From contig JAQTME010000007.1 in NCBI GenBank assembly GCA_028714535.1, forward strand, positions 1 to 60,665: a DNA stretch of 60,665 nt. The letters run 5' to 3'. Position numbers and translations under genes: made by a program. This document shows, piece after piece, positions 1 through 60,665 of the stretch. Below the pieces are notes generated by a model. That model worked only from the letters and a program-made list of their open reading frames with translations, ran no database searches and was not told where the DNA came from. The stretch comes from Candidatus Iainarchaeum sp. GTDB lineage: Archaea > Micrarchaeota > Micrarchaeia > Anstonellales > Bilamarchaeaceae. Position 1 is the first letter of the stretch, and each line of letters opens with the position of its first letter.

Positions 1-1253
1 ACTATGCGTTCCATGCGAGGGAGAGTCTCTCCCCCGGCCTGTCAGTCATCATCGAAGGCGAGGCTGATGGCATGCTGCTGTCGGCCAAAAGCATCACGGT
101 GCTCCAGGCGGGGGAAGCGCAGAAGGCCTACGAGCGCGTAGCAGCCAGCGTGAAGAAATCAGCCGCCGTTCCAGCGGCGCCGCCGCTTCTCAGGGACGAA
201 CTCACGGCAAAGCTCTGGCCGTCCATGAAGGAGGCCGCGCTCACCCTGCTGTGCGCGAAAAAGCTTGGCAGGGCGGTGCTGCTCAGGTTCCACGGCGACG
301 CAGACGGCGTCTGCGGCGCGTTCGCCATCACGTCCATAATCAATTGCAGGGCATTCCAGCAGAACTCGGCCATATACGGCGTCCGCGATGCGCTGCGCGA
401 CATGGCAGGCATCGGCCAGGAGAACCGGCCGCTCATAGTGCTGCTGGATTTCGGCTCAAACGACGCTTCAATGGAAGGGCTTGGCCTGCTGAAGGCAGCC
501 GGCATCGAGTCGCTCATAATAGACCACCACCCTCCCGGGAGATTGAACGTCGCCCCGCGCGTGAGCCCGTTCACCGTCGCCGACAACGTTTCCAGATATA
601 CGGCAGGATACCTGGCATGTGAAATCGCCGTCGCTTGCGGGCTTCAGAAAGAGCGCGGCATGGAGCTCGCGCGGGTCGCATGCAGCGGTGACAAGAGCGA
701 CATACTCGCCAGCGGCGAGGGCGATATGAGAAAGGCGCTCGTCCTGGACTTCCTGGCATCCCACGTGTCGTTCGGCAACAACCTGGACTTCTACAAGAAC
801 GTCATGGCCAAGGACGAGCTGTTCAGCTCGATAATGCAGCAGGCAGACGAGTCCATAGAGGACGCGGCCGGGAAGGCGCTGGCCAAATCCAAAAGGCAGC
901 AGGAGGGCGCGCTCGAGATAGTCTCGCTCCCGCTTGAGGCGCTGGTGAAGAAGGGCGAATGGCCGTCGTCCAGCAAGATAACCACGCGGGTGTACGACAA
1001 GCTGTGCGCACAGGGCGACAGGCCCATCCTCTGCCTGGGCTACACCGACCGCTCCATCATAATCCGGCTCAACGACAGCGCAGCCGCGCTCGGGCTCAGC
1101 GCCAACGGGCTAGCCGAGAAAATCAAGTCCGTCATGTCTGATTTCGTCGACGGGGGCGGCGGGCACGTCAAGGCTGGCGCCATACGCGTGAAGCGCGGCT
1201 TCGCAAAGGACGTGCTGAACGAGCTGGTGCGGCAGGCCGCCGCGAAAAAATAG
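1..1253 (+). CDS. DHH-family phosphoesterase (RecJ/GAN-like), 5' truncated
   Basis: The frame is open from the window edge, so the true start lies upstream; an internal ATG at 72 is not a convincing start because the preceding codons read as the end of an OB-fold-like strand pair (LSVIIEGEADG). DHH motifs follow in order: FHGDADGVCGA (metal-binding Asp pair), LLDFGSND, and IIDHHPPG, the signature DHH. The C-terminal DHHA1 motif GGGGHVKAGAIRV is near residue 360 of the visible part. Archaeal members of this superfamily are single-strand nucleases or phosphodiesterases; the GAN protein works with the replisome. An N-terminal OB-like domain plus DHH plus DHHA1 suggests nucleic acid rather than a small nucleotide as substrate, which is inference. 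All core metal ligands are present. The next gene has its own promoter. Confidence 0.85.
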   Translation, partial: YAFHARESLSPGLSVIIEGEADGMLLSAKSITVLQAGEAQKAYERVAASVKKSAAVPAAPPLLRDELTAKLWPSMKEAALTLLCAKKLGRAVLLRFHGDADGVCGAFAITSIINCRAFQQNSAIYGVRDALRDMAGIGQENRPLIVLLDFGSNDASMEGLGLLKAAGIESLIIDHHPPGRLNVAPRVSPFTVADNVSRYTAGYLACEIAVACGLQKERGMELARVACSGDKSDILASGEGDMRKALVLDFLASHVSFGNNLDFYKNVMAKDELFSSIMQQADESIEDAAGKALAKSKRQQEGALEIVSLPLEALVKKGEWPSSSKITTRVYDKLCAQGDRPILCLGYTDRSIIIRLNDSAAALGLSANGLAEKIKSVMSDFVDGGGGHVKAGAIRVKRGFAKDVLNELVRQAAAKK

Positions 1254-1297
1254 CAGCGCTTCGTGGATTGTCGTAATTGCTGGGCAAAAACAGTAAC

Positions 1298-1305
1298 TAT
1301 TTAAA
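1298..1305 (+). promoter_or_regulatory. TATA box of the aminotransferase gene
   Basis: TATTTAAA in an A-rich context predicts transcription from about position 1328. That lies downstream of the possible start at 1277 and upstream of ATG 1355, so it decides the start. GGAGG at 1340-1344 sits ten bases before ATG 1355. Confidence 0.6.
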
Positions 1306-1354
1306 CAATTCCGGGCAGTTAGTCCTAGTCAAACAATATGGAGGCCGGATCATC

Positions 1355-2743
1355 ATGCAGCAGCGTGGAAAAAGGCAGGTCGGCGAAACCCACAAGCAGG
1401 CTCTCAACCCGAAGGTTTTCGAACTCGCGCATTACACCCTGAGGGAAACCGACGTAAACCCCACCGCCGAAGAGGCGAAAAAGCAGGGGAAATGCATAAT
1501 AGACTGCCGCCTTGGAGACCCCGTCGTCTTCGGTCTATTCACATACCCCCGGTACAGGCGCTATGTCGTGGAGGCCTGGGACGACCCCAAGACCTACAGG
1601 TACGGCGATGCGTGCGGCCTGCCAGAACTGCGCGAGATACTCGCCCGCGGCAATGTGGAGTTTGGCACGAAGGGCTATGCGCTCCCCCCGCACCACGTGT
1701 TCATCGGCTCCGGAATAAGCGGGGTCGCGAGGGGCCTCCTCACCACGCTCATCAATCCGACGAACGGTGACGAGGTCGTGATACCGAAATGGAGCTACAT
1801 CATCTATCTGGCGGAGTCGGCGCTCAGCGGCGCGGTCGTCAGGAACGTAGACCTCACTTCAGCCGGTATCGTGAACCTGGCCAAGCTGGAGGACAGCATA
1901 AATGCGAAGACCAAGGCAGTCTTCATCACAACCGTCGGCAACCCGCTCGGCGTGGCTATGGCTCCGGAAACGTTCGCCCAGATAATAGACATGGTGAACA
2001 GGAAGGAGCGCGAGTTCAGCCACCCAATCTACCTCATAGCGGACACGATTTACGAGGATTTCAGGGTCGGCCCTCCACTCGACCCGATTCAGCTCTCCAT
2101 CCAGCACGGACGCATCGGGCCGACAATAGAGCTGTACTCCATATCAAAGATGATTTCGGCCCCCGGCCTTCGGCTGGGATGGATGCGCGTCTTCCACAAC
2201 GAGGACGGCTTCCCGGACCACGTGCACGCTTTCTGCGAAGGATACACCATCGGCCGCCAGCCGTCGCTAGGCCCGGCCTCGACCGCTTCCCAGCTCGCCC
2301 TCATAAAGCTGTACAGCGGCCTTGACGACGGCGAGCACAGGCGCGAATTCGACGACTTCAGGAGCGAGAGGAGGAATACCGTGCGCAGCCGCGTACAGAC
2401 AACGCTCGAGGCACTGTCGCACGTGGAAAACGTGGTCTTCCCGCAGTACTATTACGCGGACGGCACGCTGAATCTTGACGTCCTGAATTCGTTCTACATA
2501 CTGCTGGGCGTGGACCACAGCCTCTGCCCGCGCAACGAATTCTCACAGGCGAGGCGCATGGCCGATTATCACCTGCAGAATTTCGAGACGGTCCTGCTGG
2601 CGACGCCAGGAGACCATTTCCTTGCGCACGAATTCCGCGGCCACACGCAAAAGCAGGAATACATGCGCATCGTGGCCCTTTCGGACGATCCGAAGTCCAT
2701 CGCAGACGCCGTCAGGCGATTCGCGGAAAGCACGAAGAAGTAG
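1355..2743 (+). CDS. PLP-dependent aminotransferase, class I/II
   Basis: This is a 462-residue fold-type I aminotransferase. The Schiff-base lysine lies in SISKMISAPGLRLGW, which matches the S-x-S-K(8)R-x-G signature including the phosphate-binding Arg. YGDACGLPELREILA is the conserved substrate-loop region and TTVGNPLGVAMAP carries the Asn-Pro of the PLP O3' contact. ADTIYEDF gives the PLP pyridine-binding Asp and Tyr. It is longer than typical aspartate or alanine aminotransferases (about 390-400 residues), with extra sequence in the middle and C-terminal domain (an acidic-basic stretch around DGEHRREFDDFRSER). Substrate cannot be assigned from sequence. An in-frame ATG-like start 26 codons upstream is rejected because the TATA box and GGAGG both favour 1355. 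It is followed by GAPDH on the same strand 66 bases later, but that gene probably has its own signals. Confidence 0.85.
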   Translation: MQQRGKRQVGETHKQALNPKVFELAHYTLRETDVNPTAEEAKKQGKCIIDCRLGDPVVFGLFTYPRYRRYVVEAWDDPKTYRYGDACGLPELREILARGNVEFGTKGYALPPHHVFIGSGISGVARGLLTTLINPTNGDEVVIPKWSYIIYLAESALSGAVVRNVDLTSAGIVNLAKLEDSINAKTKAVFITTVGNPLGVAMAPETFAQIIDMVNRKEREFSHPIYLIADTIYEDFRVGPPLDPIQLSIQHGRIGPTIELYSISKMISAPGLRLGWMRVFHNEDGFPDHVHAFCEGYTIGRQPSLGPASTASQLALIKLYSGLDDGEHRREFDDFRSERRNTVRSRVQTTLEALSHVENVVFPQYYYADGTLNLDVLNSFYILLGVDHSLCPRNEFSQARRMADYHLQNFETVLLATPGDHFLAHEFRGHTQKQEYMRIVALSDDPKSIADAVRRFAESTKK

Positions 2744-2809
2744 CGCGCTCGTCGAAACAATTATTATCCTGCGCTACGATAGGAAAACTTACTACTTGCG
2801 GTGTGTCAT

Positions 2810-3823
2810 ATGTTGAGAGTAGCCATAAGCGGATTCGGCAGGATAGGCAAATCGTTTCTCAAGGCTGCTGTGAAGCAGGACGCGCTCGGAAAGGATTTCG
2901 AGGTCGTGGCCATCAACACGCGCAGCCCGGTCGAACAGCACGCGCACCTTTTCAGGCACGATTCGGTCTACGGCCAGTTCCCGGGCAAGGTGGAAGTGAG
3001 GAACGGCAACCTCGTCGTCAACGGGCACGAGATAAGATGGATTACGGAGACGGACCCGCTCAAGCTCCCCTGGAAGGAGCTGAGCATAGACGTCGTGCTT
3101 GAGAGCACCGGCACGTTCCGCTCCCGTGCAGACAGCGAGAAGCACCTCAAGGCAGGCGCCAAGCACGTGATCATCTCAGCCCCGGCCAAGGACGCCAAGG
3201 ACATCGACGCCACCATAGTCCCAGGAGTCAACGACCACATCGCGACCAAGAGCATGACCGTATTCTCGCTCGCCTCGTGCACCACGAACTGCCTCGCGCC
3301 CATACTCAAGACAATCGACGCGAAATTCGGCATCGAATGCGGATTCCTGAGCACGGTGCACGCGTATACCAACGACCAGAACCTCGTCGACGGCACCCAC
3401 TCGGACTACCGGCGCGCAAGGGCGGCCGCCATAAACATAATACCGACAAGCACAGGCGCGGCCAAGGCCATAGGCGACGTGATACCGTCGCTCGCAGGCC
3501 TGATGGACGGCCTTGCCTTCCGCGTGCCAGTGGCGGACGGTTCAATGAACGATATGACGCTCCTTTTGAAGAAAGAAGCCAAGGCAGAGGAGATAAACGC
3601 CGAGCTGAAGCGTGCCTCCAACGAGGAACTGAAGGGCATCATGGGCTACACAGAGGAGCCGCTGGTCTCCAGCGACATAATCGGCACGACAACGTCCTCG
3701 GTTGTGGACTCGAAACTGACGAACTCGCGCGGCAGGCTGGTGAAGGTCTGCGCCTGGTACGACAACGAGTTCGGCTATTCCAACCGCCTCGTCGATTTCG
3801 TGAAGCGGCTGGCTAAACTGTAA
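2810..3823 (+). CDS. gap: Glyceraldehyde-3-phosphate dehydrogenase, bacterial type
   Basis: The 337-residue protein has GFGRIGKSF (Rossmann NAD-binding loop), the catalytic SCTTNC motif at about residues 155-160, the HAYTNDQ catalytic-His region, and the C-terminal WYDNEFGYSNR signature. These belong to the bacterial and eukaryotic class I GAPDH. The usual archaeal class II enzyme lacks this WYDNE-type C-terminus and has a different active site context. The enzyme interconverts glyceraldehyde 3-phosphate and 1,3-bisphosphoglycerate in glycolysis or gluconeogenesis in the cytosol. Residue 33 region (INTRSPVE) lacks the classic Asp of strictly NAD-specific enzymes, so NADP use is possible. Start: ATG 2810 is preferred over an in-frame GTG three codons earlier, since LRVAISGFG is the normal N-terminus. 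It is not within an obvious glycolytic operon. Confidence 0.95.
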   Translation: MLRVAISGFGRIGKSFLKAAVKQDALGKDFEVVAINTRSPVEQHAHLFRHDSVYGQFPGKVEVRNGNLVVNGHEIRWITETDPLKLPWKELSIDVVLESTGTFRSRADSEKHLKAGAKHVIISAPAKDAKDIDATIVPGVNDHIATKSMTVFSLASCTTNCLAPILKTIDAKFGIECGFLSTVHAYTNDQNLVDGTHSDYRRARAAAINIIPTSTGAAKAIGDVIPSLAGLMDGLAFRVPVADGSMNDMTLLLKKEAKAEEINAELKRASNEELKGIMGYTEEPLVSSDIIGTTTSSVVDSKLTNSRGRLVKVCAWYDNEFGYSNRLVDFVKRLAKL

Positions 3824-3826
3824 CCT

Positions 3827-3834
3827 TTATAAAG
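3827..3834 (+). promoter_or_regulatory. TATA box for the HEAT-like gene
   Basis: TTTATAAA lies immediately after the gap stop codon and predicts a transcript start near 3855-3860, about ten bases before ATG 3868. Confidence 0.55.
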
Positions 3835-3867
3835 TTCAAAAGCGGTAATACTGCATAGTGGTTTTAT

Positions 3868-4392
3868 ATGGTCAGTTCAACATTTGCAGTGCGGAAGCAT
3901 TCCACAACCCTCACCGTCGGGACCGTCCCGGCGCACAGGATTTGGACGAAGCACCACCACACGGGCACGCAGCGCATTGATGCGGAAAAGATGCTGGCAA
4001 CCGGCAATGCCGGCCAGCGGAAGATGGCAGCCACGCTCCTAGGAAACCTGAAATCCAGCTCGTCATACGAACCGCTGCTCTGCGCATTGCAGAGGAAAAA
4101 CGACGACAGGGGCACCAAGCTCGCGATACTACAGGCCCTGCACAATGTAGGGGAGAGATACGGCTATATGGTCGAGTTCTCCAAGGGGCTTGCAGTGCTG
4201 GAGCAGTTCATCAAGTCCAACCTGAAGGACATACGGCTGGTGCAGATGGCCTGCCAGGCCCTGCAATGGGCAGGCACAACCGACGAAATCACCGAAGCGA
4301 CCGAAAGGATAACTGCCGCTGCAGGCACCAGGTACCCACAAGCAGCTTCGGCTGCCACAAGCCTGTACGTGGACATGATCAACTCCCACTGA
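3868..4392 (+). CDS. Small helical (HEAT-like) protein of unknown function
   Basis: This 174-residue protein has no recognisable catalytic motif. From residue 45 onward it is predicted mostly alpha-helical, in pairs separated by short turns (GQRKMAATLLGNL..., GTKLAILQALHNVG, IRLVQMACQALQWAG). That resembles HEAT or armadillo-type helical repeats used for protein binding. The first 40 residues are less regular and His-rich (WTKHHHTG). There is no signal peptide or membrane segment, so it is probably cytosolic. The gene is monocistronic, with its own TATA box, and ends two bases before the convergent HD-GYP gene. Function is unknown. Confidence 0.65.
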   Translation: MVSSTFAVRKHSTTLTVGTVPAHRIWTKHHHTGTQRIDAEKMLATGNAGQRKMAATLLGNLKSSSSYEPLLCALQRKNDDRGTKLAILQALHNVGERYGYMVEFSKGLAVLEQFIKSNLKDIRLVQMACQALQWAGTTDEITEATERITAAAGTRYPQAASAATSLYVDMINSH

Positions 4393-4394
4393 TA

Positions 4395-5393
4395 TCATTC
4401 AGGATTGCCGCCGCAGCCACTTATTATCGCGTAAATCCTGTCTTTCAGGCCGTGGACTTTGTCCACGGCCTTGAAGAAGTCTGTGACTATGTTCTCGTTG
4501 AAGTGCACGTTCATCTCAATGAGCGCTATCCCCCTCGCCTGCGCGAATGTCTTCGGCATGCCTTTCTGGTACAGCCTTTTCGAGGTCATGGCATCAAGCG
4601 CATCGCAGAATGCGGCTATCCTCGCCCCGATGCATATGTCGGCCCCTGCCTTCTGCCGCGGGTAGCCCTTGCCGCAGAACTTCTCCTGGTGGCTGAGGGC
4701 GATGTCGGCTATCCTGCCCATCTGCGCCCTGATGAGGCTTCTGGGCGGGGCGTGCAGCCGTGCTGCGCCAGTCAGTATGTCCCTGCCGTAGACCGTGTGC
4801 TTCTCTATGTATTTCCCTTCCACAAGGTTCGGCCTCCCTTCCTTGCGGAGGATTCCGCCTGGCACCCCTGCCTTGCCTGTGTCGTGCAACAGGGTCCCAA
4901 GCATTATCTCTGCCTTTTCAGCGGCTCCCACCCCGCGGTAGTCCAGCAGCATCTCGGCGTACTGCATGCTGCGGTAGTTGTGCCCGTAATACGTGTAGCA
5001 GGTCCTTTCCCCGATGTCCATGAACGGCATGATGGTGTCTGCCATGCTGTTCGTTATCGTCCTGTCCCAGCCAAGCACCCCTGCCAGGCCGCAGAACTGC
5101 AGGTACATCTCCTCAAGGACCGGGATGCGGTTCTTCATCATCTTGTGGGCCAGCCCGTTATTTTCGTACTTGAGCCAGGTATCATCAGTCATGTTGCCCA
5201 TTATGCGTTTCTTGGCAGTGGCCCCCAGGCCGAGCAGCTCCATGCTGTTTTTCACGAGGCTTGCCTCGAACTGGTTGAACAGCCAGCTCGTCTCTACAAG
5301 CAGCCTGCTGCCGCTTTTCAGCGCTATGGCCGCCGACTTTTCGCGGCCGCGGCAATCCGCCCCATCATGCTTATGCAAGCGTTTCTGCATCAT
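4395..5393 (-). CDS. HD-GYP domain protein (putative phosphodiesterase)
   Basis: The 332-residue protein has about 130 N-terminal residues without a known domain (helical, no membrane segment), then an HD-GYP domain. Visible ligands are His138 region (GHNYRSMQYAE), LLHDTGKAGVP with the HD pair near 170-171, the second His in EKHTVYG near 199, SHQEKFCGKGYP near 235-245 with the GYP triplet, and the tail FCDALDAMTSKRLYQ near 262-273 with the Asp ligand. In bacteria HD-GYP enzymes hydrolyse cyclic di-GMP or cGAMP. No GGDEF synthase is seen in this window, so the substrate is open. A GTG two codons upstream of the chosen ATG is an alternative start; a TATA-like TATATTTATTA on the minus strand near 5420-5431 fits a leaderless or nearly leaderless transcript. 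Confidence 0.85.
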   Translation of the reverse strand: MMQKRLHKHDGADCRGREKSAAIALKSGSRLLVETSWLFNQFEASLVKNSMELLGLGATAKKRIMGNMTDDTWLKYENNGLAHKMMKNRIPVLEEMYLQFCGLAGVLGWDRTITNSMADTIMPFMDIGERTCYTYYGHNYRSMQYAEMLLDYRGVGAAEKAEIMLGTLLHDTGKAGVPGGILRKEGRPNLVEGKYIEKHTVYGRDILTGAARLHAPPRSLIRAQMGRIADIALSHQEKFCGKGYPRQKAGADICIGARIAAFCDALDAMTSKRLYQKGMPKTFAQARGIALIEMNVHFNENIVTDFFKAVDKVHGLKDRIYAIISGCGGNPE

Positions 5394-5493
5394 AGTCACA
5401 TCATTCCTGGTGTTTGGTAATAAATATACTTTTGTGTCGTAGGATATAAAAGGGTTGGGATTCGTACGCTTCGATAACAGGGGAACGAAAAGC

Positions 5494-5503
5494 TTTTATA
5501 AAT
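5494..5503 (+). promoter_or_regulatory. TATA box of the VirB2-like gene
   Basis: TTTTATAAAT, centred about 26 bases upstream of ATG 5524, predicts a leaderless transcript and rules out the in-frame ATG at 5455, which lies upstream of the box. A second TATA-like GATATAAAAG at 5443-5452 may be an extra promoter. Confidence 0.55.
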
Positions 5504-5523
5504 CCGCTTTCAATAAGCTGACG

Positions 5524-5778
5524 ATGGCAATCGGATTAGAAGTGCTGGCCTCCAACATAGCGGGTTTCCTTTCGACAATAGCCCCGGTCATAGCGATCAT
5601 ACTCATCATACTGGGCGGCATACTCTATGGCGTGGCCCAGACCCAGCCCCCTGACACGAGGGGCAAATGGCAGACCGCTGCCATAAGCATGATCATAGGC
5701 GGCATAATAGTCGGGGCCATAACCGCCGCAGCGGCAGGCATAGAATCAGTCTCCGAAACCCTCCTTAAGAACGGATGA
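5524..5778 (+). CDS. Small two-helix membrane protein resembling TrbC/VirB2 pilins
   Basis: This 84-residue protein has two hydrophobic helices (about residues 12-33 and 50-72) separated by a short polar loop, TQPPDTRGKWQ. The size and the helix-basic loop-helix layout resemble VirB2/TrbC major pilin subunits of type IV secretion and conjugation systems, and also small archaeal membrane proteins of unknown role. No long cleaved leader is present. The assignment is structural, not by identity. A VirB4-type ATPase and polytopic membrane proteins occur in the same window (17.3-26.7 kb), which makes the pilin reading more attractive, though the gene is 12 kb away from them. Confidence 0.55.
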   Translation: MAIGLEVLASNIAGFLSTIAPVIAIILIILGGILYGVAQTQPPDTRGKWQTAAISMIIGGIIVGAITAAAAGIESVSETLLKNG

Positions 5779-5836
5779 TGGCGTGGCGAGTTTTTAGTTC
5801 TGCCCAGCGCGAGCCAGGTATAACCGCCCGTTTTGG

Positions 5837-5859
5837 AGCGCCTTTTACTAAAAGGCGCT
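5837..5859. repeat. Perfect inverted repeat, 10-bp stem and 3-base loop
   Basis: AGCGCCTTTT pairs exactly with AAAAGGCGCT around the loop ACT. It sits between the VirB2-like gene and the promoter at 5882. It could act as a transcript-end hairpin for the upstream gene or as a protein-binding site; the A/T half of the stem makes a bidirectional terminator role possible. Confidence 0.5.
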
Positions 5860-5881
5860 GCGGAAATGAACCCCCCAAACC

Positions 5882-5889
5882 TATTTAAA
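5882..5889 (+). promoter_or_regulatory. TATA box for the small gene and radA
   Basis: TATTTAAA predicts transcription from about 5910, giving a leader of roughly 40 bases before ATG 5952 that contains the inverted repeat at 5920-5950. Confidence 0.5.
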
Positions 5890-5919
5890 GAGCCAAACCC
5901 ATAAGTCAAACATATACAT

Positions 5920-5950
5920 AGTATATACATATGTTGTATAGGTATATACT
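5920..5950. promoter_or_regulatory. Operator-like inverted repeat in the radA leader
   Basis: AGTATATAC (5920-5928) and GTATATACT (5942-5950) form a perfect inverted repeat with a 13-base spacer, ending just before ATG 5952. The region is strongly AT-rich against a GC-rich background. Symmetric half-sites overlapping the leader are what a dimeric repressor would need; this role is inference. Confidence 0.4.
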
Positions 5951-5951
5951 C

Positions 5952-6218
5952 ATGGGTGAAAAAATGAAAGAATCGGAAATCAAGCTGGAAGAAGAGGGTT
6001 TTGAGGAAGTGCCTTCCTCAGACAAGGCTGCAGCCCCAAGCCAGGGCTCCAACAGGCCCGACCTGCGCGTGGTTCAGGCAGACCGCGACAAGTCAGGCAA
6101 CGTGGTCTACAAGAACGTGGGGGGCATGTGGAAGAACGTTTCCAAGAACGGCAATGACTTCTACACGCTGAAAATCGGCGAGCTGAAACTCTTGGTATTC
6201 CCCAATGAACGGAAGTGA
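5952..6218 (+). CDS. Small protein with DUF736-like strand motif, upstream of radA
   Basis: The protein has 88 residues, or 84 from the ATG at 5964, which has a GGTG five bases before it. The first 35 residues are acidic and low-complexity. The rest reads as beta-strands: VVYKNVGGMWKNVSKNG, then DFYTLKIGEL, then LLVFPNERK. The pattern G-x-x-W-K-x-x-S-K-x-G followed by a strand and F-x-N-x-x-K is like small single-strand or DUF736-type proteins often found next to DNA recombination genes. This likeness is weak and by eye. It precedes radA by 110 bases on the same strand and probably shares its promoter and the operator-like repeat. Its function is unknown. Confidence 0.55.
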   Translation: MGEKMKESEIKLEEEGFEEVPSSDKAAAPSQGSNRPDLRVVQADRDKSGNVVYKNVGGMWKNVSKNGNDFYTLKIGELKLLVFPNERK

Positions 6219-6328
6219 GCGGCTGGCTGCCGATGCGTGCCGGCCAGGGGCCTGCGCCTGCATCGGCGTTCCGAGCGGCTTTGGAAGGAAAGAAAACAGG
6301 AGAAAATGAAGTGAAAAAGGCGATACAT

Positions 6329-7294
6329 ATGGCAGAAGACAAGGACAAGAAGAAAAAATACTACAAGGACCTGGAGGACCTCCCGGGCGTGGGCGAAGTC
6401 ACTGCGGAGAAGCTGAGGACGGCAGGGTTCAGCGAATTCTCGGCGATCGCAGCTGCGCTGCCGCACGAGCTCGCTGAAATCGCAGGCATGAGCGTCGAAT
6501 CGGCCAAGAAGGCCATCGAGGCGTCCAAGAGCATGGTGGAGATAGGCTTCGAAACGGCGGATACCGTGTTCGAGAGGCGCAAGAGCATAACCAGGATAAA
6601 GACCGGCTCCACGGCGCTCGACGAGCTGCTTGGCGGCGGCATCGAGACCATGGCGATAACAGAGATGTACGGGAAGTTCTCATCCGGAAAATCGCAGCTG
6701 GGATTCCAGCTCGTCGTCAACGTGCAGAAGCCGGTCGAGCAGGGCGGCCTCGGCGGCGGGGTGCTTTTCGTCGATACCGAGGCCACGTTCAGGCCGGAGC
6801 GCATCGTGCAGCTTGCAGAGGCGCAGGGCATGGACGCCACGGCGGTGCTCAAGAACATACTAGTAGCGCGCGCGGAGAACAGCGACCACCAGATAATCCT
6901 GGTGGAGAAGGCGGACGAGGTGATCGAGAAGAGCAACATAAAGCTCATCGTCATCGACTCGCTGACCTCGCATTTCAGGGCCGACTATCTCGGCAGGGCG
7001 TCGCTGGGCGAGAGGCAGCAGAAGCTGAACAAGCACGTGCACATGCTGCAGAAGCTCGCCGAGAAGCACAACCTGGCGGTCTACGTGACCAACCAGGTGA
7101 TGGACAACCCGGGCATACTCTTCGGGGACCCGACAACCCCGATCGGCGGCCACGTGCTCGCGCACATGTCGACCTACAGGCTCTACGTAAGGAAGAGCAA
7201 GGACGACAAGCGCATCGCACGGCTGGTCGATTCGCCGAACATGCCCGAGGGCGAGGCGGTGTTCAAGGTCACGCCCAAGGGGATCGGCGACTAG
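6329..7294 (+). CDS. radA: DNA repair and recombination protein RadA
   Basis: The 321-residue protein has the normal archaeal RadA length. The N-terminal helix-hairpin-helix domain (LPGVGEVTAEKL, then AGMSVESAKKAIEAS) occupies residues 1-65. The ATPase core follows: linker KSITRIKTGSTALDELLGGGIE, Walker A GKFSSGKS near residue 114 (a variant of the usual GEFGSGKT), Walker B LIVIDSLTSHFRADY near 205, and the GGHVLAHMSTYRLYVRKS region of the C-terminal core. RadA forms filaments on single-stranded DNA and carries out strand exchange. ATG 6329 is chosen because the upstream in-frame codons encode an unrelated Gly-Ala-rich stretch. A T-rich run after the stop probably ends the transcript. Confidence 0.95.
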   Translation: MAEDKDKKKKYYKDLEDLPGVGEVTAEKLRTAGFSEFSAIAAALPHELAEIAGMSVESAKKAIEASKSMVEIGFETADTVFERRKSITRIKTGSTALDELLGGGIETMAITEMYGKFSSGKSQLGFQLVVNVQKPVEQGGLGGGVLFVDTEATFRPERIVQLAEAQGMDATAVLKNILVARAENSDHQIILVEKADEVIEKSNIKLIVIDSLTSHFRADYLGRASLGERQQKLNKHVHMLQKLAEKHNLAVYVTNQVMDNPGILFGDPTTPIGGHVLAHMSTYRLYVRKSKDDKRIARLVDSPNMPEGEAVFKVTPKGIGD

Positions 7295-7299
7295 AAAAA

Positions 7300-7318
7300 G
7301 CTATTTTCCTTTTTTTAT
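7300..7318 (+). terminator. T-rich terminator between convergent genes
   Basis: Two runs (TTTTCC then seven T's) directly follow radA. Archaeal RNA polymerase releases at T-runs in the non-template strand without a hairpin. Confidence 0.5.
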
Positions 7319-9594
7319 TCGAGCATCTTCGTCTTTGTTTTCCACTGCTCGATGGCCTCGCTGAACTTTTCCTTGTTCACGAACAGGAAACAGTCCCTGG
7401 TCCTGCCCCTCATGTAGACCATGGCTATCGTAATCCCTATGACCAGCATGCTGACCGGCTCCTTCTGGCCGGTGTTCTTGGCGAGCGAGTTTATGTAGGT
7501 CCTGAGCTTGAGCGCAAGCGCGCTCCTCACTGTCGCGCCGCCGGTGTCTGCGAATTCCACGTGCTCTATCTTGTCCTCCTTGAGCACTATGGCGCCCCTT
7601 ATCATCTTGTGCTCGAGCAGCTCATGGACGACGTGCTCGGCGGTTATCTTCCTCCGTTTTATGGCGTCGTGCTCCATTATGATGCCCTCTGCGGCGTGCT
7701 CCTTCACGTACCTGCCAAGCGCCCAGGTGCGCAGCGACACCGGTATGGACGAGATCGCGGAGGGGTATACCTCTTCCTGCTCGTTCAGCACCTTCGTTAT
7801 CTCCTCGCTCCACTTCTGCCAGTTCTCTTCAGCGAGCTTGCTCTTGTCCGCCAGGCTCTTTATGGCGTTGTCCACGCGCTCGGTGTATTCGTCTATGAGC
7901 GTCTTGTTAGGCACGGTCATGTTCTTGGCTAGCGCATCCACCTTCTCCGGCGTGATGCTCGCCAGCGTGTCGTATTCGTGGCTCACATCCAGGTTCTCCT
8001 GCCTGCGCTGGTCTATGAGCGCCTCCAGCTCCTTGAGCTTTTCCTTGAGCCTGGCGGCTTCAGAAAGGAACGCGTCCTTCTCGTGGCGTATCACCATGCC
8101 GTAAGCGGCCTCGAGCATCAGTATCTTCACCATGTTCTCTATGGCCAGGTAGGCCAGCAGGACCCCTATCAGTATGAACGCGAGGCCGACCATGCCCGTG
8201 CCGTTGGTGACCAGGAAATCGAAGGACTCCACCAGGGTGGGCGTGGCAGCCGGCTGCGCAGCCACTGCCAGGCAGACGTATGCGCCTGCGGCCAGCGCGA
8301 TGGCTGCCAGCGCAGAATCCGTTTTCCACGTCACGCTTGTCTTGCCGAACGCCTTCCTAAACGCCGGCGTGAGCGCCCTTTCAGCGATTACCGCCATTAT
8401 GAGCAGGAGCGCGTTGTAGGCGAGCATCAGCACTGCCACGGTGATGCCCAGCGCAAGCCCGAGCGCTATGTAGTAATTCTTCAGCAGGCCGTTGAGAAGC
8501 ATGAAAAGGCGCTCTGTGGGCGACAGCACCGACAGGTTTATCTGCTTCACCGTGAGCGTCGGCACCCTGAAGGAGGCGAGCACCATCTCAGGAGGCGCGG
8601 TGGACGTGAAGCTGTAGGCGAACAGGTAGCCTTCCTTGGATGCCTCGGCGGAGTTCCACACTATGGAGACGTCGGAGCCGCTCTCCACCGCGGCTATGCT
8701 CTGTATCGAGGATATGTATTCGGATTTCTGGACCGCTGACTTGGGCAGCCGGTCAGTGAAGCCGATGCCGCTGACCTCCACCCCTATGGTTTCAGCCTTG
8801 GACTGCACGGGCTTGGCCGACAGCAGCACGGTGTACCTGTAGCTGACCGGCGCGCTCTCATAGATCCCAATCTTTCCGGCAGCGTCCAGCAGCGACGATA
8901 TGCCGAAATCGGAATGCGAGCATAGGTTGACATCGGGATGGGCGTAGAGCGGATTGGCGTTTATCTGCGCTATCTTGGCGACGATGCCGCGGGTCTTGGC
9001 CAGGTAGGCGTCCTTCTCCTCGGGCGTCGCGCTGTCAAGCGTGACCACCATGCGCCGCGCGTCGATGAGCAGGTTGCGCATGTCTATCAGGTCCTGCGTG
9101 TATGACATTATCGAGCCGGCCAGCACCTCGTCGTAAACAGCCGCTATCCTCTTGCATTTGACAGAGGCGCCCGAGCAGTGCCCGGCGCAGGTCTGCACGT
9201 CGGTGCATATGACCGTCCCCAACCCGGTGCCCATGCCGACCTGGGCTGAGCATTGGCCTTCCGCCTGGGTCCTGGCGTCTGAGAAGTCCTTGAGGCTCTC
9301 GTCGGCAAGAAGCGCGTCCGTGATCGTCATGTTCGGCCGGAGGGCGGTGTATTCGCCTGCGGTCTCGGCGGCCACCGTGACTGTCCTCTGGAGCGTCATG
9401 CCGCTGGCATTTCCTGTCGCAGGCGCGAAGACGTATACCGCGTAATCTGCGATGCCGTCCCCGTCCAGGTCCACCGGCTGGGTGGTGGACAGGCGCTCAG
9501 CCTTGTCGCTCGGGAAGGAATTCTGCTCCAGGCAGCCGAAGCCCAGAAGAAATACTGAGAGCAGCAGCATTGTCGCCAGTCGCATGTGTCTCAT
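7315..9594 (-). CDS. Large lipoprotein-like membrane protein with roadblock-like C-terminus
   Basis: The protein has 759 residues. The N-terminal signal MLLLSVFLLGFGC has a lipobox-like Gly-Cys. The exported part (to about residue 350) has DLDGDGIADYAVYVF, a calcium-binding-like DxDxDG segment, and a Cys cluster (CSAQ...CTDVQTCAGHC...KC). Four hydrophobic segments follow (about 365-400, 430-450, 475-500). The cytosolic part holds a coiled coil (LKEKLKELEALIDQRRQEN). The last 120 residues read like a roadblock/LC7 fold (IRGAIVLKEDKIEHVEF... ending FVNKEKFSEAIEQWKTKT), which in other systems binds small GTPases. That fold call is inference. The start is ATG 9594 with a GGCGATGG before it; ATG 9585 would be leaderless from the shared TATA box. 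Function is unknown; it could be a sensor or secretion-associated scaffold. Confidence 0.7.
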   Translation of the reverse strand: MRHMRLATMLLLSVFLLGFGCLEQNSFPSDKAERLSTTQPVDLDGDGIADYAVYVFAPATGNASGMTLQRTVTVAAETAGEYTALRPNMTITDALLADESLKDFSDARTQAEGQCSAQVGMGTGLGTVICTDVQTCAGHCSGASVKCKRIAAVYDEVLAGSIMSYTQDLIDMRNLLIDARRMVVTLDSATPEEKDAYLAKTRGIVAKIAQINANPLYAHPDVNLCSHSDFGISSLLDAAGKIGIYESAPVSYRYTVLLSAKPVQSKAETIGVEVSGIGFTDRLPKSAVQKSEYISSIQSIAAVESGSDVSIVWNSAEASKEGYLFAYSFTSTAPPEMVLASFRVPTLTVKQINLSVLSPTERLFMLLNGLLKNYYIALGLALGITVAVLMLAYNALLLIMAVIAERALTPAFRKAFGKTSVTWKTDSALAAIALAAGAYVCLAVAAQPAATPTLVESFDFLVTNGTGMVGLAFILIGVLLAYLAIENMVKILMLEAAYGMVIRHEKDAFLSEAARLKEKLKELEALIDQRRQENLDVSHEYDTLASITPEKVDALAKNMTVPNKTLIDEYTERVDNAIKSLADKSKLAEENWQKWSEEITKVLNEQEEVYPSAISSIPVSLRTWALGRYVKEHAAEGIIMEHDAIKRRKITAEHVVHELLEHKMIRGAIVLKEDKIEHVEFADTGGATVRSALALKLRTYINSLAKNTGQKEPVSMLVIGITIAMVYMRGRTRDCFLFVNKEKFSEAIEQWKTKTKMLE

Positions 9595-9606
9595 TCCATC
9601 GCCTTC

Positions 9607-9615
9607 TTTTAAAAC
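9607..9615. promoter_or_regulatory. Shared bidirectional TATA element
   Basis: CTTTTAAAA is nearly palindromic and lies about 26 bases from cca ATG 9636 on one side and from ATG 9585 of the membrane-protein gene on the other. One element could serve two leaderless divergent transcripts. Confidence 0.5.
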
Positions 9616-9635
9616 CTTGTTGGAAACGTTGTAAT

Positions 9636-10922
9636 ATGCAGAAAATCCTCCGGCAGGTTCTCCCGATGATACGGCCCTCGCGCCTGGAGATGAAGGAGGA
9701 AGCGGCATTCACGAAATCCCTGCTGGCGCACATACAGGCCAGCGCACCGGCCGGCTCCGAGGCAGTGCTCACCGGCTCCATGGCCAAGCGGACGTTCCTG
9801 CGCGAGAAGCGCGACGTGGACGTGTTCGTGCTTTTCAGGCGCTCGGTGCCAAGGGACCGGCTGGAGCCGCTGATCAAGGGCATAATGGGGAAGGCGTTCC
9901 CGGGCAGGGCATACCAGCTCAGCTATGCGGAGCACCCGTACGCCCGCTTCAGGCTGGAGGGCCGCCGCATCGACCTCGTCCCTGCATACCGGATAGCCGA
10001 TGCGTCCGAGCGCGTGAGCGCGGTTGACCGCTCGGTCCTGCACACCTCGTTCGTGCTGAAGAAGCTCAGGGACGTGGACAGCGTCCTCCTGCTCAAGTCC
10101 TTCCTGCAGGCCAACTCGCTCTACGGCGCAGAGATAAAGATCCAGGGCTTCTCCGGCTACCTGTGCGAACTGCTCGTCATACGCTACGGCAGCTTCATGA
10201 ACCTGCTGCGCGCGGCTTCGAAGTGGAAGCCGCCTGTCTTCATAGACATAAAAGGATACCACAAGGGCAAGGCGATCCGCGAGGCGCAGCTGCGCCTGGG
10301 GCGTTTCGTGGTCATAGACCCGACGGACGCCAACCGCAACGTCGCCGCTGCAGTATCGCCGGAAAACCTGTCCAGCTTCGTGCGCCTGTGCAAAAGCTTC
10401 CTGAAAAAGCCGTCCGCGCAGTTCTTCCTCAGGAAGCCCGAGAGCTTCGAGGACAAGGTCGCGCGTGCGGCCAAAGGCGCAAAGCTCATCATGGTTACGT
10501 TGCCGCGGCCGGATGTTGTCGACGACGTGCTCTGGGGCCAGCTCCACCGCATGGCAGGCCAGCTTGAGCTCCATCTCTCGGGATTCGGGCCGAAGGCCAT
10601 CCTAGCTGACGACGGCCAGCACATCGTGCGCCTGGCTCTGGTCCTGGGGACGGACCTGCTTCCGCCCACCATGGAAATCGAAGGCCCGCCGCTCAGCATG
10701 AAGCCGCACGTCAAGAGGTTCAGGGAAAGCCACCGCGGCGCAAGGTTCGCCATCAGGAAGAAAAAGATCTTCGCCATCGTGAAGCGGCCTTCAGGCCGCG
10801 CCGAGGCGGCAGTCCGCGAGTTCTTCAGGAAATTCAGCAGGACGAAATCCCACCTCGCCTGCGGCGAGGAACTAGTCGTCGTCGAAAAAGGCAAAAAACA
10901 ACCCAAAACCAGCTCTAAATAG
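9636..10922 (+). CDS. cca: CCA-adding enzyme (tRNA nucleotidyltransferase, class I archaeal)
   Basis: The 428-residue protein is close to the usual archaeal length (about 440). The nucleotidyltransferase signature GSMAKRTFLREKRDVDVFVLF (residues about 47-67) carries the two catalytic Asp residues in DVD; the third carboxylate is in RRIDLVPAYR near 109. IKGYHKGKAIREAQLRLG and the DPTDANRNVAAAVS motif near 228 are typical of the archaeal class I enzyme. The C-terminal 120 residues match the tail domain that clamps the tRNA elbow. It builds or repairs the 3' CCA end; consistent with this, the tRNA-Gly gene in this window does not encode CCA. The transcript is probably leaderless from the shared TATA element at 9607. 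Confidence 0.93.
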   Translation: MQKILRQVLPMIRPSRLEMKEEAAFTKSLLAHIQASAPAGSEAVLTGSMAKRTFLREKRDVDVFVLFRRSVPRDRLEPLIKGIMGKAFPGRAYQLSYAEHPYARFRLEGRRIDLVPAYRIADASERVSAVDRSVLHTSFVLKKLRDVDSVLLLKSFLQANSLYGAEIKIQGFSGYLCELLVIRYGSFMNLLRAASKWKPPVFIDIKGYHKGKAIREAQLRLGRFVVIDPTDANRNVAAAVSPENLSSFVRLCKSFLKKPSAQFFLRKPESFEDKVARAAKGAKLIMVTLPRPDVVDDVLWGQLHRMAGQLELHLSGFGPKAILADDGQHIVRLALVLGTDLLPPTMEIEGPPLSMKPHVKRFRESHRGARFAIRKKKIFAIVKRPSGRAEAAVREFFRKFSRTKSHLACGEELVVVEKGKKQPKTSSK

Positions 10923-11000
10923 ATTTCCCCACAAAAACGAACCCTTTTTAAATATTTACTATAACATTACCTGTGTTATAAAATCTTTAGGGGTGGGAAC

Positions 11001-11888
11001 TTGAAAAGTCTACAACAGAAGAATCTTGTCGGAAGGAACGGTACTGCGCAGCCATTGTTCGCTGCTTTGAAATACGGCGTTGTTGCAGCTGGCATCGTGG
11101 CTGGTGCTGCATTGATGACCCAGTGCGGCTCCTCGAAAGTCACTGGCGTCGATACCATCACTCCGCCTGACACTACCAATACAATCCGTATCCGGGACAC
11201 GGTTCCTGCGAGTCTTTTCCCCCGCCTGAACTCCGGCATCCCTATGGACTGTGGCCAGACTATTAAAAGCTGCATCACGCCAAACAGCATAAAGCTTTTC
11301 GGCAACATCCCGATCATGCTTGACACTGTTGATGGTGCCAGGAACGTCGCAATCGTCGGGTTCGACCGTGTGGTCTACAAGAGGCTCAACATCGCGACCC
11401 ACGACAGCATGAATGTAGACATCGGCCTCGACAGCGTCCGCATCCGCGTGGACACGCTCGCTGACAGCACAAACAGCATCTACATGGACATAGCTGTCCA
11501 CAAGTTTTGCCCCCTGCCGGAAAACTGCAAGCCGATTGGTCCGTCTTTGGACTGCGGCGGTTCGGTGTCTAAGCAGAAGTTCATGCTTCTCGATACATCG
11601 AACATCGGCCAGTTCCCATTGGCAGTGACCCAGATACTCGGGCGCGATCCTGGGCAGGCGCTTGCAAAGGTAGCCAACAACCCATCATTCCAGGTTCGGC
11701 TCACGTTCCTCAGGAACGACTGCGCCCCGGCGAAGACTGTGTTTATCAATGCGACAAAAACCGACACTATTAGCATAGGCATCCAGTCACTCATAGTGAC
11801 GGCGGACACAATCGTAGCTGTCCACAACGGGACGCCGCACGATAGTTCATACGCGGTACTCTCCTTCAAGAGCGGCTGCAGGCAGTAA
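11001..11888 (+). CDS. Secreted Cys-containing protein of unknown function
   Basis: The 295-residue protein has an N-terminal basic region, then a hydrophobic segment (YGVVAAGIVAGAALMTQC) ending in a lipobox-like LMTQC, so a lipid anchor is possible. The mature part is rich in Thr, Asp and beta-strand-like alternation. It has paired cysteines (DCGQTIKSC, CPLPENC, DCGGSV, NDCAP, SGC) that suggest disulfides outside the cell. Two SLDCGG/PMDCGQ-like segments hint at two copies of one beta domain. No catalytic motif is seen. The start is TTG with a strong GGGGTGGG 4-11 bases before it. An AT-rich stretch at 10946-10957 (TTTTTAAATATTTA) is a likely promoter. A T-rich terminator follows. Composition is slightly less GC-rich than the neighbours. 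Confidence 0.7.
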   Translation: MKSLQQKNLVGRNGTAQPLFAALKYGVVAAGIVAGAALMTQCGSSKVTGVDTITPPDTTNTIRIRDTVPASLFPRLNSGIPMDCGQTIKSCITPNSIKLFGNIPIMLDTVDGARNVAIVGFDRVVYKRLNIATHDSMNVDIGLDSVRIRVDTLADSTNSIYMDIAVHKFCPLPENCKPIGPSLDCGGSVSKQKFMLLDTSNIGQFPLAVTQILGRDPGQALAKVANNPSFQVRLTFLRNDCAPAKTVFINATKTDTISIGIQSLIVTADTIVAVHNGTPHDSSYAVLSFKSGCRQ

Positions 11889-11921
11889 CTTCCTTTCTTT
11901 TTAATTTTATCTCATTTTTCT
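11889..11921 (+). terminator. T-rich terminator region
   Basis: Repeated T runs (CTTTCTTTTTAATTTTATCTCATTTTT) fill the short gap between two convergent genes and could stop transcription of the secreted-protein gene. Confidence 0.5.
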
Positions 11922-13164
11922 ATAGCATGACGCGCTCGCCCGGCAATGGCGCGACCGCGTCATACCCCTTCTCCTTCAGCTCCTGAGCGAACTCCTCTGG
12001 CTTGTCGCCGTGGATCAGCACGATTTTCTGCGGGTTGGCCTGCCTTATGAATTCCAGCAGGTCGCTCCTCCCGGCATGGGCGGACAGGTCTATGTAGTCT
12101 ATGGGCAGGTCGACGCTCAGGTCCTGGCCGTCCTTGGTGATGTACCCCTTGTTCTGCAGCTTCCAGCCGTTCGTGCCTTCCACGCAGAAGCCGGTGAATA
12201 CGAGCTTCGACCTGCTGTTCAGGTTGAACAGATAGTTCAGCACAGGCCCGCCGTTCATCATGCCCGCGGTGGATATTATCACGGACGGCTTTCTGGTGGC
12301 CGCACGCTTGTCAGGTATGCCCTGCACCATGAACACGCTGCGCGCCTGCTTCCTGAACCTGTCCGCATCGCGTATGTATCTCGGGTGCTTCAGGTAGACG
12401 TTGGTCAGGTCCCTGCCCATGCCGTCCACGTACACTGGCACGTCCTTGTCATAGCTCCTTATGAGCGCGATGAGCTCCTGGGTCCTGCCGAGCGCGAAGG
12501 ACGGCATCAGGACGTTGCCCCCGTCCTGCAGCGTCCGGTGTATCTCCTTCATCAGCTGGGCCTCGGCCTCCTTCCTTGGCGGGTGCTCCTTTTTCGCATA
12601 GGTGCTCTCCATCACGAGCACGTCCACGTCCTTCTGGAACTTGGCGCCCTTGTGCATGTGCGTGTCCTCGCACTTGAAATCCCCGCTGTAGAGCAGGACC
12701 TTGTCCCTGTGCTCTATCTCCACCATGGCAGAGCCCGATATATGGCCCGCGTCAAGCAGCCGCACCTTCGTATCGCCTGTGTGCATGACCTGGTTGTAAA
12801 GCATCGGCGACCAGTATTTCAGCGCCTTCTTGTACTGCGACAGCGTGTAGGGTATCGCAGGGCCCATGATTTTCATGGAGTCCTCCCAGAGAAGCTCGCA
12901 TATGTCCCTGGTCGGCGGCGTGGAATACCACCTTATATTGTCCTTGCGGTAAAGCATGGGCACGCAGCCGCTGTGGTCCAGGTGCGCGTGAGACAAGACC
13001 TCGAAATCCGGCTTCACCGGGGTTTCAAGAGGCACTTTCGCCTTGCCGCTCTCGTCGAAAATCTTTATCCCGTAGTCCAGCATCACGTTCTTGTCCGTGT
13101 GGACCAGGAAGGCGCTCCTGCCGACCTCGCGCGACGCGCCCAGGCATTCGATGAACATCTCCAT
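11920..13164 (-). CDS. Beta-CASP metallo-beta-lactamase RNA nuclease (aCPSF2/RNase J-like)
   Basis: The 414-residue protein starts FIECLGASREVGRS, the usual N-terminus. HAHLDHSG at residues 59-64 and the DAGHISGSAMV and YSGDFK motifs give the metallo-beta-lactamase zinc ligands. The beta-CASP part shows MESTYA, PSFALGRTQEL (motif B region), STAGMMNGGP (motif B), and the closing HAGRSDLLEF and LIHGDKPE (motif C His). There are no N-terminal KH domains, so it fits the shorter archaeal aCPSF2/RNase J-like group rather than aCPSF1. It is expected to cut or trim RNA in the cytosol. Minus-strand TATAAAAAT at 13183-13191 lies about 25 bases upstream of the start; in-frame ATG 13158 is nearly as good. 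Confidence 0.9.
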   Translation of the reverse strand: MEMFIECLGASREVGRSAFLVHTDKNVMLDYGIKIFDESGKAKVPLETPVKPDFEVLSHAHLDHSGCVPMLYRKDNIRWYSTPPTRDICELLWEDSMKIMGPAIPYTLSQYKKALKYWSPMLYNQVMHTGDTKVRLLDAGHISGSAMVEIEHRDKVLLYSGDFKCEDTHMHKGAKFQKDVDVLVMESTYAKKEHPPRKEAEAQLMKEIHRTLQDGGNVLMPSFALGRTQELIALIRSYDKDVPVYVDGMGRDLTNVYLKHPRYIRDADRFRKQARSVFMVQGIPDKRAATRKPSVIISTAGMMNGGPVLNYLFNLNSRSKLVFTGFCVEGTNGWKLQNKGYITKDGQDLSVDLPIDYIDLSAHAGRSDLLEFIRQANPQKIVLIHGDKPEEFAQELKEKGYDAVAPLPGERVML

Positions 13165-13180
13165 GCATTTGGATAGCACA

Positions 13181-13194
13181 GAATATTTTTATAC
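13181..13194. promoter_or_regulatory. Shared TATA element between the nuclease and the antiporter
   Basis: GAATATTTTTATAC reads as TATAAAAATATTC on the minus strand and as TTTTTATAC on the plus strand. It is placed about 25 bases from TTG 13214 on the plus strand and from ATG 13164/13158 on the minus strand. Confidence 0.45.
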
Positions 13195-13243
13195 TACCCC
13201 CTCCTATCTCCCATTGCCAGTTGTAATCTCAGTCGTGGACCCC

Positions 13244-15052
13244 ATGCCCTCTGCAGCCATACTTGATTTCGGATGGGTACTGTTGTTTGCAGCCTTGGCA
13301 GTCATAATCTCTGCGAGGCTGAAGGTCCCGCAGGTCGCAAGCCTGCTCATCGCAGGCATGCTCATAGGGCCGAACGCCCTGCGCCTCGTGGACCTGCCCA
13401 CCATAGGGACCTTCGCCGACATAGGAGCAGTGCTGCTGCTTTTCATGATAGGCATCCAGTTCAGCGTCGCCAAGCTGCTGGCGGCCGGCATCCGGCCCGT
13501 GCTGGCAAGCTTCCTCATCCTGCTCATAACATTCATCGTGATGCATGAGGCAGCTGTGCTCCTCGGGTTCGACTTCATCGCAGCGCTCTACGTGGCAGCC
13601 ATATTCTCCATGACCAGCACCGCCATAATGATGAAGATATTGGAGCAGAAAAAGCTGGTCGAGCGGCAGGAGGTGCCCATGCTCGTCACGATACTCATCA
13701 TAGAGGACGTTGTCGCTGTCTTCCTGCTCACGTTCTTCTCCAGCCTGCGCACCGGCGGCTATGCTGCAGGCAACGTATTCGGCGCCATCCTGCTGTCACT
13801 CGGCATCCTGGCATTCAGCTACGTGGTGCTGCTGCAGGCCACGCGCAGGGTGTCAGCCGCCATCATGCGGTACCAGTCTGATGATGCGCTCATACTGTTC
13901 TCATTCACGCTTGGCATAGGCATGAGCGTGCTCGCCTCCATGCTCGGCCTGACCCCCGCAATCGGCGCGTTCCTGGCCGGCAGCATAATCGCAGGCCTGC
14001 CGAACGGGCGCGATTTCGAGCGCGCGGTCCGCCCCTTCAGCAGCCTGTTCCCCCCGTTCTTCTTCCTTTCCATCGGCATGCTCATAGACCCGGCCGCCCT
14101 CATCGCATCCGCGCCTCTCACCGCGGCCCTGATAGGCATGTTCCTCGTCATCGTCTTCCTGGCCACCTCATTCGCGTTCTTCCTGATAAGCTCCAGCGGC
14201 CGCTCGGCGATTTTCGTCGGCCTGGCCATGCTCCCGCTCGGCGAGTTCTCACTGCTGATAGCCAAGGAGAGCATCGGCGTCGTCCAGGAGGACCTCGTGG
14301 GCATAGCGTCAGTCGGCGTGCTGCTCACATCGATAATCTGCTCCTTCGCGCTCAACCGCAGCGACAGCCTCTACCTGGGCATGAAGCGGACCCTCCCGCC
14401 AGGCTTCCTGGACACCATGCGCGACTCGTCCGGATACTTCAGGAACGTGATAAGCGCCTTCGAGCCGCACGGCTATTTCCACAAGCTCTTCATGCACGAG
14501 CTGAAGAAGGTCGAATTCGACCTCTTATACATGCTCGGCGCAGCGCTGTTCTTCTGGTTCGGCAGGCCCTACCTGCAGTTCCAGCTTGCCGCCGCCGGCT
14601 ATGCCATCCGGGCCGACATGGCCCTGCTGGCGTTCCTCGTGCTGCTCCAGCTCATACCTGCCTACCGCCTGCTTCTCTCGCTAAAGCGGCTTTTCGACGC
14701 GCTTTCCACGATCTTTTCCCGCACCACGCCGCAGGCCAACAAGGGCGTCCTCATCCGCAACGTGCTGATATCCGCGCTGTTCCTCATACTTTTCGCGAAC
14801 ACGCCGCTTTTCGTCGGCATGCTGCTGCTGCCCCCGGCATTCAACTGGCTTTCGCTGGTCTTCGGCGCGTTCTCGGTGTTCTTCCTCTGGAGCGCCATAC
14901 GGGCGGCATCGTTCTGGTTCTTCCTGAGCGAACGCACGCCAATGAACCTCCTCCGCAGCAAGGTGCTCACGTCCAAGGACGACCTGATAGTCGTGGCAGA
15001 GGGCTCGGCGAAGAAGGCGCAGAAAAAGCGCAAGGCGATCTTCCTGCGTTAG
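13244..15052 (+). CDS. CPA2-family monovalent cation/proton antiporter
   Basis: This is a 603-residue polytopic membrane protein. The first 380 residues have about 12 hydrophobic helices with CPA2 (KefB/NapA-like) landmarks: VPQVASLLIAGMLIGP, SMTSTAIMMKILEQK near 122, ALTPAIGAFLAGSIIAG-type motif near 240, and FFFLSIGMLIDP near 272. Residues 380-600 contain a non-membrane linker (HGYFHKLFMHELKKVEFD) and then four or five further hydrophobic helices instead of the usual cytosolic TrkA-N domain. The protein exchanges Na+ or K+ for protons across the cell membrane. The unusual second membrane region is visible but unexplained. An upstream in-frame TTG at 13214 is 25 bases from a TATA element and could be a leaderless start, adding ten residues. 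Confidence 0.85.
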   Translation: MPSAAILDFGWVLLFAALAVIISARLKVPQVASLLIAGMLIGPNALRLVDLPTIGTFADIGAVLLLFMIGIQFSVAKLLAAGIRPVLASFLILLITFIVMHEAAVLLGFDFIAALYVAAIFSMTSTAIMMKILEQKKLVERQEVPMLVTILIIEDVVAVFLLTFFSSLRTGGYAAGNVFGAILLSLGILAFSYVVLLQATRRVSAAIMRYQSDDALILFSFTLGIGMSVLASMLGLTPAIGAFLAGSIIAGLPNGRDFERAVRPFSSLFPPFFFLSIGMLIDPAALIASAPLTAALIGMFLVIVFLATSFAFFLISSSGRSAIFVGLAMLPLGEFSLLIAKESIGVVQEDLVGIASVGVLLTSIICSFALNRSDSLYLGMKRTLPPGFLDTMRDSSGYFRNVISAFEPHGYFHKLFMHELKKVEFDLLYMLGAALFFWFGRPYLQFQLAAAGYAIRADMALLAFLVLLQLIPAYRLLLSLKRLFDALSTIFSRTTPQANKGVLIRNVLISALFLILFANTPLFVGMLLLPPAFNWLSLVFGAFSVFFLWSAIRAASFWFFLSERTPMNLLRSKVLTSKDDLIVVAEGSAKKAQKKRKAIFLR

Positions 15053-15054
15053 GC

Positions 15055-15063
15055 ATTTTAAAT
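15055..15063 (+). promoter_or_regulatory. TATA box of the ThiF-TBP-PHP operon
   Basis: TTTTAAATT lies about 25 bases upstream of ATG 15084, predicting a leaderless operon transcript. Confidence 0.5.
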
Positions 15064-15083
15064 TCAAGCTCCGAATCACAGCC

Positions 15084-15746
15084 ATGTACGGGCAATTCTT
15101 CCGCAACGCATTCACGCCCCGGCAGCAGGGTATCGTGCGCAGCGCCACTTTTGCCATAATCGGGCTGGGCGGCACCGGCGGCTTCATACTTGAGAACCTC
15201 CTGCGGATGGGCGCCGAGCGCTTCATCATCTTCGACCATGACCGCTTCGAACTCACGAATTTCAACAGGCAGCTGCTGGCCACCATCGCCTCCATCGACG
15301 AGCCGAAGGCGGATGCGGCGCTCGCGCGCGCGAAGGACATAAACCCCTCTGTGAAAATGGACATGCGCGGCGAGTTCAATGCGCATTCATCCTTCGCAGG
15401 CATGGACCTGCTCCTCGACGGCTCGGACAACCTGAAGACAAAGCTCGCGGCGGCAAAACTCGCGGAAGGGAAAAAAATCCCGTATGTGCTCTGCTCCGCC
15501 TCCGGGACGCGCGGGATTGTGAGCGTTTTCAGGAATTACAGCTTCAGGAAGGCGTTCCAGGTCTCCGGAGAGGGCAAAGGCCGACAGTCCAGCAGGATAT
15601 TGTGCCCTGCGGCTGCGCTTGCAGGGACGCTCGCAGCGTCGCAGGCCGTCAACTGCCTCATCGGCAAGCCCTTCGTCAGGGCGCCCGACGCGCTTTTCTT
15701 CGACATTTTCAGCAAAAGGCTGTTCTGGAGGGCGAGGCTCGGATGA
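15084..15746 (+). CDS. ThiF/MoeB/HesA-family E1-like adenylyltransferase
   Basis: The 220-residue protein begins with GLGGTGGFILENLLRMG, the nucleotide-binding loop, then FDHDRFELTNFNRQLLA, which has the Asp and the catalytic Arg-containing N-x-x-R-Q motif, and DEPKADAALARAKDINP. DLLLDGSDNLKTK covers the Mg-binding Asp. Members adenylate the C-terminus of ubiquitin-like proteins or small metabolites such as in thiamine and molybdopterin synthesis. This copy is short and lacks the zinc-binding CxxC pairs of MoeB/ThiF, and a catalytic Cys is not obvious. No ubiquitin-like partner ending in Gly-Gly is next to it. It is translationally coupled (ATGA) to the TBP-like gene. A tRNA-modifying TcdA-like role is possible but unproven. 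Confidence 0.85.
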   Translation: MYGQFFRNAFTPRQQGIVRSATFAIIGLGGTGGFILENLLRMGAERFIIFDHDRFELTNFNRQLLATIASIDEPKADAALARAKDINPSVKMDMRGEFNAHSSFAGMDLLLDGSDNLKTKLAAAKLAEGKKIPYVLCSASGTRGIVSVFRNYSFRKAFQVSGEGKGRQSSRILCPAAALAGTLAASQAVNCLIGKPFVRAPDALFFDIFSKRLFWRARLG

Positions 15747-16039
15747 CAGGGGAAAAATATTACGTCGTCACTCCCTGTGCCAGCGCGAACGCCTACGAGA
15801 TCGTGCTGAAGGAAAAAAGGCTCGACCTGAAAAAAGCGGAGAAGGCGTTCGCATCGCTCGGCTCGGTGGGAGCCGCGACGCCCATCGTGCTAATCGCTAA
15901 AATAGGCCCTTATTCGCTCAGCGTATACGCCAGCGGAAGGATGATGGTGAAGGGCGAAAAAAGGCTGAAAAGCAAAGACGTAAATGAACTTGCAGGCAAG
16001 ATAATGCCAGCGCTGGAAAGGGCCGGCGCCATAGCATGA
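15743..16039 (+). CDS. Small protein resembling half of a TBP domain
   Basis: The 98-residue protein has alternating strand and helix. The segment IVLIAKIGPYSLSVYASGRMMVKG followed by KSKDVNELAGKIMPAL matches the second half of a TATA-binding-protein repeat, where the family shows strand, F-x-SGK-M-V-x-TG, then a Lys-Ser-Glu-x-D helix. Only one repeat is present; real TBP has two. It may be a TBP-fold module used for another purpose, as seen in several enzymes. It overlaps both neighbours by ATGA (start inside the ThiF stop, stop inside the PHP start), so the three are made together. Its function is unknown; a link to the E1-like enzyme is inferred from position. Confidence 0.65.
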   Translation: MTGEKYYVVTPCASANAYEIVLKEKRLDLKKAEKAFASLGSVGAATPIVLIAKIGPYSLSVYASGRMMVKGEKRLKSKDVNELAGKIMPALERAGAIA

Positions 16040-16695
16040 CGGGATGCTGTATGAAGATAGATTTCCACGTGCACACCGGGCATTCGCCCGATTCGCTCAT
16101 CCGCGTCGCAGACCTGATGAGGAAATCAAAGGCCCTCGGTGTAATCCCGGTCCTGGCAGACCACTACTCCATAGGCGCGCATGCAGAGGCGCGGAAGCTC
16201 GGCATGCGTTTCATCCCGGGCGAGGAGATACTGACGGACAAGGGCGACCTCATAGGCCTTTACGTCAGCGACCTCATACCGAAGAATACCCCGTTTATGG
16301 AGGCCATGGACCGCATCCACGAGCAGGGCGGGCTCGCCTGCCTGCCGCACATGTTCGACTACCGCCGCCCATCCAGCCATGCAACCGAGGAGGAGGCCGC
16401 GAAGGCAGACATAATCGAGGTGTTCAACGCCCGCTGCCTCGGCCAATCGCTCAACGACAGGGCGGCCGAGTTCGCCGCGAAGCACGGCAAGCCTGGCGCA
16501 GTTGGAAGCGACAGCCATTTCCTGTTCGAGTTCGGCACGACCTACGCCGAGATGCCGGAGTTCGACATCGAGAACCCCTGGCTGCTGCTGCGTTCGCTCC
16601 CCCAGGCGAAGCTCGTGAAAAAGAGCGCGCCGTTCTACGTGCGCGGCACGACCAGCATGATTTTCGCCGCCAAGAGGCTCCTACGAAGGGTTTAG
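16036..16695 (+). CDS. PHP-domain metal-dependent phosphoesterase
   Basis: This 219-residue protein (214 from the in-frame ATG at 16051, where the usual KIDFHVHTGHSPDS begins) has the PHP signature. It shows HVH for the first metal pair, LADHYSIGAH, GEEI, CLPHMFDYRR, EVFNARC and the final GSDSH. These give all ligands for a three-metal PHP site. PHP enzymes include histidinol phosphatase, nucleotidases and polymerase-associated nucleases; small stand-alone ones often hydrolyse 3',5'-bisphosphates or short RNA. The substrate cannot be read here. The ATGA overlap with the TBP-like gene supports the longer start and shared expression with the ThiF-family gene. Confidence 0.88.
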   Translation: MTGCCMKIDFHVHTGHSPDSLIRVADLMRKSKALGVIPVLADHYSIGAHAEARKLGMRFIPGEEILTDKGDLIGLYVSDLIPKNTPFMEAMDRIHEQGGLACLPHMFDYRRPSSHATEEEAAKADIIEVFNARCLGQSLNDRAAEFAAKHGKPGAVGSDSHFLFEFGTTYAEMPEFDIENPWLLLRSLPQAKLVKKSAPFYVRGTTSMIFAAKRLLRRV

Positions 16696-16719
16696 AATTT
16701 TGCCTTCCAACAGGTTTCC

Positions 16720-17271
16720 ATGGACATCGGCCAGAACGTCCGCAGGATAAAGGACAACCTCCTCCTCATCCCGGAAGCGCGCTTCGACGAGCTGACAAAA
16801 GACACCGGTTATACCGACTCTTTCATTTACCTGGTCGCGTGCTTTGTCCTTTCCGTACCCATAGACCTGCTCGTGAGCCTCGTGCAGGGCGCCTTTCTGG
16901 CCACCCTGACTTCTCTGCCCGTGACTTTAATCCTGTTCGTAATCTTCATCTATGCCTTCTATGGCATAGAATTCCTCGCGCTCCGGCTTCTCGGAGGCCA
17001 GGCGTCATTCCTCCAGTCCATGCAGATATTCATATACGGAAGCACCGGCTACCTCATCTTCAGCAGCATCCCATGCATCGGATTCCTGTTGGGCCTGGCG
17101 GCGCTTTCCAACGTAGTGTTAGGCTCCGCCAGGATACACAAAATCTCCCTGGCAAGGGCGATAATCGCCCTGGTGCTGCTTCCACTGGTTATTATCGGTA
17201 TCCTCGCCGTGGCAATCGCAATCCTCGATTCATACTTCACGTTCTCGCAACCGCTTCTCCAGGCCCACTAG
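16720..17271 (+). CDS. Yip1-like polytopic membrane protein
   Basis: The 183-residue protein has a short N-terminal cytosolic part (NVRRIKDNLLLIPEARFDELTKDTG) and five hydrophobic helices to the end. The amphipathic start with L-x-P-x-x-x-F followed by a compact five-helix bundle is the layout of Yip1-family membrane proteins, whose prokaryotic role is unclear. No charged catalytic residues lie within the membrane part. It is 37 bases before a second membrane-protein gene, but that gene has its own TATA box. Confidence 0.7.
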   Translation: MDIGQNVRRIKDNLLLIPEARFDELTKDTGYTDSFIYLVACFVLSVPIDLLVSLVQGAFLATLTSLPVTLILFVIFIYAFYGIEFLALRLLGGQASFLQSMQIFIYGSTGYLIFSSIPCIGFLLGLAALSNVVLGSARIHKISLARAIIALVLLPLVIIGILAVAIAILDSYFTFSQPLLQAH

Positions 17272-17278
17272 CAAAACC

Positions 17279-17287
17279 TATTTAATC
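17279..17287 (+). promoter_or_regulatory. TATA box of the polytopic membrane gene at 17309
   Basis: CTATTTAAT lies 22-30 bases upstream of ATG 17309, fitting a leaderless transcript. Confidence 0.5.
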
Positions 17288-17308
17288 CTGCGACAGCAAT
17301 TCATTCCG

Positions 17309-18364
17309 ATGGCGGAAGAATTCGCAGGCATGGGCATCGCGATAATCATCGTCACTGCCTCCATAGTGCTGGCCGGGATCCTTTTCGGTGTAGGCCGCGC
17401 ATTCGGGTACAAGAACATCGAGTACTTCGGCATAGAGGAACTGCTGCAGTCGCTCATAAACGCGGCCATAATCGGCTCGTTCGCGGCTGTCACCGGCGTG
17501 GTGGCAAGCGTCAGCTCATCAATAGTGACCCCCGGATGCTCGGATGGCAACGTCATAGAGCAGCTCATATGCATGCTGACCATGGTGAACACCAATCTCT
17601 TCGCGCTCTTCCAGTCCCTGCTCCAGATGCTCGGCATCCTGGGCTACTACCAGGGGCTCGCGTTCGACTTCGGCGCGTTCTCCGTTTCCCCGTTCGGCAA
17701 CCTCTCGTCCGTGTCAAGCGTCCTCTCGGCGCAGCTGCTCTCGCTCAACCTGGTCATGATCCTCGTTGGCCTGAACACGCAGATAGCGGTGTTCATCAAG
17801 CAGAACGCGCTCTCCCTGCTGTTCCCGGTCGGCCTTGTGCTGCGCTCGCTCTTCGCCACCCGCAAGGTGGGCGGCTTCCTCATCGCGCTCGCGGTCGGCC
17901 TCTACATCTTCTACCCGACGTTCGTGCTCGTGTTCCCCAGCCCTGAGAGCGACATAGCAAATTCCACGAACCTTATGGCCGCGTTCAACAACAACAGCTT
18001 CTACGCCCCGGTGCCGGTCGTGGACCTGAACAGCAACTACGCGCTCGCAGGCAAGCTCGACGTCATGAGCGGCAGGTGCGCGTTGCCGAACCTCACCAAC
18101 ATCAGCGGCAACACAACCCCCCTGAACATGAGCAACGCAACCGCGTCGGCGTGCCAGAACTTCACCAACCAGACCGGCGCATCGGCCGATTTCAGCGGCG
18201 ATATCACGGTCGTCACCGGCAGCACGACGAATTCTCTGGCCAAGTCCCTGCTTTATACGGTAGTCGCCCCGCTGTTCTCGCTGCTCATAACCGCCGTGTT
18301 CGTCAGGGAGCTCGGCTCGATGCTCGGAAGCGAGATAGGCCTGCGGACCATCGCTTCGGTCTAA
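17309..18364 (+). CDS. Polytopic membrane protein, VirB6/TrbL-like in layout
   Basis: The 351-residue protein has six or seven hydrophobic helices. The first is at residues 5-30 (IAIIIVTASIVLAGILFGVGRAFG), with two in the next 50 residues, a group at 130-215 including LLFPVGLVLRSLFATRKVGGFLIALAVGLYIFYPTFVLVF, and a final one near 325. An external loop (about 225-320) is rich in Asn and Ser, with sequons and two cysteines. This resembles VirB6/TrbL channel components with a large periplasm-like loop, ending in a helix and a short charged tail (VRELGSMLGSEIGL). Identity to a named family was not established. The following gene starts 33 bases later, and the run of neighbours to 26.7 kb supports a secretion or surface-assembly role. 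Confidence 0.6.
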   Translation: MAEEFAGMGIAIIIVTASIVLAGILFGVGRAFGYKNIEYFGIEELLQSLINAAIIGSFAAVTGVVASVSSSIVTPGCSDGNVIEQLICMLTMVNTNLFALFQSLLQMLGILGYYQGLAFDFGAFSVSPFGNLSSVSSVLSAQLLSLNLVMILVGLNTQIAVFIKQNALSLLFPVGLVLRSLFATRKVGGFLIALAVGLYIFYPTFVLVFPSPESDIANSTNLMAAFNNNSFYAPVPVVDLNSNYALAGKLDVMSGRCALPNLTNISGNTTPLNMSNATASACQNFTNQTGASADFSGDITVVTGSTTNSLAKSLLYTVVAPLFSLLITAVFVRELGSMLGSEIGLRTIASV

Positions 18365-18374
18365 GGTTTTTAAA
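18365..18374 (+). promoter_or_regulatory. TATA box of the gene at 18397
   Basis: GGTTTTTAAA directly after the stop codon lies about 26 bases upstream of ATG 18397, predicting a leaderless transcript. Confidence 0.45.
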
Positions 18375-18396
18375 GAAGCGATATGAAGTGGTATCC

Positions 18397-19179
18397 ATGA
18401 TAATGAACCGCGCAATAACCATCGCATCGCTCGCCGGCGGGGTGCTGGCCATCGTGATATCGCTCGTCTATGCCAACCCGCTCCTGCCCATCATCGCGGC
18501 CTTCCTGTTCACCGCATCCATCGCATTCTGGAAATACGGATATCTCTTCATACCTGTGCTGACCAAGGCCACCAACATCGTCGAGGTGCGCGGCAACTAC
18601 GAGATTCCGCCCGCGCGCGACTGCATCGTCAGGAAGATGGGCGGCGGCTACTACGCCTCCAAGTTCCTTGAGATACGCTTCTACGAGAGCTCGATGGACA
18701 AGGACAACGAGGAGAAGAAGCTGATGTTCGAATCCTTCGAAAAGGCGATATCGTCGCTGAAATACGTGGTCAAGATATCGCTCATGATAAGCGCCATAGA
18801 CCTGTCCAACCACATCGACGAGATAAAGACCAAGCGCAGCTCCATAGAGACGAAAAAATCGAAATCAGTCAGGCTGGCAGCGGACGAGTCCATGAGGGTG
18901 GATCGTGAGCTGGCCTACTGGAACAGGCTGCTGGAAAGGATAACCCAAGGCGAACGGCCCGTGGAGATACTGGCATTCGCGACAACCACGTCGTTCGGCC
19001 TGACCAGGGACGAGGCGCTGAGCAGGGTCTCCAGGCAGGCCAAGGAGCTGAAGACGATCCTGTCGAGCTCGCTGGGCTGCGACATACGGGAGCTGAACGA
19101 CCTCGAGATGATAAAATGCTTCGAATGGGAGCAGTTCACGCCGACGCTGCAGGATGACATGCGCGATGAAGTATTCTAG
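18397..19179 (+). CDS. Membrane-anchored protein, possibly a split VirB3 plus VirB4 N-terminal module
   Basis: The 260-residue protein has two adjacent N-terminal membrane helices (about residues 6-24 and 27-50), then a cytosolic alpha/beta domain. Residues 60-110 form strands (TNIVEVRGNYEIPPARDCIV, FLEIRFYES). A long helical stretch follows (IDEIKTKRSSIETKKSKSVRLA), then ERPVEILAFATTTSFGLTRDEAL and a helix with RQAKELKTILSSSLG. Two close N-terminal helices followed by an alpha/beta region that measures self-assembly are what VirB3-VirB4 N-terminal fusions look like; the ATPase encoded at 24282 starts without such an N-terminal domain. The split-protein idea is inference. A short in-frame start at 18403 is also possible. 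Confidence 0.6.
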   Translation: MIMNRAITIASLAGGVLAIVISLVYANPLLPIIAAFLFTASIAFWKYGYLFIPVLTKATNIVEVRGNYEIPPARDCIVRKMGGGYYASKFLEIRFYESSMDKDNEEKKLMFESFEKAISSLKYVVKISLMISAIDLSNHIDEIKTKRSSIETKKSKSVRLAADESMRVDRELAYWNRLLERITQGERPVEILAFATTTSFGLTRDEALSRVSRQAKELKTILSSSLGCDIRELNDLEMIKCFEWEQFTPTLQDDMRDEVF

Positions 19180-19202
19180 AACTATCTTAGAATAGAGGCA
19201 GG

Positions 19203-19211
19203 TTTTTATAC
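19203..19211 (+). promoter_or_regulatory. TATA box of the secreted-protein gene at 19246
   Basis: TTTTTATAC predicts transcription from about 19232. GAGGAGAGGGTGG then precedes ATG 19246 and serves as a strong ribosome site. Confidence 0.5.
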
Positions 19212-19245
19212 TAGTTTTGAGCGTTATATAGAGGAGAGGGTGGAT

Positions 19246-19941
19246 ATGAAAAGGCTTGATTTCAGGCATGTAACGAAGCCCGAAAGCCCCAGTGAAACCC
19301 TTAAAAGGCCGTTCTTCAAGCTCCCTGACGCCAAAGTCCTTCTCAGCCTGGGGCTTGCCCTCGGCTTGAGCGGCCCAATGGTCTTCCCAAAGCTGGTCCG
19401 CGCCCAGGATACGGCAACCAAGGTCGTTACAACCAATAAGAAGCAACTGCCTCCTGAATTGGCAAAGCTGCCGACAGTTACCCTCGAAGAAATGAGAAAA
19501 CTGGGCAAGCAAACTAATAGCGACTGGTTCCCGGTTCCTTTACCACCTGACAACCCCACCTACGTTGGCTGGGTTGCTAGTACAGATGTGTCTTATTCCG
19601 ACGGGAGCAAAGGCATCCGGGTAGATGTCGAGATTGATACGACCAATTTCAAAAGCGACTCGCCCAAAAAATGGGCTGGGGTCATTGTAGATGGCAAACT
19701 AATCAACGCCATCAACTTGGCGCCTCTTGACACGCTTTACAAAAAAGCAACTGGAAACGAAATCAAATACATAAAATTGGTTGCCGATAAGGGCACAGAC
19801 GCTAGTGGACCGTGGATTAGCATCACCGTTGTCCCGGTAGATAAGCCAAATGGGGAAATATGCGGAGAAACGCCATGCCTAAACATTGTCTATCAGAAAG
19901 AGAAGGTCGGCATGGGAAAGATGCTCATTGCCGCCTTGTAA
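19246..19941 (+). CDS. Secreted protein of unknown function
   Basis: The 231-residue protein has a long basic N-terminus, a hydrophobic stretch (KVLLSLGLALGLSGPMVF) and a VRAQ cleavage-like site near residue 50, so the mature part is exported. It is then rich in beta-strand-like segments with Asp, Lys and Thr: VGWVASTDVSYSDGSKGIRV, WAGVIVDGKLINAIN and GPWISITVVPVD. One Cys pair (EICGETPC) near the end could form a disulfide. No family is recognised. Base composition is clearly less GC-rich than flanking genes, with many AAA, AAT and ATA codons, suggesting a later arrival. It lies inside the secretion-like cluster. Confidence 0.65.
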   Translation: MKRLDFRHVTKPESPSETLKRPFFKLPDAKVLLSLGLALGLSGPMVFPKLVRAQDTATKVVTTNKKQLPPELAKLPTVTLEEMRKLGKQTNSDWFPVPLPPDNPTYVGWVASTDVSYSDGSKGIRVDVEIDTTNFKSDSPKKWAGVIVDGKLINAINLAPLDTLYKKATGNEIKYIKLVADKGTDASGPWISITVVPVDKPNGEICGETPCLNIVYQKEKVGMGKMLIAAL

Positions 19942-19943
19942 AC

Positions 19944-19953
19944 CCTTATAAAT
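19944..19953 (+). promoter_or_regulatory. TATA box of the helical gene at 19975
   Basis: CCTTATAAAT lies about 26 bases upstream of ATG 19975. It supports this ATG over the in-frame TTG at 19966. Confidence 0.5.
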
Positions 19954-19974
19954 TTTCATTGTGAGTTGGGGCGT

Positions 19975-20997
19975 ATGTGCCCCAAGTATACTACCGAGGA
20001 AGCTCCCCCAGCTGAGGTCTTAAGTCTTGTTAGAGACTGTGTAAACAAGGCTTCCAGTCATAACTTATTCAGAGAAGCGCACCGCTCAATCGAATTGGCT
20101 GACAAGCCGAAGTATGAGCATGCATTCAACACCCTCTTTGCTCTTGAGGCGACCAGGGAGGAAAAGCACGATGCAATCAAGACCATGTACCACCTCCTGC
20201 GGGCAGCCAAACACAATGACGAAAATGCCACCACCATCCTCAACTTCATGAATGTGACTTCTGATTTTCTTGCCCACCTGCTGAAAGAAAATAAGGCAAA
20301 GGAGGCAACACGATTCGCAGCCGATGTCGGAAACAACAGGATAAACACTGCAGAAGACGTTTTTGGCAGGGCGCGGGAATTGGGCTATACGGAGTGGGCA
20401 AAACAGGAGACCGGGCGCCTTTCAGAATATACGTCATTCATCAAGAGCCTAGCCATCACGTTTGCAGCGCAGATGGCAGCACAGCAGGCGCAGCGCTTCC
20501 AGATGAGCTCCACTACTCAGCAACTCGAGGCAATTATCGACTTCGTCGATAAGATGGTCAAGAAGAAGGAAGAGGAGAAATCTGTGGGCGGCGAGGAGAA
20601 GAAAGAGGCGCCAGCCAAGCGGAAGAAGAAGGCCGAAGAGGCCGAGAAGCTCCTTGCGAGCATAGAGGGCGGGGAAACTGCCTCAGTATCGCGCTTCGCC
20701 ACCCAGAAGCTCTACGACGAGGTCGGGCTGGCGCAGCTCGCCAAGGATGGCTTGAACGTCAGGGAGATTATCAAGGACGCGAAGTTCCAGGATATTTACG
20801 AGGACAACAGGAATGCGGAGCTCAGGAGCGCGCTCAAGGACCTAGTGCCGGCGAAGGCATCCCAGGTCGGTGACATCATGAAGGCAGGCAAAGGCGGCGA
20901 GAAGGTGGACCTGGGCAGGTACGACATAGCCATCCAGACCGCGCTCGTCACTGCATACCGGAAATCGCTCGAACAGTACCAGGCGAAGGGCGGCTGA
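19975..20997 (+). CDS. Helical cytosolic protein of unknown function
   Basis: The 340-residue protein has no signal or membrane segment and is nearly all alpha-helical. The N-terminal 185 residues contain helical pairs (ADKPKYEHAFNTLFALEATREEKHDAIKTMYHLLRAAK is one region, read in parts). A charged segment of Lys and Glu (about 205-230) links this to a C-terminal helical domain with ASRFATQKLYDEVGL... (as VSRFATQKLYDEVGL) and YDIAIQTALVTAYRKSLEQYQ. The first two thirds use AT-richer codons and the last third is GC-rich, so the gene itself spans a composition shift near 20550. It might be a scaffold or chaperone for the surrounding secretion-like genes; no direct evidence supports that. No homolog was recognised. 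Confidence 0.6.
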   Translation: MCPKYTTEEAPPAEVLSLVRDCVNKASSHNLFREAHRSIELADKPKYEHAFNTLFALEATREEKHDAIKTMYHLLRAAKHNDENATTILNFMNVTSDFLAHLLKENKAKEATRFAADVGNNRINTAEDVFGRARELGYTEWAKQETGRLSEYTSFIKSLAITFAAQMAAQQAQRFQMSSTTQQLEAIIDFVDKMVKKKEEEKSVGGEEKKEAPAKRKKKAEEAEKLLASIEGGETASVSRFATQKLYDEVGLAQLAKDGLNVREIIKDAKFQDIYEDNRNAELRSALKDLVPAKASQVGDIMKAGKGGEKVDLGRYDIAIQTALVTAYRKSLEQYQAKGG

Positions 20998-21074
20998 CAA
21001 TAGTGCCTTCTCACGCCGATAACCCTGATTTTTAATCACTCCACTCCATACTACGTGCAGGTGGGGGACTATAC

Positions 21075-23915
21075 GTGAAAAGCGCCATTTTCCTGCTTGC
21101 ACTGTGCTGCATCTCATTCGCCCTTATCGACCCTCCAGTGCATGAAGTGGACGAGCACAACCGGGGGATAGCGCCCCAGGGCATCCAGCACCAGAACTTC
21201 CTCAATTACAGCGAGAAAGAGCCGACGCTTGGCGACCCGACGACCTTCTTCTACGTGGAGATACTGACGCTCACGCCTTCTGTGAACATGAGCGTGACAT
21301 CCAGGCTCCACCCTGAGCTCATATGGCTGGTCACAGAAAGCCATAACTCCACGGTCACCGAAGGATATGACAACGGCTATTGTGACAAGAGAATCGTAAG
21401 GCGGCACTTTGATGAGATGAAACCGAAGAATGTCGTTGCCTTCTACACCCTTGACGGCCTGATAGAGAAGGTCGGTAACGAAACCCTGTATAACACAGCC
21501 AACAGGACTGTCGTGCTGGCTGACAACGAAACCCCGGTCGTAGGCCATTCAGAAGTGCCTTTCAAGCCCAGCTTCCTGTGCACCATGATGGCATTTTTCT
21601 CCAAATACATCCTTGGCGACATGATAGACCTCAACTGCTACGAGGAATCCCTTGCCCGTGCCTCCCCCTACGCAACCGGCGTTTACAATTTCACGGTAAG
21701 GAACCGGACCATCGTGGCTCCTCATCTCAGCGTGGCCTTGCAGGGCGAGTTCACCATGGACTACACAGAGGATGGGCTGGAAGAGCACATGGAAGATGGG
21801 GAATGCGAAACCGATACCTGGGACGGCAACGGCACCATCACGCTTGCCGCCTCTGATTTTGCCTCATACGAGGTCCAGAACGACTACATGACGATAATCC
21901 CATACCTGCCAGGGGCGTTCAGCCTCAGCGGCAACACTTCAGAAGACGTCCTGTATCATGCCAGCCTGCTGTCCACGTCGAGCCTTTACAAGTATTATTC
22001 GAAGATGGACGGCAAGACCGCAGGCGCATATTACATACACTCATTCAACGTGACCGAAGACGGCTATGGCACACAGTTCATACTGGCCAACCTCACAAAC
22101 CATGCAGGGCTGCTTCCAGAAGACCCTGAAAGCCAGAACAACTACACCGGCGCGCACAGGATTCTCTACCTCATCCAGGCCAGCGGATTGAGGAGCCCGA
22201 CAGAGATGAACAACCTGAGCTACAACTATTCGCGCATCTACGACATAGAAGAGGTTTTCTACAATGTTTCAAACGGCGAGCACGAAGCCCTGCTTGAGTT
22301 CTATACCTGGTTCGGAGACTACTCTGCCCCATCTGACATTCACGTGAGCTCAGGCACTGTGTTGGCTCTCCAGGCGTCTGCCATCGGCGACACTGTGGTT
22401 GTGGCATGCACGCTCATGAGCAGGAACAAGCCGGTAGCCGGCCAGCCTGTGGAGTTGCGCGTGGATGGTCAGACCCTAGTTGCCATGACGAACGCCCTTG
22501 GCGTATGCACGGCGACATTCGACACGGGTGGCGCCCAAGGCGTCGTTGGCGAATTCAAGGGCACACCTGAGCTCCTGCCGTCAAGCGCAACATATGCCCT
22601 GTTCACAAGCAAGCCCATGGCCATAGCCGCTGATTTCAGCATCGGCAATTTCGGATTATTGCTGCTCCTCGCAGGCCTGTTCGCCTTTTCATTCCTCAGC
22701 CTCGCAAGAAGCTTCAACCCTATGGGCGGCGGGGCGTTCATGGGTGACGTATTCGGCAAGTTCTTCCCGTTCGCAAAGAGGCCCGGCCAAGGCAAGAAGA
22801 TGATCCGGGTGAAGAAAGGCAAGGAGCTCGCCATAAGCATGGCTGCGGCAGTCGCCACTGGCGGTGCCGGAGGCGCTGTTGCCGGCAAGACCGCTGCCAA
22901 AAAGGCCGCCGCGGAGGCGGCGAAGAAGAAGGCTGCAGAAGCCGCAAGAAAAGCCAAGGAATTAAGGGTAAGGCGCGAACTGAGCGAGAAAGGGGCTGTA
23001 GGCTCCATAAAGAAAAGGGAGAAGAAAGGCGAGGAGAAATCTAGGACTGGACGTGCATTTGGCGGGATTGGCGAGCCAGGCCGTGATAAGCGGAAGAACG
23101 ATGCATGGTTGCAAAATGAGGTGTGGAACAAATGTGCGGATCCACGTCAGACTCTTTCGAAAAAGGATTTGAAGGAATTGAATGGTATGTCTCAAAGGAT
23201 TGGGAAACAATCGGCGAACTGGTTAAGTGAAAATATCCCTCCAACTCTTGGACGGCATGCCTCTGTAGAGCCCCCCTCTTTTGTTGCAGGGAATTCGCAT
23301 GATTTTGCAGTCACTTTTTATGCAAAATATACAGATAGTAGCGGCGGTAGCGTGAAGACTAGTTTGATACATAATATGGAAAAATCTTATCTAAAAGGTG
23401 CGACAGATCCGCATTACAGAACTGTTGGAATCAATATGGAAGTCATAAGGGATGCACACGATTTTCACAAAGCAGAAATGCAGTCGTGCTTTACATTAAC
23501 CAGGGTGCACGAGGGCCTCCATCTGGAAGGAGATTTTCAATCCAATTTTAATGGAAAGGACTTGCAATGGGCATACGAAGGTATCACCGAGAAATTATCG
23601 AGGCAGATGATGGCAGATGAATTTCCTGCGTTGGTGAAACACGTAAAATGCGATTCATACGATGCTTTAGTTAAAGTTGTAGATGGATTTGAGGACCTAG
23701 TTGGAAGAGAAAAATTAATGGAAGGTTATTTCAAAAAAGATTTTCAAATCGTATATGACCGATTGTTAGAACTCAAACTAACCCCTGCGGAGGCCAACCA
23801 GTTGCTTGATGTTCTTGGGCGATGCGATGGGAATATTATAATTGGCGATCCGGAATATATCCAAGCAATTAATACACTAAATGAAGCCAAGGCAAAGGTG
23901 ATTCGTCGAAAATAG
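21075..23915 (+). CDS. Chimeric surface protein with C-terminal zincin-like domain
   Basis: The 946-residue protein uses a GTG start with GGTGGGGG eight bases before it. A signal peptide (AIFLLALCCISFAL) leads into a 500-residue exported region with many N-glycosylation sequons and an Ig-like segment (DTVVVACTLMSRNKPVAGQPVELRV). One strong membrane helix at about 520-543 (FGLLLLLAGLFAFSFLSLA) precedes a basic Ala/Lys/Gly linker (about 560-670), which by the positive-inside rule faces the cytosol. From about residue 675 the DNA becomes AT-rich and the protein changes character. RVHEGLHLEGDF (HExxH at 812-816) and WAYEGITEKLSRQM with Glu835 form a gluzincin-like metallopeptidase site. The design, a constant trafficking region plus a foreign-looking C-terminal enzyme, resembles polymorphic toxins. 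The tiny gene after it may be its immunity partner. Toxicity is inference. Confidence 0.75.
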   Translation: MKSAIFLLALCCISFALIDPPVHEVDEHNRGIAPQGIQHQNFLNYSEKEPTLGDPTTFFYVEILTLTPSVNMSVTSRLHPELIWLVTESHNSTVTEGYDNGYCDKRIVRRHFDEMKPKNVVAFYTLDGLIEKVGNETLYNTANRTVVLADNETPVVGHSEVPFKPSFLCTMMAFFSKYILGDMIDLNCYEESLARASPYATGVYNFTVRNRTIVAPHLSVALQGEFTMDYTEDGLEEHMEDGECETDTWDGNGTITLAASDFASYEVQNDYMTIIPYLPGAFSLSGNTSEDVLYHASLLSTSSLYKYYSKMDGKTAGAYYIHSFNVTEDGYGTQFILANLTNHAGLLPEDPESQNNYTGAHRILYLIQASGLRSPTEMNNLSYNYSRIYDIEEVFYNVSNGEHEALLEFYTWFGDYSAPSDIHVSSGTVLALQASAIGDTVVVACTLMSRNKPVAGQPVELRVDGQTLVAMTNALGVCTATFDTGGAQGVVGEFKGTPELLPSSATYALFTSKPMAIAADFSIGNFGLLLLLAGLFAFSFLSLARSFNPMGGGAFMGDVFGKFFPFAKRPGQGKKMIRVKKGKELAISMAAAVATGGAGGAVAGKTAAKKAAAEAAKKKAAEAARKAKELRVRRELSEKGAVGSIKKREKKGEEKSRTGRAFGGIGEPGRDKRKNDAWLQNEVWNKCADPRQTLSKKDLKELNGMSQRIGKQSANWLSENIPPTLGRHASVEPPSFVAGNSHDFAVTFYAKYTDSSGGSVKTSLIHNMEKSYLKGATDPHYRTVGINMEVIRDAHDFHKAEMQSCFTLTRVHEGLHLEGDFQSNFNGKDLQWAYEGITEKLSRQMMADEFPALVKHVKCDSYDALVKVVDGFEDLVGREKLMEGYFKKDFQIVYDRLLELKLTPAEANQLLDVLGRCDGNIIIGDPEYIQAINTLNEAKAKVIRRK

Positions 23916-23935
23916 GGCACAAGCTAGGTGATTGC

Positions 23936-24202
23936 ATGAAAACGAAACTCAGAAAGGAAAATCCTGAAAAAACCAAGGATGCATACAGAAAAATATTCCG
24001 TGATTTCATTGAAAAATTCAAAAAAACAAGTACCCTGGCAGAGTATAACGCAGTATCCAAAGATTATGAGATTGCGATAAACAAAATGAACGAGAAAGAT
24101 CCGAAAGTCTTTCATGAGCTATACAGTTCCCATGCGGCCGCCATGAACGCTAAATTCGCTGCGATGGGCAGATTAACCGGGACTACAGCGCCAAGAATCT
24201 GA
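23936..24202 (+). CDS. Small AT-rich helical protein, candidate immunity gene
   Basis: The 88-residue protein is basic and almost wholly helical (EKTKDAYRKIFRDFIEKFKK, then AEYNAVSKDYEIAINKM). There is no signal peptide and no cysteine. AGGTGAT ends about three bases before ATG. It starts 21 bases after the zincin-like gene and shares its AT-rich composition, while the next gene is GC-rich. A small gene directly after a composition-shifted C-terminal effector domain is the classic place for an immunity protein. No family match is recognised, so this rests on position and composition only. It could instead be a decayed fragment of a longer protein. Confidence 0.55.
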   Translation: MKTKLRKENPEKTKDAYRKIFRDFIEKFKKTSTLAEYNAVSKDYEIAINKMNEKDPKVFHELYSSHAAAMNAKFAAMGRLTGTTAPRI

Positions 24203-24241
24203 CCGGCTCGGGCTATTCACGCCGCAGCGCCACCCTCAATG

Positions 24242-24251
24242 TTTATATAAA
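24242..24251 (+). promoter_or_regulatory. TATA box of the VirB4/HerA-like ATPase operon
   Basis: TTTATATAAA predicts transcription from about 24272. GGAGAGGT at 24270-24277 is five bases from ATG 24282, so the leader is only about ten bases long. Confidence 0.55.
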
Positions 24252-24281
24252 CCCTCGAAGATAGGGTATGGAGAGGTAAAA

Positions 24282-25850
24282 ATGAAACTTTCCTACATGC
24301 TCTCCAAGGAGATAGCGCGCAAGATGATTCTTGTGCATCCGCCTGAGCCACGCAAGGAACTGCTCCTGTCCCAGCCTTCCGAGGGCGTCTACATAGGCAA
24401 GACGCGCTTCCTCAGGACGCCGGTCTTCTGGGACCCGTCCAAGCTCATCAACCCGCACCTGGCCATCATCGGCATAACCGGGTCGGGCAAGTCCTACACG
24501 GTCAAGACCTTCCTCACCCGCGCGTCGCTCATCTGGAACACGAACGCCATAATCCTGGACTGGGTGGGCGAGTACGAGAAATGGGTGAAGCAGGCGGGCG
24601 GGCGCGTCATAAACCTCGCCAAGGAGCGCCTGAACATACTGGACCTGGTCGGCCTCCCCAAGAGGAGCAGGATAAAGCAGATAATCTCGGCATTGGAAAT
24701 CCTGGTCGACCTCAAGAGCTACCCGAACGAGCGCGACGAGATAGAGGAGGCGCTCGAAATAGTATACGACGCCGACAGGAGCAGCAAGAAGCCCGGGATG
24801 GAGGAGGTCGTGCGGGCGCTTGAAAAAAAGAAAAAGGGCGGGAAGCTCAGGCGCTCCGATGCCGTGGCCGAGATCAGGCATCTCACCAGGAGCGACGGCA
24901 AGAAGCCCACGCTCGTGGACGTCGTCAGGCAATTGGAGAAGACCGGCAAGAAGAAGGCGGCGCGCCTCCTGAAGCGCTTCACGGTCGAAGGCACGGACTT
25001 CTTCGCCGGTTCGTCTACGCTCGACATAAAGAAACTGACAAGCAGCGGCCTGGTGTGCATAGACCTGCACGGCCTGCCGTCAGAGGAGATGCGGAGCCTC
25101 GCAGGCCTCACGATACTGCAGTACATCAAGGAGCTCATGCGCGCCGAGGGCATGAAGGAGGACAACCGGGAGGTCCGCCTGTTCGTCGTGCTGGACGAAG
25201 CATGGAAGATTGCCCAGGACGAGCGCAGCGACGTCATAGCCATAGTCCGCGAGGGCAGGAAATACAACTTCTCGCTCGTCATCGCGACCCAGAACCCGAC
25301 CGACATGCACAAGACAATATTCAGCAACATCGGCACCGTCTTCGTCCTGAGGCTCATCCTGAAGGAGTTCCGCGACTACGTGAGGAACTCCATAGGGTAT
25401 TCGACCTTCATAGACAACGAGATATCCAGGTTCGGCGTCGGCGACGCTGCGGTGAACATGATTTTCGCAGAGCGGCAGTCAAAGGTCATGACGTTCCTAA
25501 TGGACAAGATAGACGGCGAGGAGCCGCTCCTCAAATACACGATACGGGGTGGAGACATGAACATAGAGGTAGAACGCGAGCAATTCGTCCGTATGCTCTA
25601 CGAGCTCGGCCTCAACGAGGGCCAGGTCAGCCTGCTCAAGGCCGAGTTCGAGAAGGGCGACGGGGTGCTGGACGGCGAGCAGCTGGTCGCGGTCCTGGAG
25701 AAGTTCGGCTATGCGAAGCCGTCGGTGATATCCTTCCTCAGGCAGCTGGGGATAGACGACAAGAACCTCATCAAGGTCTTCTCGCTGGTCAAGATGCGGA
25801 AGGCGACAAAAGGCGTTGTGAACGTCGTTCTGGATGATGGACATGACTGA
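24282..25850 (+). CDS. VirB4/HerA-type secretion or DNA-translocation ATPase
   Basis: The 522-residue protein starts with a short strand region (GVYIGKTRFLRTPVFWDP), then Walker A GITGSGKSYT near residue 66 and AIILDWVGEYEKWV. A helical insertion occupies about 130-240. The Walker B region is LFVVLDEAWKIAQDERS near 305, followed by IVREGRKYNFSLVIATQNPTDM, the motif of VirB4/TraG/HerA hexamers with the catalytic Gln. The last 130 residues are a helical tail. VirB4 proteins normally carry a 200-residue N-terminal domain, which is missing here; the protein encoded at 18397 could supply it. These ATPases power secretion, conjugation or DNA pumping at the membrane. Companions are an overlapping coiled-coil gene and a 60-residue gene. 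HerA for DNA end resection is the main alternative, but no NurA gene is present. Confidence 0.82.
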   Translation: MKLSYMLSKEIARKMILVHPPEPRKELLLSQPSEGVYIGKTRFLRTPVFWDPSKLINPHLAIIGITGSGKSYTVKTFLTRASLIWNTNAIILDWVGEYEKWVKQAGGRVINLAKERLNILDLVGLPKRSRIKQIISALEILVDLKSYPNERDEIEEALEIVYDADRSSKKPGMEEVVRALEKKKKGGKLRRSDAVAEIRHLTRSDGKKPTLVDVVRQLEKTGKKKAARLLKRFTVEGTDFFAGSSTLDIKKLTSSGLVCIDLHGLPSEEMRSLAGLTILQYIKELMRAEGMKEDNREVRLFVVLDEAWKIAQDERSDVIAIVREGRKYNFSLVIATQNPTDMHKTIFSNIGTVFVLRLILKEFRDYVRNSIGYSTFIDNEISRFGVGDAAVNMIFAERQSKVMTFLMDKIDGEEPLLKYTIRGGDMNIEVEREQFVRMLYELGLNEGQVSLLKAEFEKGDGVLDGEQLVAVLEKFGYAKPSVISFLRQLGIDDKNLIKVFSLVKMRKATKGVVNVVLDDGHD

Positions 25851-26547
25851 AGAGAAGATTGTTGTAGCCGCGGCGCAGCAGAAACCGCTCAAGGCCCTCG
25901 CGGCGCTCCTGGGAGGGCTCGGTTTCACGAAGATATCGTATTCCAACAAGACGCTCACGGTCGAGAAGATGAAGGGCCAGGACATCAAGGGGAAGCCATA
26001 TCTCGACTACCGCGTGGAGTTCAAGGCAGCGTCGGTGGAGCTGTCATACACCATACCGCCGAACAGGAGCAGGGTCGCACGGCTCCTTGAGCTGCTGCCC
26101 ACGTTCCTGAACATCCTCCAGGTGGCCGAGGACTATTACACGGTGAAGCCGTCCAGCATCTACGCGCAGATAAACCTCGTCCTCGGGGAGACGTCCAAGA
26201 TAATCGACCGCGATGCAGTGGAGTTCTCCACCCAGCTCACCGACACGCAGGCGCGGCACGCCGACCTGAACGCGAAATACGACGACCTGGTGCGCTCAAC
26301 AGAGGCGAACACGCGCATACTGCTCGAGTGCGAGCAGAAGAAGGACGAACTCGAGAAGAAGCTGGCAAGGCTGAGCGGCATGAGCGACGACATGCTCAAG
26401 GAGGCGCTCTACGCATGGATACGGTTGCACAACGGCTTCATCGACGTGAAGGAGTTCTCCAAGGCCAACGCTGTCGCGATAATGCGCGCAGAGGAGGGTC
26501 TCAACCTGCTCATACAGGAGGGCTACATACGGAGGCGGTTCGATTGA
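25843..26547 (+). CDS. Coiled-coil and winged-helix-like protein coupled to the ATPase
   Basis: The 234-residue protein (237 from ATG 25834) overlaps the ATPase stop by eight bases, so the two are translationally coupled. The N-terminal 130 residues are alpha/beta with strands such as KISYSNKTLTVEKM and YRVEFKAASVELSYTI. The middle is a coiled coil (HADLNAKYDDLVRS, then LLECEQKKDELEKKLARL). The end resembles a small winged-helix domain (LYAWIRLHNGFIDVKEFSKAN, EEGLNLLIQEGYIRRRFD). No catalytic motif is seen. It may be an adaptor of the ATPase. The family is not recognised. Confidence 0.65.
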   Translation: MTEEKIVVAAAQQKPLKALAALLGGLGFTKISYSNKTLTVEKMKGQDIKGKPYLDYRVEFKAASVELSYTIPPNRSRVARLLELLPTFLNILQVAEDYYTVKPSSIYAQINLVLGETSKIIDRDAVEFSTQLTDTQARHADLNAKYDDLVRSTEANTRILLECEQKKDELEKKLARLSGMSDDMLKEALYAWIRLHNGFIDVKEFSKANAVAIMRAEEGLNLLIQEGYIRRRFD

Positions 26548-26726
26548 AGAAACGGAGCGCCAAGGCCAGCCAGCCCGCAGAGAAGAAGCCAGAAGCCCCC
26601 ACCAGGACCGTATTCAGCTTCGAGCTGCTCAAGACATACCCTGAGGCCCGCTTCTTCATGATAAAGAAGCCCCTCAAGGGCTCCATGAAAGATACAGTCT
26701 TCGAACTTCTTGGCAATAAGCGGTGA
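26544..26726 (+). CDS. Small basic protein, 60 residues
   Basis: The TTG start at 26544 overlaps the previous stop, with GGAGGCGG eight bases before it. The N-terminal 22 residues are Lys, Ala and Pro rich and probably disordered. The rest (VFSFELLKTYPEARFFMIKK, then GSMKDTVFELLGNKR) could form one helix and a short strand. It sits between the ATPase-coupled gene and purD, four bases before the purD start. Too short to name; translation is supported by the start context and tight operon packing. Confidence 0.55.
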   Translation: MKKRSAKASQPAEKKPEAPTRTVFSFELLKTYPEARFFMIKKPLKGSMKDTVFELLGNKR

Positions 26727-26730
26727 GGAC

Positions 26731-28032
26731 ATGAAAGTACTGCTGGTAGGCAACGGCGCACGCGAGCACATAATAGCGGAAAAGCTCGCCGCCCACGCAG
26801 AACTCTATGCGGTGATGTCCAAAAGGAACCCTGCGATAGCGCGCCTGTGCAGGGAGAGCTGGCTGTGCGACATAGAGGACGCGGCGGCCGTGGCCGCGGC
26901 CATAAGGGGCAGGGGTTTCGACCTGGGCTTCGCAAGCCCTGACGCCACGCTCGCCGCGGGGGTGAGCGACGTGATGGAGAAGGCCGGCATGAAGGTCGCG
27001 TCGCCGTCAAAGGCCGCGTCAAGGATAGAATGGGACAAGTCGTTCATGCGCTCGCTGCTCTCAAGGCACCGCATAAAAGGCCAGCCAAGGCACGAAGTGG
27101 TGAAAACCGAATCTGATGCGCTCCGCGTCATAAGGGACTATGGCACGGTGGCAGTGAAGCCGCTCGGCCTCACCGGCGGCAAGGGGGTCAGGGTCAGCGG
27201 CGACCATTTCACGAAAATAGAGGACAAGGTGGCCTATGCCAAGTCCCTCATACTGAAGGACGGCAGCGTGCTCATAGAGGAGAAGCTCGTAGGCGAGGAA
27301 TTCACGCTCCAGGCGTTCTGCGACGGCTCAGCGATCGCCGCCATGCCCCCTGTGCAGGACCACAAGAGGGCGTTTGAACAGGATATCGGCCCAAATACGG
27401 GCGGCATGGGCAGCTATTCTTCAGGCGCCCTCCTCCCGTTCATGGAGGCACGCGACCTCGAGGAGGGAAAAGAAATCCTCCAGGGCGTCGTCAGGGCGAT
27501 GAAGGCCGAGGGGGCGCCGTTCCGCGGCGTCCTGTACGGCCAGTTCATGGCGACCGCAGACGGGCTCAAGGTCATAGAGTTCAACGCGAGGTTCGGAGAC
27601 CCTGAGGCGATGAACGTGCTTGCGCTCCTCGACGGTTCCTTGCCGGACATCCTCCTTTCCATGGCGGACGGAAAGCTCAAAGCGCCGCGCTTTTCAAGCG
27701 ACTGCACGGTGGTGAAATATCTGGTGCCGCAGGGCTACCCTGACAAGCCACTGAAGGATGCTGAGATTTCGGTCGATGCAGGCGCGGCAAAATCCATCGG
27801 CGCGTCGGTCTATTACGCATCTGTTTACGAGAAGGAAGGCAGGGTCTACACCTCGTCATCCCGCGCCATCGGGGTGCTCGGAAGGGCAAAGGCGCTCGAT
27901 GAGGCCGAGGCGATCGCGGAAAAGGCCTGCGGCTGCGTGAAAGGGCCGGTATGGCACCGCAGCGACATAGGCACGGCCGCCCTGGTGGGCAAGAGGATAG
28001 CGCACATGCGCTCCCTGCGAGGCAAACCATGA
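26731..28032 (+). CDS. purD: Phosphoribosylamine--glycine ligase
   Basis: The 433-residue protein starts VLLVGNGAREHIIAEKLA, the normal PurD N-terminus, with GGTGAGGAC before the ATG. ATP-grasp features follow: VAVKPLGLTGGKGVRV near residue 140, VLIEEKLVGEEFTLQAFCDG near 185, then QDHKRAFEQDIGPNTGGMGSYS and VIEFNARFGDPEAMNVL near 280, which hold the metal and phosphate ligands. It joins 5-phosphoribosylamine and glycine using ATP in purine synthesis. No other purine gene is in this window. It is translationally coupled (ATGA) to a secreted transglutaminase-like gene, an unusual pairing. Confidence 0.95.
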   Translation: MKVLLVGNGAREHIIAEKLAAHAELYAVMSKRNPAIARLCRESWLCDIEDAAAVAAAIRGRGFDLGFASPDATLAAGVSDVMEKAGMKVASPSKAASRIEWDKSFMRSLLSRHRIKGQPRHEVVKTESDALRVIRDYGTVAVKPLGLTGGKGVRVSGDHFTKIEDKVAYAKSLILKDGSVLIEEKLVGEEFTLQAFCDGSAIAAMPPVQDHKRAFEQDIGPNTGGMGSYSSGALLPFMEARDLEEGKEILQGVVRAMKAEGAPFRGVLYGQFMATADGLKVIEFNARFGDPEAMNVLALLDGSLPDILLSMADGKLKAPRFSSDCTVVKYLVPQGYPDKPLKDAEISVDAGAAKSIGASVYYASVYEKEGRVYTSSSRAIGVLGRAKALDEAEAIAEKACGCVKGPVWHRSDIGTAALVGKRIAHMRSLRGKP

Positions 28033-29240
28033 AAGCGAAACACCTGCTGCTGCTCATCCTGCTGCTCTCAGTGGCATTCTCAGCCTTCGGCTATTCGCGC
28101 ATAACGCTCGAGAGGACCTGGCTGATACACGCCAACGATGGCGACAGCCTTGACTTCCAGGGCGCCCTTGTGCTCAATAACAGCCACCAGCGCGTCATAG
28201 CGGTCACGGCAGGTCCTGGCGTTAAGCAGGAGCTTGGCGAAGGCGGCACCCTGAAGCTGCACTACAAGGGCAAGATGAACGGCAGTTCGATGTGGATCAA
28301 CGCCACGGCGATAGTCGACGTGGATTACGATACCTCGCTGCATTCAGACCCGCCGCTCCCTTCTGCGAACCGCTCGTTCACCAACCTCACCATGCCCGAC
28401 GCCGCCATAGAGGCCCAGGCGCGCACGCTCGCGCAGCAGAACTCCTCGCTTGCGACCATAAGGGACCTTGTCAACTGGGTCCACTCATCGATGAAATACG
28501 ACGTGAGCTACTGGGGCCAGGTCGTTCCGGCAAATGAGGTCTTCCGCGACAGGAGGGGCGTGTGCGTGGAGTACACCCACCTGCTGATATCCATGGCGCG
28601 CTCGCTCGGCTTCGACACGCGCTATGTGAGCGGCTATGTCTATTCCAACTCCTGGCAGCCGCATGCCTGGGCGGAGATATACGTCCCTGATTACGGCTGG
28701 CTCCCTGCAGACGCGACTTTCGGCCAGGTCGGCATGCTGGAAGGCACGCACCTCGCCATCGTGAAGGGCGACGACCAGGCTTCTGTTTATGACGTCCTGC
28801 TCTCGGACAACAACGCCACGCTGGAGGCACGCGATCAGGTGGTTTCCGGCTTCTTTTCCAACGACAGCAGGCAGGTGGAGGTCTCGCTCTATCCGGACAA
28901 CTACACCTATGTGGTGACGGTGGACATAGCCAACAAGAGGCCTGAATACGTGTTCGGCAGCTACGAGTTCCTCGCCGACAGCGCCTACGGCCAGCAGGAA
29001 ATCGGCATCCTCCTGCTCCAGCCGTATGAGACCGTCCGCCGCCAGTATCTCCTCAACAGCTCCCATTTCCAGGAAGGCTACACATATACCCTGCCTGTCT
29101 CGGCCGCCTTCAACGACGCCAGGGCTGAAAAGGCCGTCATAATCAGCAACCCGCGGCCCGCAGAGGCCGCGCAGCCGCAATGCGCCACGGCGCTGTTCCT
29201 CTTTTCGCTCGCCTCGGCAGCCCTGTTCAGGCGACGTTAA
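28029..29240 (+). CDS. Secreted transglutaminase-like protein with C-terminal anchor
   Basis: The 403-residue protein has a signal peptide (LLLLILLLSVAFSAFG). The first 130 mature residues are beta-rich. The transglutaminase-like core follows: LVNWVHSSMKYDVSYWG, then RRGVCVEYTHLLISMARSLG with the catalytic Cys near residue 178, SWQPHAWAEIYVPDYGWLPAD with His and Asp, completing a Cys-His-Asp triad. A C-terminal beta domain with sequons follows. The protein ends PQCATALFLFSLASAALFRRR, a Cys, a short hydrophobic helix and three Arg. This looks like an anchor or sorting signal. The core family includes proteases as well as cross-linkers; all catalytic residues are present. It acts outside the cell. 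Confidence 0.82.
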   Translation: MKAKHLLLLILLLSVAFSAFGYSRITLERTWLIHANDGDSLDFQGALVLNNSHQRVIAVTAGPGVKQELGEGGTLKLHYKGKMNGSSMWINATAIVDVDYDTSLHSDPPLPSANRSFTNLTMPDAAIEAQARTLAQQNSSLATIRDLVNWVHSSMKYDVSYWGQVVPANEVFRDRRGVCVEYTHLLISMARSLGFDTRYVSGYVYSNSWQPHAWAEIYVPDYGWLPADATFGQVGMLEGTHLAIVKGDDQASVYDVLLSDNNATLEARDQVVSGFFSNDSRQVEVSLYPDNYTYVVTVDIANKRPEYVFGSYEFLADSAYGQQEIGILLLQPYETVRRQYLLNSSHFQEGYTYTLPVSAAFNDARAEKAVIISNPRPAEAAQPQCATALFLFSLASAALFRRR

Positions 29241-29274
29241 TCTTCTTAAAAAGTCTTCCGTCTGAAACACACTC

Positions 29275-30348
29275 ATGGCAAAGCTCCACGTGGTGGGCGC
29301 GGGCCCGGCCGGTTCCATAGCCGCCCTCAGCGCCCTGCGCAACGGCGACGAGGTGGTCGTGTCGGAAGACCATCCGGTCGCCGGCATCCCCCAGAACTGC
29401 TCAGGCCTCTTCTCCATAGACGGGCTCGAGTCGCTCAGCCGCTTCGTGGACTACCGGAAGCACGTGATTAACCGCATCCACGGCGCTGACATATTCTTCG
29501 ACGGCTCGGCATTCTCGGTCAGGAGGAAATCGGCTGTCGCATGCGTCTGCGACAGGAGCGCCCTGGACCAGTCGCTTGCATCCAACGCCGAGCGCGAAGG
29601 CGCGCGCATAAACTACGGCGAGCGCGTCAACGGCCATTACCATTCGGACAGCATAATCGGCGCAGACGGGCCGCTCTCGCACGTGGCGCTCAGCCACGGG
29701 TTCCCGAAAATCCGCAGATACGCTGCCACGCTGCAGGCGAAGCTGCCCTACCGCTGCGACGACGCGCACGCGGTCCAGATGTTCCTTTCCAACGCGCGCT
29801 TCCCCGGCTTCTTCGCCTGGGTGGTGCCCCACGACGAATACACCGCCGAGTTCGGCGTTGGCGTGCAGCTGCCGCACCGTGCGCATGACGCCTGGCGCAG
29901 GCTATTGAAGCTCAAGGGCGTTTCCACCGGCGTTAGGCCCAGGGGCGCGGTGATCCCGCTGGAGGCGCGGCCGAAGACGGCCCTGCGTGCCGGCAGGCGC
30001 ACCGTCCTGCTCGCAGGCGACGCAGCAGGACAGGTGAAGTCCACCACCGGCGGCGGGGTGATATTCGGCGGCAACTGCGCTGCGCTGGCAGGGAAATACC
30101 ATTCCCAGCCCCTGCGCTACGAGCTGGAATGGAGGGCGCGCTACGGCGTGGACCTCGCATTTCACGGCATGCTCCACGGCTACCTCGCGACAAGGCGCGA
30201 CGGCGAGCTTTCCGCCCTCGGCATAAGGCTTAAGAAGATGAATTTCGATGTATATCTGTCTAATCATGGCCACATGGACAGGCCGACCAGGATGCTCCGG
30301 CCGGCGCTCGTGGCGCACATGGTGAAAAACATCACTGGGGTTGCTTGA
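29275..30348 (+). CDS. Geranylgeranyl reductase family flavoprotein
   Basis: The 357-residue protein starts LHVVGAGPAGSIAALSAL, the dinucleotide loop for FAD, then NCSGLFSIDGLES, a position where the GGR family has a conserved Cys-Ser-Gly. The middle has IIGADGPLSHVA and FPGFFAWVVPHDEYTAEFGVGV, like the family lipid-pocket motif Y-x-W-x-F-P. LLAGDAAGQVKSTTGGGVIFGG near residue 245 is the second FAD motif. The enzyme reduces the isoprenoid double bonds of archaeal lipid precursors at the membrane. The next gene makes the first glycerol-isoprenoid bond, so the pair covers two steps of archaeol synthesis. A predicted TATA-like run TTAATCTTCTTAAAA lies just upstream. Confidence 0.9.
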   Translation: MAKLHVVGAGPAGSIAALSALRNGDEVVVSEDHPVAGIPQNCSGLFSIDGLESLSRFVDYRKHVINRIHGADIFFDGSAFSVRRKSAVACVCDRSALDQSLASNAEREGARINYGERVNGHYHSDSIIGADGPLSHVALSHGFPKIRRYAATLQAKLPYRCDDAHAVQMFLSNARFPGFFAWVVPHDEYTAEFGVGVQLPHRAHDAWRRLLKLKGVSTGVRPRGAVIPLEARPKTALRAGRRTVLLAGDAAGQVKSTTGGGVIFGGNCAALAGKYHSQPLRYELEWRARYGVDLAFHGMLHGYLATRRDGELSALGIRLKKMNFDVYLSNHGHMDRPTRMLRPALVAHMVKNITGVA

Positions 30349-30349
30349 C

Positions 30350-31114
30350 ATGCAGGGCAAAACAGAGAAATACATACTCGGGGAGCTTTCAAGGAAGAAG
30401 GGGCTGCTTTTCGCCCTTATCGACCCGCTGGACTACAAGTCGCCGCAGGACGCGGTGAAGACCGCGAAGAACGCTGACGAGGCCGACGCGGACATAATCC
30501 TCATCGGCGGCAGCACAGGCGTGCAGGGCGAGGACCTGGACACGATCACGAAGATGATAAAGGAGAGCGTGTCCAAGCCTGTCGTGCTCTTCCCGGGCAA
30601 CATAGGCACGCTGACCAAGCACGCAGACGCGGTCTATTTCATGTCAATGCTCAACTCGCGGAACAGCTATTGGATAAGCGAGGCACAGATGCTCGCAGCG
30701 CCCATGGTGAAACGCTACGGCATAGAGCCGCTGCCGGTGGCCTACGTCGTCGTTGACCCAGGGGGGACGGTCGGCTGGGTGGGCGATGCGAAGCGCATCC
30801 CGCGCACAAAGCCGAAGATCGCCGCGGCGTTCGGCATGGCGGCCGAGTGCATGGGCTTCAGGTTCTTCATAACCGACGCCGGCAGCAACCCGGAACTCGG
30901 CCACATCCCGCTGGACATGGTCAGGGCGGTCCGTTCGTCAATATCAATCCCGTACATAGCCGCAGGCGGCATCCGCACGCCCGACGAGGCAAGGGCGGTC
31001 ATCAAGGCCGGCGCAGACATAATCCAGGTGGGCACGGCGTTCGAGCGCGAGGGCTCTGTCCAGAAGATACGGGACATGGTCAAGGCTGTACGCGAGGGTG
31101 CGAAATCCCGCTGA
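30350..31114 (+). CDS. Geranylgeranylglyceryl phosphate synthase
   Basis: The 254-residue TIM-barrel protein shows LLFALIDPLDYKS, ADIILIGGSTGVQ, VVLFPGNIGTLTKHADAVYFMSMLNSR (read in parts), AYVVVDPGGTVGWVG, and the phosphate-binding YIAAGGIRTPDEA and ADIIQVGTAFE near the C-terminus. These match the PcrB/GGGPS family in its long archaeal form. The enzyme links glycerol 1-phosphate to geranylgeranyl diphosphate, giving archaeal lipids their stereochemistry. ATG 30350 begins one base after the reductase stop, so the two genes form an operon; an in-frame TTG at 30341 is less likely. Confidence 0.95.
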   Translation: MQGKTEKYILGELSRKKGLLFALIDPLDYKSPQDAVKTAKNADEADADIILIGGSTGVQGEDLDTITKMIKESVSKPVVLFPGNIGTLTKHADAVYFMSMLNSRNSYWISEAQMLAAPMVKRYGIEPLPVAYVVVDPGGTVGWVGDAKRIPRTKPKIAAAFGMAAECMGFRFFITDAGSNPELGHIPLDMVRAVRSSISIPYIAAGGIRTPDEARAVIKAGADIIQVGTAFEREGSVQKIRDMVKAVREGAKSR

Positions 31115-31172
31115 CGTACCACCTTGCTTTTTATGCTTTTTGCCACATTTAGCTGTCCAAGAGGTGTATGCC

Positions 31173-31352
31173 ATGGCCGAACAGAAGTGTGTTATCCAGA
31201 AATCAGTGCCCCTGCCTAGAAAACCCGGGGTTCCGTATCTCACTGCAAATCCGAAGGAATTTGATTCTTCATCCAGGCACGTCCTACATTCCCTGGTGAA
31301 GAAAAAACCCCCGCCCGAACCAATTGAAGAAAACCACTGCTGGAGCCTCTGA
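31173..31352 (+). CDS. Small protein of unknown function, 59 residues
   Basis: ATG 31173 has GAGGTG six bases upstream. TTTTTATGC at 31127-31136 is a possible TATA box. The protein is polar with a Pro-rich end (KKKPPPEPIEENHCWSL) and two cysteines far apart. There is no membrane segment. Composition is less GC-rich than the neighbours. It could be a small regulator or an orphan. Translation is supported only by the start context. Confidence 0.45.
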   Translation: MAEQKCVIQKSVPLPRKPGVPYLTANPKEFDSSSRHVLHSLVKKKPPPEPIEENHCWSL

Positions 31353-31420
31353 GCCATACATTCTCGTTACCATACTCTTTTTATAACGTAACCCCCACTT
31401 TAAGCGTCAAGGTGGGTACA

Positions 31421-31624
31421 ATGGAACGGAAAGTGCACATAGTCAACAGGCCGGATACGAAGGGCACATGCATGAGCCGCCGCCCTCTTGGTGTGGGCAT
31501 CATCGGCGCAGGTGAATCTACCGCCCAAGAGCTGAGGCGGAACGCAGTCAGGCCGGTTCGCGGCGTTTTAGGTTCCCGTGAGCCTCTGGCAGAATCCAGA
31601 AGGACGGCGTGCTGGGACCTGTGA
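31421..31624 (+). CDS. Small Arg-rich protein of unknown function, 67 residues
   Basis: A TATA-like TTTTTATAA at 31377-31386 precedes GGTGGG and ATG 31421. The protein is basic (many Arg) with one Gly-rich stretch, PLGVGIIGAGES, that looks like a phosphate loop but lacks context. It ends five bases before the ankyrin gene, so the two are probably cotranscribed. No family is recognised. A short-gene false positive cannot be excluded. Confidence 0.4.
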   Translation: MERKVHIVNRPDTKGTCMSRRPLGVGIIGAGESTAQELRRNAVRPVRGVLGSREPLAESRRTACWDL

Positions 31625-31629
31625 ATGCC

Positions 31630-32037
31630 ATGGCGCATCATCGCGTTGCCACCAAGGCCGTGGCTCGGCCATCGAAAGCACCGGGAAACGCCCAGAAATC
31701 AGCCATTGAAAATACCGACGCGATGCTCTTGGACGCCGCGGCAAAAGGGGACGCGGCAAGGGTCCGCTCCTTCCTCCTGCACAGCGCCGCAGAAGTGGAC
31801 GTGCGCAATCGCAAGGGCGAAACCGCGCTCATATTGGCCGCTGCAGGCGGCCACATGGACGTCGTTCAAATCCTGAAGAACGTCCATGCAGACCCGTTTG
31901 CGATTGGCCAAGACAACCTTACGGCAAGAGGCCGGGCTGAAAAAGCAGGCCACTGCCGTGTCGCCAGCGCCCTGAAAGCGTATGAGGAGTTTTGTAAGAA
32001 GGAATTCGATGAATCAGAATATTTCAGTTCAGACTAA
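31630..32037 (+). CDS. Ankyrin-repeat protein
   Basis: The 135-residue protein has a disordered basic N-terminus of about 35 residues, then three ankyrin-type units. These are LLDAAAKGDAARVRSFLLHSA, VDVRNRKGETALILAAAGGHMDVVQIL (the classic N-x-x-GETAL-x-x-AA-x-x-GH pattern, read in parts) and a last degenerate one, TARGRAEKAGHCRVASALKAY. The C-terminus is acidic (KKEFDESEYFSSD). Ankyrin repeats bind other proteins. It has no membrane segment. Its stop overlaps by four bases the stop of the convergent cation transporter gene. Confidence 0.8.
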   Translation: MAHHRVATKAVARPSKAPGNAQKSAIENTDAMLLDAAAKGDAARVRSFLLHSAAEVDVRNRKGETALILAAAGGHMDVVQILKNVHADPFAIGQDNLTARGRAEKAGHCRVASALKAYEEFCKKEFDESEYFSSD

Positions 32038-32888
32038 TCCGGCTCTATGTGGATGTTGACCTCCTTCACTTCGGGCACTTCCCTGATTATCCTGGACTCT
32101 ATCTCGTGGGATATCCCGTGCGCGGCCTCAATCGGTGTGCCGTGCGGGAGGTGTATGTGCACGTCCACCAGTATCCTGCTGCCTGCTATGCGCGCGCGGA
32201 GCTTGTGGAACCGGGTTATGCGCTTCTCCGCGACGAGCACGCCCTTTATCCTCGCCATGGTCTCCCTGTCCGGGCTGAAGTCCATGAAGACCATGAACGA
32301 GCGGTAGAGCAGCTCGATGGATATGTAGAGCATGATGAGCGCGACCGCGATGGCTGCGAGCGGGTCGCCGAAGCCGTAGCCCAGCTTCACGAGCACTAGG
32401 CCTGCGAGCACCGAAACAGAGCTCAGCACGTCGGTGGTGAAGTGCGCGGAATCCGCCTCCAGGGCAGAGCTGCCTTCCCGCCTGGCTATCCTGCCAAGGT
32501 AGCGGGAGGTCAGGAACGTGACCGGGATGGACACGAGCATGAGCGCTATGCCCAGGAGCGGCTCATTGACTGCGACCGGCTCGGCCAGCTTCTGGTATGC
32601 CTCGTATATGACGACGAAAGATGTACCTGTTATGAGAAGCGCCTGCAGGGCAGACGACAGGTTCTCGAACTTCTCATGGCCGAAATGGTGCGTGTGGTCG
32701 CTGGGCTCCTCTGCCTTCCTTATGCCCAGGTATGCCAGCGCAGAGGCGACGAGGTCGAAAAGCGAATGTGCGCACTCGGCATACATGCTGATGCTGCCGG
32801 TTATGAATGCCACGACGAGCTTGCTTGCAAGCAGCCCCACGTTTACTGCTATGGAGACCGATGCCGCGCCCAGCTTCCCTCCTCCCAT
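32034..32888 (-). CDS. Cation diffusion facilitator (CDF) metal transporter
   Basis: The 284-residue protein has six membrane helices in the first 200 residues. The metal site is visible: SMYAECAHSLFDL in helix 2 (usual H/D-x-x-x-D) and ADSAHFTTDVLSS in helix 5 (H-x-x-x-D). HTHHFGHEKFENLS is the His-rich CDF signature between helices 2 and 3. The cytosolic C-terminal domain carries RARIAGSRILVDVHIHLPHGT and HEIESRIIREVPEVKEVNIHIEP, the metallochaperone-like fold. It exports Zn, Mn or Fe against protons. The start at 32888 is about 26 bases from a minus-strand TATA (GTTATTTATG); in-frame ATG 32909 lies too close to it. Confidence 0.9.
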   Translation of the reverse strand: MGGGKLGAASVSIAVNVGLLASKLVVAFITGSISMYAECAHSLFDLVASALAYLGIRKAEEPSDHTHHFGHEKFENLSSALQALLITGTSFVVIYEAYQKLAEPVAVNEPLLGIALMLVSIPVTFLTSRYLGRIARREGSSALEADSAHFTTDVLSSVSVLAGLVLVKLGYGFGDPLAAIAVALIMLYISIELLYRSFMVFMDFSPDRETMARIKGVLVAEKRITRFHKLRARIAGSRILVDVHIHLPHGTPIEAAHGISHEIESRIIREVPEVKEVNIHIEPD

Positions 32889-32908
32889 GCGTATCCCTTC
32901 AACCTGCA

Positions 32909-32921
32909 TGCATAAATAACT
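32909..32921. promoter_or_regulatory. Shared promoter element between CDF and pyrE
   Basis: GCATAAATAACTT offers a TATA box in both directions: about 26 bases to ATG 32888 on the minus strand, and about 30 bases to the GGTGG and ATG 32949 of pyrE on the plus strand. Confidence 0.4.
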
Positions 32922-32948
32922 TATCTGAATAGTTCCGCCGGTGGTAAA

Positions 32949-33620
32949 ATGAACACTTCCTTCATAGAATTCCTTGCCAGGCACGAGGCCATAAGGTTCG
33001 GCGAGTTCACGCTCAAGAGCGGCCGCATCTCGCCGTATTTCATAGACATGGGCGTGCTCTGCGGCGGGCAGGCGACCGCCGAGCTTGGCCGCCATTATGC
33101 GACAAAGATAAACGAGGTGTTCGGCAACAATTTCGACGTCGTGTTCGGGCCGGCATACAAGGCGATTCCCCTGGCCATAAGCACCACCATGGCCCTCGCA
33201 GGCATGGGAAGCGACAAGTCCTGGCTGTTCGACCGCAAGGAAATCAAGATACACGGGGCAGACGCCAACACCATATTCGTGGGCGGCCAGCACCTGGACC
33301 ACGGCAAGCGCGTTGTCATAGTTGACGACGTCTTCACCACCGGCGGCACCAAGTTCGAGGCCATAGAGAAGCTGCAGAAATCGCTCAAGGCAGATGTCGT
33401 CGGCGTCGTGATAGCCGTGGACCGCCAGGAAATCGGCCAGAGGGTGAACGCGCTGGAGGAGTTCACGGTATCGACCGGCGTGCCCGTCTATCCGATCACA
33501 GACATACGCTCGATTTTCGAGCACCTGAAGAGCAGGTCGATAAACGGCAAGGTCTACGTCAACGACAGGACATACCAGAAGTACCTGTACTACCGTGGCG
33601 AATACGGCGTGCGCGTCTAG
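32949..33620 (+). CDS. pyrE: Orotate phosphoribosyltransferase
   Basis: The 223-residue protein has the PRPP-binding signature RVVIVDDVFTTGGTKFEAIE near residue 120, and the substrate region FTLKSGRISPYFIDMG near residue 20. GPAYKAIPLA, the P-loop-like contact, is typical of OPRT. It makes orotidine 5'-phosphate from orotate and PRPP in pyrimidine synthesis. GGTGG lies five bases before ATG. The C-terminal 35 residues (INGKVYVNDRTYQKYLYYRGEYG) extend beyond the usual bacterial length. The gene is convergent with pus10 and overlaps its stop by four bases. Confidence 0.93.
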   Translation: MNTSFIEFLARHEAIRFGEFTLKSGRISPYFIDMGVLCGGQATAELGRHYATKINEVFGNNFDVVFGPAYKAIPLAISTTMALAGMGSDKSWLFDRKEIKIHGADANTIFVGGQHLDHGKRVVIVDDVFTTGGTKFEAIEKLQKSLKADVVGVVIAVDRQEIGQRVNALEEFTVSTGVPVYPITDIRSIFEHLKSRSINGKVYVNDRTYQKYLYYRGEYGVRV

Positions 33621-34714
33621 CCGCGGCAGAGGTCCAGGAACCCGTCCTCTATCTTTTCAACGACCAGCCCGGTGCATTTCGCGTTCGTCTTAAGCAGCCC
33701 CGTGATGCTCGGCTCTGTCCTGCCATCGTCGCCGGATATGAGCTCCTTTATGTAGGTGCCCGCCTCGGCGTTTATCCTCAGCACCGCCCTGGCACCCTTG
33801 TTCTCCAGGATGCTCATCTCCCTTATTTTCCTGTGGCGGACGAGGTCAGCCCTCCTGTGGGCCACGCGCTGCGGCGTCTGCTGGGCGAGGGTCTTTCCCC
33901 GGAGGCCCAGTATCGCGGCCAGGTCAGCTTCCGTGAGCGCCCGGCCGAACTCCACATGGGCCTCGTATGTCTTGTCGAAATGCGACTCGGTCACGACTTC
34001 CACGAACGGCCTGCCCACGATGGCGAGGCCTGATGCCGTGACCTCCCCGCCGGCAGCGATCTCAGCCGCGGCCATGGCGAGGTCAGGCTTCCTCCTCCTG
34101 GGGTTCTTCAGCATGAGCACGAACGGCCTTCCGGCGGTGTTGGTGGCATCCACGTCCTCGCGGCCAGAGGCGTGCAGTACGTATTCATCTGCCCCTGCAG
34201 CCTTTTTCAGCGGCTCGCCTATGCGCTCCTCCACCGACTCGTAGTTCTTCCCCTTCCCGCCGCACGCATCGCATCCCTTGCCATTGCAGCGGCTGCACAG
34301 CCACCTGCTCTGCGACAGCCCAGCCACGAGCTTCCTGTAGCGTCCGAATATGAAAAGGTCGTTCCTCTCGATGGCAACCTTGCCCGTGGAGAAGTCCAGG
34401 ACCGCCCTGCAGTCGCCTTCGTTCTGGTACGGCAGGCCGGTGGCATCATGCAGCTCCCTGCTCACCTTCTTGTTGAGGAAATCCTTGATGCTCTGCCCCG
34501 TGCGCACGTCCCAGGCGTCCTCCTCGCGTACGAGCCATTCCTTGGGTATCATGGTGGACAGGGAAAACGAGGACACGCCCTCCTTTTTCAGCAGTTCCGC
34601 GGCTTCGCCGGCCATGCGCCCGGCCTCCATCGCGCCGCCCCTGCAGATGTGGCATTCGCCCTCGGTGAAACTGGAGCCGTTGGCCTCATTGCAAATCCTG
34701 CATAACTGTAGCAT
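33617..34714 (-). CDS. pus10: tRNA pseudouridine synthase Pus10
   Basis: The 365-residue protein has an N-terminal zinc module (LCRICNEANG ... ECHIC) and a second Cys set (CSRCNGKGCDACGG near residue 145). The catalytic region ASGREDVDATNTAGRPFVLML has the Asp of the pseudouridine synthase family. RKIREMSILENKGARAVLRI and AEAGTYIKELISGDDGRTEPSITGLL (read in parts) are the conserved C-terminal motifs. The enzyme makes pseudouridine at positions 54 and 55 of archaeal tRNAs. It is somewhat short compared with about 390-420 residues in many archaea; the THUMP-like N-terminal part is compact. The next genes upstream on this strand are of unknown function. Confidence 0.92.
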   Translation of the reverse strand: MLQLCRICNEANGSSFTEGECHICRGGAMEAGRMAGEAAELLKKEGVSSFSLSTMIPKEWLVREEDAWDVRTGQSIKDFLNKKVSRELHDATGLPYQNEGDCRAVLDFSTGKVAIERNDLFIFGRYRKLVAGLSQSRWLCSRCNGKGCDACGGKGKNYESVEERIGEPLKKAAGADEYVLHASGREDVDATNTAGRPFVLMLKNPRRRKPDLAMAAAEIAAGGEVTASGLAIVGRPFVEVVTESHFDKTYEAHVEFGRALTEADLAAILGLRGKTLAQQTPQRVAHRRADLVRHRKIREMSILENKGARAVLRINAEAGTYIKELISGDDGRTEPSITGLLKTNAKCTGLVVEKIEDGFLDLCRG

Positions 34715-34738
34715 GCGAATATACCGCCGTTTGGAAAA

Positions 34739-35086
34739 TCAGATTCCAAGTTCCCTGTGGGGCTCGGACGAGAGCGCGTTCTTCACCCGGTAGCCCTCGA
34801 TTATGAGCGCGGCGCGCCTTATCTTGGAGTCAAGGCCCATCGCCTCCTTGGCCCCGATTATCTTGTCCACATAAAGGCCGAAATCAGCAAGCGTGTGCGT
34901 GCCGTTGACCACCATGGTCCGCAGCACCTCTATGACCGCCATCCTGCCCTTCTCGTCGCTTCCCCATACGCTGAGGGCGAGAGCGACCTGGTTTATGAAA
35001 TGGGCCTTGTCCGATTCGGACATGTCCCTCCACGCTATCAGTATCTTCTCCTTTGTCCTGTCGTCAAGGACGTCGAGCGGAATCAT
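34739..35086 (-). CDS. Small helical protein of unknown function
   Basis: The 115-residue protein is helical (DRTKEKILIAWRDMSESDKAHFINQVALAL, read in parts) with a central KGRMAVIEVLRTMVVNG and no membrane segment. Its start overlaps the upstream stop by ATGA. The pair is therefore cotranslated, and 25 bases separate it from pus10. No family is recognised. Confidence 0.6.
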   Translation of the reverse strand: MIPLDVLDDRTKEKILIAWRDMSESDKAHFINQVALALSVWGSDEKGRMAVIEVLRTMVVNGTHTLADFGLYVDKIIGAKEAMGLDSKIRRAALIIEGYRVKNALSSEPHRELGI

Positions 35087-35433
35087 GCCAGCCTGCCCCC
35101 TTCCACCCATAGCCTGATGTTGAGCGTCCTTGCGCTGCCGGCAAGCTCAATCATCTCGGCCAGCTTGAGCGAGGCGACCACTGCGGGCCTGGTCATCTCC
35201 AGTTCCTTGCTGGGCACTGCCCTGGCCACTGGGGATCTGGTTGGTGTCGGCCTCATGTCAAGCATCTTGCGCTCCTCGCGCGCCGCCTTCCCCCGCTCCT
35301 CGAATTCCCTGACGGTCTCGGGGGAGAATGTCTTTGCCTTGATGGCCTGGTCAAGCATCTGGTTGATCTGCTGGAGCAGGTCGGTTGGCTTCTTTTTATG
35401 GACCTCGGCAGGCGCGCTTGTTGACATATCCAT
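35083..35433 (-). CDS. Small helical protein of unknown function
   Basis: The 116-residue protein has an N-terminal polar part, then a helix (DLLQQINQMLDQAIKAKTF), a basic stretch (REERKMLDMRPTPTRSPVAR) and a final helix. There is no signal. A minus-strand TATA (ATTATAAAAC, about 35449-35458) lies 16-25 bases before the first ATG, so it starts a short transcript with the next gene and possibly pus10. ATG 35427 is a second possible start. Function is unknown. Confidence 0.6.
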   Translation of the reverse strand: MDMSTSAPAEVHKKKPTDLLQQINQMLDQAIKAKTFSPETVREFEERGKAAREERKMLDMRPTPTRSPVARAVPSKELEMTRPAVVASLKLAEMIELAGSARTLNIRLWVEGGRLA

Positions 35434-35462
35434 ACTATCTGCGCGATGTTTTATAATCGTTA

Positions 35463-37853
35463 TCAGAAAAACGAGTCGAGGCTTTTCTGCTTGCCGCCGA
35501 ACTTCATGCTGTATTCGTCGTAGCCAAGCTCCTTCATTATCTTCATGACTGACGGCAGCACCTGGTTGTTTATGTAGTAGTCAGGGTCGTAGTCAGATGC
35601 CAGCTCCAGCGGCACCGCCTTCTCGGATATGCTCTTGCCCGCCTTGCCGACGACGTAGGATATCATGCTGCCCCGCTCCACTGGCACGCCGGCCTTCTTC
35701 AGCTTCATCGCCGCCGAGAGCTCGGGGCTAGCGACCTCGTAGCTCCCCGGGTCCTTGGTGAGCTGCGTGCTTATGGCCAGGTCCTCCAGCGGGACCTTCC
35801 CGCTTTTGAGCCGCTCGACCGTGTCGCGTATTATCTTCACGGCCTTCTCCTTGCTGCCTTCCTTGAGTATGGCCTGGAGCACCTGCAATTGCGTGTCCTT
35901 CGCCACCCTGGACCAGTCGCGCCTGACGAGCTCGAAGCCGCGTATCTTTATCCTGCCGTCCTCGCCCATTAGCGCGTATTTCTTCTTCGCGCCGCGCTCG
36001 CCAGCGCCCTTCTTGCTCACGAACACTCCGCGGGTGTAGAACCCCTCGAGCTCAAGCTCCATCTTCTGCGGCAGCGACGCGTTCACCTTCTTCATGAACT
36101 CCAGCACGCCGTTCCTGTCCTTGTAGAGGAGGAAGACTGAATCCGTATCCGCGTACAGCACCTGGAACCCGGCATTCTCCGCGCTCTCTATCGTCTCCAT
36201 GATGTGCTTCCTTCCCCATGCGGTGACGCTCTCGGCGCACGGCCGCGAATACCAGCGCGAGCGCGCGTATCCCATGTAGCCGTAGAAGCTGTTCGCGAGT
36301 ATCTTCAGCGCCTGCGACCGCGCGCTGATGCGCACGTAGGCGTCGCTCGACTTGTCCAGCGTCTTCAGCTCGTTCTTGAGCGCCATCCTCAGGTCTATGA
36401 GCTGGTCAAGCACGGCAGGGATCAGGCCCGACTCCTGTTTCGAGAACTTAGCGCCCGTGGGGGAGACGAATGCCTCGCCATGTCCAGTCCCGTGCTTCTT
36501 CTCGTCGATGAGCGTGCCCGGGTCGATGTTGTATGAGACGATGATTGAGGGGTACAGGCCGCGGAAGTCCAGCACGGCCACGTTCTCGTATATGCCCGGC
36601 TCGGGCAGCTTGACGAACGCACCCTGTATGGGCGCGTTCACCCTCTCGTTTATGGCGTCTCCGCCGGGCTTGGACGGTATCAGCTCCTTCCGTTCAGCCG
36701 CGTGGTACATCAGCAGGTTCTCGACCAGCTGGCCGCTGGTTGACAGCGCGGTCTCGAAAAGCGGCATCTTTGCCACGCTGGACAGCTCCATCTCTATGGG
36801 CAGCACCCTGTCGCCCAGCGCCTGGGCCAATTCCGAGTCGACCAGCGAGTACTCGCACAGCTTCCCGATGTCGCCGCTGTCCCACATCTGCCATATCTCG
36901 TCCTTCCTGACCTTGACCTTCCTGCGGCCGAGCACGTCCTCAGCGACGTCATCGAGCGTGAACTTCTGCGTCTTTATGATGCCTATGAAGCCGAAAAACT
37001 TCACGACCGGATAAAGGTCCATGTGAATCCTGCCATTGAGCCGCATGCCGTTCAGCAGCCCCTTCTTCAGCGGGGTGATGGAGCTGCCGAACCTGCCCAG
37101 GTCGAGCGCCGCGCCAGTGGCCTGCGCCCGCGCCTTCATATAGGGCAGGTCGAAATTGGACGAATTGTAACCGATTAGCACGTCCGGGTCCTCTTCTTTC
37201 ACTACCGAGCTGAACCGCTCGAGCGTCTTTTTCTCGTCAGCTACTGCCTCCACATACCCGGCCGCCGCCTTCTTCCATGTCAGGACGCCCTTGCCCTTCC
37301 CGCACCAGCTTATCATGATGACCGGGTCCTTGCCTTCGCGCGGTGCCCCTGCGGGGTTGTAGGTCTCTATGTCAAAGCCCATCTTAGCCAGCTTCGGCTC
37401 GCCCTGCTTGATTGATATTATGCGCTTTATCATGCGGCCTTCGCGCTCGTAGGTGACCACATGCAGAGGCGTGAGCTGCATGTCGTAGATGAACCGCTTG
37501 ACGAACGGTATGTTGTACTCGTAGCAGGGGAACGGCATGGCTGCCTTCAGCGCAGGGACGTCTGACGGCTCGTGGCAGTATATCCTGAGCATCTTCTTCC
37601 TGGCAAGCCCCACGCGGCATTCGCATTCCTCCACGCGCAGCGGTGCCACGGCCTGGCCGGTCTTCCTCACGCCCCTAGCGTCCAGGAACTCATCCTTGCG
37701 CTCCACGGGCCCGTCAACGATGAAATAGGGGTCGCGCTGGAAGTAGAGCTTCACGGTCTTCTTCCCCTTCATTATGAGCGTGACGTAGGTCTTCCCGTTC
37801 TTCACGGTGTAGCCCGCGTCCATGAAGAACGCCCGCCGCCTTACCAGAGCCAT
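35463..37853 (-). CDS. Replicative DNA polymerase, family B
   Basis: The 796-residue protein has the normal archaeal PolB1 length. Exonuclease motifs are GFDIETYN, LIGYNSSNFDLPYM and YSLVDSELA. Polymerase motifs are LDFRGLYPSIIVSYNIDP (A), ALKILANSFYGYMGYARSR (B, read in parts) and LYADTDSVFLLY (C, catalytic Asp pair). The protein ends KQKSLDSFF, a PCNA-interacting box (Q-x-x-L-x-x-F-F). It is the likely main chromosomal polymerase. No intein is present. A minus-strand TATA-like TTTTTATTACTC about 25 bases upstream fits a leaderless start at 37853. Confidence 0.96.
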   Translation of the reverse strand: MALVRRRAFFMDAGYTVKNGKTYVTLIMKGKKTVKLYFQRDPYFIVDGPVERKDEFLDARGVRKTGQAVAPLRVEECECRVGLARKKMLRIYCHEPSDVPALKAAMPFPCYEYNIPFVKRFIYDMQLTPLHVVTYEREGRMIKRIISIKQGEPKLAKMGFDIETYNPAGAPREGKDPVIMISWCGKGKGVLTWKKAAAGYVEAVADEKKTLERFSSVVKEEDPDVLIGYNSSNFDLPYMKARAQATGAALDLGRFGSSITPLKKGLLNGMRLNGRIHMDLYPVVKFFGFIGIIKTQKFTLDDVAEDVLGRRKVKVRKDEIWQMWDSGDIGKLCEYSLVDSELAQALGDRVLPIEMELSSVAKMPLFETALSTSGQLVENLLMYHAAERKELIPSKPGGDAINERVNAPIQGAFVKLPEPGIYENVAVLDFRGLYPSIIVSYNIDPGTLIDEKKHGTGHGEAFVSPTGAKFSKQESGLIPAVLDQLIDLRMALKNELKTLDKSSDAYVRISARSQALKILANSFYGYMGYARSRWYSRPCAESVTAWGRKHIMETIESAENAGFQVLYADTDSVFLLYKDRNGVLEFMKKVNASLPQKMELELEGFYTRGVFVSKKGAGERGAKKKYALMGEDGRIKIRGFELVRRDWSRVAKDTQLQVLQAILKEGSKEKAVKIIRDTVERLKSGKVPLEDLAISTQLTKDPGSYEVASPELSAAMKLKKAGVPVERGSMISYVVGKAGKSISEKAVPLELASDYDPDYYINNQVLPSVMKIMKELGYDEYSMKFGGKQKSLDSFF

Positions 37854-37874
37854 ATGCAGGGTATAGGATGGAGA

Positions 37875-37937
37875 GTAATAAAAAGCAAAAGCCCTGCCAG
37901 AGGCTGGGAAAAACGGAAAATATGATAAAAAGAAAAA
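37875..37937 (-). terminator. T-rich terminator after the three-repeat DNA-binding gene
   Basis: Read on the minus strand, several T runs (ATTTTTCTTTTTATC, TTTTCCGTTTTTCCC, CTTTTGCTTTTTATT) follow the stop at 37938. The last also serves as the TATA region of polB. Confidence 0.45.
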
Positions 37938-38672
37938 TTACTCCCTTCTGAGGGCGACTTCCTTGTCGACGAGCTCGTGGAGGACGTCCTCGTGGATGAA
38001 CCTCCTGCCGCCGACCTTCACGTGCGGGATCCTGCCGCGGTCGAGGCGCCTCTCGAAGGCGTTCCTCTTTATCTTTATGTCGCTCTTGTGAAGCTCCCTG
38101 ATTGCCTCGCTCACCGAGAAGTAATTCGAGCTTATGTGTGTGAGCGCTTCAACCGCGTCCTTCGGTACGAGCCTTCTCGTGCCGAATTTAACGCTCGGTA
38201 TGGAGCCCTTCTCGATCCTTCCTATGAACGCCCTGAAGTTGATCTTCGGGTTGGCCTTCCTGTATTCGTGGTAGGCCTCCTTGACCGTGTGGAACTCCTT
38301 CTTGGTGCTTGTGATGTCGTCAAGGACGCTCCTGGGGATGTACCTTTTCCTGCCGACCTTCACGAAAGGCACCGTGCCGCGCTCTATCCTTCCGCCGAAT
38401 GCCCTGAAGGAGATGAGGACGCCGCTGCCCTTGAGATAGTCGTAGGCCGAGCGGACAGAGTAGAGGTCGTGCTTGTTCTCCAGCTCGTCCTCGCTCGCCT
38501 TCTGGCGGTAAAGATTCTGCGCCACCCTGAAAACGTTGGCTATGGAGGACGAGAGTTCCTTTTCAGTGTCATCCCTGTCCCTTCTGATCCCGTCCAAATC
38601 GATGGACCTGAACCTGTCTATGACATCGTCGTCTATTTCAGTTTCAATTATGATTTTTTTTCCGCGCGGCAT
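37938..38672 (-). CDS. DNA-binding protein with three excisionase-like helix-turn-helix repeats
   Basis: The 244-residue protein has an acidic N-terminus (about 65 residues), then three related units of about 52 residues: residues 69-120, 126-177 and 185-236. Each has a helix (S-V-x-E-A-Y/I), a second region I-x-x-R-A-F-x-x-R-I-E-x-G, then a wing IP-x-VK-x-G-x-R-R-x-IP followed by a short helix. This is the winged-helix pattern of MerR/excisionase-type DNA-binding domains. Three in a row would contact an extended site. GGTGG lies about seven bases before ATG 38672, and an AT-rich upstream region with TAATAAAA gives the promoter. There is no integrase nearby. It may regulate chromosomal genes or organise DNA. 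Confidence 0.75.
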   Translation of the reverse strand: MPRGKKIIIETEIDDDVIDRFRSIDLDGIRRDRDDTEKELSSSIANVFRVAQNLYRQKASEDELENKHDLYSVRSAYDYLKGSGVLISFRAFGGRIERGTVPFVKVGRKRYIPRSVLDDITSTKKEFHTVKEAYHEYRKANPKINFRAFIGRIEKGSIPSVKFGTRRLVPKDAVEALTHISSNYFSVSEAIRELHKSDIKIKRNAFERRLDRGRIPHVKVGGRRFIHEDVLHELVDKEVALRRE

Positions 38673-38793
38673 ACTGAACCACCATTTCCTTTTTGCTAAT
38701 CACGACCTTTTATTACCACTTTCTCACTTATTATAGTTTATGAACTTACATGATTTAATATAATACTACAGAATATTTATAAAGATATGTTTG
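38673..38793. promoter_or_regulatory. AT-rich intergenic region
   Basis: This 121-base gap is far more AT-rich than its surroundings and continues into the last 150 bases of the gene at 38794. It holds the promoter of the three-repeat protein (minus-strand TAATAAAA near 38708-38718) and many TATA-like sites (TTTAATATAATA, AATATTTATAAAG) without an assigned gene. It may contain binding sites for that protein. Confidence 0.4.
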
Positions 38794-40065
38794 TTAGCCA
38801 CCCCCACCCCCCTGCGCTTTGATACGAAACACAACATAAACGATTAAAAGTGCTACAATTGCACCAATAAAGATGTATAAAAGTGGTATTCCCTGCTCTG
38901 GCCCAGTGCTTGGTTGTGTAATTGTCTGGTTTTGAGTGTTATTGGCAGGCGTTTGCACCGCCAGGGTGCTGAACCTCCCCTCTATGCTCGCCCTGTTGCC
39001 ATCCTCGTCGCTCATCTCTACCCTGAAACTGACTATGCTGTCCGGCGGCAGCGCCGGGAATTCCGCGGTAATCACGTTCCTGCCGCTGGTGAATGTCGCC
39101 GCCTGGTTCCATGGCGTTGCTGCTTCTGCCGGCTCCACGCGGTAGTCCACCCTGAAACCCTCGAAATCCACGCCGCTGGCAGACTCTCCCGGGTCTGATA
39201 CCGGTATGATTAGCCGGTAGCGGCCATTGCTCATCTCAGGCCTTATTTCGCCGAAAAGCGGGGCGTGGATATCGTAAACGACTTTGGCATCAGTGCTCAC
39301 GGCCGGCTCCAGCATGCCCTCCCTCAGCATACCCCGATATTCGGTGCGGTAGGGGATCAGGCTGCCGAACGTTTTAGCATATTCGAATGTGCCATTTTCC
39401 AGGTTGAAAGTCCTGTTGAATATGTAAAGCGTTGAGGGCAGCGGATTGCCGAGGTCGTCAGTGACCTCCACAGTGATCCTGTAGGAGCGCAAAACAGCCT
39501 CAAAGCTCGTGTCATTTTTGATCTCCAAGCTGCCAGGCTGCCCGCCGTCCATGTAGCTCGCCATGTAATCGTAGCTTCCCAGGGCCAGGAAAAATGCGGC
39601 CAGGCCGTCCGCATCAGTGGTCCTGCTGGTGCCGGAGATTGTGACTGTGGCATTGGGCAACGGCCTGCCAAGCGAATCCCTGACGTAGAACGACAGCGGA
39701 TAGACCTTGGGCATGGTAACGTCTACCGGTGTGCCGTGCTTCAGCGCCTCTATGGTCACGCTGCGGTTGATCCCCGACACAGATGCCCTGACCACTATGT
39801 TGCAGTCTATGGCCCGCGTGTTCGTCCCCTGGTTGGAGAGCGTGAAATGCACGATTCCTGCCGAATTTGTCTGCTGGGGCGGGGTGGTGAAATATTTCTC
39901 GCCGAACGTCGCGCCGCGGTCATAGGTCACGCTCACCGATGCGTTCGGTATGGGCCTCAGCTTGGCGTCCAGCACGCGCGCGTCGAAACTTTCGTTATAG
40001 CCTGCGCAGTCCGCGAACGCCAGCCCGAAAATCAGGAGAAACATCACAACGTAGCGGTAATGCAT
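38794..40065 (-). CDS. Secreted Ig-like protein with C-terminal membrane anchor
   Basis: The 423-residue protein has a signal peptide (VVMFLLIFGLAFADC). Two or three carboxypeptidase-regulatory-like or Ig-like beta domains follow: RVLDAKLRPIPNASVSVTYD, FYVRDSLGRPLPNATVTISG with DADGLAAFFLALGSYDY, and VTDDLGNPLPSTLYIFN. These show the recurring D-x-x-G-x-P-L/I-P-N-A pattern. A Thr/Gln/Pro linker leads to one membrane helix (LLYIFIGAIVALLIVYVVF) and a short tail of Lys and five Gly. It is probably a surface protein facing outward. The last 50 codons are AT-rich, unlike the rest of the gene, as if the anchor was joined from elsewhere. Confidence 0.75.
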   Translation of the reverse strand: MHYRYVVMFLLIFGLAFADCAGYNESFDARVLDAKLRPIPNASVSVTYDRGATFGEKYFTTPPQQTNSAGIVHFTLSNQGTNTRAIDCNIVVRASVSGINRSVTIEALKHGTPVDVTMPKVYPLSFYVRDSLGRPLPNATVTISGTSRTTDADGLAAFFLALGSYDYMASYMDGGQPGSLEIKNDTSFEAVLRSYRITVEVTDDLGNPLPSTLYIFNRTFNLENGTFEYAKTFGSLIPYRTEYRGMLREGMLEPAVSTDAKVVYDIHAPLFGEIRPEMSNGRYRLIIPVSDPGESASGVDFEGFRVDYRVEPAEAATPWNQAATFTSGRNVITAEFPALPPDSIVSFRVEMSDEDGNRASIEGRFSTLAVQTPANNTQNQTITQPSTGPEQGIPLLYIFIGAIVALLIVYVVFRIKAQGGGGG

Positions 40066-40086
40066 GGCGCTATATCAAACCCAACC

Positions 40087-41670
40087 TTAAAAAGCATTTC
40101 TTGCGCGGACGGCGCTGTTTCTCCTCTGCCTGCGTGGCGAGAAGAACCCAGGCGCGATGAGGAACTTCAGGAAGCGTGGTCTGGCCTTTCCCCTGCGCCA
40201 TGGCATCCGTGCCATCCTGCGGAACATCGCAGGCCCATGCGCCTGCGGCGCGGCTCTTTTGCCGGCGAATGCCGCACGGCCTTTTTCCGCCTTCCCCATC
40301 TTCATCCTGAACGAGGAGCGCAGGGCGAATTTCACTGCCGTGGCAATCCGTGCTGCCTTCCCCTTCCTCTTTGGGATGCGTTTTGCGGCAGCCGGGGCGT
40401 GCTTTTCCTTCTTCTTCGGAACGCGTTTTGAAACCACGGGCTTCAGTTCCCTGCGCTTTTTGGCCTCGGCCCTTTTCGCTGCGATTCTGCTTTTGGCCGA
40501 GCGTGCGAGTCCGCGCACGCGGCTGATTTGCAGGCGCAGCTTTTCCCTGAGCCGTTTCAGCGGCGCAGGCTTCGCCGCCTGCATGGCAGGAGCGCATCCG
40601 GCCTCAGGCAGCCGAACCGTGCGTTCACTTGATTTCAGGCGCTTTTCTTTTTTCTTTTCCATGCGCTGCAGCGTAATAATAGCCGGCCTGGCTTTCTGCG
40701 CTTCGCCACGGGCGGGCTCTGGTGTCCGTTGCCTGGCTTCGGCCCCGGCAGCGGCCGGTTTCAGTATTTTTGCCTGCGGCTCGGCAGGTTTCACAGGCGC
40801 CCTGTGCTCCTCACGCCCCCTGAGCACCGGTTCCCGCACCGGCGGCAGGTCCGCAGCCCGCGGGGCGCGCCTTATGGTCTCCCTCACGATAACCGGTTCG
40901 GCCAGCGGCGTGCTCCTCAGCCTGGTCGTATTCTGCATCTGCTGCGGCGCCTTGAATTCCATGAGCTTCAGCGGAATCTGTTTTTCAGCGACAGAAGTGG
41001 AGTAATGGTCTGAAACGGCTTGTGCAGGCCTGAATTCAGCATATGAGACGGGCGCCCGGGTTGCAGCCGTGCAGGTTGCGAACTCATTCACCGCCACTGC
41101 CTGCTTCGGCGCCATGGCCTTTTCCGCCCTGAGCGCGTGCATCTGCGGTATGCGGTCGAACTCGCCGCGGATGGTGAGCTCGGCCATCTTCAGGTGTATC
41201 GCCTTTGGGCAGTGGCTCCCGCTTGCCCTTATGGAGCGGCCTGCGATGCGCACGATGTCCTTATCCCTGAGGCCGTAGAAGCCGTCGCCCAGGTCGCGCC
41301 TGAGGTCAGCGAGCAGCTTCGGCACCGAATCGGCCGCTGCCGGGCATTGGCGCATGAGTTCCTTCATGATCTTGTGCGCTTCAGGGTGGCTGAATACGCC
41401 AGCCTCGGCGGCTTCCGCCAGGCGGCTGGCCGTGTTCATGACGAACTGGTTGCCTGTGCCTGCGAAAGCGGCGAGCACGTCGCTGATTTTGGCCCCGGCG
41501 CCTGCCTTTCCGCCTGCGTCCTGCATCCGCTGCACCACGTCCCTGAGCCTGTCAGGGAGGCCGGCCAGGTTGCCGCTGCGCACGTCGTTGAGGAACGGCC
41601 TGTAGCTGGGCTTCTGCCTTTCCATAGTGGCGGCAGTGCCGCGGCTGAATGCAATTATTCCTCCCACCAT
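40087..41670 (-). CDS. Large basic protein with Lys/Arg/Ala-rich C-terminus
   Basis: The 527-residue protein has a helical N-terminal domain of about 170 residues (LPDRLRDVVQRMQDAGGKAG, SHPEAHKIMKELMRQCP, LLADLRRDLGDGFYG). A Pro/Ala-rich middle follows, then about 200 residues dominated by Lys, Arg and Ala (KPAPLKRLREKLRLQ, SRIAAKRAEAKKRRELK, KRIPKRKGKAARIATAVK). Such tails resemble histone H1-like or other nucleic-acid-coating regions. No membrane helix. A minus-strand TATA (TTTTAAGATTTA, 41688-41699) lies about 26 bases before ATG 41670, which supports a real leaderless gene. High GC content gives a long antisense reading frame, which is rejected. Function is unknown; DNA or RNA binding is inferred from charge. 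Confidence 0.65.
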   Translation of the reverse strand: MVGGIIAFSRGTAATMERQKPSYRPFLNDVRSGNLAGLPDRLRDVVQRMQDAGGKAGAGAKISDVLAAFAGTGNQFVMNTASRLAEAAEAGVFSHPEAHKIMKELMRQCPAAADSVPKLLADLRRDLGDGFYGLRDKDIVRIAGRSIRASGSHCPKAIHLKMAELTIRGEFDRIPQMHALRAEKAMAPKQAVAVNEFATCTAATRAPVSYAEFRPAQAVSDHYSTSVAEKQIPLKLMEFKAPQQMQNTTRLRSTPLAEPVIVRETIRRAPRAADLPPVREPVLRGREEHRAPVKPAEPQAKILKPAAAGAEARQRTPEPARGEAQKARPAIITLQRMEKKKEKRLKSSERTVRLPEAGCAPAMQAAKPAPLKRLREKLRLQISRVRGLARSAKSRIAAKRAEAKKRRELKPVVSKRVPKKKEKHAPAAAKRIPKRKGKAARIATAVKFALRSSFRMKMGKAEKGRAAFAGKRAAPQAHGPAMFRRMARMPWRRGKARPRFLKFLIAPGFFSPRRQRRNSAVRARNAF

Positions 41671-41709
41671 AAACCCGCTTTGTTACCTAAATCTTAAAAT
41701 ACCGCGTGG

Positions 41710-42885
41710 TTACGGCTGCAGCCCCGCCTGGGAAAGCGTCGTCTGCCGGGACGAAAGCATCTCCCTCAGCAGCGGCCCGGTCTCCACGAAGCGCGACAGC
41801 GGCAGGCGCAGCTTCGTTGATATATAGTTCAGCGAAGAACGGAACGAGTCGAACTCCCTCGGCCGCTGCATCAGCGCGTTGCGCACGTTCTCCCGCACGT
41901 TGAACACGCCCAGGGGCACGTAGCCCTCGTACGCCTCGCGCAGCACGATGGCGCCGGCCTGCCTCTTCATCCTTTCCAGCGCCTCCAGCACGGCGAACTT
42001 GCAGCTATAATAGCATCCGCCAACGGACGAATATTCGGTTTTCGGCTTCCAGTATTCGTGGTCGCCGAAGATGACCTCCTCCCTGCCCATGATGTGTATG
42101 AACGCCTCCAGCCATTCGTACTGCCACGGCGTCGGCATCAGCAGCACCGCGTAATAGTTCTTCAGGCTTGAGAATTCGTAGACCTGATAGCCGTGTATCG
42201 CATCGTAGTACTCCACCTTGTCATACAGGCTGTCGGCAAGCATGCTGTCCGTGGCGGTTATCGACCAGCGCGTCGGCACGAGCTTCCGTTTCTTCCCGGT
42301 GCCGAGCGTGCCCGTGGACAGTGCCTTCTGCATCTGCGAGAACAGCACGCCGTCCTTGTACAGGCCTGCGATGGCCTGTGCGGCCTTCAAATCAGTATCG
42401 TAGAACGCCTTCTCAAGGTGCTGCTCCCACCTCACGTTGCCGATGTCGAACCTGTCTATGGTTGCACTGGGGCCGAACGGCGTGTGGTCCTCGTTGAACG
42501 TGAAGCCGCGCGGCTTGCTGCGGAACTGCGCCTCGCTCTCCACCGAGTCCTGTGCGAGTGAAATCTCCTGCAGTTTCCCGACCAGCCTGTTGCCCAGGTC
42601 GGTTATGCCCACCCGGTGCTTGCCCCGGACCAGGTCGAGCCTGAACCGTATTATGTCGTCCTGCGTCTTCCGCGCAGGTATCCATGCCTCGGGCGTGTCA
42701 AGTATCGACGTGTCGCCTGCCGACGGCGTGAGCATCGGGCCGACATTGACCTTCGGGTACCCGCTGCGGCCGATGAATATGGACGGCGGCGAGCTGCCCT
42801 CGAGCTTCTCGTCCACCTCGACCGTGCGCCACTGCTGGACGCTGGACGTTATCTTCTTGAGGTATGCTCCCTTGCCCATGGCCAT
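41710..42885 (-). CDS. Nre-family DNA repair protein (NreA-like)
   Basis: The 391-residue protein shows [20 protein letters not shown] near residue 35, the hallmark N-terminal motif of archaeal Nre proteins. [41 protein letters not shown] and NPYQ-like [27 protein letters not shown] (in parts) match conserved blocks later on. There is no N-terminal zinc finger, so it is NreA-like rather than NreB-like. Haloarchaeal NreA acts in repair of DNA damage and carries a PCNA box at its end. Here the tail is [12 protein letters not shown], which keeps Q-x-x-L but lacks the two aromatic residues. ATG 42879 is another possible start. Confidence 0.88.
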
Positions 42886-42949
42886 GGAATGACATTTGCC
42901 GCCCGGAGTATTAAAACGCTGCGGCAGTTTATTTCCGCGGCGATTGCGA

Positions 42950-42963
42950 TATTATTTAATTAC
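42950..42963 (+). promoter_or_regulatory. TATA region of tRNA-Gly
   Basis: ATTATTTAATTACT lies 35-48 bases upstream of the mature tRNA, a normal distance for a tRNA gene with a short 5' leader removed by RNase P. Confidence 0.5.
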
Positions 42964-42997
42964 TTTGCCACCGTCCAATATGTTGCTTCTTATTACT

Positions 42998-43070
42998 GCG
43001 ACCGTAGTCTACCGGTTTATGATTCGAGATTGCCAATCTCGCGGACCGGGTTCGATTCCCGGCGGTCGCA
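42998..43070 (+). tRNA. tRNA-Gly (anticodon GCC)
   Basis: All four arms can be drawn. The acceptor GCGACCG pairs with CGGTCGC and the discriminator is A. The D arm is GTC/GAT, and the anticodon stem CGAGA pairs with TCTCG around the loop TTGCCAA (anticodon GCC at 43032-43034). The variable loop has four bases. The T arm CCGGG/CCCGG has the TTCGATT loop. The length is 73 bases with no encoded CCA and no intron. It would decode GGC and GGU codons. A second copy of the last 23 bases lies 173 bases downstream. Confidence 0.95.
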
Positions 43071-43091
43071 TTTTTGCTCCAAGCAAAAATG
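43069..43091 (+). repeat. Hairpin directly after the tRNA
   Basis: CATTTTTGC pairs with GCAAAAATG around TCCAA. It starts on the last two bases of the tRNA and may end its transcript. Confidence 0.5.
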
Positions 43092-43096
43092 GGGCA

Positions 43097-43175
43097 AGCG
43101 AACGGTGTCGTAATCGACGCTTCGATTACGAACATGTTCAAAGTCGGTTCGCCGACCTTGGCATCGCCGTTCGCT
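43097..43175 (+). ncRNA. Candidate structured RNA: three-way junction
   Basis: An outer stem of 11 pairs (43097-43107 with 43165-43175) has one T-G wobble. It encloses a 9-pair hairpin (43108-43116 with 43123-43131) and a second hairpin with GTCGG and CCGAC around a TTCG tetraloop (43143-43156). Such nested perfect stems are unlikely by chance in 79 bases. Whether it is transcribed is unknown; it could be DNA cruciforms of a small element instead. Confidence 0.4.
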
Positions 43176-43181
43176 CTGTCG

Positions 43182-43204
43182 CAAAATTTTTATGAAAAAT
43201 TTTG
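43182..43204. repeat. Perfect 10-bp inverted repeat, AT-rich
   Basis: CAAAATTTTT and AAAAATTTTG flank the loop ATG, followed at once by GGGGCCCC, a second palindrome. The position next to the duplicated tRNA end suggests the end of an inserted element. Confidence 0.5.
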
Positions 43205-43210
43205 GGGCCC

Positions 43211-43243
43211 CCGGAAACCAGGGTTCGGTTTCCGGCGGTCGCA
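43211..43243 (+). repeat. Degenerate copy of the tRNA-Gly 3' end (att-like)
   Basis: The last 23 bases (43221-43243, ending GGCGGTCGCA) match the last 23 bases of the tRNA at 21 positions. The copy also forms its own perfect 9-pair hairpin (CCGGAAACC with GGTTTCCGG). Integrated elements leave such a 3' copy at their far end. No 5' half of a tRNA is present. Confidence 0.6.
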
Positions 43244-43288
43244 TTTCTATTTTTCGCTTTTCGTCAATCGCCGCATCCGTATCCGATA

Positions 43289-43297
43289 GTATTTAAA
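43289..43297 (+). promoter_or_regulatory. TATA box of the ParB/SerK-like gene
   Basis: GTATTTAAA lies about 22-25 bases before ATG 43314. Confidence 0.5.
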
Positions 43298-43313
43298 CCC
43301 CGCCACCACGAAT

Positions 43314-44144
43314 ATGCGCCTTAACAACCATAGCGGCAGTGATATCATGAGCGCACTTGTGGACGAAATGGTGAAATCGCTGGAGATACGGGAGGTCAAG
43401 TCCCTGCTCTCGCATGAGAAGGTCATCTCCCAGAACCTGAAGAGGCTGAAGGAGGCGATGCTCAACATCGGCCACCTTGTCGACCCGATGATAATCGACA
43501 AGGAAACCGGCGTTGTGTTGGACGGCAACCACAGGCTCAAGGTCCTGGAGATAATAGAGTGCCCGTACGCGGTCTGCCAGACCGTGGATTACCAAAGCGA
43601 CGAGATAAAGGTCGGCACATGGTACCCCATCATGGACCTGAATGCCGAGCACGTGTTCAAGCTGGACTCCATAAAGCACGAGAAGGTCGACTACGACGCG
43701 GGGAAGGCGGCGGTGGAAGGCCTCAAGGCTCCGTTCATGCTGGTCACCAAGAACGAGGGCTGCCACCTGCTCAACCCTGGCAGCTACAAGCTCATGGAGA
43801 TGGTCGAGGAGCAGAACTACATATTCTCGCTGATCGAGAAGCGCTCCGTGGATTACGTGCCCTCGGAGGAGCTGCAGAAGAACATAGACGGCGGCAAGTC
43901 AGCGCTCTTCAGGCGCACCTATGCCAAGGAAGAGATAGTCAAGGCAGCCCAAAGCCACTCGCCGTTCCCGCCCAAGTCCACGCGGCACCTCATACCAGGC
44001 AGGATAATCCGGCTCAACATGAAGCTTGGGTGGCTGCACCGCTCGCCGGAGGAGGCAAGGACCGAGCTGATGGCGATGCTCAACACGCGCGTGTACACAG
44101 GCAACGTGAGGAAATACTACGAGCCAGTGATTGTCATCTACTAG
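43314..44144 (+). CDS. ParB-fold protein related to serine kinase SerK
   Basis: The 276-residue protein has a ParB/sulfiredoxin-fold N-terminal half. SHEKVISQNLKRLKEAMLNIG is followed by VDPMIIDKETGVVLDGNHRLKVLEIIECPYAV (in parts) and VDYQSDEIKVGTWYPIM. The DGNHR motif near residue 70 is the catalytic box of SerK and SbnI, ParB-fold enzymes that phosphorylate free serine. A later region, PFPPKSTRHLIPGRIIRLNMKLGWL, matches the C-terminal part of the same group. O-phosphoserine would feed cysteine synthesis. A serine-type class V aminotransferase gene occurs 5 kb away. ATG 43314 suits the TATA box; ATG 43347, with GTGAT before it, is also possible. The stop overlaps that of the convergent glutaredoxin gene by four bases. 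Confidence 0.8.
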   Translation: MRLNNHSGSDIMSALVDEMVKSLEIREVKSLLSHEKVISQNLKRLKEAMLNIGHLVDPMIIDKETGVVLDGNHRLKVLEIIECPYAVCQTVDYQSDEIKVGTWYPIMDLNAEHVFKLDSIKHEKVDYDAGKAAVEGLKAPFMLVTKNEGCHLLNPGSYKLMEMVEEQNYIFSLIEKRSVDYVPSEELQKNIDGGKSALFRRTYAKEEIVKAAQSHSPFPPKSTRHLIPGRIIRLNMKLGWLHRSPEEARTELMAMLNTRVYTGNVRKYYEPVIVIY

Positions 44145-44440
44145 AGGTTGAACGGGTCGAAAAGAAGATTGACCATCAGGTCCTCGCGCTTCGGCGGCTT
44201 CTGCTTCTTCAGCGCCGCCTCGACGGCTTCGCGGTTGAAACCCACCACAATCCTGCCATTTATCTCTATGACCGGCACGGCCGTCTGCCCGGTCTTCTGC
44301 ACCATCTCCTGTGCCCTGGCGTCGTCCTTGGACACGTCATAATCGGTGAACTTCAGCCCCTTGCTCTTGAAGTAGCCCTTGGCAGTGCTGCAGTGCGGGC
44401 AGTCTGGAGTGGAGTATACTATTATTTCAGGCTCTGCCAT
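44141..44440 (-). CDS. Glutaredoxin-like thiol-disulfide protein
   Basis: The 99-residue thioredoxin-fold protein has EIIVYSTPDCPHCSTAKGYF with the CPHC active site near residue 14. KTGQTAVPVIEINGRIVVGF has the cis-Pro (TAVP) and the Gly-Phe that binds glutathione-like partners. The last 20 residues extend past the usual fold (PPKREDLMVNLLFDPFNL). It reduces disulfides in the cytosol, probably with a non-glutathione thiol. TATA-like CATAAATAAAT lies 20-35 bases upstream on the minus strand. Confidence 0.92.
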   Translation of the reverse strand: MAEPEIIVYSTPDCPHCSTAKGYFKSKGLKFTDYDVSKDDARAQEMVQKTGQTAVPVIEINGRIVVGFNREAVEAALKKQKPPKREDLMVNLLFDPFNL

Positions 44441-44467
44441 GCATGCTATCTGTGCCGGCGCATTTAT

Positions 44468-45028
44468 TTATGCTACGTTCAGGACCTCGTCCACCTTTAT
44501 GACGCTGTTCCTGATGAAGTCCTGGGCCGCGCTCTCCTTCGTGACGTTGAATACCAGCAGCAGCTCTGGCGTATCGTGCTTCCGCACCGTGCGCGAGAGG
44601 AACTCGAAGAGCCTCATGGTCTCCGAAAGCGGATTGCGCGAGGTTATGGCAGACATGGAGTCTATGTATATGAACTTTTTCGAGGATTTCAGGTTCGGCA
44701 GCGACGCGTTTATGGCCCTCACGAACTCGTCAACCGATATTTTTCCTCCTATGTGGATGCACTTCCCGCCGTCCTGCCCGGCCTCCGTGTCTATGAAAAA
44801 GAGCTTATCTGAATCCGCGCCCCTCTTCTTCAGCATCGCCAGGGAGTCCTTGTACGGCTGCCTGAAGCTGACGTACAGGCCGTCGAAACTCCTTTTCGTC
44901 AGCGCAACAACCGACGCTGCGCTGGCCTCGGAGTATTCCTCGGCCGGTAGCTCCACCATTATCACCCCGCCCTGCATGTGCCTTTCCACGAGTGCCGAAA
45001 CCGCGTTTTCCATCTGTGCCTTGGTCAT
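44468..45028 (-). CDS. KaiC/RecA-fold protein without Walker A
   Basis: The 186-residue protein reads as a RecA/KaiC fold: GVIMVELPAEEYSEAS replaces the P-loop, GLYVSFRQPYKDSLAML matches the KaiC strand with E/R, then KKFIYIDSMSAITSRNPLSETMRLFEFL is a Walker B-like block, followed by LLLVFNVTKESAAQDFIRN. No GxxxxGK(S/T) exists, so ATP hydrolysis is unlikely. Such degenerate domains may bind the active KaiC-like ATPase encoded two genes upstream. Spacing to the sensor gene is two bases, so all three form one operon. The role is probably regulatory. Confidence 0.75.
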   Translation of the reverse strand: MTKAQMENAVSALVERHMQGGVIMVELPAEEYSEASAASVVALTKRSFDGLYVSFRQPYKDSLAMLKKRGADSDKLFFIDTEAGQDGGKCIHIGGKISVDEFVRAINASLPNLKSSKKFIYIDSMSAITSRNPLSETMRLFEFLSRTVRKHDTPELLLVFNVTKESAAQDFIRNSVIKVDEVLNVA

Positions 45029-45030
45029 AT

Positions 45031-47484
45031 CTATGTTCTCCTCTTCTTGCTGGTTTTTAGCGTGAATGCTGCCGCTGCGGCCATGTCGACGACGCCCTCA
45101 AGCGCCCTGATAGTTTCGTGGTCGAAGAAGCCGGGTTTTTCCGAATATACGTTCAGCGCCCCGACCGCCCTGCCCTCCTTCCGCAGCGGGAACGCCGCTG
45201 ACGACCGGTAGCCGCGCTTCGCGCCCTCAGCGCGCCACATCTTCATCCGCGGGTCCGTTGCCCAGTCGTCGATGATTACCGCCATGTTCTCGCGTATGGC
45301 CGTTCCTGTCGGCCCCTGCCCTTCGGGAACGTTGTCCGTGGAAATCTTTATGTTGTCAAGGTAGCCCCTTTCCATGCCCGCATGGGCGAGCGGCGTCACC
45401 TTCCTGGTCCTGGCGTCCGCGAGCCCGATCCATGCCATCCTGAAGCCCCCCTTGTCAACGAGTATGCTGCACATTTTCCCGAAAATCTCCCCGGTGCCCA
45501 GGCCTTTGCGCCGCGCATCTGTGGCCATGTGCCCTATCTCCTCGGTCATCGCATAGAGCCTGCCCAGGGTGCCGAGCCGCTCTTCTGTAAACCTGCGCCT
45601 GGTTATGTCCTCGCCCGAGCTCAGCGTCCCCAGTCTCCTGCCGTCATCGCGCAGGATTGTGTTGTGCCATGCTATGAGCTTCTCCTCGCCGTTTTTGGCC
45701 AGGACCTCGTTCTCATAGTACCCGACTTCCTTTATCTCGCCGGCCATGAGCTTCCCGAATGTCTCCTCGGTGCGCTTCCTTGCCTTCTTAGGGATGAATT
45801 TCTCGAACCAGTTCTTCCCTATTATCTCCGGTTCCTTGTATCCCAGCACCTCGCAGCCCTTCCTGTTTATGAGCGTCACCTTCTGGTCAGCCCCGATGGC
45901 GACCAGTATGACATCGGCGATATCCAGGTACTTGTTCGCCAGGTTCCTCTCCCCCTCGAGCTCCTTCTCTGCCTTGTCCGCCTTTGCAAGCGCCTCGCGG
46001 AGCGCCTTGTCCTCGCTCTCCCGCCGGGTGATGTCCCTCAGGGTGATTATGGTCCCTATGTGCATGCCTGCCGCGTCCTTCAGCCTGTTGATGTTGACTT
46101 CGCCAGTGAACGTGGCGCCGTCCTTCCGCTGCATCGTGAGCTTGACCCCGTTCATCTCCCCTTGGGCGTCAAGCACCTTGGTGATTGCCCGCCTCGCCTC
46201 GTCCCGCGCATCTGGCGGCAGGAGGCCGTAGACGTCAGTCCCCAACAAATCGGACGGCTTGCCTGCGCCGAACACTCCAAGGGTGCGGGCAGATATCTCG
46301 TTTATGATGCCTGCCGGGTCGGTGACTATTACCGCATCTGGCGATGTCTTTATGAGCGCCCTGTACCTCTGCTCCGCCTTGGTCCGCTCTTCGAGCGCCT
46401 CGCGCAGCGCCTTGCTCTCGATTTTCAGCTGCGGGGCCGTCTCCTTCATGGCCAGCTTGAGGCTGACAAGCGTCCTGTCGAACGCCCGCGCCAGCTTGCC
46501 TATCTCGTCATTGGATTCCTTCATCTTCGGGTCGAGGTCGCTGCGCATGTCGCCCTTGCTGATTGCAGACACCACGCTTGTGAGCTCGTCTATGGGGGCG
46601 AACACCCTCCGTATCGCCAGGATTGCGGCTGCTAACGCGAGCAGCAGCAGGGCCAAGGTGACCAACAGGACTGCACTGTTTATCTGCCGGATCGGGGCGA
46701 GCGCTTCGCTGCTGTCTATCTTGGATATCAGGCACATGCCGTTGTCCTGCAGCCAGTAATATCTTTCGATGACCAGGTCGCCATGATAATCAGGATAGGT
46801 CGCGCTGCCGTTATTCCCATCCAGGCATTCACTCACGGCCTGGGTGTGGAGCGGGTTGGTGTCGTTTCTCGTTTTTTTGAGGCCTGTGATGGGCACGCCA
46901 TAGCTGTCAGCCAGGAACACCTCTCCAGTGTTGCCCATGCCGGCAGACTCGAGCATCAGCGCACTGGTCGTTTTCATGGATAGCCTGGCCCCAAGCACAG
47001 CAATTGTGCTCCCGCCCGCATCCTTTAGGGGGGTCGTGATGAAATATGCCGCCGGCCTGCCGTATTCAGGCGGGTAGAACCGGCTTACGAATGACGTTCC
47101 TGCCAGGCCGTTCGCGAAATACGCCTCCTTGGACACGTCAAGGCCCTCTTCGCCTGGGTCGGTGGATGCCACAACCGTGCCGTCGAGGCCCATTACGAAC
47201 AGGGAATCAAAGTCCGGCTGGGCCGCCAGCTCCTGGCCCAGCGCAGCCTTCATGCTGCCGCTGTAACCGGCAATGCGGCCTGCCACGCGCTCCAAATGGC
47301 CCATCTCATCGGCCTTATAGTACTCAAACTGTGCTATCTTCACCAGGCCTATGCTGGCGAGCTGCGCATCTGTCCTCTCGGCTATTGCTTCTCTTGCGTT
47401 TTCTGCATAGAACCAGCCGAGGGCCCCTATGGCTACTGCCATGGTGATTATGAAAAACAGCGCCAGCCGCGTGCTTATCTTCAT
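45031..47484 (-). CDS. Membrane sensor: dCache-HAMP-PAS-PAS-GAF without kinase
   Basis: The 817-residue protein has a membrane helix at about 8-28, then an external dCache-like domain (30-270) with LFVMGLDGTVVASTDPGEEGLDVS and VFLADSYGVPIT. A second helix lies at 275-295. HAMP (RRVFAPIDELTSVVSAISKGDMRSDL, in parts) follows, then PAS 1 near 370-490 (LIKTSPDAVIVTDPAGII) and PAS 2 near 520-640 (YLDIADVILVAIGADQKVTLIN) with a coiled coil between. GAF sits at the end (near 650-810, DNVPEGQGPTGTAIRENMAV, GALNVYS). There is no histidine kinase, GGDEF or methyl-accepting domain after it, so the signal must pass by protein contact. The start overlaps the KaiC-like stop by ATGA and the degenerate KaiC gene follows by two bases, pointing to those as partners. 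Confidence 0.9.
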   Translation of the reverse strand: MKISTRLALFFIITMAVAIGALGWFYAENAREAIAERTDAQLASIGLVKIAQFEYYKADEMGHLERVAGRIAGYSGSMKAALGQELAAQPDFDSLFVMGLDGTVVASTDPGEEGLDVSKEAYFANGLAGTSFVSRFYPPEYGRPAAYFITTPLKDAGGSTIAVLGARLSMKTTSALMLESAGMGNTGEVFLADSYGVPITGLKKTRNDTNPLHTQAVSECLDGNNGSATYPDYHGDLVIERYYWLQDNGMCLISKIDSSEALAPIRQINSAVLLVTLALLLLALAAAILAIRRVFAPIDELTSVVSAISKGDMRSDLDPKMKESNDEIGKLARAFDRTLVSLKLAMKETAPQLKIESKALREALEERTKAEQRYRALIKTSPDAVIVTDPAGIINEISARTLGVFGAGKPSDLLGTDVYGLLPPDARDEARRAITKVLDAQGEMNGVKLTMQRKDGATFTGEVNINRLKDAAGMHIGTIITLRDITRRESEDKALREALAKADKAEKELEGERNLANKYLDIADVILVAIGADQKVTLINRKGCEVLGYKEPEIIGKNWFEKFIPKKARKRTEETFGKLMAGEIKEVGYYENEVLAKNGEEKLIAWHNTILRDDGRRLGTLSSGEDITRRRFTEERLGTLGRLYAMTEEIGHMATDARRKGLGTGEIFGKMCSILVDKGGFRMAWIGLADARTRKVTPLAHAGMERGYLDNIKISTDNVPEGQGPTGTAIRENMAVIIDDWATDPRMKMWRAEGAKRGYRSSAAFPLRKEGRAVGALNVYSEKPGFFDHETIRALEGVVDMAAAAAFTLKTSKKRRT

Positions 47485-49220
47485 GGCCGCCCGCCCCCGA
47501 GCAGGCCGCCAAGCACTCCCTTCTTCTTTTTCGCAAGCTTCGGCGGCAGGCCTCCCTCGCCCTGAAGTATGGCTGATACACTGTCCTTGAACGGCCCCCC
47601 GTCCTCTGCCCTGAGTATGTGCCCCCTCACCAGCGAATCGATGTAGGCATCGATGCCCTCTTCCGAGACCCCGCTTTCAGAAAGCTCCCCGAACGCCTGC
47701 GCGCCCATGGGCCCCAGGAACCGCTTGAACTCGGCCTCGAGCTTTTCCTCCACGGTCTGTGAGACCTTCCTGCCCACGCCTGTTATGACCGCCTCGTAGC
47801 CCGCGAGGGAAGATCCTATGACTATGCCATCGCCGGTTATGTCGTATCTCCTGAGCTCCTTGCTGTGCGTGCTTCCCCTTTCCTTGACCACGTTGAGGAC
47901 CGGCTGCAGTTCGCCTTCCATCTCCACCTGCCTTAGCGTTATGAGGTTGTCCACGGTGGTGGACAGGTGGCGGTCCCCCCTCCCCCTGCCGTCCGCGTCA
48001 GGGTGCACCGAGGAGGTGAACATGGTTGTGACTCCCCTGGCCTTCATGTAGTTGTTGAGCCTTTTGGCGAAGTTCACGTAGCTGTCCTCAGGGAACGCGC
48101 TGGCGATGGCGCTGAGCGGGTCTATGGCGCATCTCTTGATGCCCTTCCTTTCCACTATGGCCTGTATCTCTGCCAGGTGCTCGTCCATGAACTTCTCCGT
48201 AGGATAGACACACCTGAGCGTGAGCAGCCCTTCCTTCTCGTAGGTTCCGAAGTCCCAACCGCAGCTTTTGGCGTTCCTCAACACCTGCTCCCTGCTCTCC
48301 TCGAAGCTCCCATAGAGGCATGGCACCCCCTGCTTCAGGCCATCGCTGAGGAACTGCAGCGCCAGCATGCTCTTGCCAGTGCCTGCGGTCCCGGCCAGTA
48401 TGGTGGACGAGGCGCTGAAAAGACCGCCGCCAAGCATCTGGTCCAGCACCGCGTTGCCCGTGGATACCCTCTCCATGGTGGACGGGTATCCCAGCGGCAT
48501 CTTCACCTTCGGGAAGACGGTTATGCCCCCGGGGGTTATCCTGAAATACCTGTCCTCGCTGCTATACCCCCTTCCCCTGACCTTTATTATCTGCAGTATC
48601 CTCTGGAACTCGTCGCCCACGCGCACCTGGTCCAGCTTTATGATGGCATCCGATATGAACTCCTCGACGCCGTAAACAGAATACCTCTCCTTGGTATCGA
48701 CAATCTCGCTGGTGAGCACTGTCGTGCAGCCCAGCGAGGTCAGTATCCTGCCCAGCTCGAATATCAGCTTCCTGACCTCTGCCTTGTCCTTCAGGTTGTA
48801 GGCTATGGCGGTGATGGAGTCGATGCACACGCGCTTGATGTTCGCCGACTTGACCTGGTCCTCTACGAATTCCATGACCTTCTCGCCGTAGAACTGGTCG
48901 CCGTACATCACGCGGATGTCTATTATCTTCAGACGCTGGTCCTCTATGGCTTTCCTGTCATAGAAATCCATGGCCTCCAGGTTCTTGACTATCTTGAACA
49001 GCGGCTCGGTCAGCGATATGTACATGCAGTTCTCGCCGCGCTTCACGCCGTCGAACAGCCACTGGAGCGAAAGCATGGTCTTCCCGCTGCCTGAGCTGCC
49101 TGCAAGCAGCACCACAGAGCCCCTCGGGAAGCCGCCCTGGAGCGCGCTGTCCAGTTCTGCAATGCCGGTCGGACAGTTCTCTTCCATGTCCGCGGCCTGC
49201 ACAGATTTTTTCACTGCCAT
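47481..49220 (-). CDS. KaiC-like double-domain ATPase
   Basis: The 579-residue protein has two RecA-like domains. Domain 1 (about 15-245): GIAELDSALQGGFPRGS, Walker A GSSGSGKT, the catalytic Glu in ISLTEP, Walker B VCIDSITAIAYN. Domain 2 (about 250-500): GNAVLDQMLGGGL, Walker A GTAGTGKS, SFEESREQVL with the two Glu, Walker B CAIDPLSAIASA. A helical tail of about 80 residues ends with KKKKGVLGGLLGGG. Both P-loops and catalytic Glu residues are intact. Archaeal KaiC-like proteins form hexamers that integrate signals; some act as timers or secretion and motility regulators. The minus-strand TATA (TTTATAAT, 49250-49258) places the transcript start near 49230, so this gene leads the operon. Confidence 0.92.
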   Translation of the reverse strand: MAVKKSVQAADMEENCPTGIAELDSALQGGFPRGSVVLLAGSSGSGKTMLSLQWLFDGVKRGENCMYISLTEPLFKIVKNLEAMDFYDRKAIEDQRLKIIDIRVMYGDQFYGEKVMEFVEDQVKSANIKRVCIDSITAIAYNLKDKAEVRKLIFELGRILTSLGCTTVLTSEIVDTKERYSVYGVEEFISDAIIKLDQVRVGDEFQRILQIIKVRGRGYSSEDRYFRITPGGITVFPKVKMPLGYPSTMERVSTGNAVLDQMLGGGLFSASSTILAGTAGTGKSMLALQFLSDGLKQGVPCLYGSFEESREQVLRNAKSCGWDFGTYEKEGLLTLRCVYPTEKFMDEHLAEIQAIVERKGIKRCAIDPLSAIASAFPEDSYVNFAKRLNNYMKARGVTTMFTSSVHPDADGRGRGDRHLSTTVDNLITLRQVEMEGELQPVLNVVKERGSTHSKELRRYDITGDGIVIGSSLAGYEAVITGVGRKVSQTVEEKLEAEFKRFLGPMGAQAFGELSESGVSEEGIDAYIDSLVRGHILRAEDGGPFKDSVSAILQGEGGLPPKLAKKKKGVLGGLLGGGRP

Positions 49221-49306
49221 TCCCCTGCCTCTATCCGCTTTTACCTCTGTCTATTATAAAGTTTGCCTGCAGCCGTCATGCGCCGGCTGATGTGGCAATT
49301 GCATAT

Positions 49307-49315
49307 CTTTTTAGA
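49307..49315 (+). promoter_or_regulatory. TATA box of the class V aminotransferase
   Basis: CTTTTTAGA lies about 27 bases upstream of ATG 49339, supporting that start over the in-frame ATG at 49318. Confidence 0.45.
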
Positions 49316-49338
49316 TTTTGCATGCGGAAAGCGGCTGC

Positions 49339-50409
49339 ATGACGATACTTCTCAGCCCCGGCCCGGTGCCGGTTTTGGAAGAGATAGCGAAGGCGCAGAC
49401 AAAGGAGATGATAACCCACAGGAGCGACGAGTTCTCAGCGCTCTACCGCGACCTGGTGACGCGGCTCCGCGGCTACTTCGGCGCAGAGGAGGCGTACGTC
49501 ATCACAGGCTCTGGCGCGCTGGGCCTCGAGACGCTGGCGCTCAACCTTTGCGAGAGGAACGACCGCGTCCTTTGCCTGCCGAACGGCGAATTCGGCGACC
49601 ACCTCGTCACCACGGTGCAGGTGTATGCGCAGCCGTTGCCGCACCGCGGCGCTGACGGCAGCGGCTGGGACCTGGAGCGGACCAAGGCGAAGATAGACGC
49701 CAGCGACGCCAAAGTGCTGGCCATGGTCTATAACGAGACGAGCATGGGCGTGCGCAACCACATCAAGGAGATATGCAGGTACGCCAAGTCCAAGGGCATG
49801 CTCACCATAATAGACGGCATATCCGCATGGCCTGGCACCGAGTTCGACATGAAGGCGTTCCACGTGGACGCGTTCGTGACCGGCAGCCAGAAGGGCATCG
49901 CAGCGCCGCCCGGCATGGCACTCATAGGCCTGAGCAAGGAAGCGGTCGAGCGGTTCTCGAAGCGGGATTCCATACCTAGCTACTATTGCGACCTCAGGCG
50001 CCACAAGAAGCGCTACGAGAAGGACCAGCAGACGCCGAACACGCCAGCGATATCCCTGTTCTGGGCGCTGCAGAAGGCGTTCGACGTGCTCGACCGGCAG
50101 GGCGGCCTGCCGGCGTGCGTGAAACGCCACGCCGACGCGGCCGCATATACGCGCAAGCGCCTCACGGCTATGGGGTTCCCGCTCATCGCCGAGAAGGGCT
50201 TCGAATCCAACACGGTCACCGGCTTCGTGTGCAGGGACGGCGAGCAGGCGAAGAGAATCAAGTCAACGCTCGCCAAGGAATACGGCATAAAGATAGTCGG
50301 CTCGCGCGGCACGTTCAAGGACACGGGCCTGCGCATAGCCCACATGGGCAACTTCGACATGAAGAACATAGAAAAATGCCTGGACGCGATCGAGAAAATC
50401 ATGAAATGA
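49339..50409 (+). CDS. Class V aminotransferase (serine-pyruvate or alanine-glyoxylate type)
   Basis: The 356-residue protein begins LLSPGPVPV, the usual start of the family. ITHRSDEFSALY, VITGSGALGLETLALNL, ADGSGW and YNETSMGVRN match the PLP-phosphate and substrate regions. The Schiff-base lysine is in FVTGSQKGIAAPPGM near residue 193. The tail shows IVGSRGTFKDTGLRIAHMGN with the carboxylate-binding Arg. It may convert serine or alanine with pyruvate or glyoxylate, or make phosphoserine-pathway intermediates. The SerK-like gene 5 kb upstream hints at serine chemistry. It is monocistronic and in the cytosol. Confidence 0.9.
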   Translation: MTILLSPGPVPVLEEIAKAQTKEMITHRSDEFSALYRDLVTRLRGYFGAEEAYVITGSGALGLETLALNLCERNDRVLCLPNGEFGDHLVTTVQVYAQPLPHRGADGSGWDLERTKAKIDASDAKVLAMVYNETSMGVRNHIKEICRYAKSKGMLTIIDGISAWPGTEFDMKAFHVDAFVTGSQKGIAAPPGMALIGLSKEAVERFSKRDSIPSYYCDLRRHKKRYEKDQQTPNTPAISLFWALQKAFDVLDRQGGLPACVKRHADAAAYTRKRLTAMGFPLIAEKGFESNTVTGFVCRDGEQAKRIKSTLAKEYGIKIVGSRGTFKDTGLRIAHMGNFDMKNIEKCLDAIEKIMK

Positions 50410-50514
50410 TTTCCGGGAGACCTGGCACGCATGCCAAGCGGATCGGGAAAATCGGCCGCTAGCACGGCGGGCATGTAAACGATTAAATAGATTTAGACAC
50501 GAATAACACTGCTG

Positions 50515-51741
50515 ATGCCCATGGACTCCGCCCATTCGAACATAAACAAGCTCGTTTCGCTCACGTTCGACGAGAACCCAGAAGTCCGCAAGCAGGCCGC
50601 TAAGTCGCTCGGCGAGGTGACGGATCCGGCGGCCTCGTTCGCCCTGGTCGAGCTCAGCTTCGACAAGGACCCGACGGTGCGCGCAGCCGCGCAGCAATAC
50701 CTCGACAAGCGCAAGCACGCAGAGCCTGAGCTCATGTCGTTCGCAAGCATTTTCGCCACGAACAAGGAAAAGGAAGGCAGCCACGAGGGCGAGGCGCACC
50801 CGCCAGGGGACGCGCGCGAGAAGATGATGCGCCCTATAACGCAGATTTTCGAGAAGGGCCTGGGCAAGGAGAAGGCCGACGCGGTCAAGAGTAAGATGAT
50901 GCCGACCCTCGAGAAGATATACCTCAAGTCACATGTCCATTCCCACGCCACCAAGAAGAAGAGCGACGAGGACGGCAGGAAGGCCGTCCAGGAGTTCCTC
51001 ACCAGCTACCTCGAGGCCATATCTGACATAGAGCAGATAGGAGGCGGCGGGCAGCAGCCATTGGAGGCGCAGGAGATCTCCCAGCCGCCCCCCCGGGAGC
51101 CGCTGCCGCAGCCCGAGCCAGACGAGCCGTCCCAGCCCGAGATGGATTCCCCCCGCGGCGGCCTCGGCGAGCTGGAGGAGGTCGGCAAGCAGAACCGCAT
51201 GAGCGGCATGGACCTGGAAATCGCGGGCATAGAATCCCAGGAGGTCGCGGAGCTCAAGGAGAGCCAGGAGATAGAGCACCTCCCGGACACGTTCTTCAAG
51301 AAGGCCTACGAGACCATGATGCTCTCGGGCGGCGACGAGTCCATAATGAAGCAGGAGATGAACCGCATGATAGACTCGGCCCAGCGCGAGATAGGGCTCG
51401 CGTTCAGGATCGCCAAAAAGCGGTTCAAGGAGATAAAGATAACCAACATCACCAAGATACGCGACGGCATGCGCAACATAAACACGGAAATGCTGACAGT
51501 GCGCAGCGCCGAGGCAGGCCAGTACCAGAAGACCAGGAAGCAGGCAGGTACGCTGGTGCGCGTTTTCGTCAACGACGACACCGGCAACGAGGGCGTTATA
51601 TACCTCTTCGACGGCCGCGGCACCGAGATACGGCCTGGCATGCGGGTGAAGGTCGTCCTGGGCCAGGCGAAGACCTTCGAGGCGACCGGAGAAACGGCGC
51701 TGGTCCTGGGCAAGAAAGGAAACGTTTATATTGTATTGTAG
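50515..51741 (+). CDS. HEAT-repeat protein with C-terminal OB-like domain
   Basis: The 408-residue protein starts with two HEAT-type repeats (NKLVSLTFDENPEVRKQAAKSLGEV, then ALVELSFDKDPTVRAAAQQYL, read in parts). A polar, Pro/Gln-rich linker occupies about 170-230 (PPPREPLPQPEPDEPSQPE). A helical segment follows (280-345, NRMIDSAQREIGLAFRIAKKRF), then a beta-rich end resembling an OB fold (GTLVRVFVNDDTGNEGVIYL, IRPGMRVKVVLGQ). The OB end may bind nucleic acid or protein. There is no membrane segment. A TATA-like GATTAAATAG lies at 50481-50490. It is followed by rpoK 33 bases later. Function is unknown. Confidence 0.65.
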   Translation: MPMDSAHSNINKLVSLTFDENPEVRKQAAKSLGEVTDPAASFALVELSFDKDPTVRAAAQQYLDKRKHAEPELMSFASIFATNKEKEGSHEGEAHPPGDAREKMMRPITQIFEKGLGKEKADAVKSKMMPTLEKIYLKSHVHSHATKKKSDEDGRKAVQEFLTSYLEAISDIEQIGGGGQQPLEAQEISQPPPREPLPQPEPDEPSQPEMDSPRGGLGELEEVGKQNRMSGMDLEIAGIESQEVAELKESQEIEHLPDTFFKKAYETMMLSGGDESIMKQEMNRMIDSAQREIGLAFRIAKKRFKEIKITNITKIRDGMRNINTEMLTVRSAEAGQYQKTRKQAGTLVRVFVNDDTGNEGVIYLFDGRGTEIRPGMRVKVVLGQAKTFEATGETALVLGKKGNVYIVL

Positions 51742-51774
51742 ATACTATCCATTCCGCTCGTTTTACGTGATTGT

Positions 51775-51963
51775 ATGGACCTTACCAAATACGAAGTCGC
51801 ACGCATCATCGGCGCCAGGGCACTGCAGCTCTCAATGGGAGCCCCGCCGCTGATAAAGGTCACCAGCGAGCGCATGTCGTTCCTCCAGATAGCAGAAGTG
51901 GAGCTCGACAAGGGTATCATCCCGCTCGTCGTGGTCCGCGCGCCGTCAAGGGAAGCGGCGTGA
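51775..51963 (+). CDS. rpoK: DNA-directed RNA polymerase subunit K (Rpb6 homolog)
   Basis: The 62-residue protein matches archaeal RpoK over its whole length: LTKYEVARIIGARALQLSMGAPPLI is the conserved N-terminal helix and loop, and IAEVELDKGIIPLVVVR is the C-terminal half. It holds the polymerase clamp together. In many archaea it lies near rps9/rpl13 or other RNA polymerase genes; here it stands alone between unrelated genes. The acidic N-terminal tail seen in eukaryotic Rpb6 is absent, as normal for archaea. Confidence 0.93.
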   Translation: MDLTKYEVARIIGARALQLSMGAPPLIKVTSERMSFLQIAEVELDKGIIPLVVVRAPSREAA

Positions 51964-52050
51964 ATAGCACCCCCAAGAGAGACCTTGCAGGCTGATGTGG
52001 CCTCAGTAACCCTAAGTCCACATCCATCTGGTCTGTACGGAGAGGAGCCT

Positions 52051-52710
52051 CTAATTGCTGATTGTATCGTTGTCAGGACTGAACGCCAGGCCTTCCACCA
52101 GCATCGCTTCATACCCTTCGCCCTGCAGCCTCAGCAGTATGCGCTTCTCCGCATCCACCCATACGTACTGCGGCGGGCTGCCGGATATGTTCTCCATGAC
52201 AACGAACGCCTTCCTGCCGCGCCAGGTGTCGGTCCTCATGGCGCGGTAGTCCATGGCAGCCACGTAGCGCGATTCGTTCTCGAAAGACATGTACATGGTC
52301 GTGTTCCACGTCCACCCGTCGTGGAGGGCGAGCATCCACGGGTTGAACATCAGCATCTGCGGGTTCTCCAGCAGCGAGTTGTATCCCCTGCTGTCCATGC
52401 CCCACCTGTCCACGCAGGACGTGGACGGCGGCTGGAACTCCATGAGCGCAATCACCGTGCAGCCGTTGCCGCCCAGGATCTGGTATGTCATGTTGGCCTG
52501 GCTGCCATTCGTGGCATATGCGTATACGTACTGCTCGCCTGGCCTGAGCTGGAATTCCGTGTTCTTCACGAGCGGCGCCTCTGCCAGCGTGATTTCCGGG
52601 TTCTCGAAATGCGGCCTGAACAGGACTGCCGAGAAGACAATCAGGGCGAGCAGGAGGACTGCCGCGGCAACGAGCATGTTCATCGGCGTGAGCCGCTCCA
52701 GCGCGTCCAT
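52051..52710 (-). CDS. Membrane-anchored exported protein of unknown function
   Basis: The 219-residue protein has one N-terminal helix (MLVAAAVLLLALIVFSAVLF) that acts as signal anchor. The external part is beta-rich, with sequons (NGSQ, NMTY, NESR, NISG) and aromatic clusters (WTWNTTMYMSFENESRYV). Two cysteines (NGCTV, TSCVD) may form a disulfide. No family is recognised. It starts one base after the dcd stop on the same strand, so the two are cotranscribed, which gives no clue to function. Confidence 0.7.
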   Translation of the reverse strand: MDALERLTPMNMLVAAAVLLLALIVFSAVLFRPHFENPEITLAEAPLVKNTEFQLRPGEQYVYAYATNGSQANMTYQILGGNGCTVIALMEFQPPSTSCVDRWGMDSRGYNSLLENPQMLMFNPWMLALHDGWTWNTTMYMSFENESRYVAAMDYRAMRTDTWRGRKAFVVMENISGSPPQYVWVDAEKRILLRLQGEGYEAMLVEGLAFSPDNDTISN

Positions 52711-52711
52711 C

Positions 52712-53233
52712 TCACTGCCTCTTCGCTATCTTGCCGAACTTCGCGTATGGCTTGGCGGTGTTGCTCTCCATCCTCTGGAAGACGACCTGGGATATGCGCA
52801 TGCCCGCATGGAGCTTCACCGGGAACGGAGCGAGATTGACTATCTCAAGCACCTGGCGGTTGTCGCTGCCGGGCTGGACGAGCGCGCTCGTTATGTGTAT
52901 TATGAGCCCCATCCTGGCATACCTGCTCCTGCCCTCGAGATTCCCCATGATGTCCGAAGGGAGCGTGAGCCTCTCGACCGTCCTGCCGAGGCACATCTGC
53001 CCTGTGGTCAGCGTCACGCTCTTCGCCTTCTTCATTCGGAACGCCTCCTGGAATCCGGTCTTCGACAGGTCGACCACGCGGCCCTCGTACATGTCCTTGA
53101 AGAAATACCATTCGTCGCTGAGCGTCAGGTCCACGCTCGCAGGCCCTATCTGGTCCTTGGTGAGCGGCCTGATCTTCAGCGCGCCCTCCTTCAGCATCCG
53201 CCGTATGTCAATGTCCGAAAGTATCATGGCCAT
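52712..53233 (-). CDS. dcd: dCTP deaminase
   Basis: The 173-residue protein begins MILSDIDIRRMLKEG after a short lead. IGPASVDLTLSDEW, LGRTVERLTLP, LEGRSRYARMGL and LEIVNLAPFPVKLHAGMRISQVVF match the Dcd/DUT family. The first Glu of LEIVN is the catalytic residue of dCTP deaminase, and the Arg-Ser of EGRSRYAR binds triphosphate. It converts dCTP to dUTP for thymidylate synthesis; some archaeal forms also hydrolyse dUTP. The usual stretch HVTAGWIDPGF reads HITSALVQPGS here, a divergent loop. GGTGAGTGAT lies before ATG 53233; ATG 53227 is an alternative. Confidence 0.92.
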   Translation of the reverse strand: MAMILSDIDIRRMLKEGALKIRPLTKDQIGPASVDLTLSDEWYFFKDMYEGRVVDLSKTGFQEAFRMKKAKSVTLTTGQMCLGRTVERLTLPSDIMGNLEGRSRYARMGLIIHITSALVQPGSDNRQVLEIVNLAPFPVKLHAGMRISQVVFQRMESNTAKPYAKFGKIAKRQ

Positions 53234-53500
53234 ATCACTCACCGGCGATTTTAAATCCTAGCGATGATTGCCGCCTGGCCGGAGCTGCGATTGTTGCAGT
53301 GCTGGCTGCCGCAGCCTACCTCCTCCCCAAGTCCAAGCCAGGCAAATGAGCCCTGATTTTGGCGTTGCTTGTGGATGAACGTGTTTGACGCGCCGGTTTC
53401 CGGCCGCGGCTGTTTTTCCGGTCACTATTGGTGCGGTTTCACAACATTCTTAAACTGGTTTTTACATTTATTTTCAAGCAGGTAATATAGGGAGTGCCGT

Positions 53501-56500
53501 ATGCCAGCAATAGCTGAAACGCGATGGGCGATTTACTTAGCCGCATTGCTATTCCTCGCCTCCTTCGCCTTGGCAACCCTCTCCATCACCTTCATCCCCC
53601 CGACACCCGACAATGCCAGCACCATCATCGTGCCGAACGCCACCATAAACGTGTCCGTCGGGGAGAACGCGACTTCCTGCCTGCTTGCGATATCAGGCGG
53701 TACAGGGGGTGCGCTTTGGAGCAACATCAAGCACCTCGGCATCTCAGGGGGCGCGTTTGACTACAACGCATCGCTCGGCGTGAACAACTATTCGTCGTTC
53801 ACCATGAACCAGCTCCTTCCCCTCGATGCAAGTTCCTACCATGCCTGCTACCTCCGCTCCAACGGCAATTCCACCTGCTACGGTGCCAATTGGAATAGCC
53901 AGTCCACGCCATACACCGGCGGCGATGCAATCGCGCTTGCCGCAGGCGACGCACATACCTGCTACCTCCGCTCCAACGGCAACTCCTTCTGCTACGGCTC
54001 CAACAGCTCAGGCCGTTCCACCGGCTACTCAGGCGGCAATGCCATCGCAGTCGCCGCAGGCAGTTACCACACCTGCTACCTCCTCAGCACCGGCAACTCC
54101 CTCTGCTACGGTTACAACTACTCCGGCTCGACCAACGCCTACTCCGGCGGCAACGCTATCGCAGTCTCCGCAGGCAATTACCATACCTGCTACCTCCTCA
54201 GCAGCGGCAACTCCACCTGCTACGGCTACTATTATTACGCCAACTACGGCCAGGACACGGCCTACTCCGGCGGCGATGCAATCGCAGTGAGCGCAGGCTA
54301 CGTGCACACCTGCTACCTCCTCAGCAGCGGCAACTCGTTCTGCTACGGCAACAACGGCTCAGGCCGGTCCACCGGCTACTCAGGCGGCGACGCAATCGCC
54401 CTCTCCGCAGGCAGCTACCACACCTGCTACCTCCTCAGCAGCGGTAACTCCTTCTGCTACGGCTCCAACAGCAGCGGCGAGTCCACCGGCTACTCAGGCG
54501 GCGACGCAATCGGCGTGTCAGCAGGCAACTACTATACCTGCTACCTTGTCTCAAACGGCAGTTCGGCCTGCCTCGGCCAGCCATCCTACTACTATGACTA
54601 TGGGCAGGCAGACCCCTACACCGGAACCGACCTTAGGATCCCATTCGCGGCATCCCCGGGCAGGGTGATGGAGGTGCATAACAACGATACCAGCACCACT
54701 GCGAATTATTCGCTCGCAGACCTGGTCGAGGGCAATTATTCCTACAACGTGACCTGCGCCAACTCGACGCCCTCGTCAAACACGAGCGGAAACCAGGCCT
54801 TTACTGTCGAGCTCAAACTTCTGTTCTCCAACGTCGTCAACCAGACCCAGCCGGACGAAACAAGCATCATGATAAACTGGACCACCGACAAGAGCTCCAA
54901 CTCCACTGCCAGCTACTCGACGGTCGACGGCCCTGTCACGCTTGCCACCGACGCGTCATATTCCACATCCCACAGCATCACCCTCACCGGCCTCACCCAG
55001 AATGTCACCTATTATTATAATCTCACGTCCTGCAACCCAGCCGGGCTGTGCAACACGAGCGGTCCTTACCGTGCCATAGCCGACATCACGCCGCCGTCCA
55101 TAGAGTTAGTAGACCCCACGCCCCCTGATGTTGCGATTGTGCGGGATCAGCCATTCATCAACTCCACAGTGAACGAGAACGTGAGCGAGTGCGTGCTTTT
55201 CCTGGGCGACCCGGACCAGACGTGGGCAAACATAAGGCACCTGGGCGTGATGGGCGGCAGGTTCGACTACGGCGCATCCATGGGCGTGAACAACTATTCC
55301 TCGTTGACCATGCAGCACAGGCTGCCCATAGCAGCATATGAACATACCTGCTACCTCCTTGCAAATGGCAGCTCAACGTGCTACGGCAACAATGATTATG
55401 GCGAGGCAGACCCATACACCGGCGGCGACGCCATCGCAGTCGCGGCAGAGGAGTATCACACCTGCTACCTCCGCTCCAACGGCAACTCCGCCTGCCACGG
55501 CGCTAACTGGGGTGGCCAGTCCACTTCCTACACCGGCGGCGATGCCATCGCGGTTGCCGTAGGGCAGTACCACACCTGCTACCTCCTCAGCACCGGCAAC
55601 TCCCTCTGCTACGGCGATGACAGCTATGGCCAGTCCGACCCATACACCGGCGGCGACGCCATCGCGGTTGCCGCAGGACGATACCGCACCTGCTACCTCC
55701 TCAGCACCGGCAACTCCGCCTGCTACGGCAACAACGATTACGGCCAGTCAACCAGCTACACCGGCGGCAATGCCATCGCCCTGTCTGTAAGCGGCTCCCA
55801 CACGTGCTACCTTCTCAGCACCGGCAATTCCTTCTGCTACGGCCTCAACAACAACGGTCAGGCGATAGCCTACACCGGCGGCGACGCCATCGCACTCTCC
55901 GCAAGCAACGACCATACCTGCTACCTCCTCAGCAACGGCACCTCGACCTGCTACGGGACCAACACATACGGGGAATCCACTGATTACACCGGCGGGGATG
56001 CTATAGGCGTCGCGTCCGGCGGTGCGCACACCTGTTACCTCCTCAGCAGCGGCAATTCCGTCTGCTACGGGTACAATGACGATGGCAGGTCCACGAACTA
56101 CACCGGCGGCGACCTGAAAATCCCATTCGCATTCCCTTCATATGCCATGGAAACGAGCAACTTAGATGCTTCCACCACAGCCAACTACACGTTCGTTGGG
56201 ATGCCCGACGACAACTATTCCATCTATGCGGGCTGCCACGACCTTGCAGGCAACTGGAACGTTTCTGCCAACCGCTCGTTCATGCTGGAGACCCACGTCT
56301 CCATAAGCGGCGTCGTCAACAGGACCCAGCCTGACGAAACCAGTGCCATGATAAACTGGACCACTGACAAGAGCGCCAATTCCACTGTGAATTACGGCGA
56401 AACTCCGGCCTACGGGATGTCAGCCGGCGACGCTTCCTACTCTGCCTCGCACAGCATAACCCTCACGGGCCTCACACCAGGCACGCTCTACTATTACTCC

Positions 56501-59500
56501 GTGCGGTCGTGCACCCCCACCGGCCTGTGCAACGACAGCGAGCAGTACCAGTTCATAGCAGACGCCACCCCCCCGTCAATGAACTTCACAGACCCCACGC
56601 CTGCCGACGGCTCCGTGATAAGCTACCAGAACGCGGTCATCAACATCACAGTCAGCAAGAACGTGAGCCAGTGCCTGCTTTACCTGTACGACCCTGCGAA
56701 ACTATGGTCTAACCTCAGGCACCTCGGCCTGAACGGCGGCACGTATGACTACAACGCCTCGGCCGGCGTCAACAACTACTCATCGTTCAACATGCAGAAC
56801 CGGATGCCGCTTGGCACGGGCAGCCCACAGATGTGCTATCTCCTCAGCAACGGCAATTCGGCGTGCTACGGGAGCAATAACGAAGGGGAGCGCGTCAACC
56901 ATATAGGGCACAATGCCGTGGCCATTTCAGCAGCGATTCAACTAACCTGCTACCTCCTCAGCACCGGCAACTCGGTCTGCTACGGCGACAACGGCTCGGG
57001 CCAGGCCACTGCCTACACCGGCGGCGACGCCATCGCGCTTGCCGCAGGGTGGCACCACACCTGCTACCTCCTCAGCACCGGCAACTCCACCTGCTACGGT
57101 GACGATTCCTACGGACAGGCCACTGCCTACACCGGCGGCGATGCCATCGCGGTTGCAGTGGGCGAATACCACACCTGCTACCTCCTCAGCAGCGGCAACT
57201 CCTTCTGCTACGGCAACGACGACAACGGCCAGTCAACAAGCCATGCCGGCGGCGATGCCATAATGATTTCGGCAGGCAACGACTACACCTGCTACCTCCT
57301 CAGCACAGGCAACTCCACCTGCTACGGCAGCAACGCCGACAGCAGGGCCACCAATTACACCGGCGGCGATGCCATCGCGGTAAGCGCCCAGTTTACCCAC
57401 ACCTGCTATCTCCTCAGGAACGGCAACTCGAAATGCTACGGTACCAACAGCGACGGGGAATCCACTGATTACAGCGGCGGGGACGCAATAGGCGTCGGAT
57501 CCGGCGCGGCGCATACCTGCTACCTCCGTTCCAACGGCAACTCAATCTGCTATGGCTACAACTCCGACGGCCGGGCCAATCCCTACAACAACAGCGACCT
57601 GATGCTGCCTTTCGCGATGATAACATACCCGATGGCGGCTGACAATGCCGACGCCTCCACCACAGCCAACGCCACCCTCCCGGACCTCTCTGACGGTGAC
57701 TACCTGGCATACGCCAACTGCACTGATTACGTAGGCAACGTGAACGTTTCCGAGACCAGGGCGTTCACCCTGGCCATGAACCTCCTCATAACCGGCGTCG
57801 TCAACCGGAGCCAGCCCGGCGACACTTCTGCGCAGATAAACTGGACCACCAGCGCGCCGGCAAACTCCACGGTGAACTACGGGGAGACCCCCGGCCTGGG
57901 CACCCTCGTCGAAGACGGGTCATATTCCACCCACCACGTCATAAACCTGACCGGCCTCACCCCGCTGGCGCTTTATTACTATAATGTGACGTCGTGCACA
58001 GTCACCGATATATGCAGCACCACCGGCCCCTACCAGTTCATATCAGATGGGACCGCGCCGTCGATGAACTTCACAGACCCCACGCCTGCCGACGGCTCGA
58101 CGACGAGCACTTCCAGCGCCACCATTAACATGACCCTGAGCGAGAACGTCAGCTCGTGCCTCCTCGCTTTCAACAAGCAGGGCGCGCTATGGACCAATGT
58201 GAAGCACCTGAACCTCCTCTGGGGCGCATTCGACTATAACGCATCGATAGGCGCCAGCAACTACACCTCTTTCAGCATGCAGCACCGCCTGCCAATCGGC
58301 ATGGGCTCTTACCATACCTGCTACCTCCGCAGCAACGGCAATTCCTCATGCTACGGCAGTTCGGGATGGAACGAAAATACCCCGTATACGGCCGGCGACC
58401 TTGTCGAGATTTCAGGAGGGAACCAGTTCAACTGCTACCTCAATGCAGCCGGCAACTCCCTGTGCTACGGCGTCGGCTACAGTGGCCAGACCACCAGCTA
58501 CACCGGCGGCGATGCAGTCGCCCTTGCCGCAGGAGGCAGCCACACCTGCTATCTCCTCAACACCGGCAACTCCACATGCTACGGCGACAGCGGCAACGGC
58601 CGGACAACCAGCTACACCGGCGGCGATGCCATCGCAGTCACCGCAGGCGATTATCACACCTGCTATCTCCTCAGCAGCGGCAACTCCTTCTGCTATGGTT
58701 ACAACTACTCGGGCTCGACCACCGGCTATTCAGGCGGCGACGCCATCGCAGTCGCCGCAGGGGCGTACCACACCTGCTACCTCCTCAGCACAGGCAACTC
58801 CGTCTGCTACGGCTATAACAGCAGTGGCCAGACAACAGGCTACTCCGGCGGCAATGCCATCTCAGTCGTAGCAAGCTACTATCATACCTGCTACCTCCTC
58901 AGCACAGGCAACTCAGTTTGCTACGGCCAGAACAGCTACGGCGAAGCCGACCCCTACACCGGCGGCGACGCAATCGGCATGAAGACCTCTTCATATGTGA
59001 CCTGCTATGTCCTCTCAAACGGCAACTCGACATGCTACGGCAACGGCGACCCAGCCATCCCTTACACAGGAGGGGACCTGAAAATACCATTTAGTCCTGC
59101 CATCTACGAAATGGTCGTGGACAATGCAGACAGCTATACCACTGCCAACTATACCATATCGCCACTCGCAGAAGGCACATATGGCTTTTATGCGAACTGC
59201 ACTGACTTCGCAGGCAACTCGAACCTTTCCGAAACCCGCTCGTTCGACATGTCCCTGAGCATCACCATATCAAACGTCGCCAACAAGACCCAGCCGGGCG
59301 ACACTTCTGAGCAGATAAACTGGACCACCAGCGGCAGCGGCAACTCCACGGTGAACTACGGCGAGACGCCAGACCTGGGCAGCCTCATCACCGACGCTTC
59401 GTATTCCATCCACCACGTCATGAACCTCACCGGCCTCACCCCCGGCATGCATTACTACTATAACCTAAGCTCCTGCACCAGCACAGACATCTGCAATACG

Positions 59501-60665
59501 TCCGGCACATACCAGTTCATAGCGGATGCAACCCCCCCGTCCATCAACTTTACGGATCCAACCCCGGCAAACGCTTCGCTGGTCAATTACCAGAACGCGA
59601 TTATCAACGCCACGCTGAGCGAAAACGTCACCCAATGCGTGCTTTACATGTACGACCAGTCAAAAACGTGGTCAAACCTGAAGCACCTCGGGATTAACTG
59701 GGGCAGGCTCGACTACAATGCATCCGTCGGCGTCAACAATTACTCATCCATAACGATGCAGTACCTGTCGCCTGTTGTGGCGGGCAACTATCACACTTGT
59801 TACGTCCTTTCAAATGGCAACTCCGCCTGTTATGGGGCCAACTACTACGGCCAGTCCAACAACTACACCGGCGGCAACGCAGTTGCAGGGGCCGCGGGGG
59901 AGTACCACACATGCTACCTCCTCAGCAACGGCAACTCCACTTGCTACGGCTACAATGACTATGGTCAGCGCACCGCGTACACCGGCGGCAACGCCATCGC
60001 CGTGTCTGCAGCATACAGGCACACCTGCTACCTCCTCAGCACCGGCAACTCCGCCTGCTACGGCAACAACGGCTCAGGCCAGGCCACCGGCTATTCAGGC
60101 GGCGACGCCATAGGCTTGGCAGCTGGCAACTACCACACATGCTACCTCCTCAGCAACGGCAACTCCACCTGCTACGGCTATAATTACGCTGGCTCGAGAA
60201 ATAGTTATACAGGAGGTGACGCCATCGCAGTCGCCGCAGGAGAATACCACACCTGCTACCTCCTCAGCAACGGCAACTCCGCCTGCTACGGCGACAACGG
60301 CAACGGCCAGTCCATTGCCTACGCCGGCGGCAACGCCATCGCAGTCGCCGCAGAAGATGACCACACCTGCTACCTCCTCAGCAGCGGCAACTCCGTATGC
60401 TACGGCGCCAACTCCTCAGGCTCCGACATGCCATATTCCGGCGGCAACGCCATCTCAGTCTCAATAGGCGACTCGCACACCTGCTACCTCCTCAGCAACG
60501 GCAACTCCGCCTGCCACGGCTACAATGACGATGGCAGGTCCACCAACTACAGCACCGGCAACCTGAGGGCGCCGTTCGCTCCGCCATCTTACCAGATGGT
60601 CGTGAACAATTCAGGCAGCTATACGACCGCCAACCATACCCTGCCGGAACTGCCTGTCGGCTCGT
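53501..60665 (+). CDS. Giant secreted multi-propeller protein, 3' end outside the window
   Basis: The frame from ATG 53501 (GGGAG about seven bases before it) stays open for 2388 codons to the window edge, so the stop lies beyond. A signal peptide (WAIYLAALLFLASFALA) starts it. Then come five blocks of seven tandem units, each 38 residues and shaped H-T-C-Y-L-L-S-x-G-N-S-x-C-Y-G-x-N-x-x-G-x-S-x-x-Y-x-GG-D-A-I-A-V-A-A-G. This is the RCC1_2-type blade, with two cysteines nine residues apart. Blocks begin near residues 114, 615, 1110, 1605 and 2098. Between them lies a fibronectin III-like domain (QINWTTS ... ITLTGLTPG ... YYYN) and an Ig-like domain that seems to be split by the propeller. Sequons are very frequent. 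It is probably a long glycosylated cell-surface or secreted adhesin. There is no membrane anchor in the visible part. Confidence 0.9.
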   Translation, partial: MPAIAETRWAIYLAALLFLASFALATLSITFIPPTPDNASTIIVPNATINVSVGENATSCLLAISGGTGGALWSNIKHLGISGGAFDYNASLGVNNYSSFTMNQLLPLDASSYHACYLRSNGNSTCYGANWNSQSTPYTGGDAIALAAGDAHTCYLRSNGNSFCYGSNSSGRSTGYSGGNAIAVAAGSYHTCYLLSTGNSLCYGYNYSGSTNAYSGGNAIAVSAGNYHTCYLLSSGNSTCYGYYYYANYGQDTAYSGGDAIAVSAGYVHTCYLLSSGNSFCYGNNGSGRSTGYSGGDAIALSAGSYHTCYLLSSGNSFCYGSNSSGESTGYSGGDAIGVSAGNYYTCYLVSNGSSACLGQPSYYYDYGQADPYTGTDLRIPFAASPGRVMEVHNNDTSTTANYSLADLVEGNYSYNVTCANSTPSSNTSGNQAFTVELKLLFSNVVNQTQPDETSIMINWTTDKSSNSTASYSTVDGPVTLATDASYSTSHSITLTGLTQNVTYYYNLTSCNPAGLCNTSGPYRAIADITPPSIELVDPTPPDVAIVRDQPFINSTVNENVSECVLFLGDPDQTWANIRHLGVMGGRFDYGASMGVNNYSSLTMQHRLPIAAYEHTCYLLANGSSTCYGNNDYGEADPYTGGDAIAVAAEEYHTCYLRSNGNSACHGANWGGQSTSYTGGDAIAVAVGQYHTCYLLSTGNSLCYGDDSYGQSDPYTGGDAIAVAAGRYRTCYLLSTGNSACYGNNDYGQSTSYTGGNAIALSVSGSHTCYLLSTGNSFCYGLNNNGQAIAYTGGDAIALSASNDHTCYLLSNGTSTCYGTNTYGESTDYTGGDAIGVASGGAHTCYLLSSGNSVCYGYNDDGRSTNYTGGDLKIPFAFPSYAMETSNLDASTTANYTFVGMPDDNYSIYAGCHDLAGNWNVSANRSFMLETHVSISGVVNRTQPDETSAMINWTTDKSANSTVNYGETPAYGMSAGDASYSASHSITLTGLTPGTLYYYSVRSCTPTGLCNDSEQYQFIADATPPSMNFTDPTPADGSVISYQNAVINITVSKNVSQCLLYLYDPAKLWSNLRHLGLNGGTYDYNASAGVNNYSSFNMQNRMPLGTGSPQMCYLLSNGNSACYGSNNEGERVNHIGHNAVAISAAIQLTCYLLSTGNSVCYGDNGSGQATAYTGGDAIALAAGWHHTCYLLSTGNSTCYGDDSYGQATAYTGGDAIAVAVGEYHTCYLLSSGNSFCYGNDDNGQSTSHAGGDAIMISAGNDYTCYLLSTGNSTCYGSNADSRATNYTGGDAIAVSAQFTHTCYLLRNGNSKCYGTNSDGESTDYSGGDAIGVGSGAAHTCYLRSNGNSICYGYNSDGRANPYNNSDLMLPFAMITYPMAADNADASTTANATLPDLSDGDYLAYANCTDYVGNVNVSETRAFTLAMNLLITGVVNRSQPGDTSAQINWTTSAPANSTVNYGETPGLGTLVEDGSYSTHHVINLTGLTPLALYYYNVTSCTVTDICSTTGPYQFISDGTAPSMNFTDPTPADGSTTSTSSATINMTLSENVSSCLLAFNKQGALWTNVKHLNLLWGAFDYNASIGASNYTSFSMQHRLPIGMGSYHTCYLRSNGNSSCYGSSGWNENTPYTAGDLVEISGGNQFNCYLNAAGNSLCYGVGYSGQTTSYTGGDAVALAAGGSHTCYLLNTGNSTCYGDSGNGRTTSYTGGDAIAVTAGDYHTCYLLSSGNSFCYGYNYSGSTTGYSGGDAIAVAAGAYHTCYLLSTGNSVCYGYNSSGQTTGYSGGNAISVVASYYHTCYLLSTGNSVCYGQNSYGEADPYTGGDAIGMKTSSYVTCYVLSNGNSTCYGNGDPAIPYTGGDLKIPFSPAIYEMVVDNADSYTTANYTISPLAEGTYGFYANCTDFAGNSNLSETRSFDMSLSITISNVANKTQPGDTSEQINWTTSGSGNSTVNYGETPDLGSLITDASYSIHHVMNLTGLTPGMHYYYNLSSCTSTDICNTSGTYQFIADATPPSINFTDPTPANASLVNYQNAIINATLSENVTQCVLYMYDQSKTWSNLKHLGINWGRLDYNASVGVNNYSSITMQYLSPVVAGNYHTCYVLSNGNSACYGANYYGQSNNYTGGNAVAGAAGEYHTCYLLSNGNSTCYGYNDYGQRTAYTGGNAIAVSAAYRHTCYLLSTGNSACYGNNGSGQATGYSGGDAIGLAAGNYHTCYLLSNGNSTCYGYNYAGSRNSYTGGDAIAVAAGEYHTCYLLSNGNSACYGDNGNGQSIAYAGGNAIAVAAEDDHTCYLLSSGNSVCYGANSSGSDMPYSGGNAISVSIGDSHTCYLLSNGNSACHGYNDDGRSTNYSTGNLRAPFAPPSYQMVVNNSGSYTTANHTLPELPVGS
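53840..54650 (+). repeat. Propeller block 1: seven RCC1-like units
   Basis: Seven units begin every 114 bases, from 53840; the fourth carries a nine-base insertion (extra Tyr-rich residues YYYYANYGQ). The seventh starts at 54533 and its final strand is replaced by DLRIPF. Confidence 0.9.
54820..55090 (+). repeat. Fibronectin III-like spacer 1 (super-repeat element)
   Basis: NQTQPDETSIMINWTTD, SYSTSHSITLTGLTQ and VTYYYNLTSCNPAG give the FN3 pattern; related copies lie near 56310-56570, 57790-58050 and 59270-59530. Each is followed by an ITPPS/ATPPS start of an Ig-like half-domain. Confidence 0.75.
55343..56130 (+). repeat. Propeller block 2: seven RCC1-like units
   Basis: Unit 7 begins exactly 6 x 114 bases after unit 1 (56027), so there is no indel in the block. 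It ends with DLKIPF. Confidence 0.9.
56828..57612 (+). repeat. Propeller block 3: seven RCC1-like units
   Basis: Units run from 56828 to the seventh at 57512, an exact 114-base period. The first unit is the most divergent (QMCYLLS..., HIGHNAVAIS). The block ends with DLMLPF. Confidence 0.9.
58313..59094 (+). repeat. Propeller block 4: seven RCC1-like units
   Basis: Units run from 58313 to the seventh at 58997 with an exact 114-base period. The last unit is shortened in its middle before the DLKIPF end. Confidence 0.9.
59792..60580 (+). repeat. Propeller block 5: seven RCC1-like units
   Basis: Units run from 59792 to the seventh at 60476 with an exact 114-base period. The block ends with NLRAPF, and the following Ig-like half-domain is cut by the window edge. 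Confidence 0.9.

Follow-up and report, generated by a model that had tools for sequence, protein, structure and literature searches.

Seven-bladed RCC1-type propellers predicted to be nested in Ig-like domains in a giant archaeal protein

In plant CR4 the extracellular part has seven repeats, each about 39 residues long and bearing the signature C(X10)CWG (PMC4617170), against 38 residues and C-x9-C in the archaeal protein analysed here, and the CRINKLY4/ACR4 ectodomain (7a0j, 7a0k) resembles this protein in its seven short repeats with a Cys pair and its RCC1-like propeller. It differs in having one propeller, joined to TNFR-like, membrane and kinase parts, whereas the C-terminus of the archaeal protein lies beyond the contig. 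BLIP-II (1jtd, 3qhy, 9t9p) shares membership of the RCC1/BLIP-II group and the seven short blades, but consists of one free-standing domain, an inhibitor of (class A) beta-lactamase, and has no Ig array. Archaeal surface proteins that combine propellers with PKD/Ig domains, found in Methanosarcina, in ARMAN Mia14 and as giant nanohaloarchaeal proteins, have been proposed to act in cell-cell contact (PMC5498576, PMC10266531); unlike the present protein they use YVTN, Kelch or WD40/PQQ propellers, and Ig nesting is not described for them. For giant Ig-rich DPANN surface proteins with propellers, host binding has been proposed (PMC10266531), and the SPEARE-like giant DPANN proteins end in a C-terminal membrane segment and a VirB4/TraG-like ATPase, a part of the protein that here would fall past the contig end. 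The minor pilin PilX2 of Saccharibacteria, which are episymbionts, bears a surface-exposed seven-bladed RCC1 propeller (PMC12206443), but only one, and on a type IV pilin. Our literature search on RCC1 together with archaea, propellers and S-layers found no paper. The locus described here brings in an archaeal example whose plan is unusual: several propellers, each predicted to be nested in an Ig-like domain.

The gene lies at the end of the window, by which we mean the whole 60,665-nucleotide stretch of DNA analysed. Its open reading frame (53501..60664, on the + strand, as are all its parts given below) runs for 2388 codons without a stop and is open at the contig end; since the window is all of contig C7, ending at 60665, the gene is cut at its 3' end by the assembly. 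No continuation was found on any other contig of the same genome. The gene runs past the contig end, and the block total is at least five. The hydropathy maximum of the protein falls in an N-terminal hydrophobic segment, residues 10-30 (53528..53590), a putative signal peptide or membrane anchor.

The C-x9-C motif occurs 35 times in the protein, in five runs of seven that cover all 35 units. Of the 30 intervals within runs, 29 measure 38 residues (114 bases); the other, between units 4 and 5 of block 1, measures 41, three residues (9 bases) having been added there. This recount agrees with a preliminary description of the same DNA, which had reported 35 units of 38 residues in five sevens, with a constant 114-base period in four groups and one 9-base insertion in the fifth; block alignment adds two shifts in the length of the last unit that were absent from it, +4 residues in block 1 and -2 in block 4. 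Two Pfam models had been proposed there for checking the units. RCC1_2 (PF13540) does so in 29 separate stretches with an E-value of 3.1e-161, a match far beyond chance, whereas the classic RCC1 repeat of ~50 residues (PF00415) has no match in the protein at E <= 0.1. With tandem RCC1-type repeats, seven per domain, in all five blocks, the protein falls within the RCC1/BLIP-II superfamily. The blade hairpin HTCYLLxxGNSxCYG is nearly invariant among inner blades, and its C-x9-C pair probably forms a disulfide.

The five runs sit in five blocks of 492-499 residues each (the last one cut), which are 56-61% identical to block 2 and share one order of parts: an Ig-like N-terminal half, a conserved segment, seven RCC1_2 units, an Ig-like C-terminal half and an FN3 domain. 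The N-terminal Ig half of block 1 (53588..53704, placed by alignment to blocks 2-5 and by domain logic) adjoins the signal segment directly, and is followed by a propeller of seven units, one lengthened by 3 residues and the last by 4 (53825..54646; C-x9-C count, RCC1_2 and alignment), a C-terminal Ig half (54662..54811; alignment and Pfam comparison of the rejoined halves) and an FN3 domain (54812..55084; PF16656/fn3-like, by profile and alignment). Block 2 comprises an N-terminal Ig half (55085..55210; alignment and model strands 6-9, 24-29 and 33-39), seven units with an exact 38-residue period (55328..56128; modelled as a 7 x 3-strand ring), a C-terminal Ig half (56141..56290; model strands 352-401) and an FN3 domain (56291..56563; PF16656, residues 941-1018). 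The same parts are found in block 3 at 56564..56692 (block alignment), 56813..57613 (seven units by C-x9-C count, exact 38-residue period), 57626..57775 (Big_13, residues 1381-1423) and 57776..58051 (FN3, by profile and alignment), and in block 4 at 58052..58180 (a weak match to Big_5), 58298..59092 (seven units by C-x9-C count and alignment, exact 38-residue period with the last unit shorter by 2), 59105..59254 (Pfam comparison of the rejoined halves) and 59255..59527 (FN3, by profile and alignment). Block 5 has its N-terminal Ig half at 59528..59656 (block alignment), its seven units with an exact 38-residue period at 59777..60577 (C-x9-C count), and a C-terminal Ig half that is cut by the contig end (60590..60664; block alignment). 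The FN3 assignment comes from PF16656 (E 5e-26, 4 stretches) and from the fn3 model, at 25.5 bits against a cut-off of 25, while the Pfam match of the C-terminal Ig half is to the C-terminal part of Big_13; a Cys in this half could pair with a Cys in the N-terminal half. The conserved segment, LWSN-K-HLG..GG-FDYNAS-GVNNYSSFTMQ, occupies the 35-40 residues that separate an Ig strand from blade 1 (53705-53824 in the window, with counterparts in blocks 2-5); it is strongly conserved among the blocks, matches no Pfam family and is predicted with very low confidence.

When rejoined, the Ig halves of blocks 3 and 4 score 20-21 bits against a Pfam cut-off of 27 and those of blocks 1 and 2 give no match, whereas a plain Ig-like domain of the same genome reaches 30 bits against that cut-off. 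Because the rejoined halves stay below it, nesting was tested instead on uninterrupted relatives, with a query of 93 residues in which the two halves were joined and the propeller left out. Ten other genomes of the phylum, one of them of the same genus, hold uninterrupted Ig domains that are collinear with nearly all 93 residues (E 7e-10 to 5e-7); in one of them, G008, the domain reads DATPPFINFTAPTPLNNTVIYVDNAYINVTVTDN...LEWNGTNQTINNTSGTSWEINKTGLVPGVYTYRVFANDSSGNLNVSETRRL without an insert (DNA translated by eye). Such relatives indicate that every propeller has been inserted into a loop of an Ig-like host domain. The idea put forward earlier, a chain of at least five propellers, is borne out by the five seven-unit domains and has to be amended in that the propellers are not bare, each being nested in an Ig-like domain with FN3 between. 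In the architecture that we propose, one strand-to-strand loop of each Ig-like domain would be interrupted by a closed propeller, with an FN3 domain next. Closure of a propeller brings its first and last strands next to each other, so that the propeller would fit into an Ig loop as a bead on a string made of the Ig and FN3 domains. The Ig(propeller)-FN3 plan is predicted for block 2 from sequence together with structure prediction, and for the other four blocks by homology. A second large exported-looking protein of the same genome (contig C14, ~25550-27380) is a series of Ig-like repeats (Big_13/Big_7) of the kind into which the propellers appear to be inserted, here without interruption.

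Across 84,980 genomes, a scan with the profile yielded 16 loci. Seven C-x9-C units are found in a protein of Chloroflexi (L072, units of 37-38 residues) and in proteins of bacterium HR30 (L077) and Myxococcales (L078), both with units of 37 residues. A deltaproteobacterial protein (L074, 4934-6529) opens with a Cys-rich N-terminal region and continues with exactly 14 units of 38-39 residues (C-x10-C in one), probably two back-to-back propellers. All four resemble the archaeal protein in their RCC1_2 matches and C-x9-C blades, at about 32-39% identity, and differ from it in having one or two propellers, CWG for CYG, no Ig nesting and other fusion partners. The seven-unit bacterial proteins show that short blades with a Cys pair, seven to a domain, are a known design of bacteria, and the short C-x9-C blade loses the special status first given to it, as bacterial proteins carry 7 or 14 such units and plant CR4 is similar. 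RCC1_2 occurs in 3 of 301 genomes of the archaeon's phylum; the other two (G059, which is L082, and G076, which is L085; sequence identity checked) have classic blades of 50-51 residues, six and seven of them, and both match PF00415. In archaeal relatives of the same taxonomic order (L082:6003-8900, also L032 and L033), the RCC1 propeller is joined to Cys-rich repeats and to a hydrophobic N-terminus of pilin type (MMRGVTSTEYTILLAVVLVIVLAVAGALL); this fusion recalls the RCC1 pilin of Saccharibacteria, and a paralog with the same N-terminus adjoins it. A search of the 301 phylum genomes, same genus included, turned up no relative of the whole block, and the remaining matches there concern the FN3 part and the sequence after FN3; a single-sequence scan of genome contigs and a profile scan of viral contigs gave no match. 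The protein had been presented as an archaeal design not described before, which does not hold for the blade, known from bacteria and plants; for the nested array our searches gave no second example. What is new is the Ig(propeller)-FN3 array with its nesting, its homogenised blades and its occurrence in an archaeon.

From its N-terminal hydrophobic segment, its Cys and N-x-S/T sequon content (90 sequons against 47 in shuffles) and the company of Ig and FN3 domains, we infer that the protein is exported. The reading that we favour, with somewhat better than even confidence, is an exported surface protein of a small-genome archaeon, with at least five Ig(propeller)-FN3 blocks (~493 residues each), that would serve as a multivalent adhesin or binding array. 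At least five propeller faces would be available for ligands carried by a partner cell or a surface, with two variable loop stretches in each blade. The binding role is suggested by analogy with precedents, namely the DPANN surface proteins and the Saccharibacteria RCC1 pilin, which make adhesion plausible. If the protein is an adhesin, it hints at how small, possibly host-dependent archaea could hold their partners.

Less probable, though deserving serious weight, is a passive coat or sheath in which propellers and Ig/FN3 domains would act as rigid, glycosylated envelope spacers without a specific ligand. The sequon number, twice that of the shuffles, and the acidic composition (156 acidic versus 53 basic residues) speak for such a coat, as do the known S-layer proteins of archaea that combine propellers with PKD domains (Jing 2002, cited in PMC2447325, PMC5498576). 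No related block turned up elsewhere in the phylum genomes searched, however, which is a misfit for a core coat protein, and the variability of the blades is concentrated in loops: among inner blades it clusters at columns -4/-3, ahead of the first Cys, and at columns 13-21 behind it, both of them loops at strand ends. Diversifying selection on these loops was not found, dN/dS being 0.43-0.62 and never >1, so that they give no sign of an arms race, which counts against the adhesin reading. We regard as improbable a secreted enzyme blocker in the manner of BLIP-II, with propeller faces that would inhibit foreign hydrolases. BLIP-II (E 8e-31) is, after ACR4/CR4 (E 2e-37 and 3e-36), among the nearest solved structures of the propeller profile, and shares the short blades and seven repeats; yet it is one free domain, whereas here at least five are tethered in a giant protein, and the resemblance is confined to the blade frame.

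Closure was addressed by structure prediction of block 2. A first model, from an alignment of the five blocks only, had a mean pLDDT of 47.4 and approached RCC1-like rings at an rmsd of about 6-7 or more; it was left out as evidence for closure. A second model, for which six bacterial propellers of the same period were added to the alignment, reached a mean pLDDT of 75.5 and a pTM of 0.70, with pLDDT of about 80-94 in the propeller. Its propeller has 21 strands in 7 triplets, from 82-84/87-92/97-101 up to 306-311/315-320/325-329, and the Ig halves hold seven further strands at pLDDT of about 52-71, a low to moderate confidence. Foldseek superposed this model on UVR8 with an rmsd of 2.9 over 341 columns (TM 0.59-0.62) and on the CR4 ectodomain with 3.8-3.9; the other matches were RPGR, RCC1 and HERC domains, all of them RCC1-like propellers. 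Strand order and superposition on solved seven-bladed rings support block 2 as a closed ring of seven blades, and by homology the other blocks as well, in line with the RCC1-type fold that the preliminary description had, very probably correctly, proposed. An open solenoid, or a failure to close at seven, was looked for in the block-2 prediction and did not appear; an open solenoid would not fit closed rings at an rmsd of ~3. We consider it very unlikely that the units form an open solenoid or close incompletely, with seven merely inherited through block duplication. This explanation can appeal to the poor shallow model and to the clear descent of all blocks from one ancestral block, but the ring is well predicted once the bacterial rows are included, units number 7 or 14 in the related bacterial proteins, a domain inserted in an Ig loop must have its two ends next to each other, and inner blades have been exchanged with their number unchanged.

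The exchange of blades is recorded at synonymous sites. Fourfold-degenerate identity between blocks is 0.42-0.46 in the Ig parts and 0.52 in FN3, where random codons of the same usage give 0.44; the flanks are thus near synonymous saturation and the block duplications old. For blades 2-6 the corresponding identity is 0.66-0.69, at the same or different position and in the same or different block, against expectations of 0.42-0.43 (codon usage of the flanks or of other genes) and 0.54 (the blades' own usage), whereas blade 1, at 0.46, is not homogenised. Codon bias as the sole cause was rejected, as shuffling of synonymous codons over the blade columns gave 0.559 +/- 0.013 versus 0.668 observed. 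A positional orthology linking the inner blades of different blocks was likewise rejected, same-position amino acid identity (69.9%) equalling that between different positions (69.4%). Homogenised synonymous sites and position-independent identity indicate that inner blades exchange sequence within and between propellers, which may proceed by conversion or unequal crossover.

The five sevens cannot be counted as independent of one another, the blocks being of common descent, and a count of seven kept through blade turnover is the better argument for selection. The earlier suggestion that selection fixes the number at seven gains indirect support in this way, from concerted evolution of the inner blades with their number unchanged. 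Selection for ring closure may keep the count, and conversion without crossover would also preserve it. Blade number does vary among other repetitive propellers: related chitinases of a single group have 3, 4, 6 and 9 (PMC9218822). A more specific proposal, that the 35 blades exchange inner sequence yet always number seven because only a closed ring fits the Ig loop, seems to us evenly balanced between right and wrong. Blades that recombine while their count stays constant make it possible to test what holds the blade number of propellers fixed.

An assembly artefact, in which repeat units were collapsed or multiplied by the assembler, is the least likely explanation of all: the contig does terminate inside the gene, within a repetitive region, but the gene has no exact repeat >=60 nt, which makes short-read collapse of the array unlikely, its frame is open over the entire length, and 23-52% of bases differ between blocks, depending on domain and pair.

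Elsewhere in the window, at 45031-49220 on the - strand, a sensor-like protein with PAS/GAF/Cache/HAMP domains, in which no kinase domain was matched, adjoins a two-domain KaiC-like ATPase; the two are a possible archaeal signalling pair.
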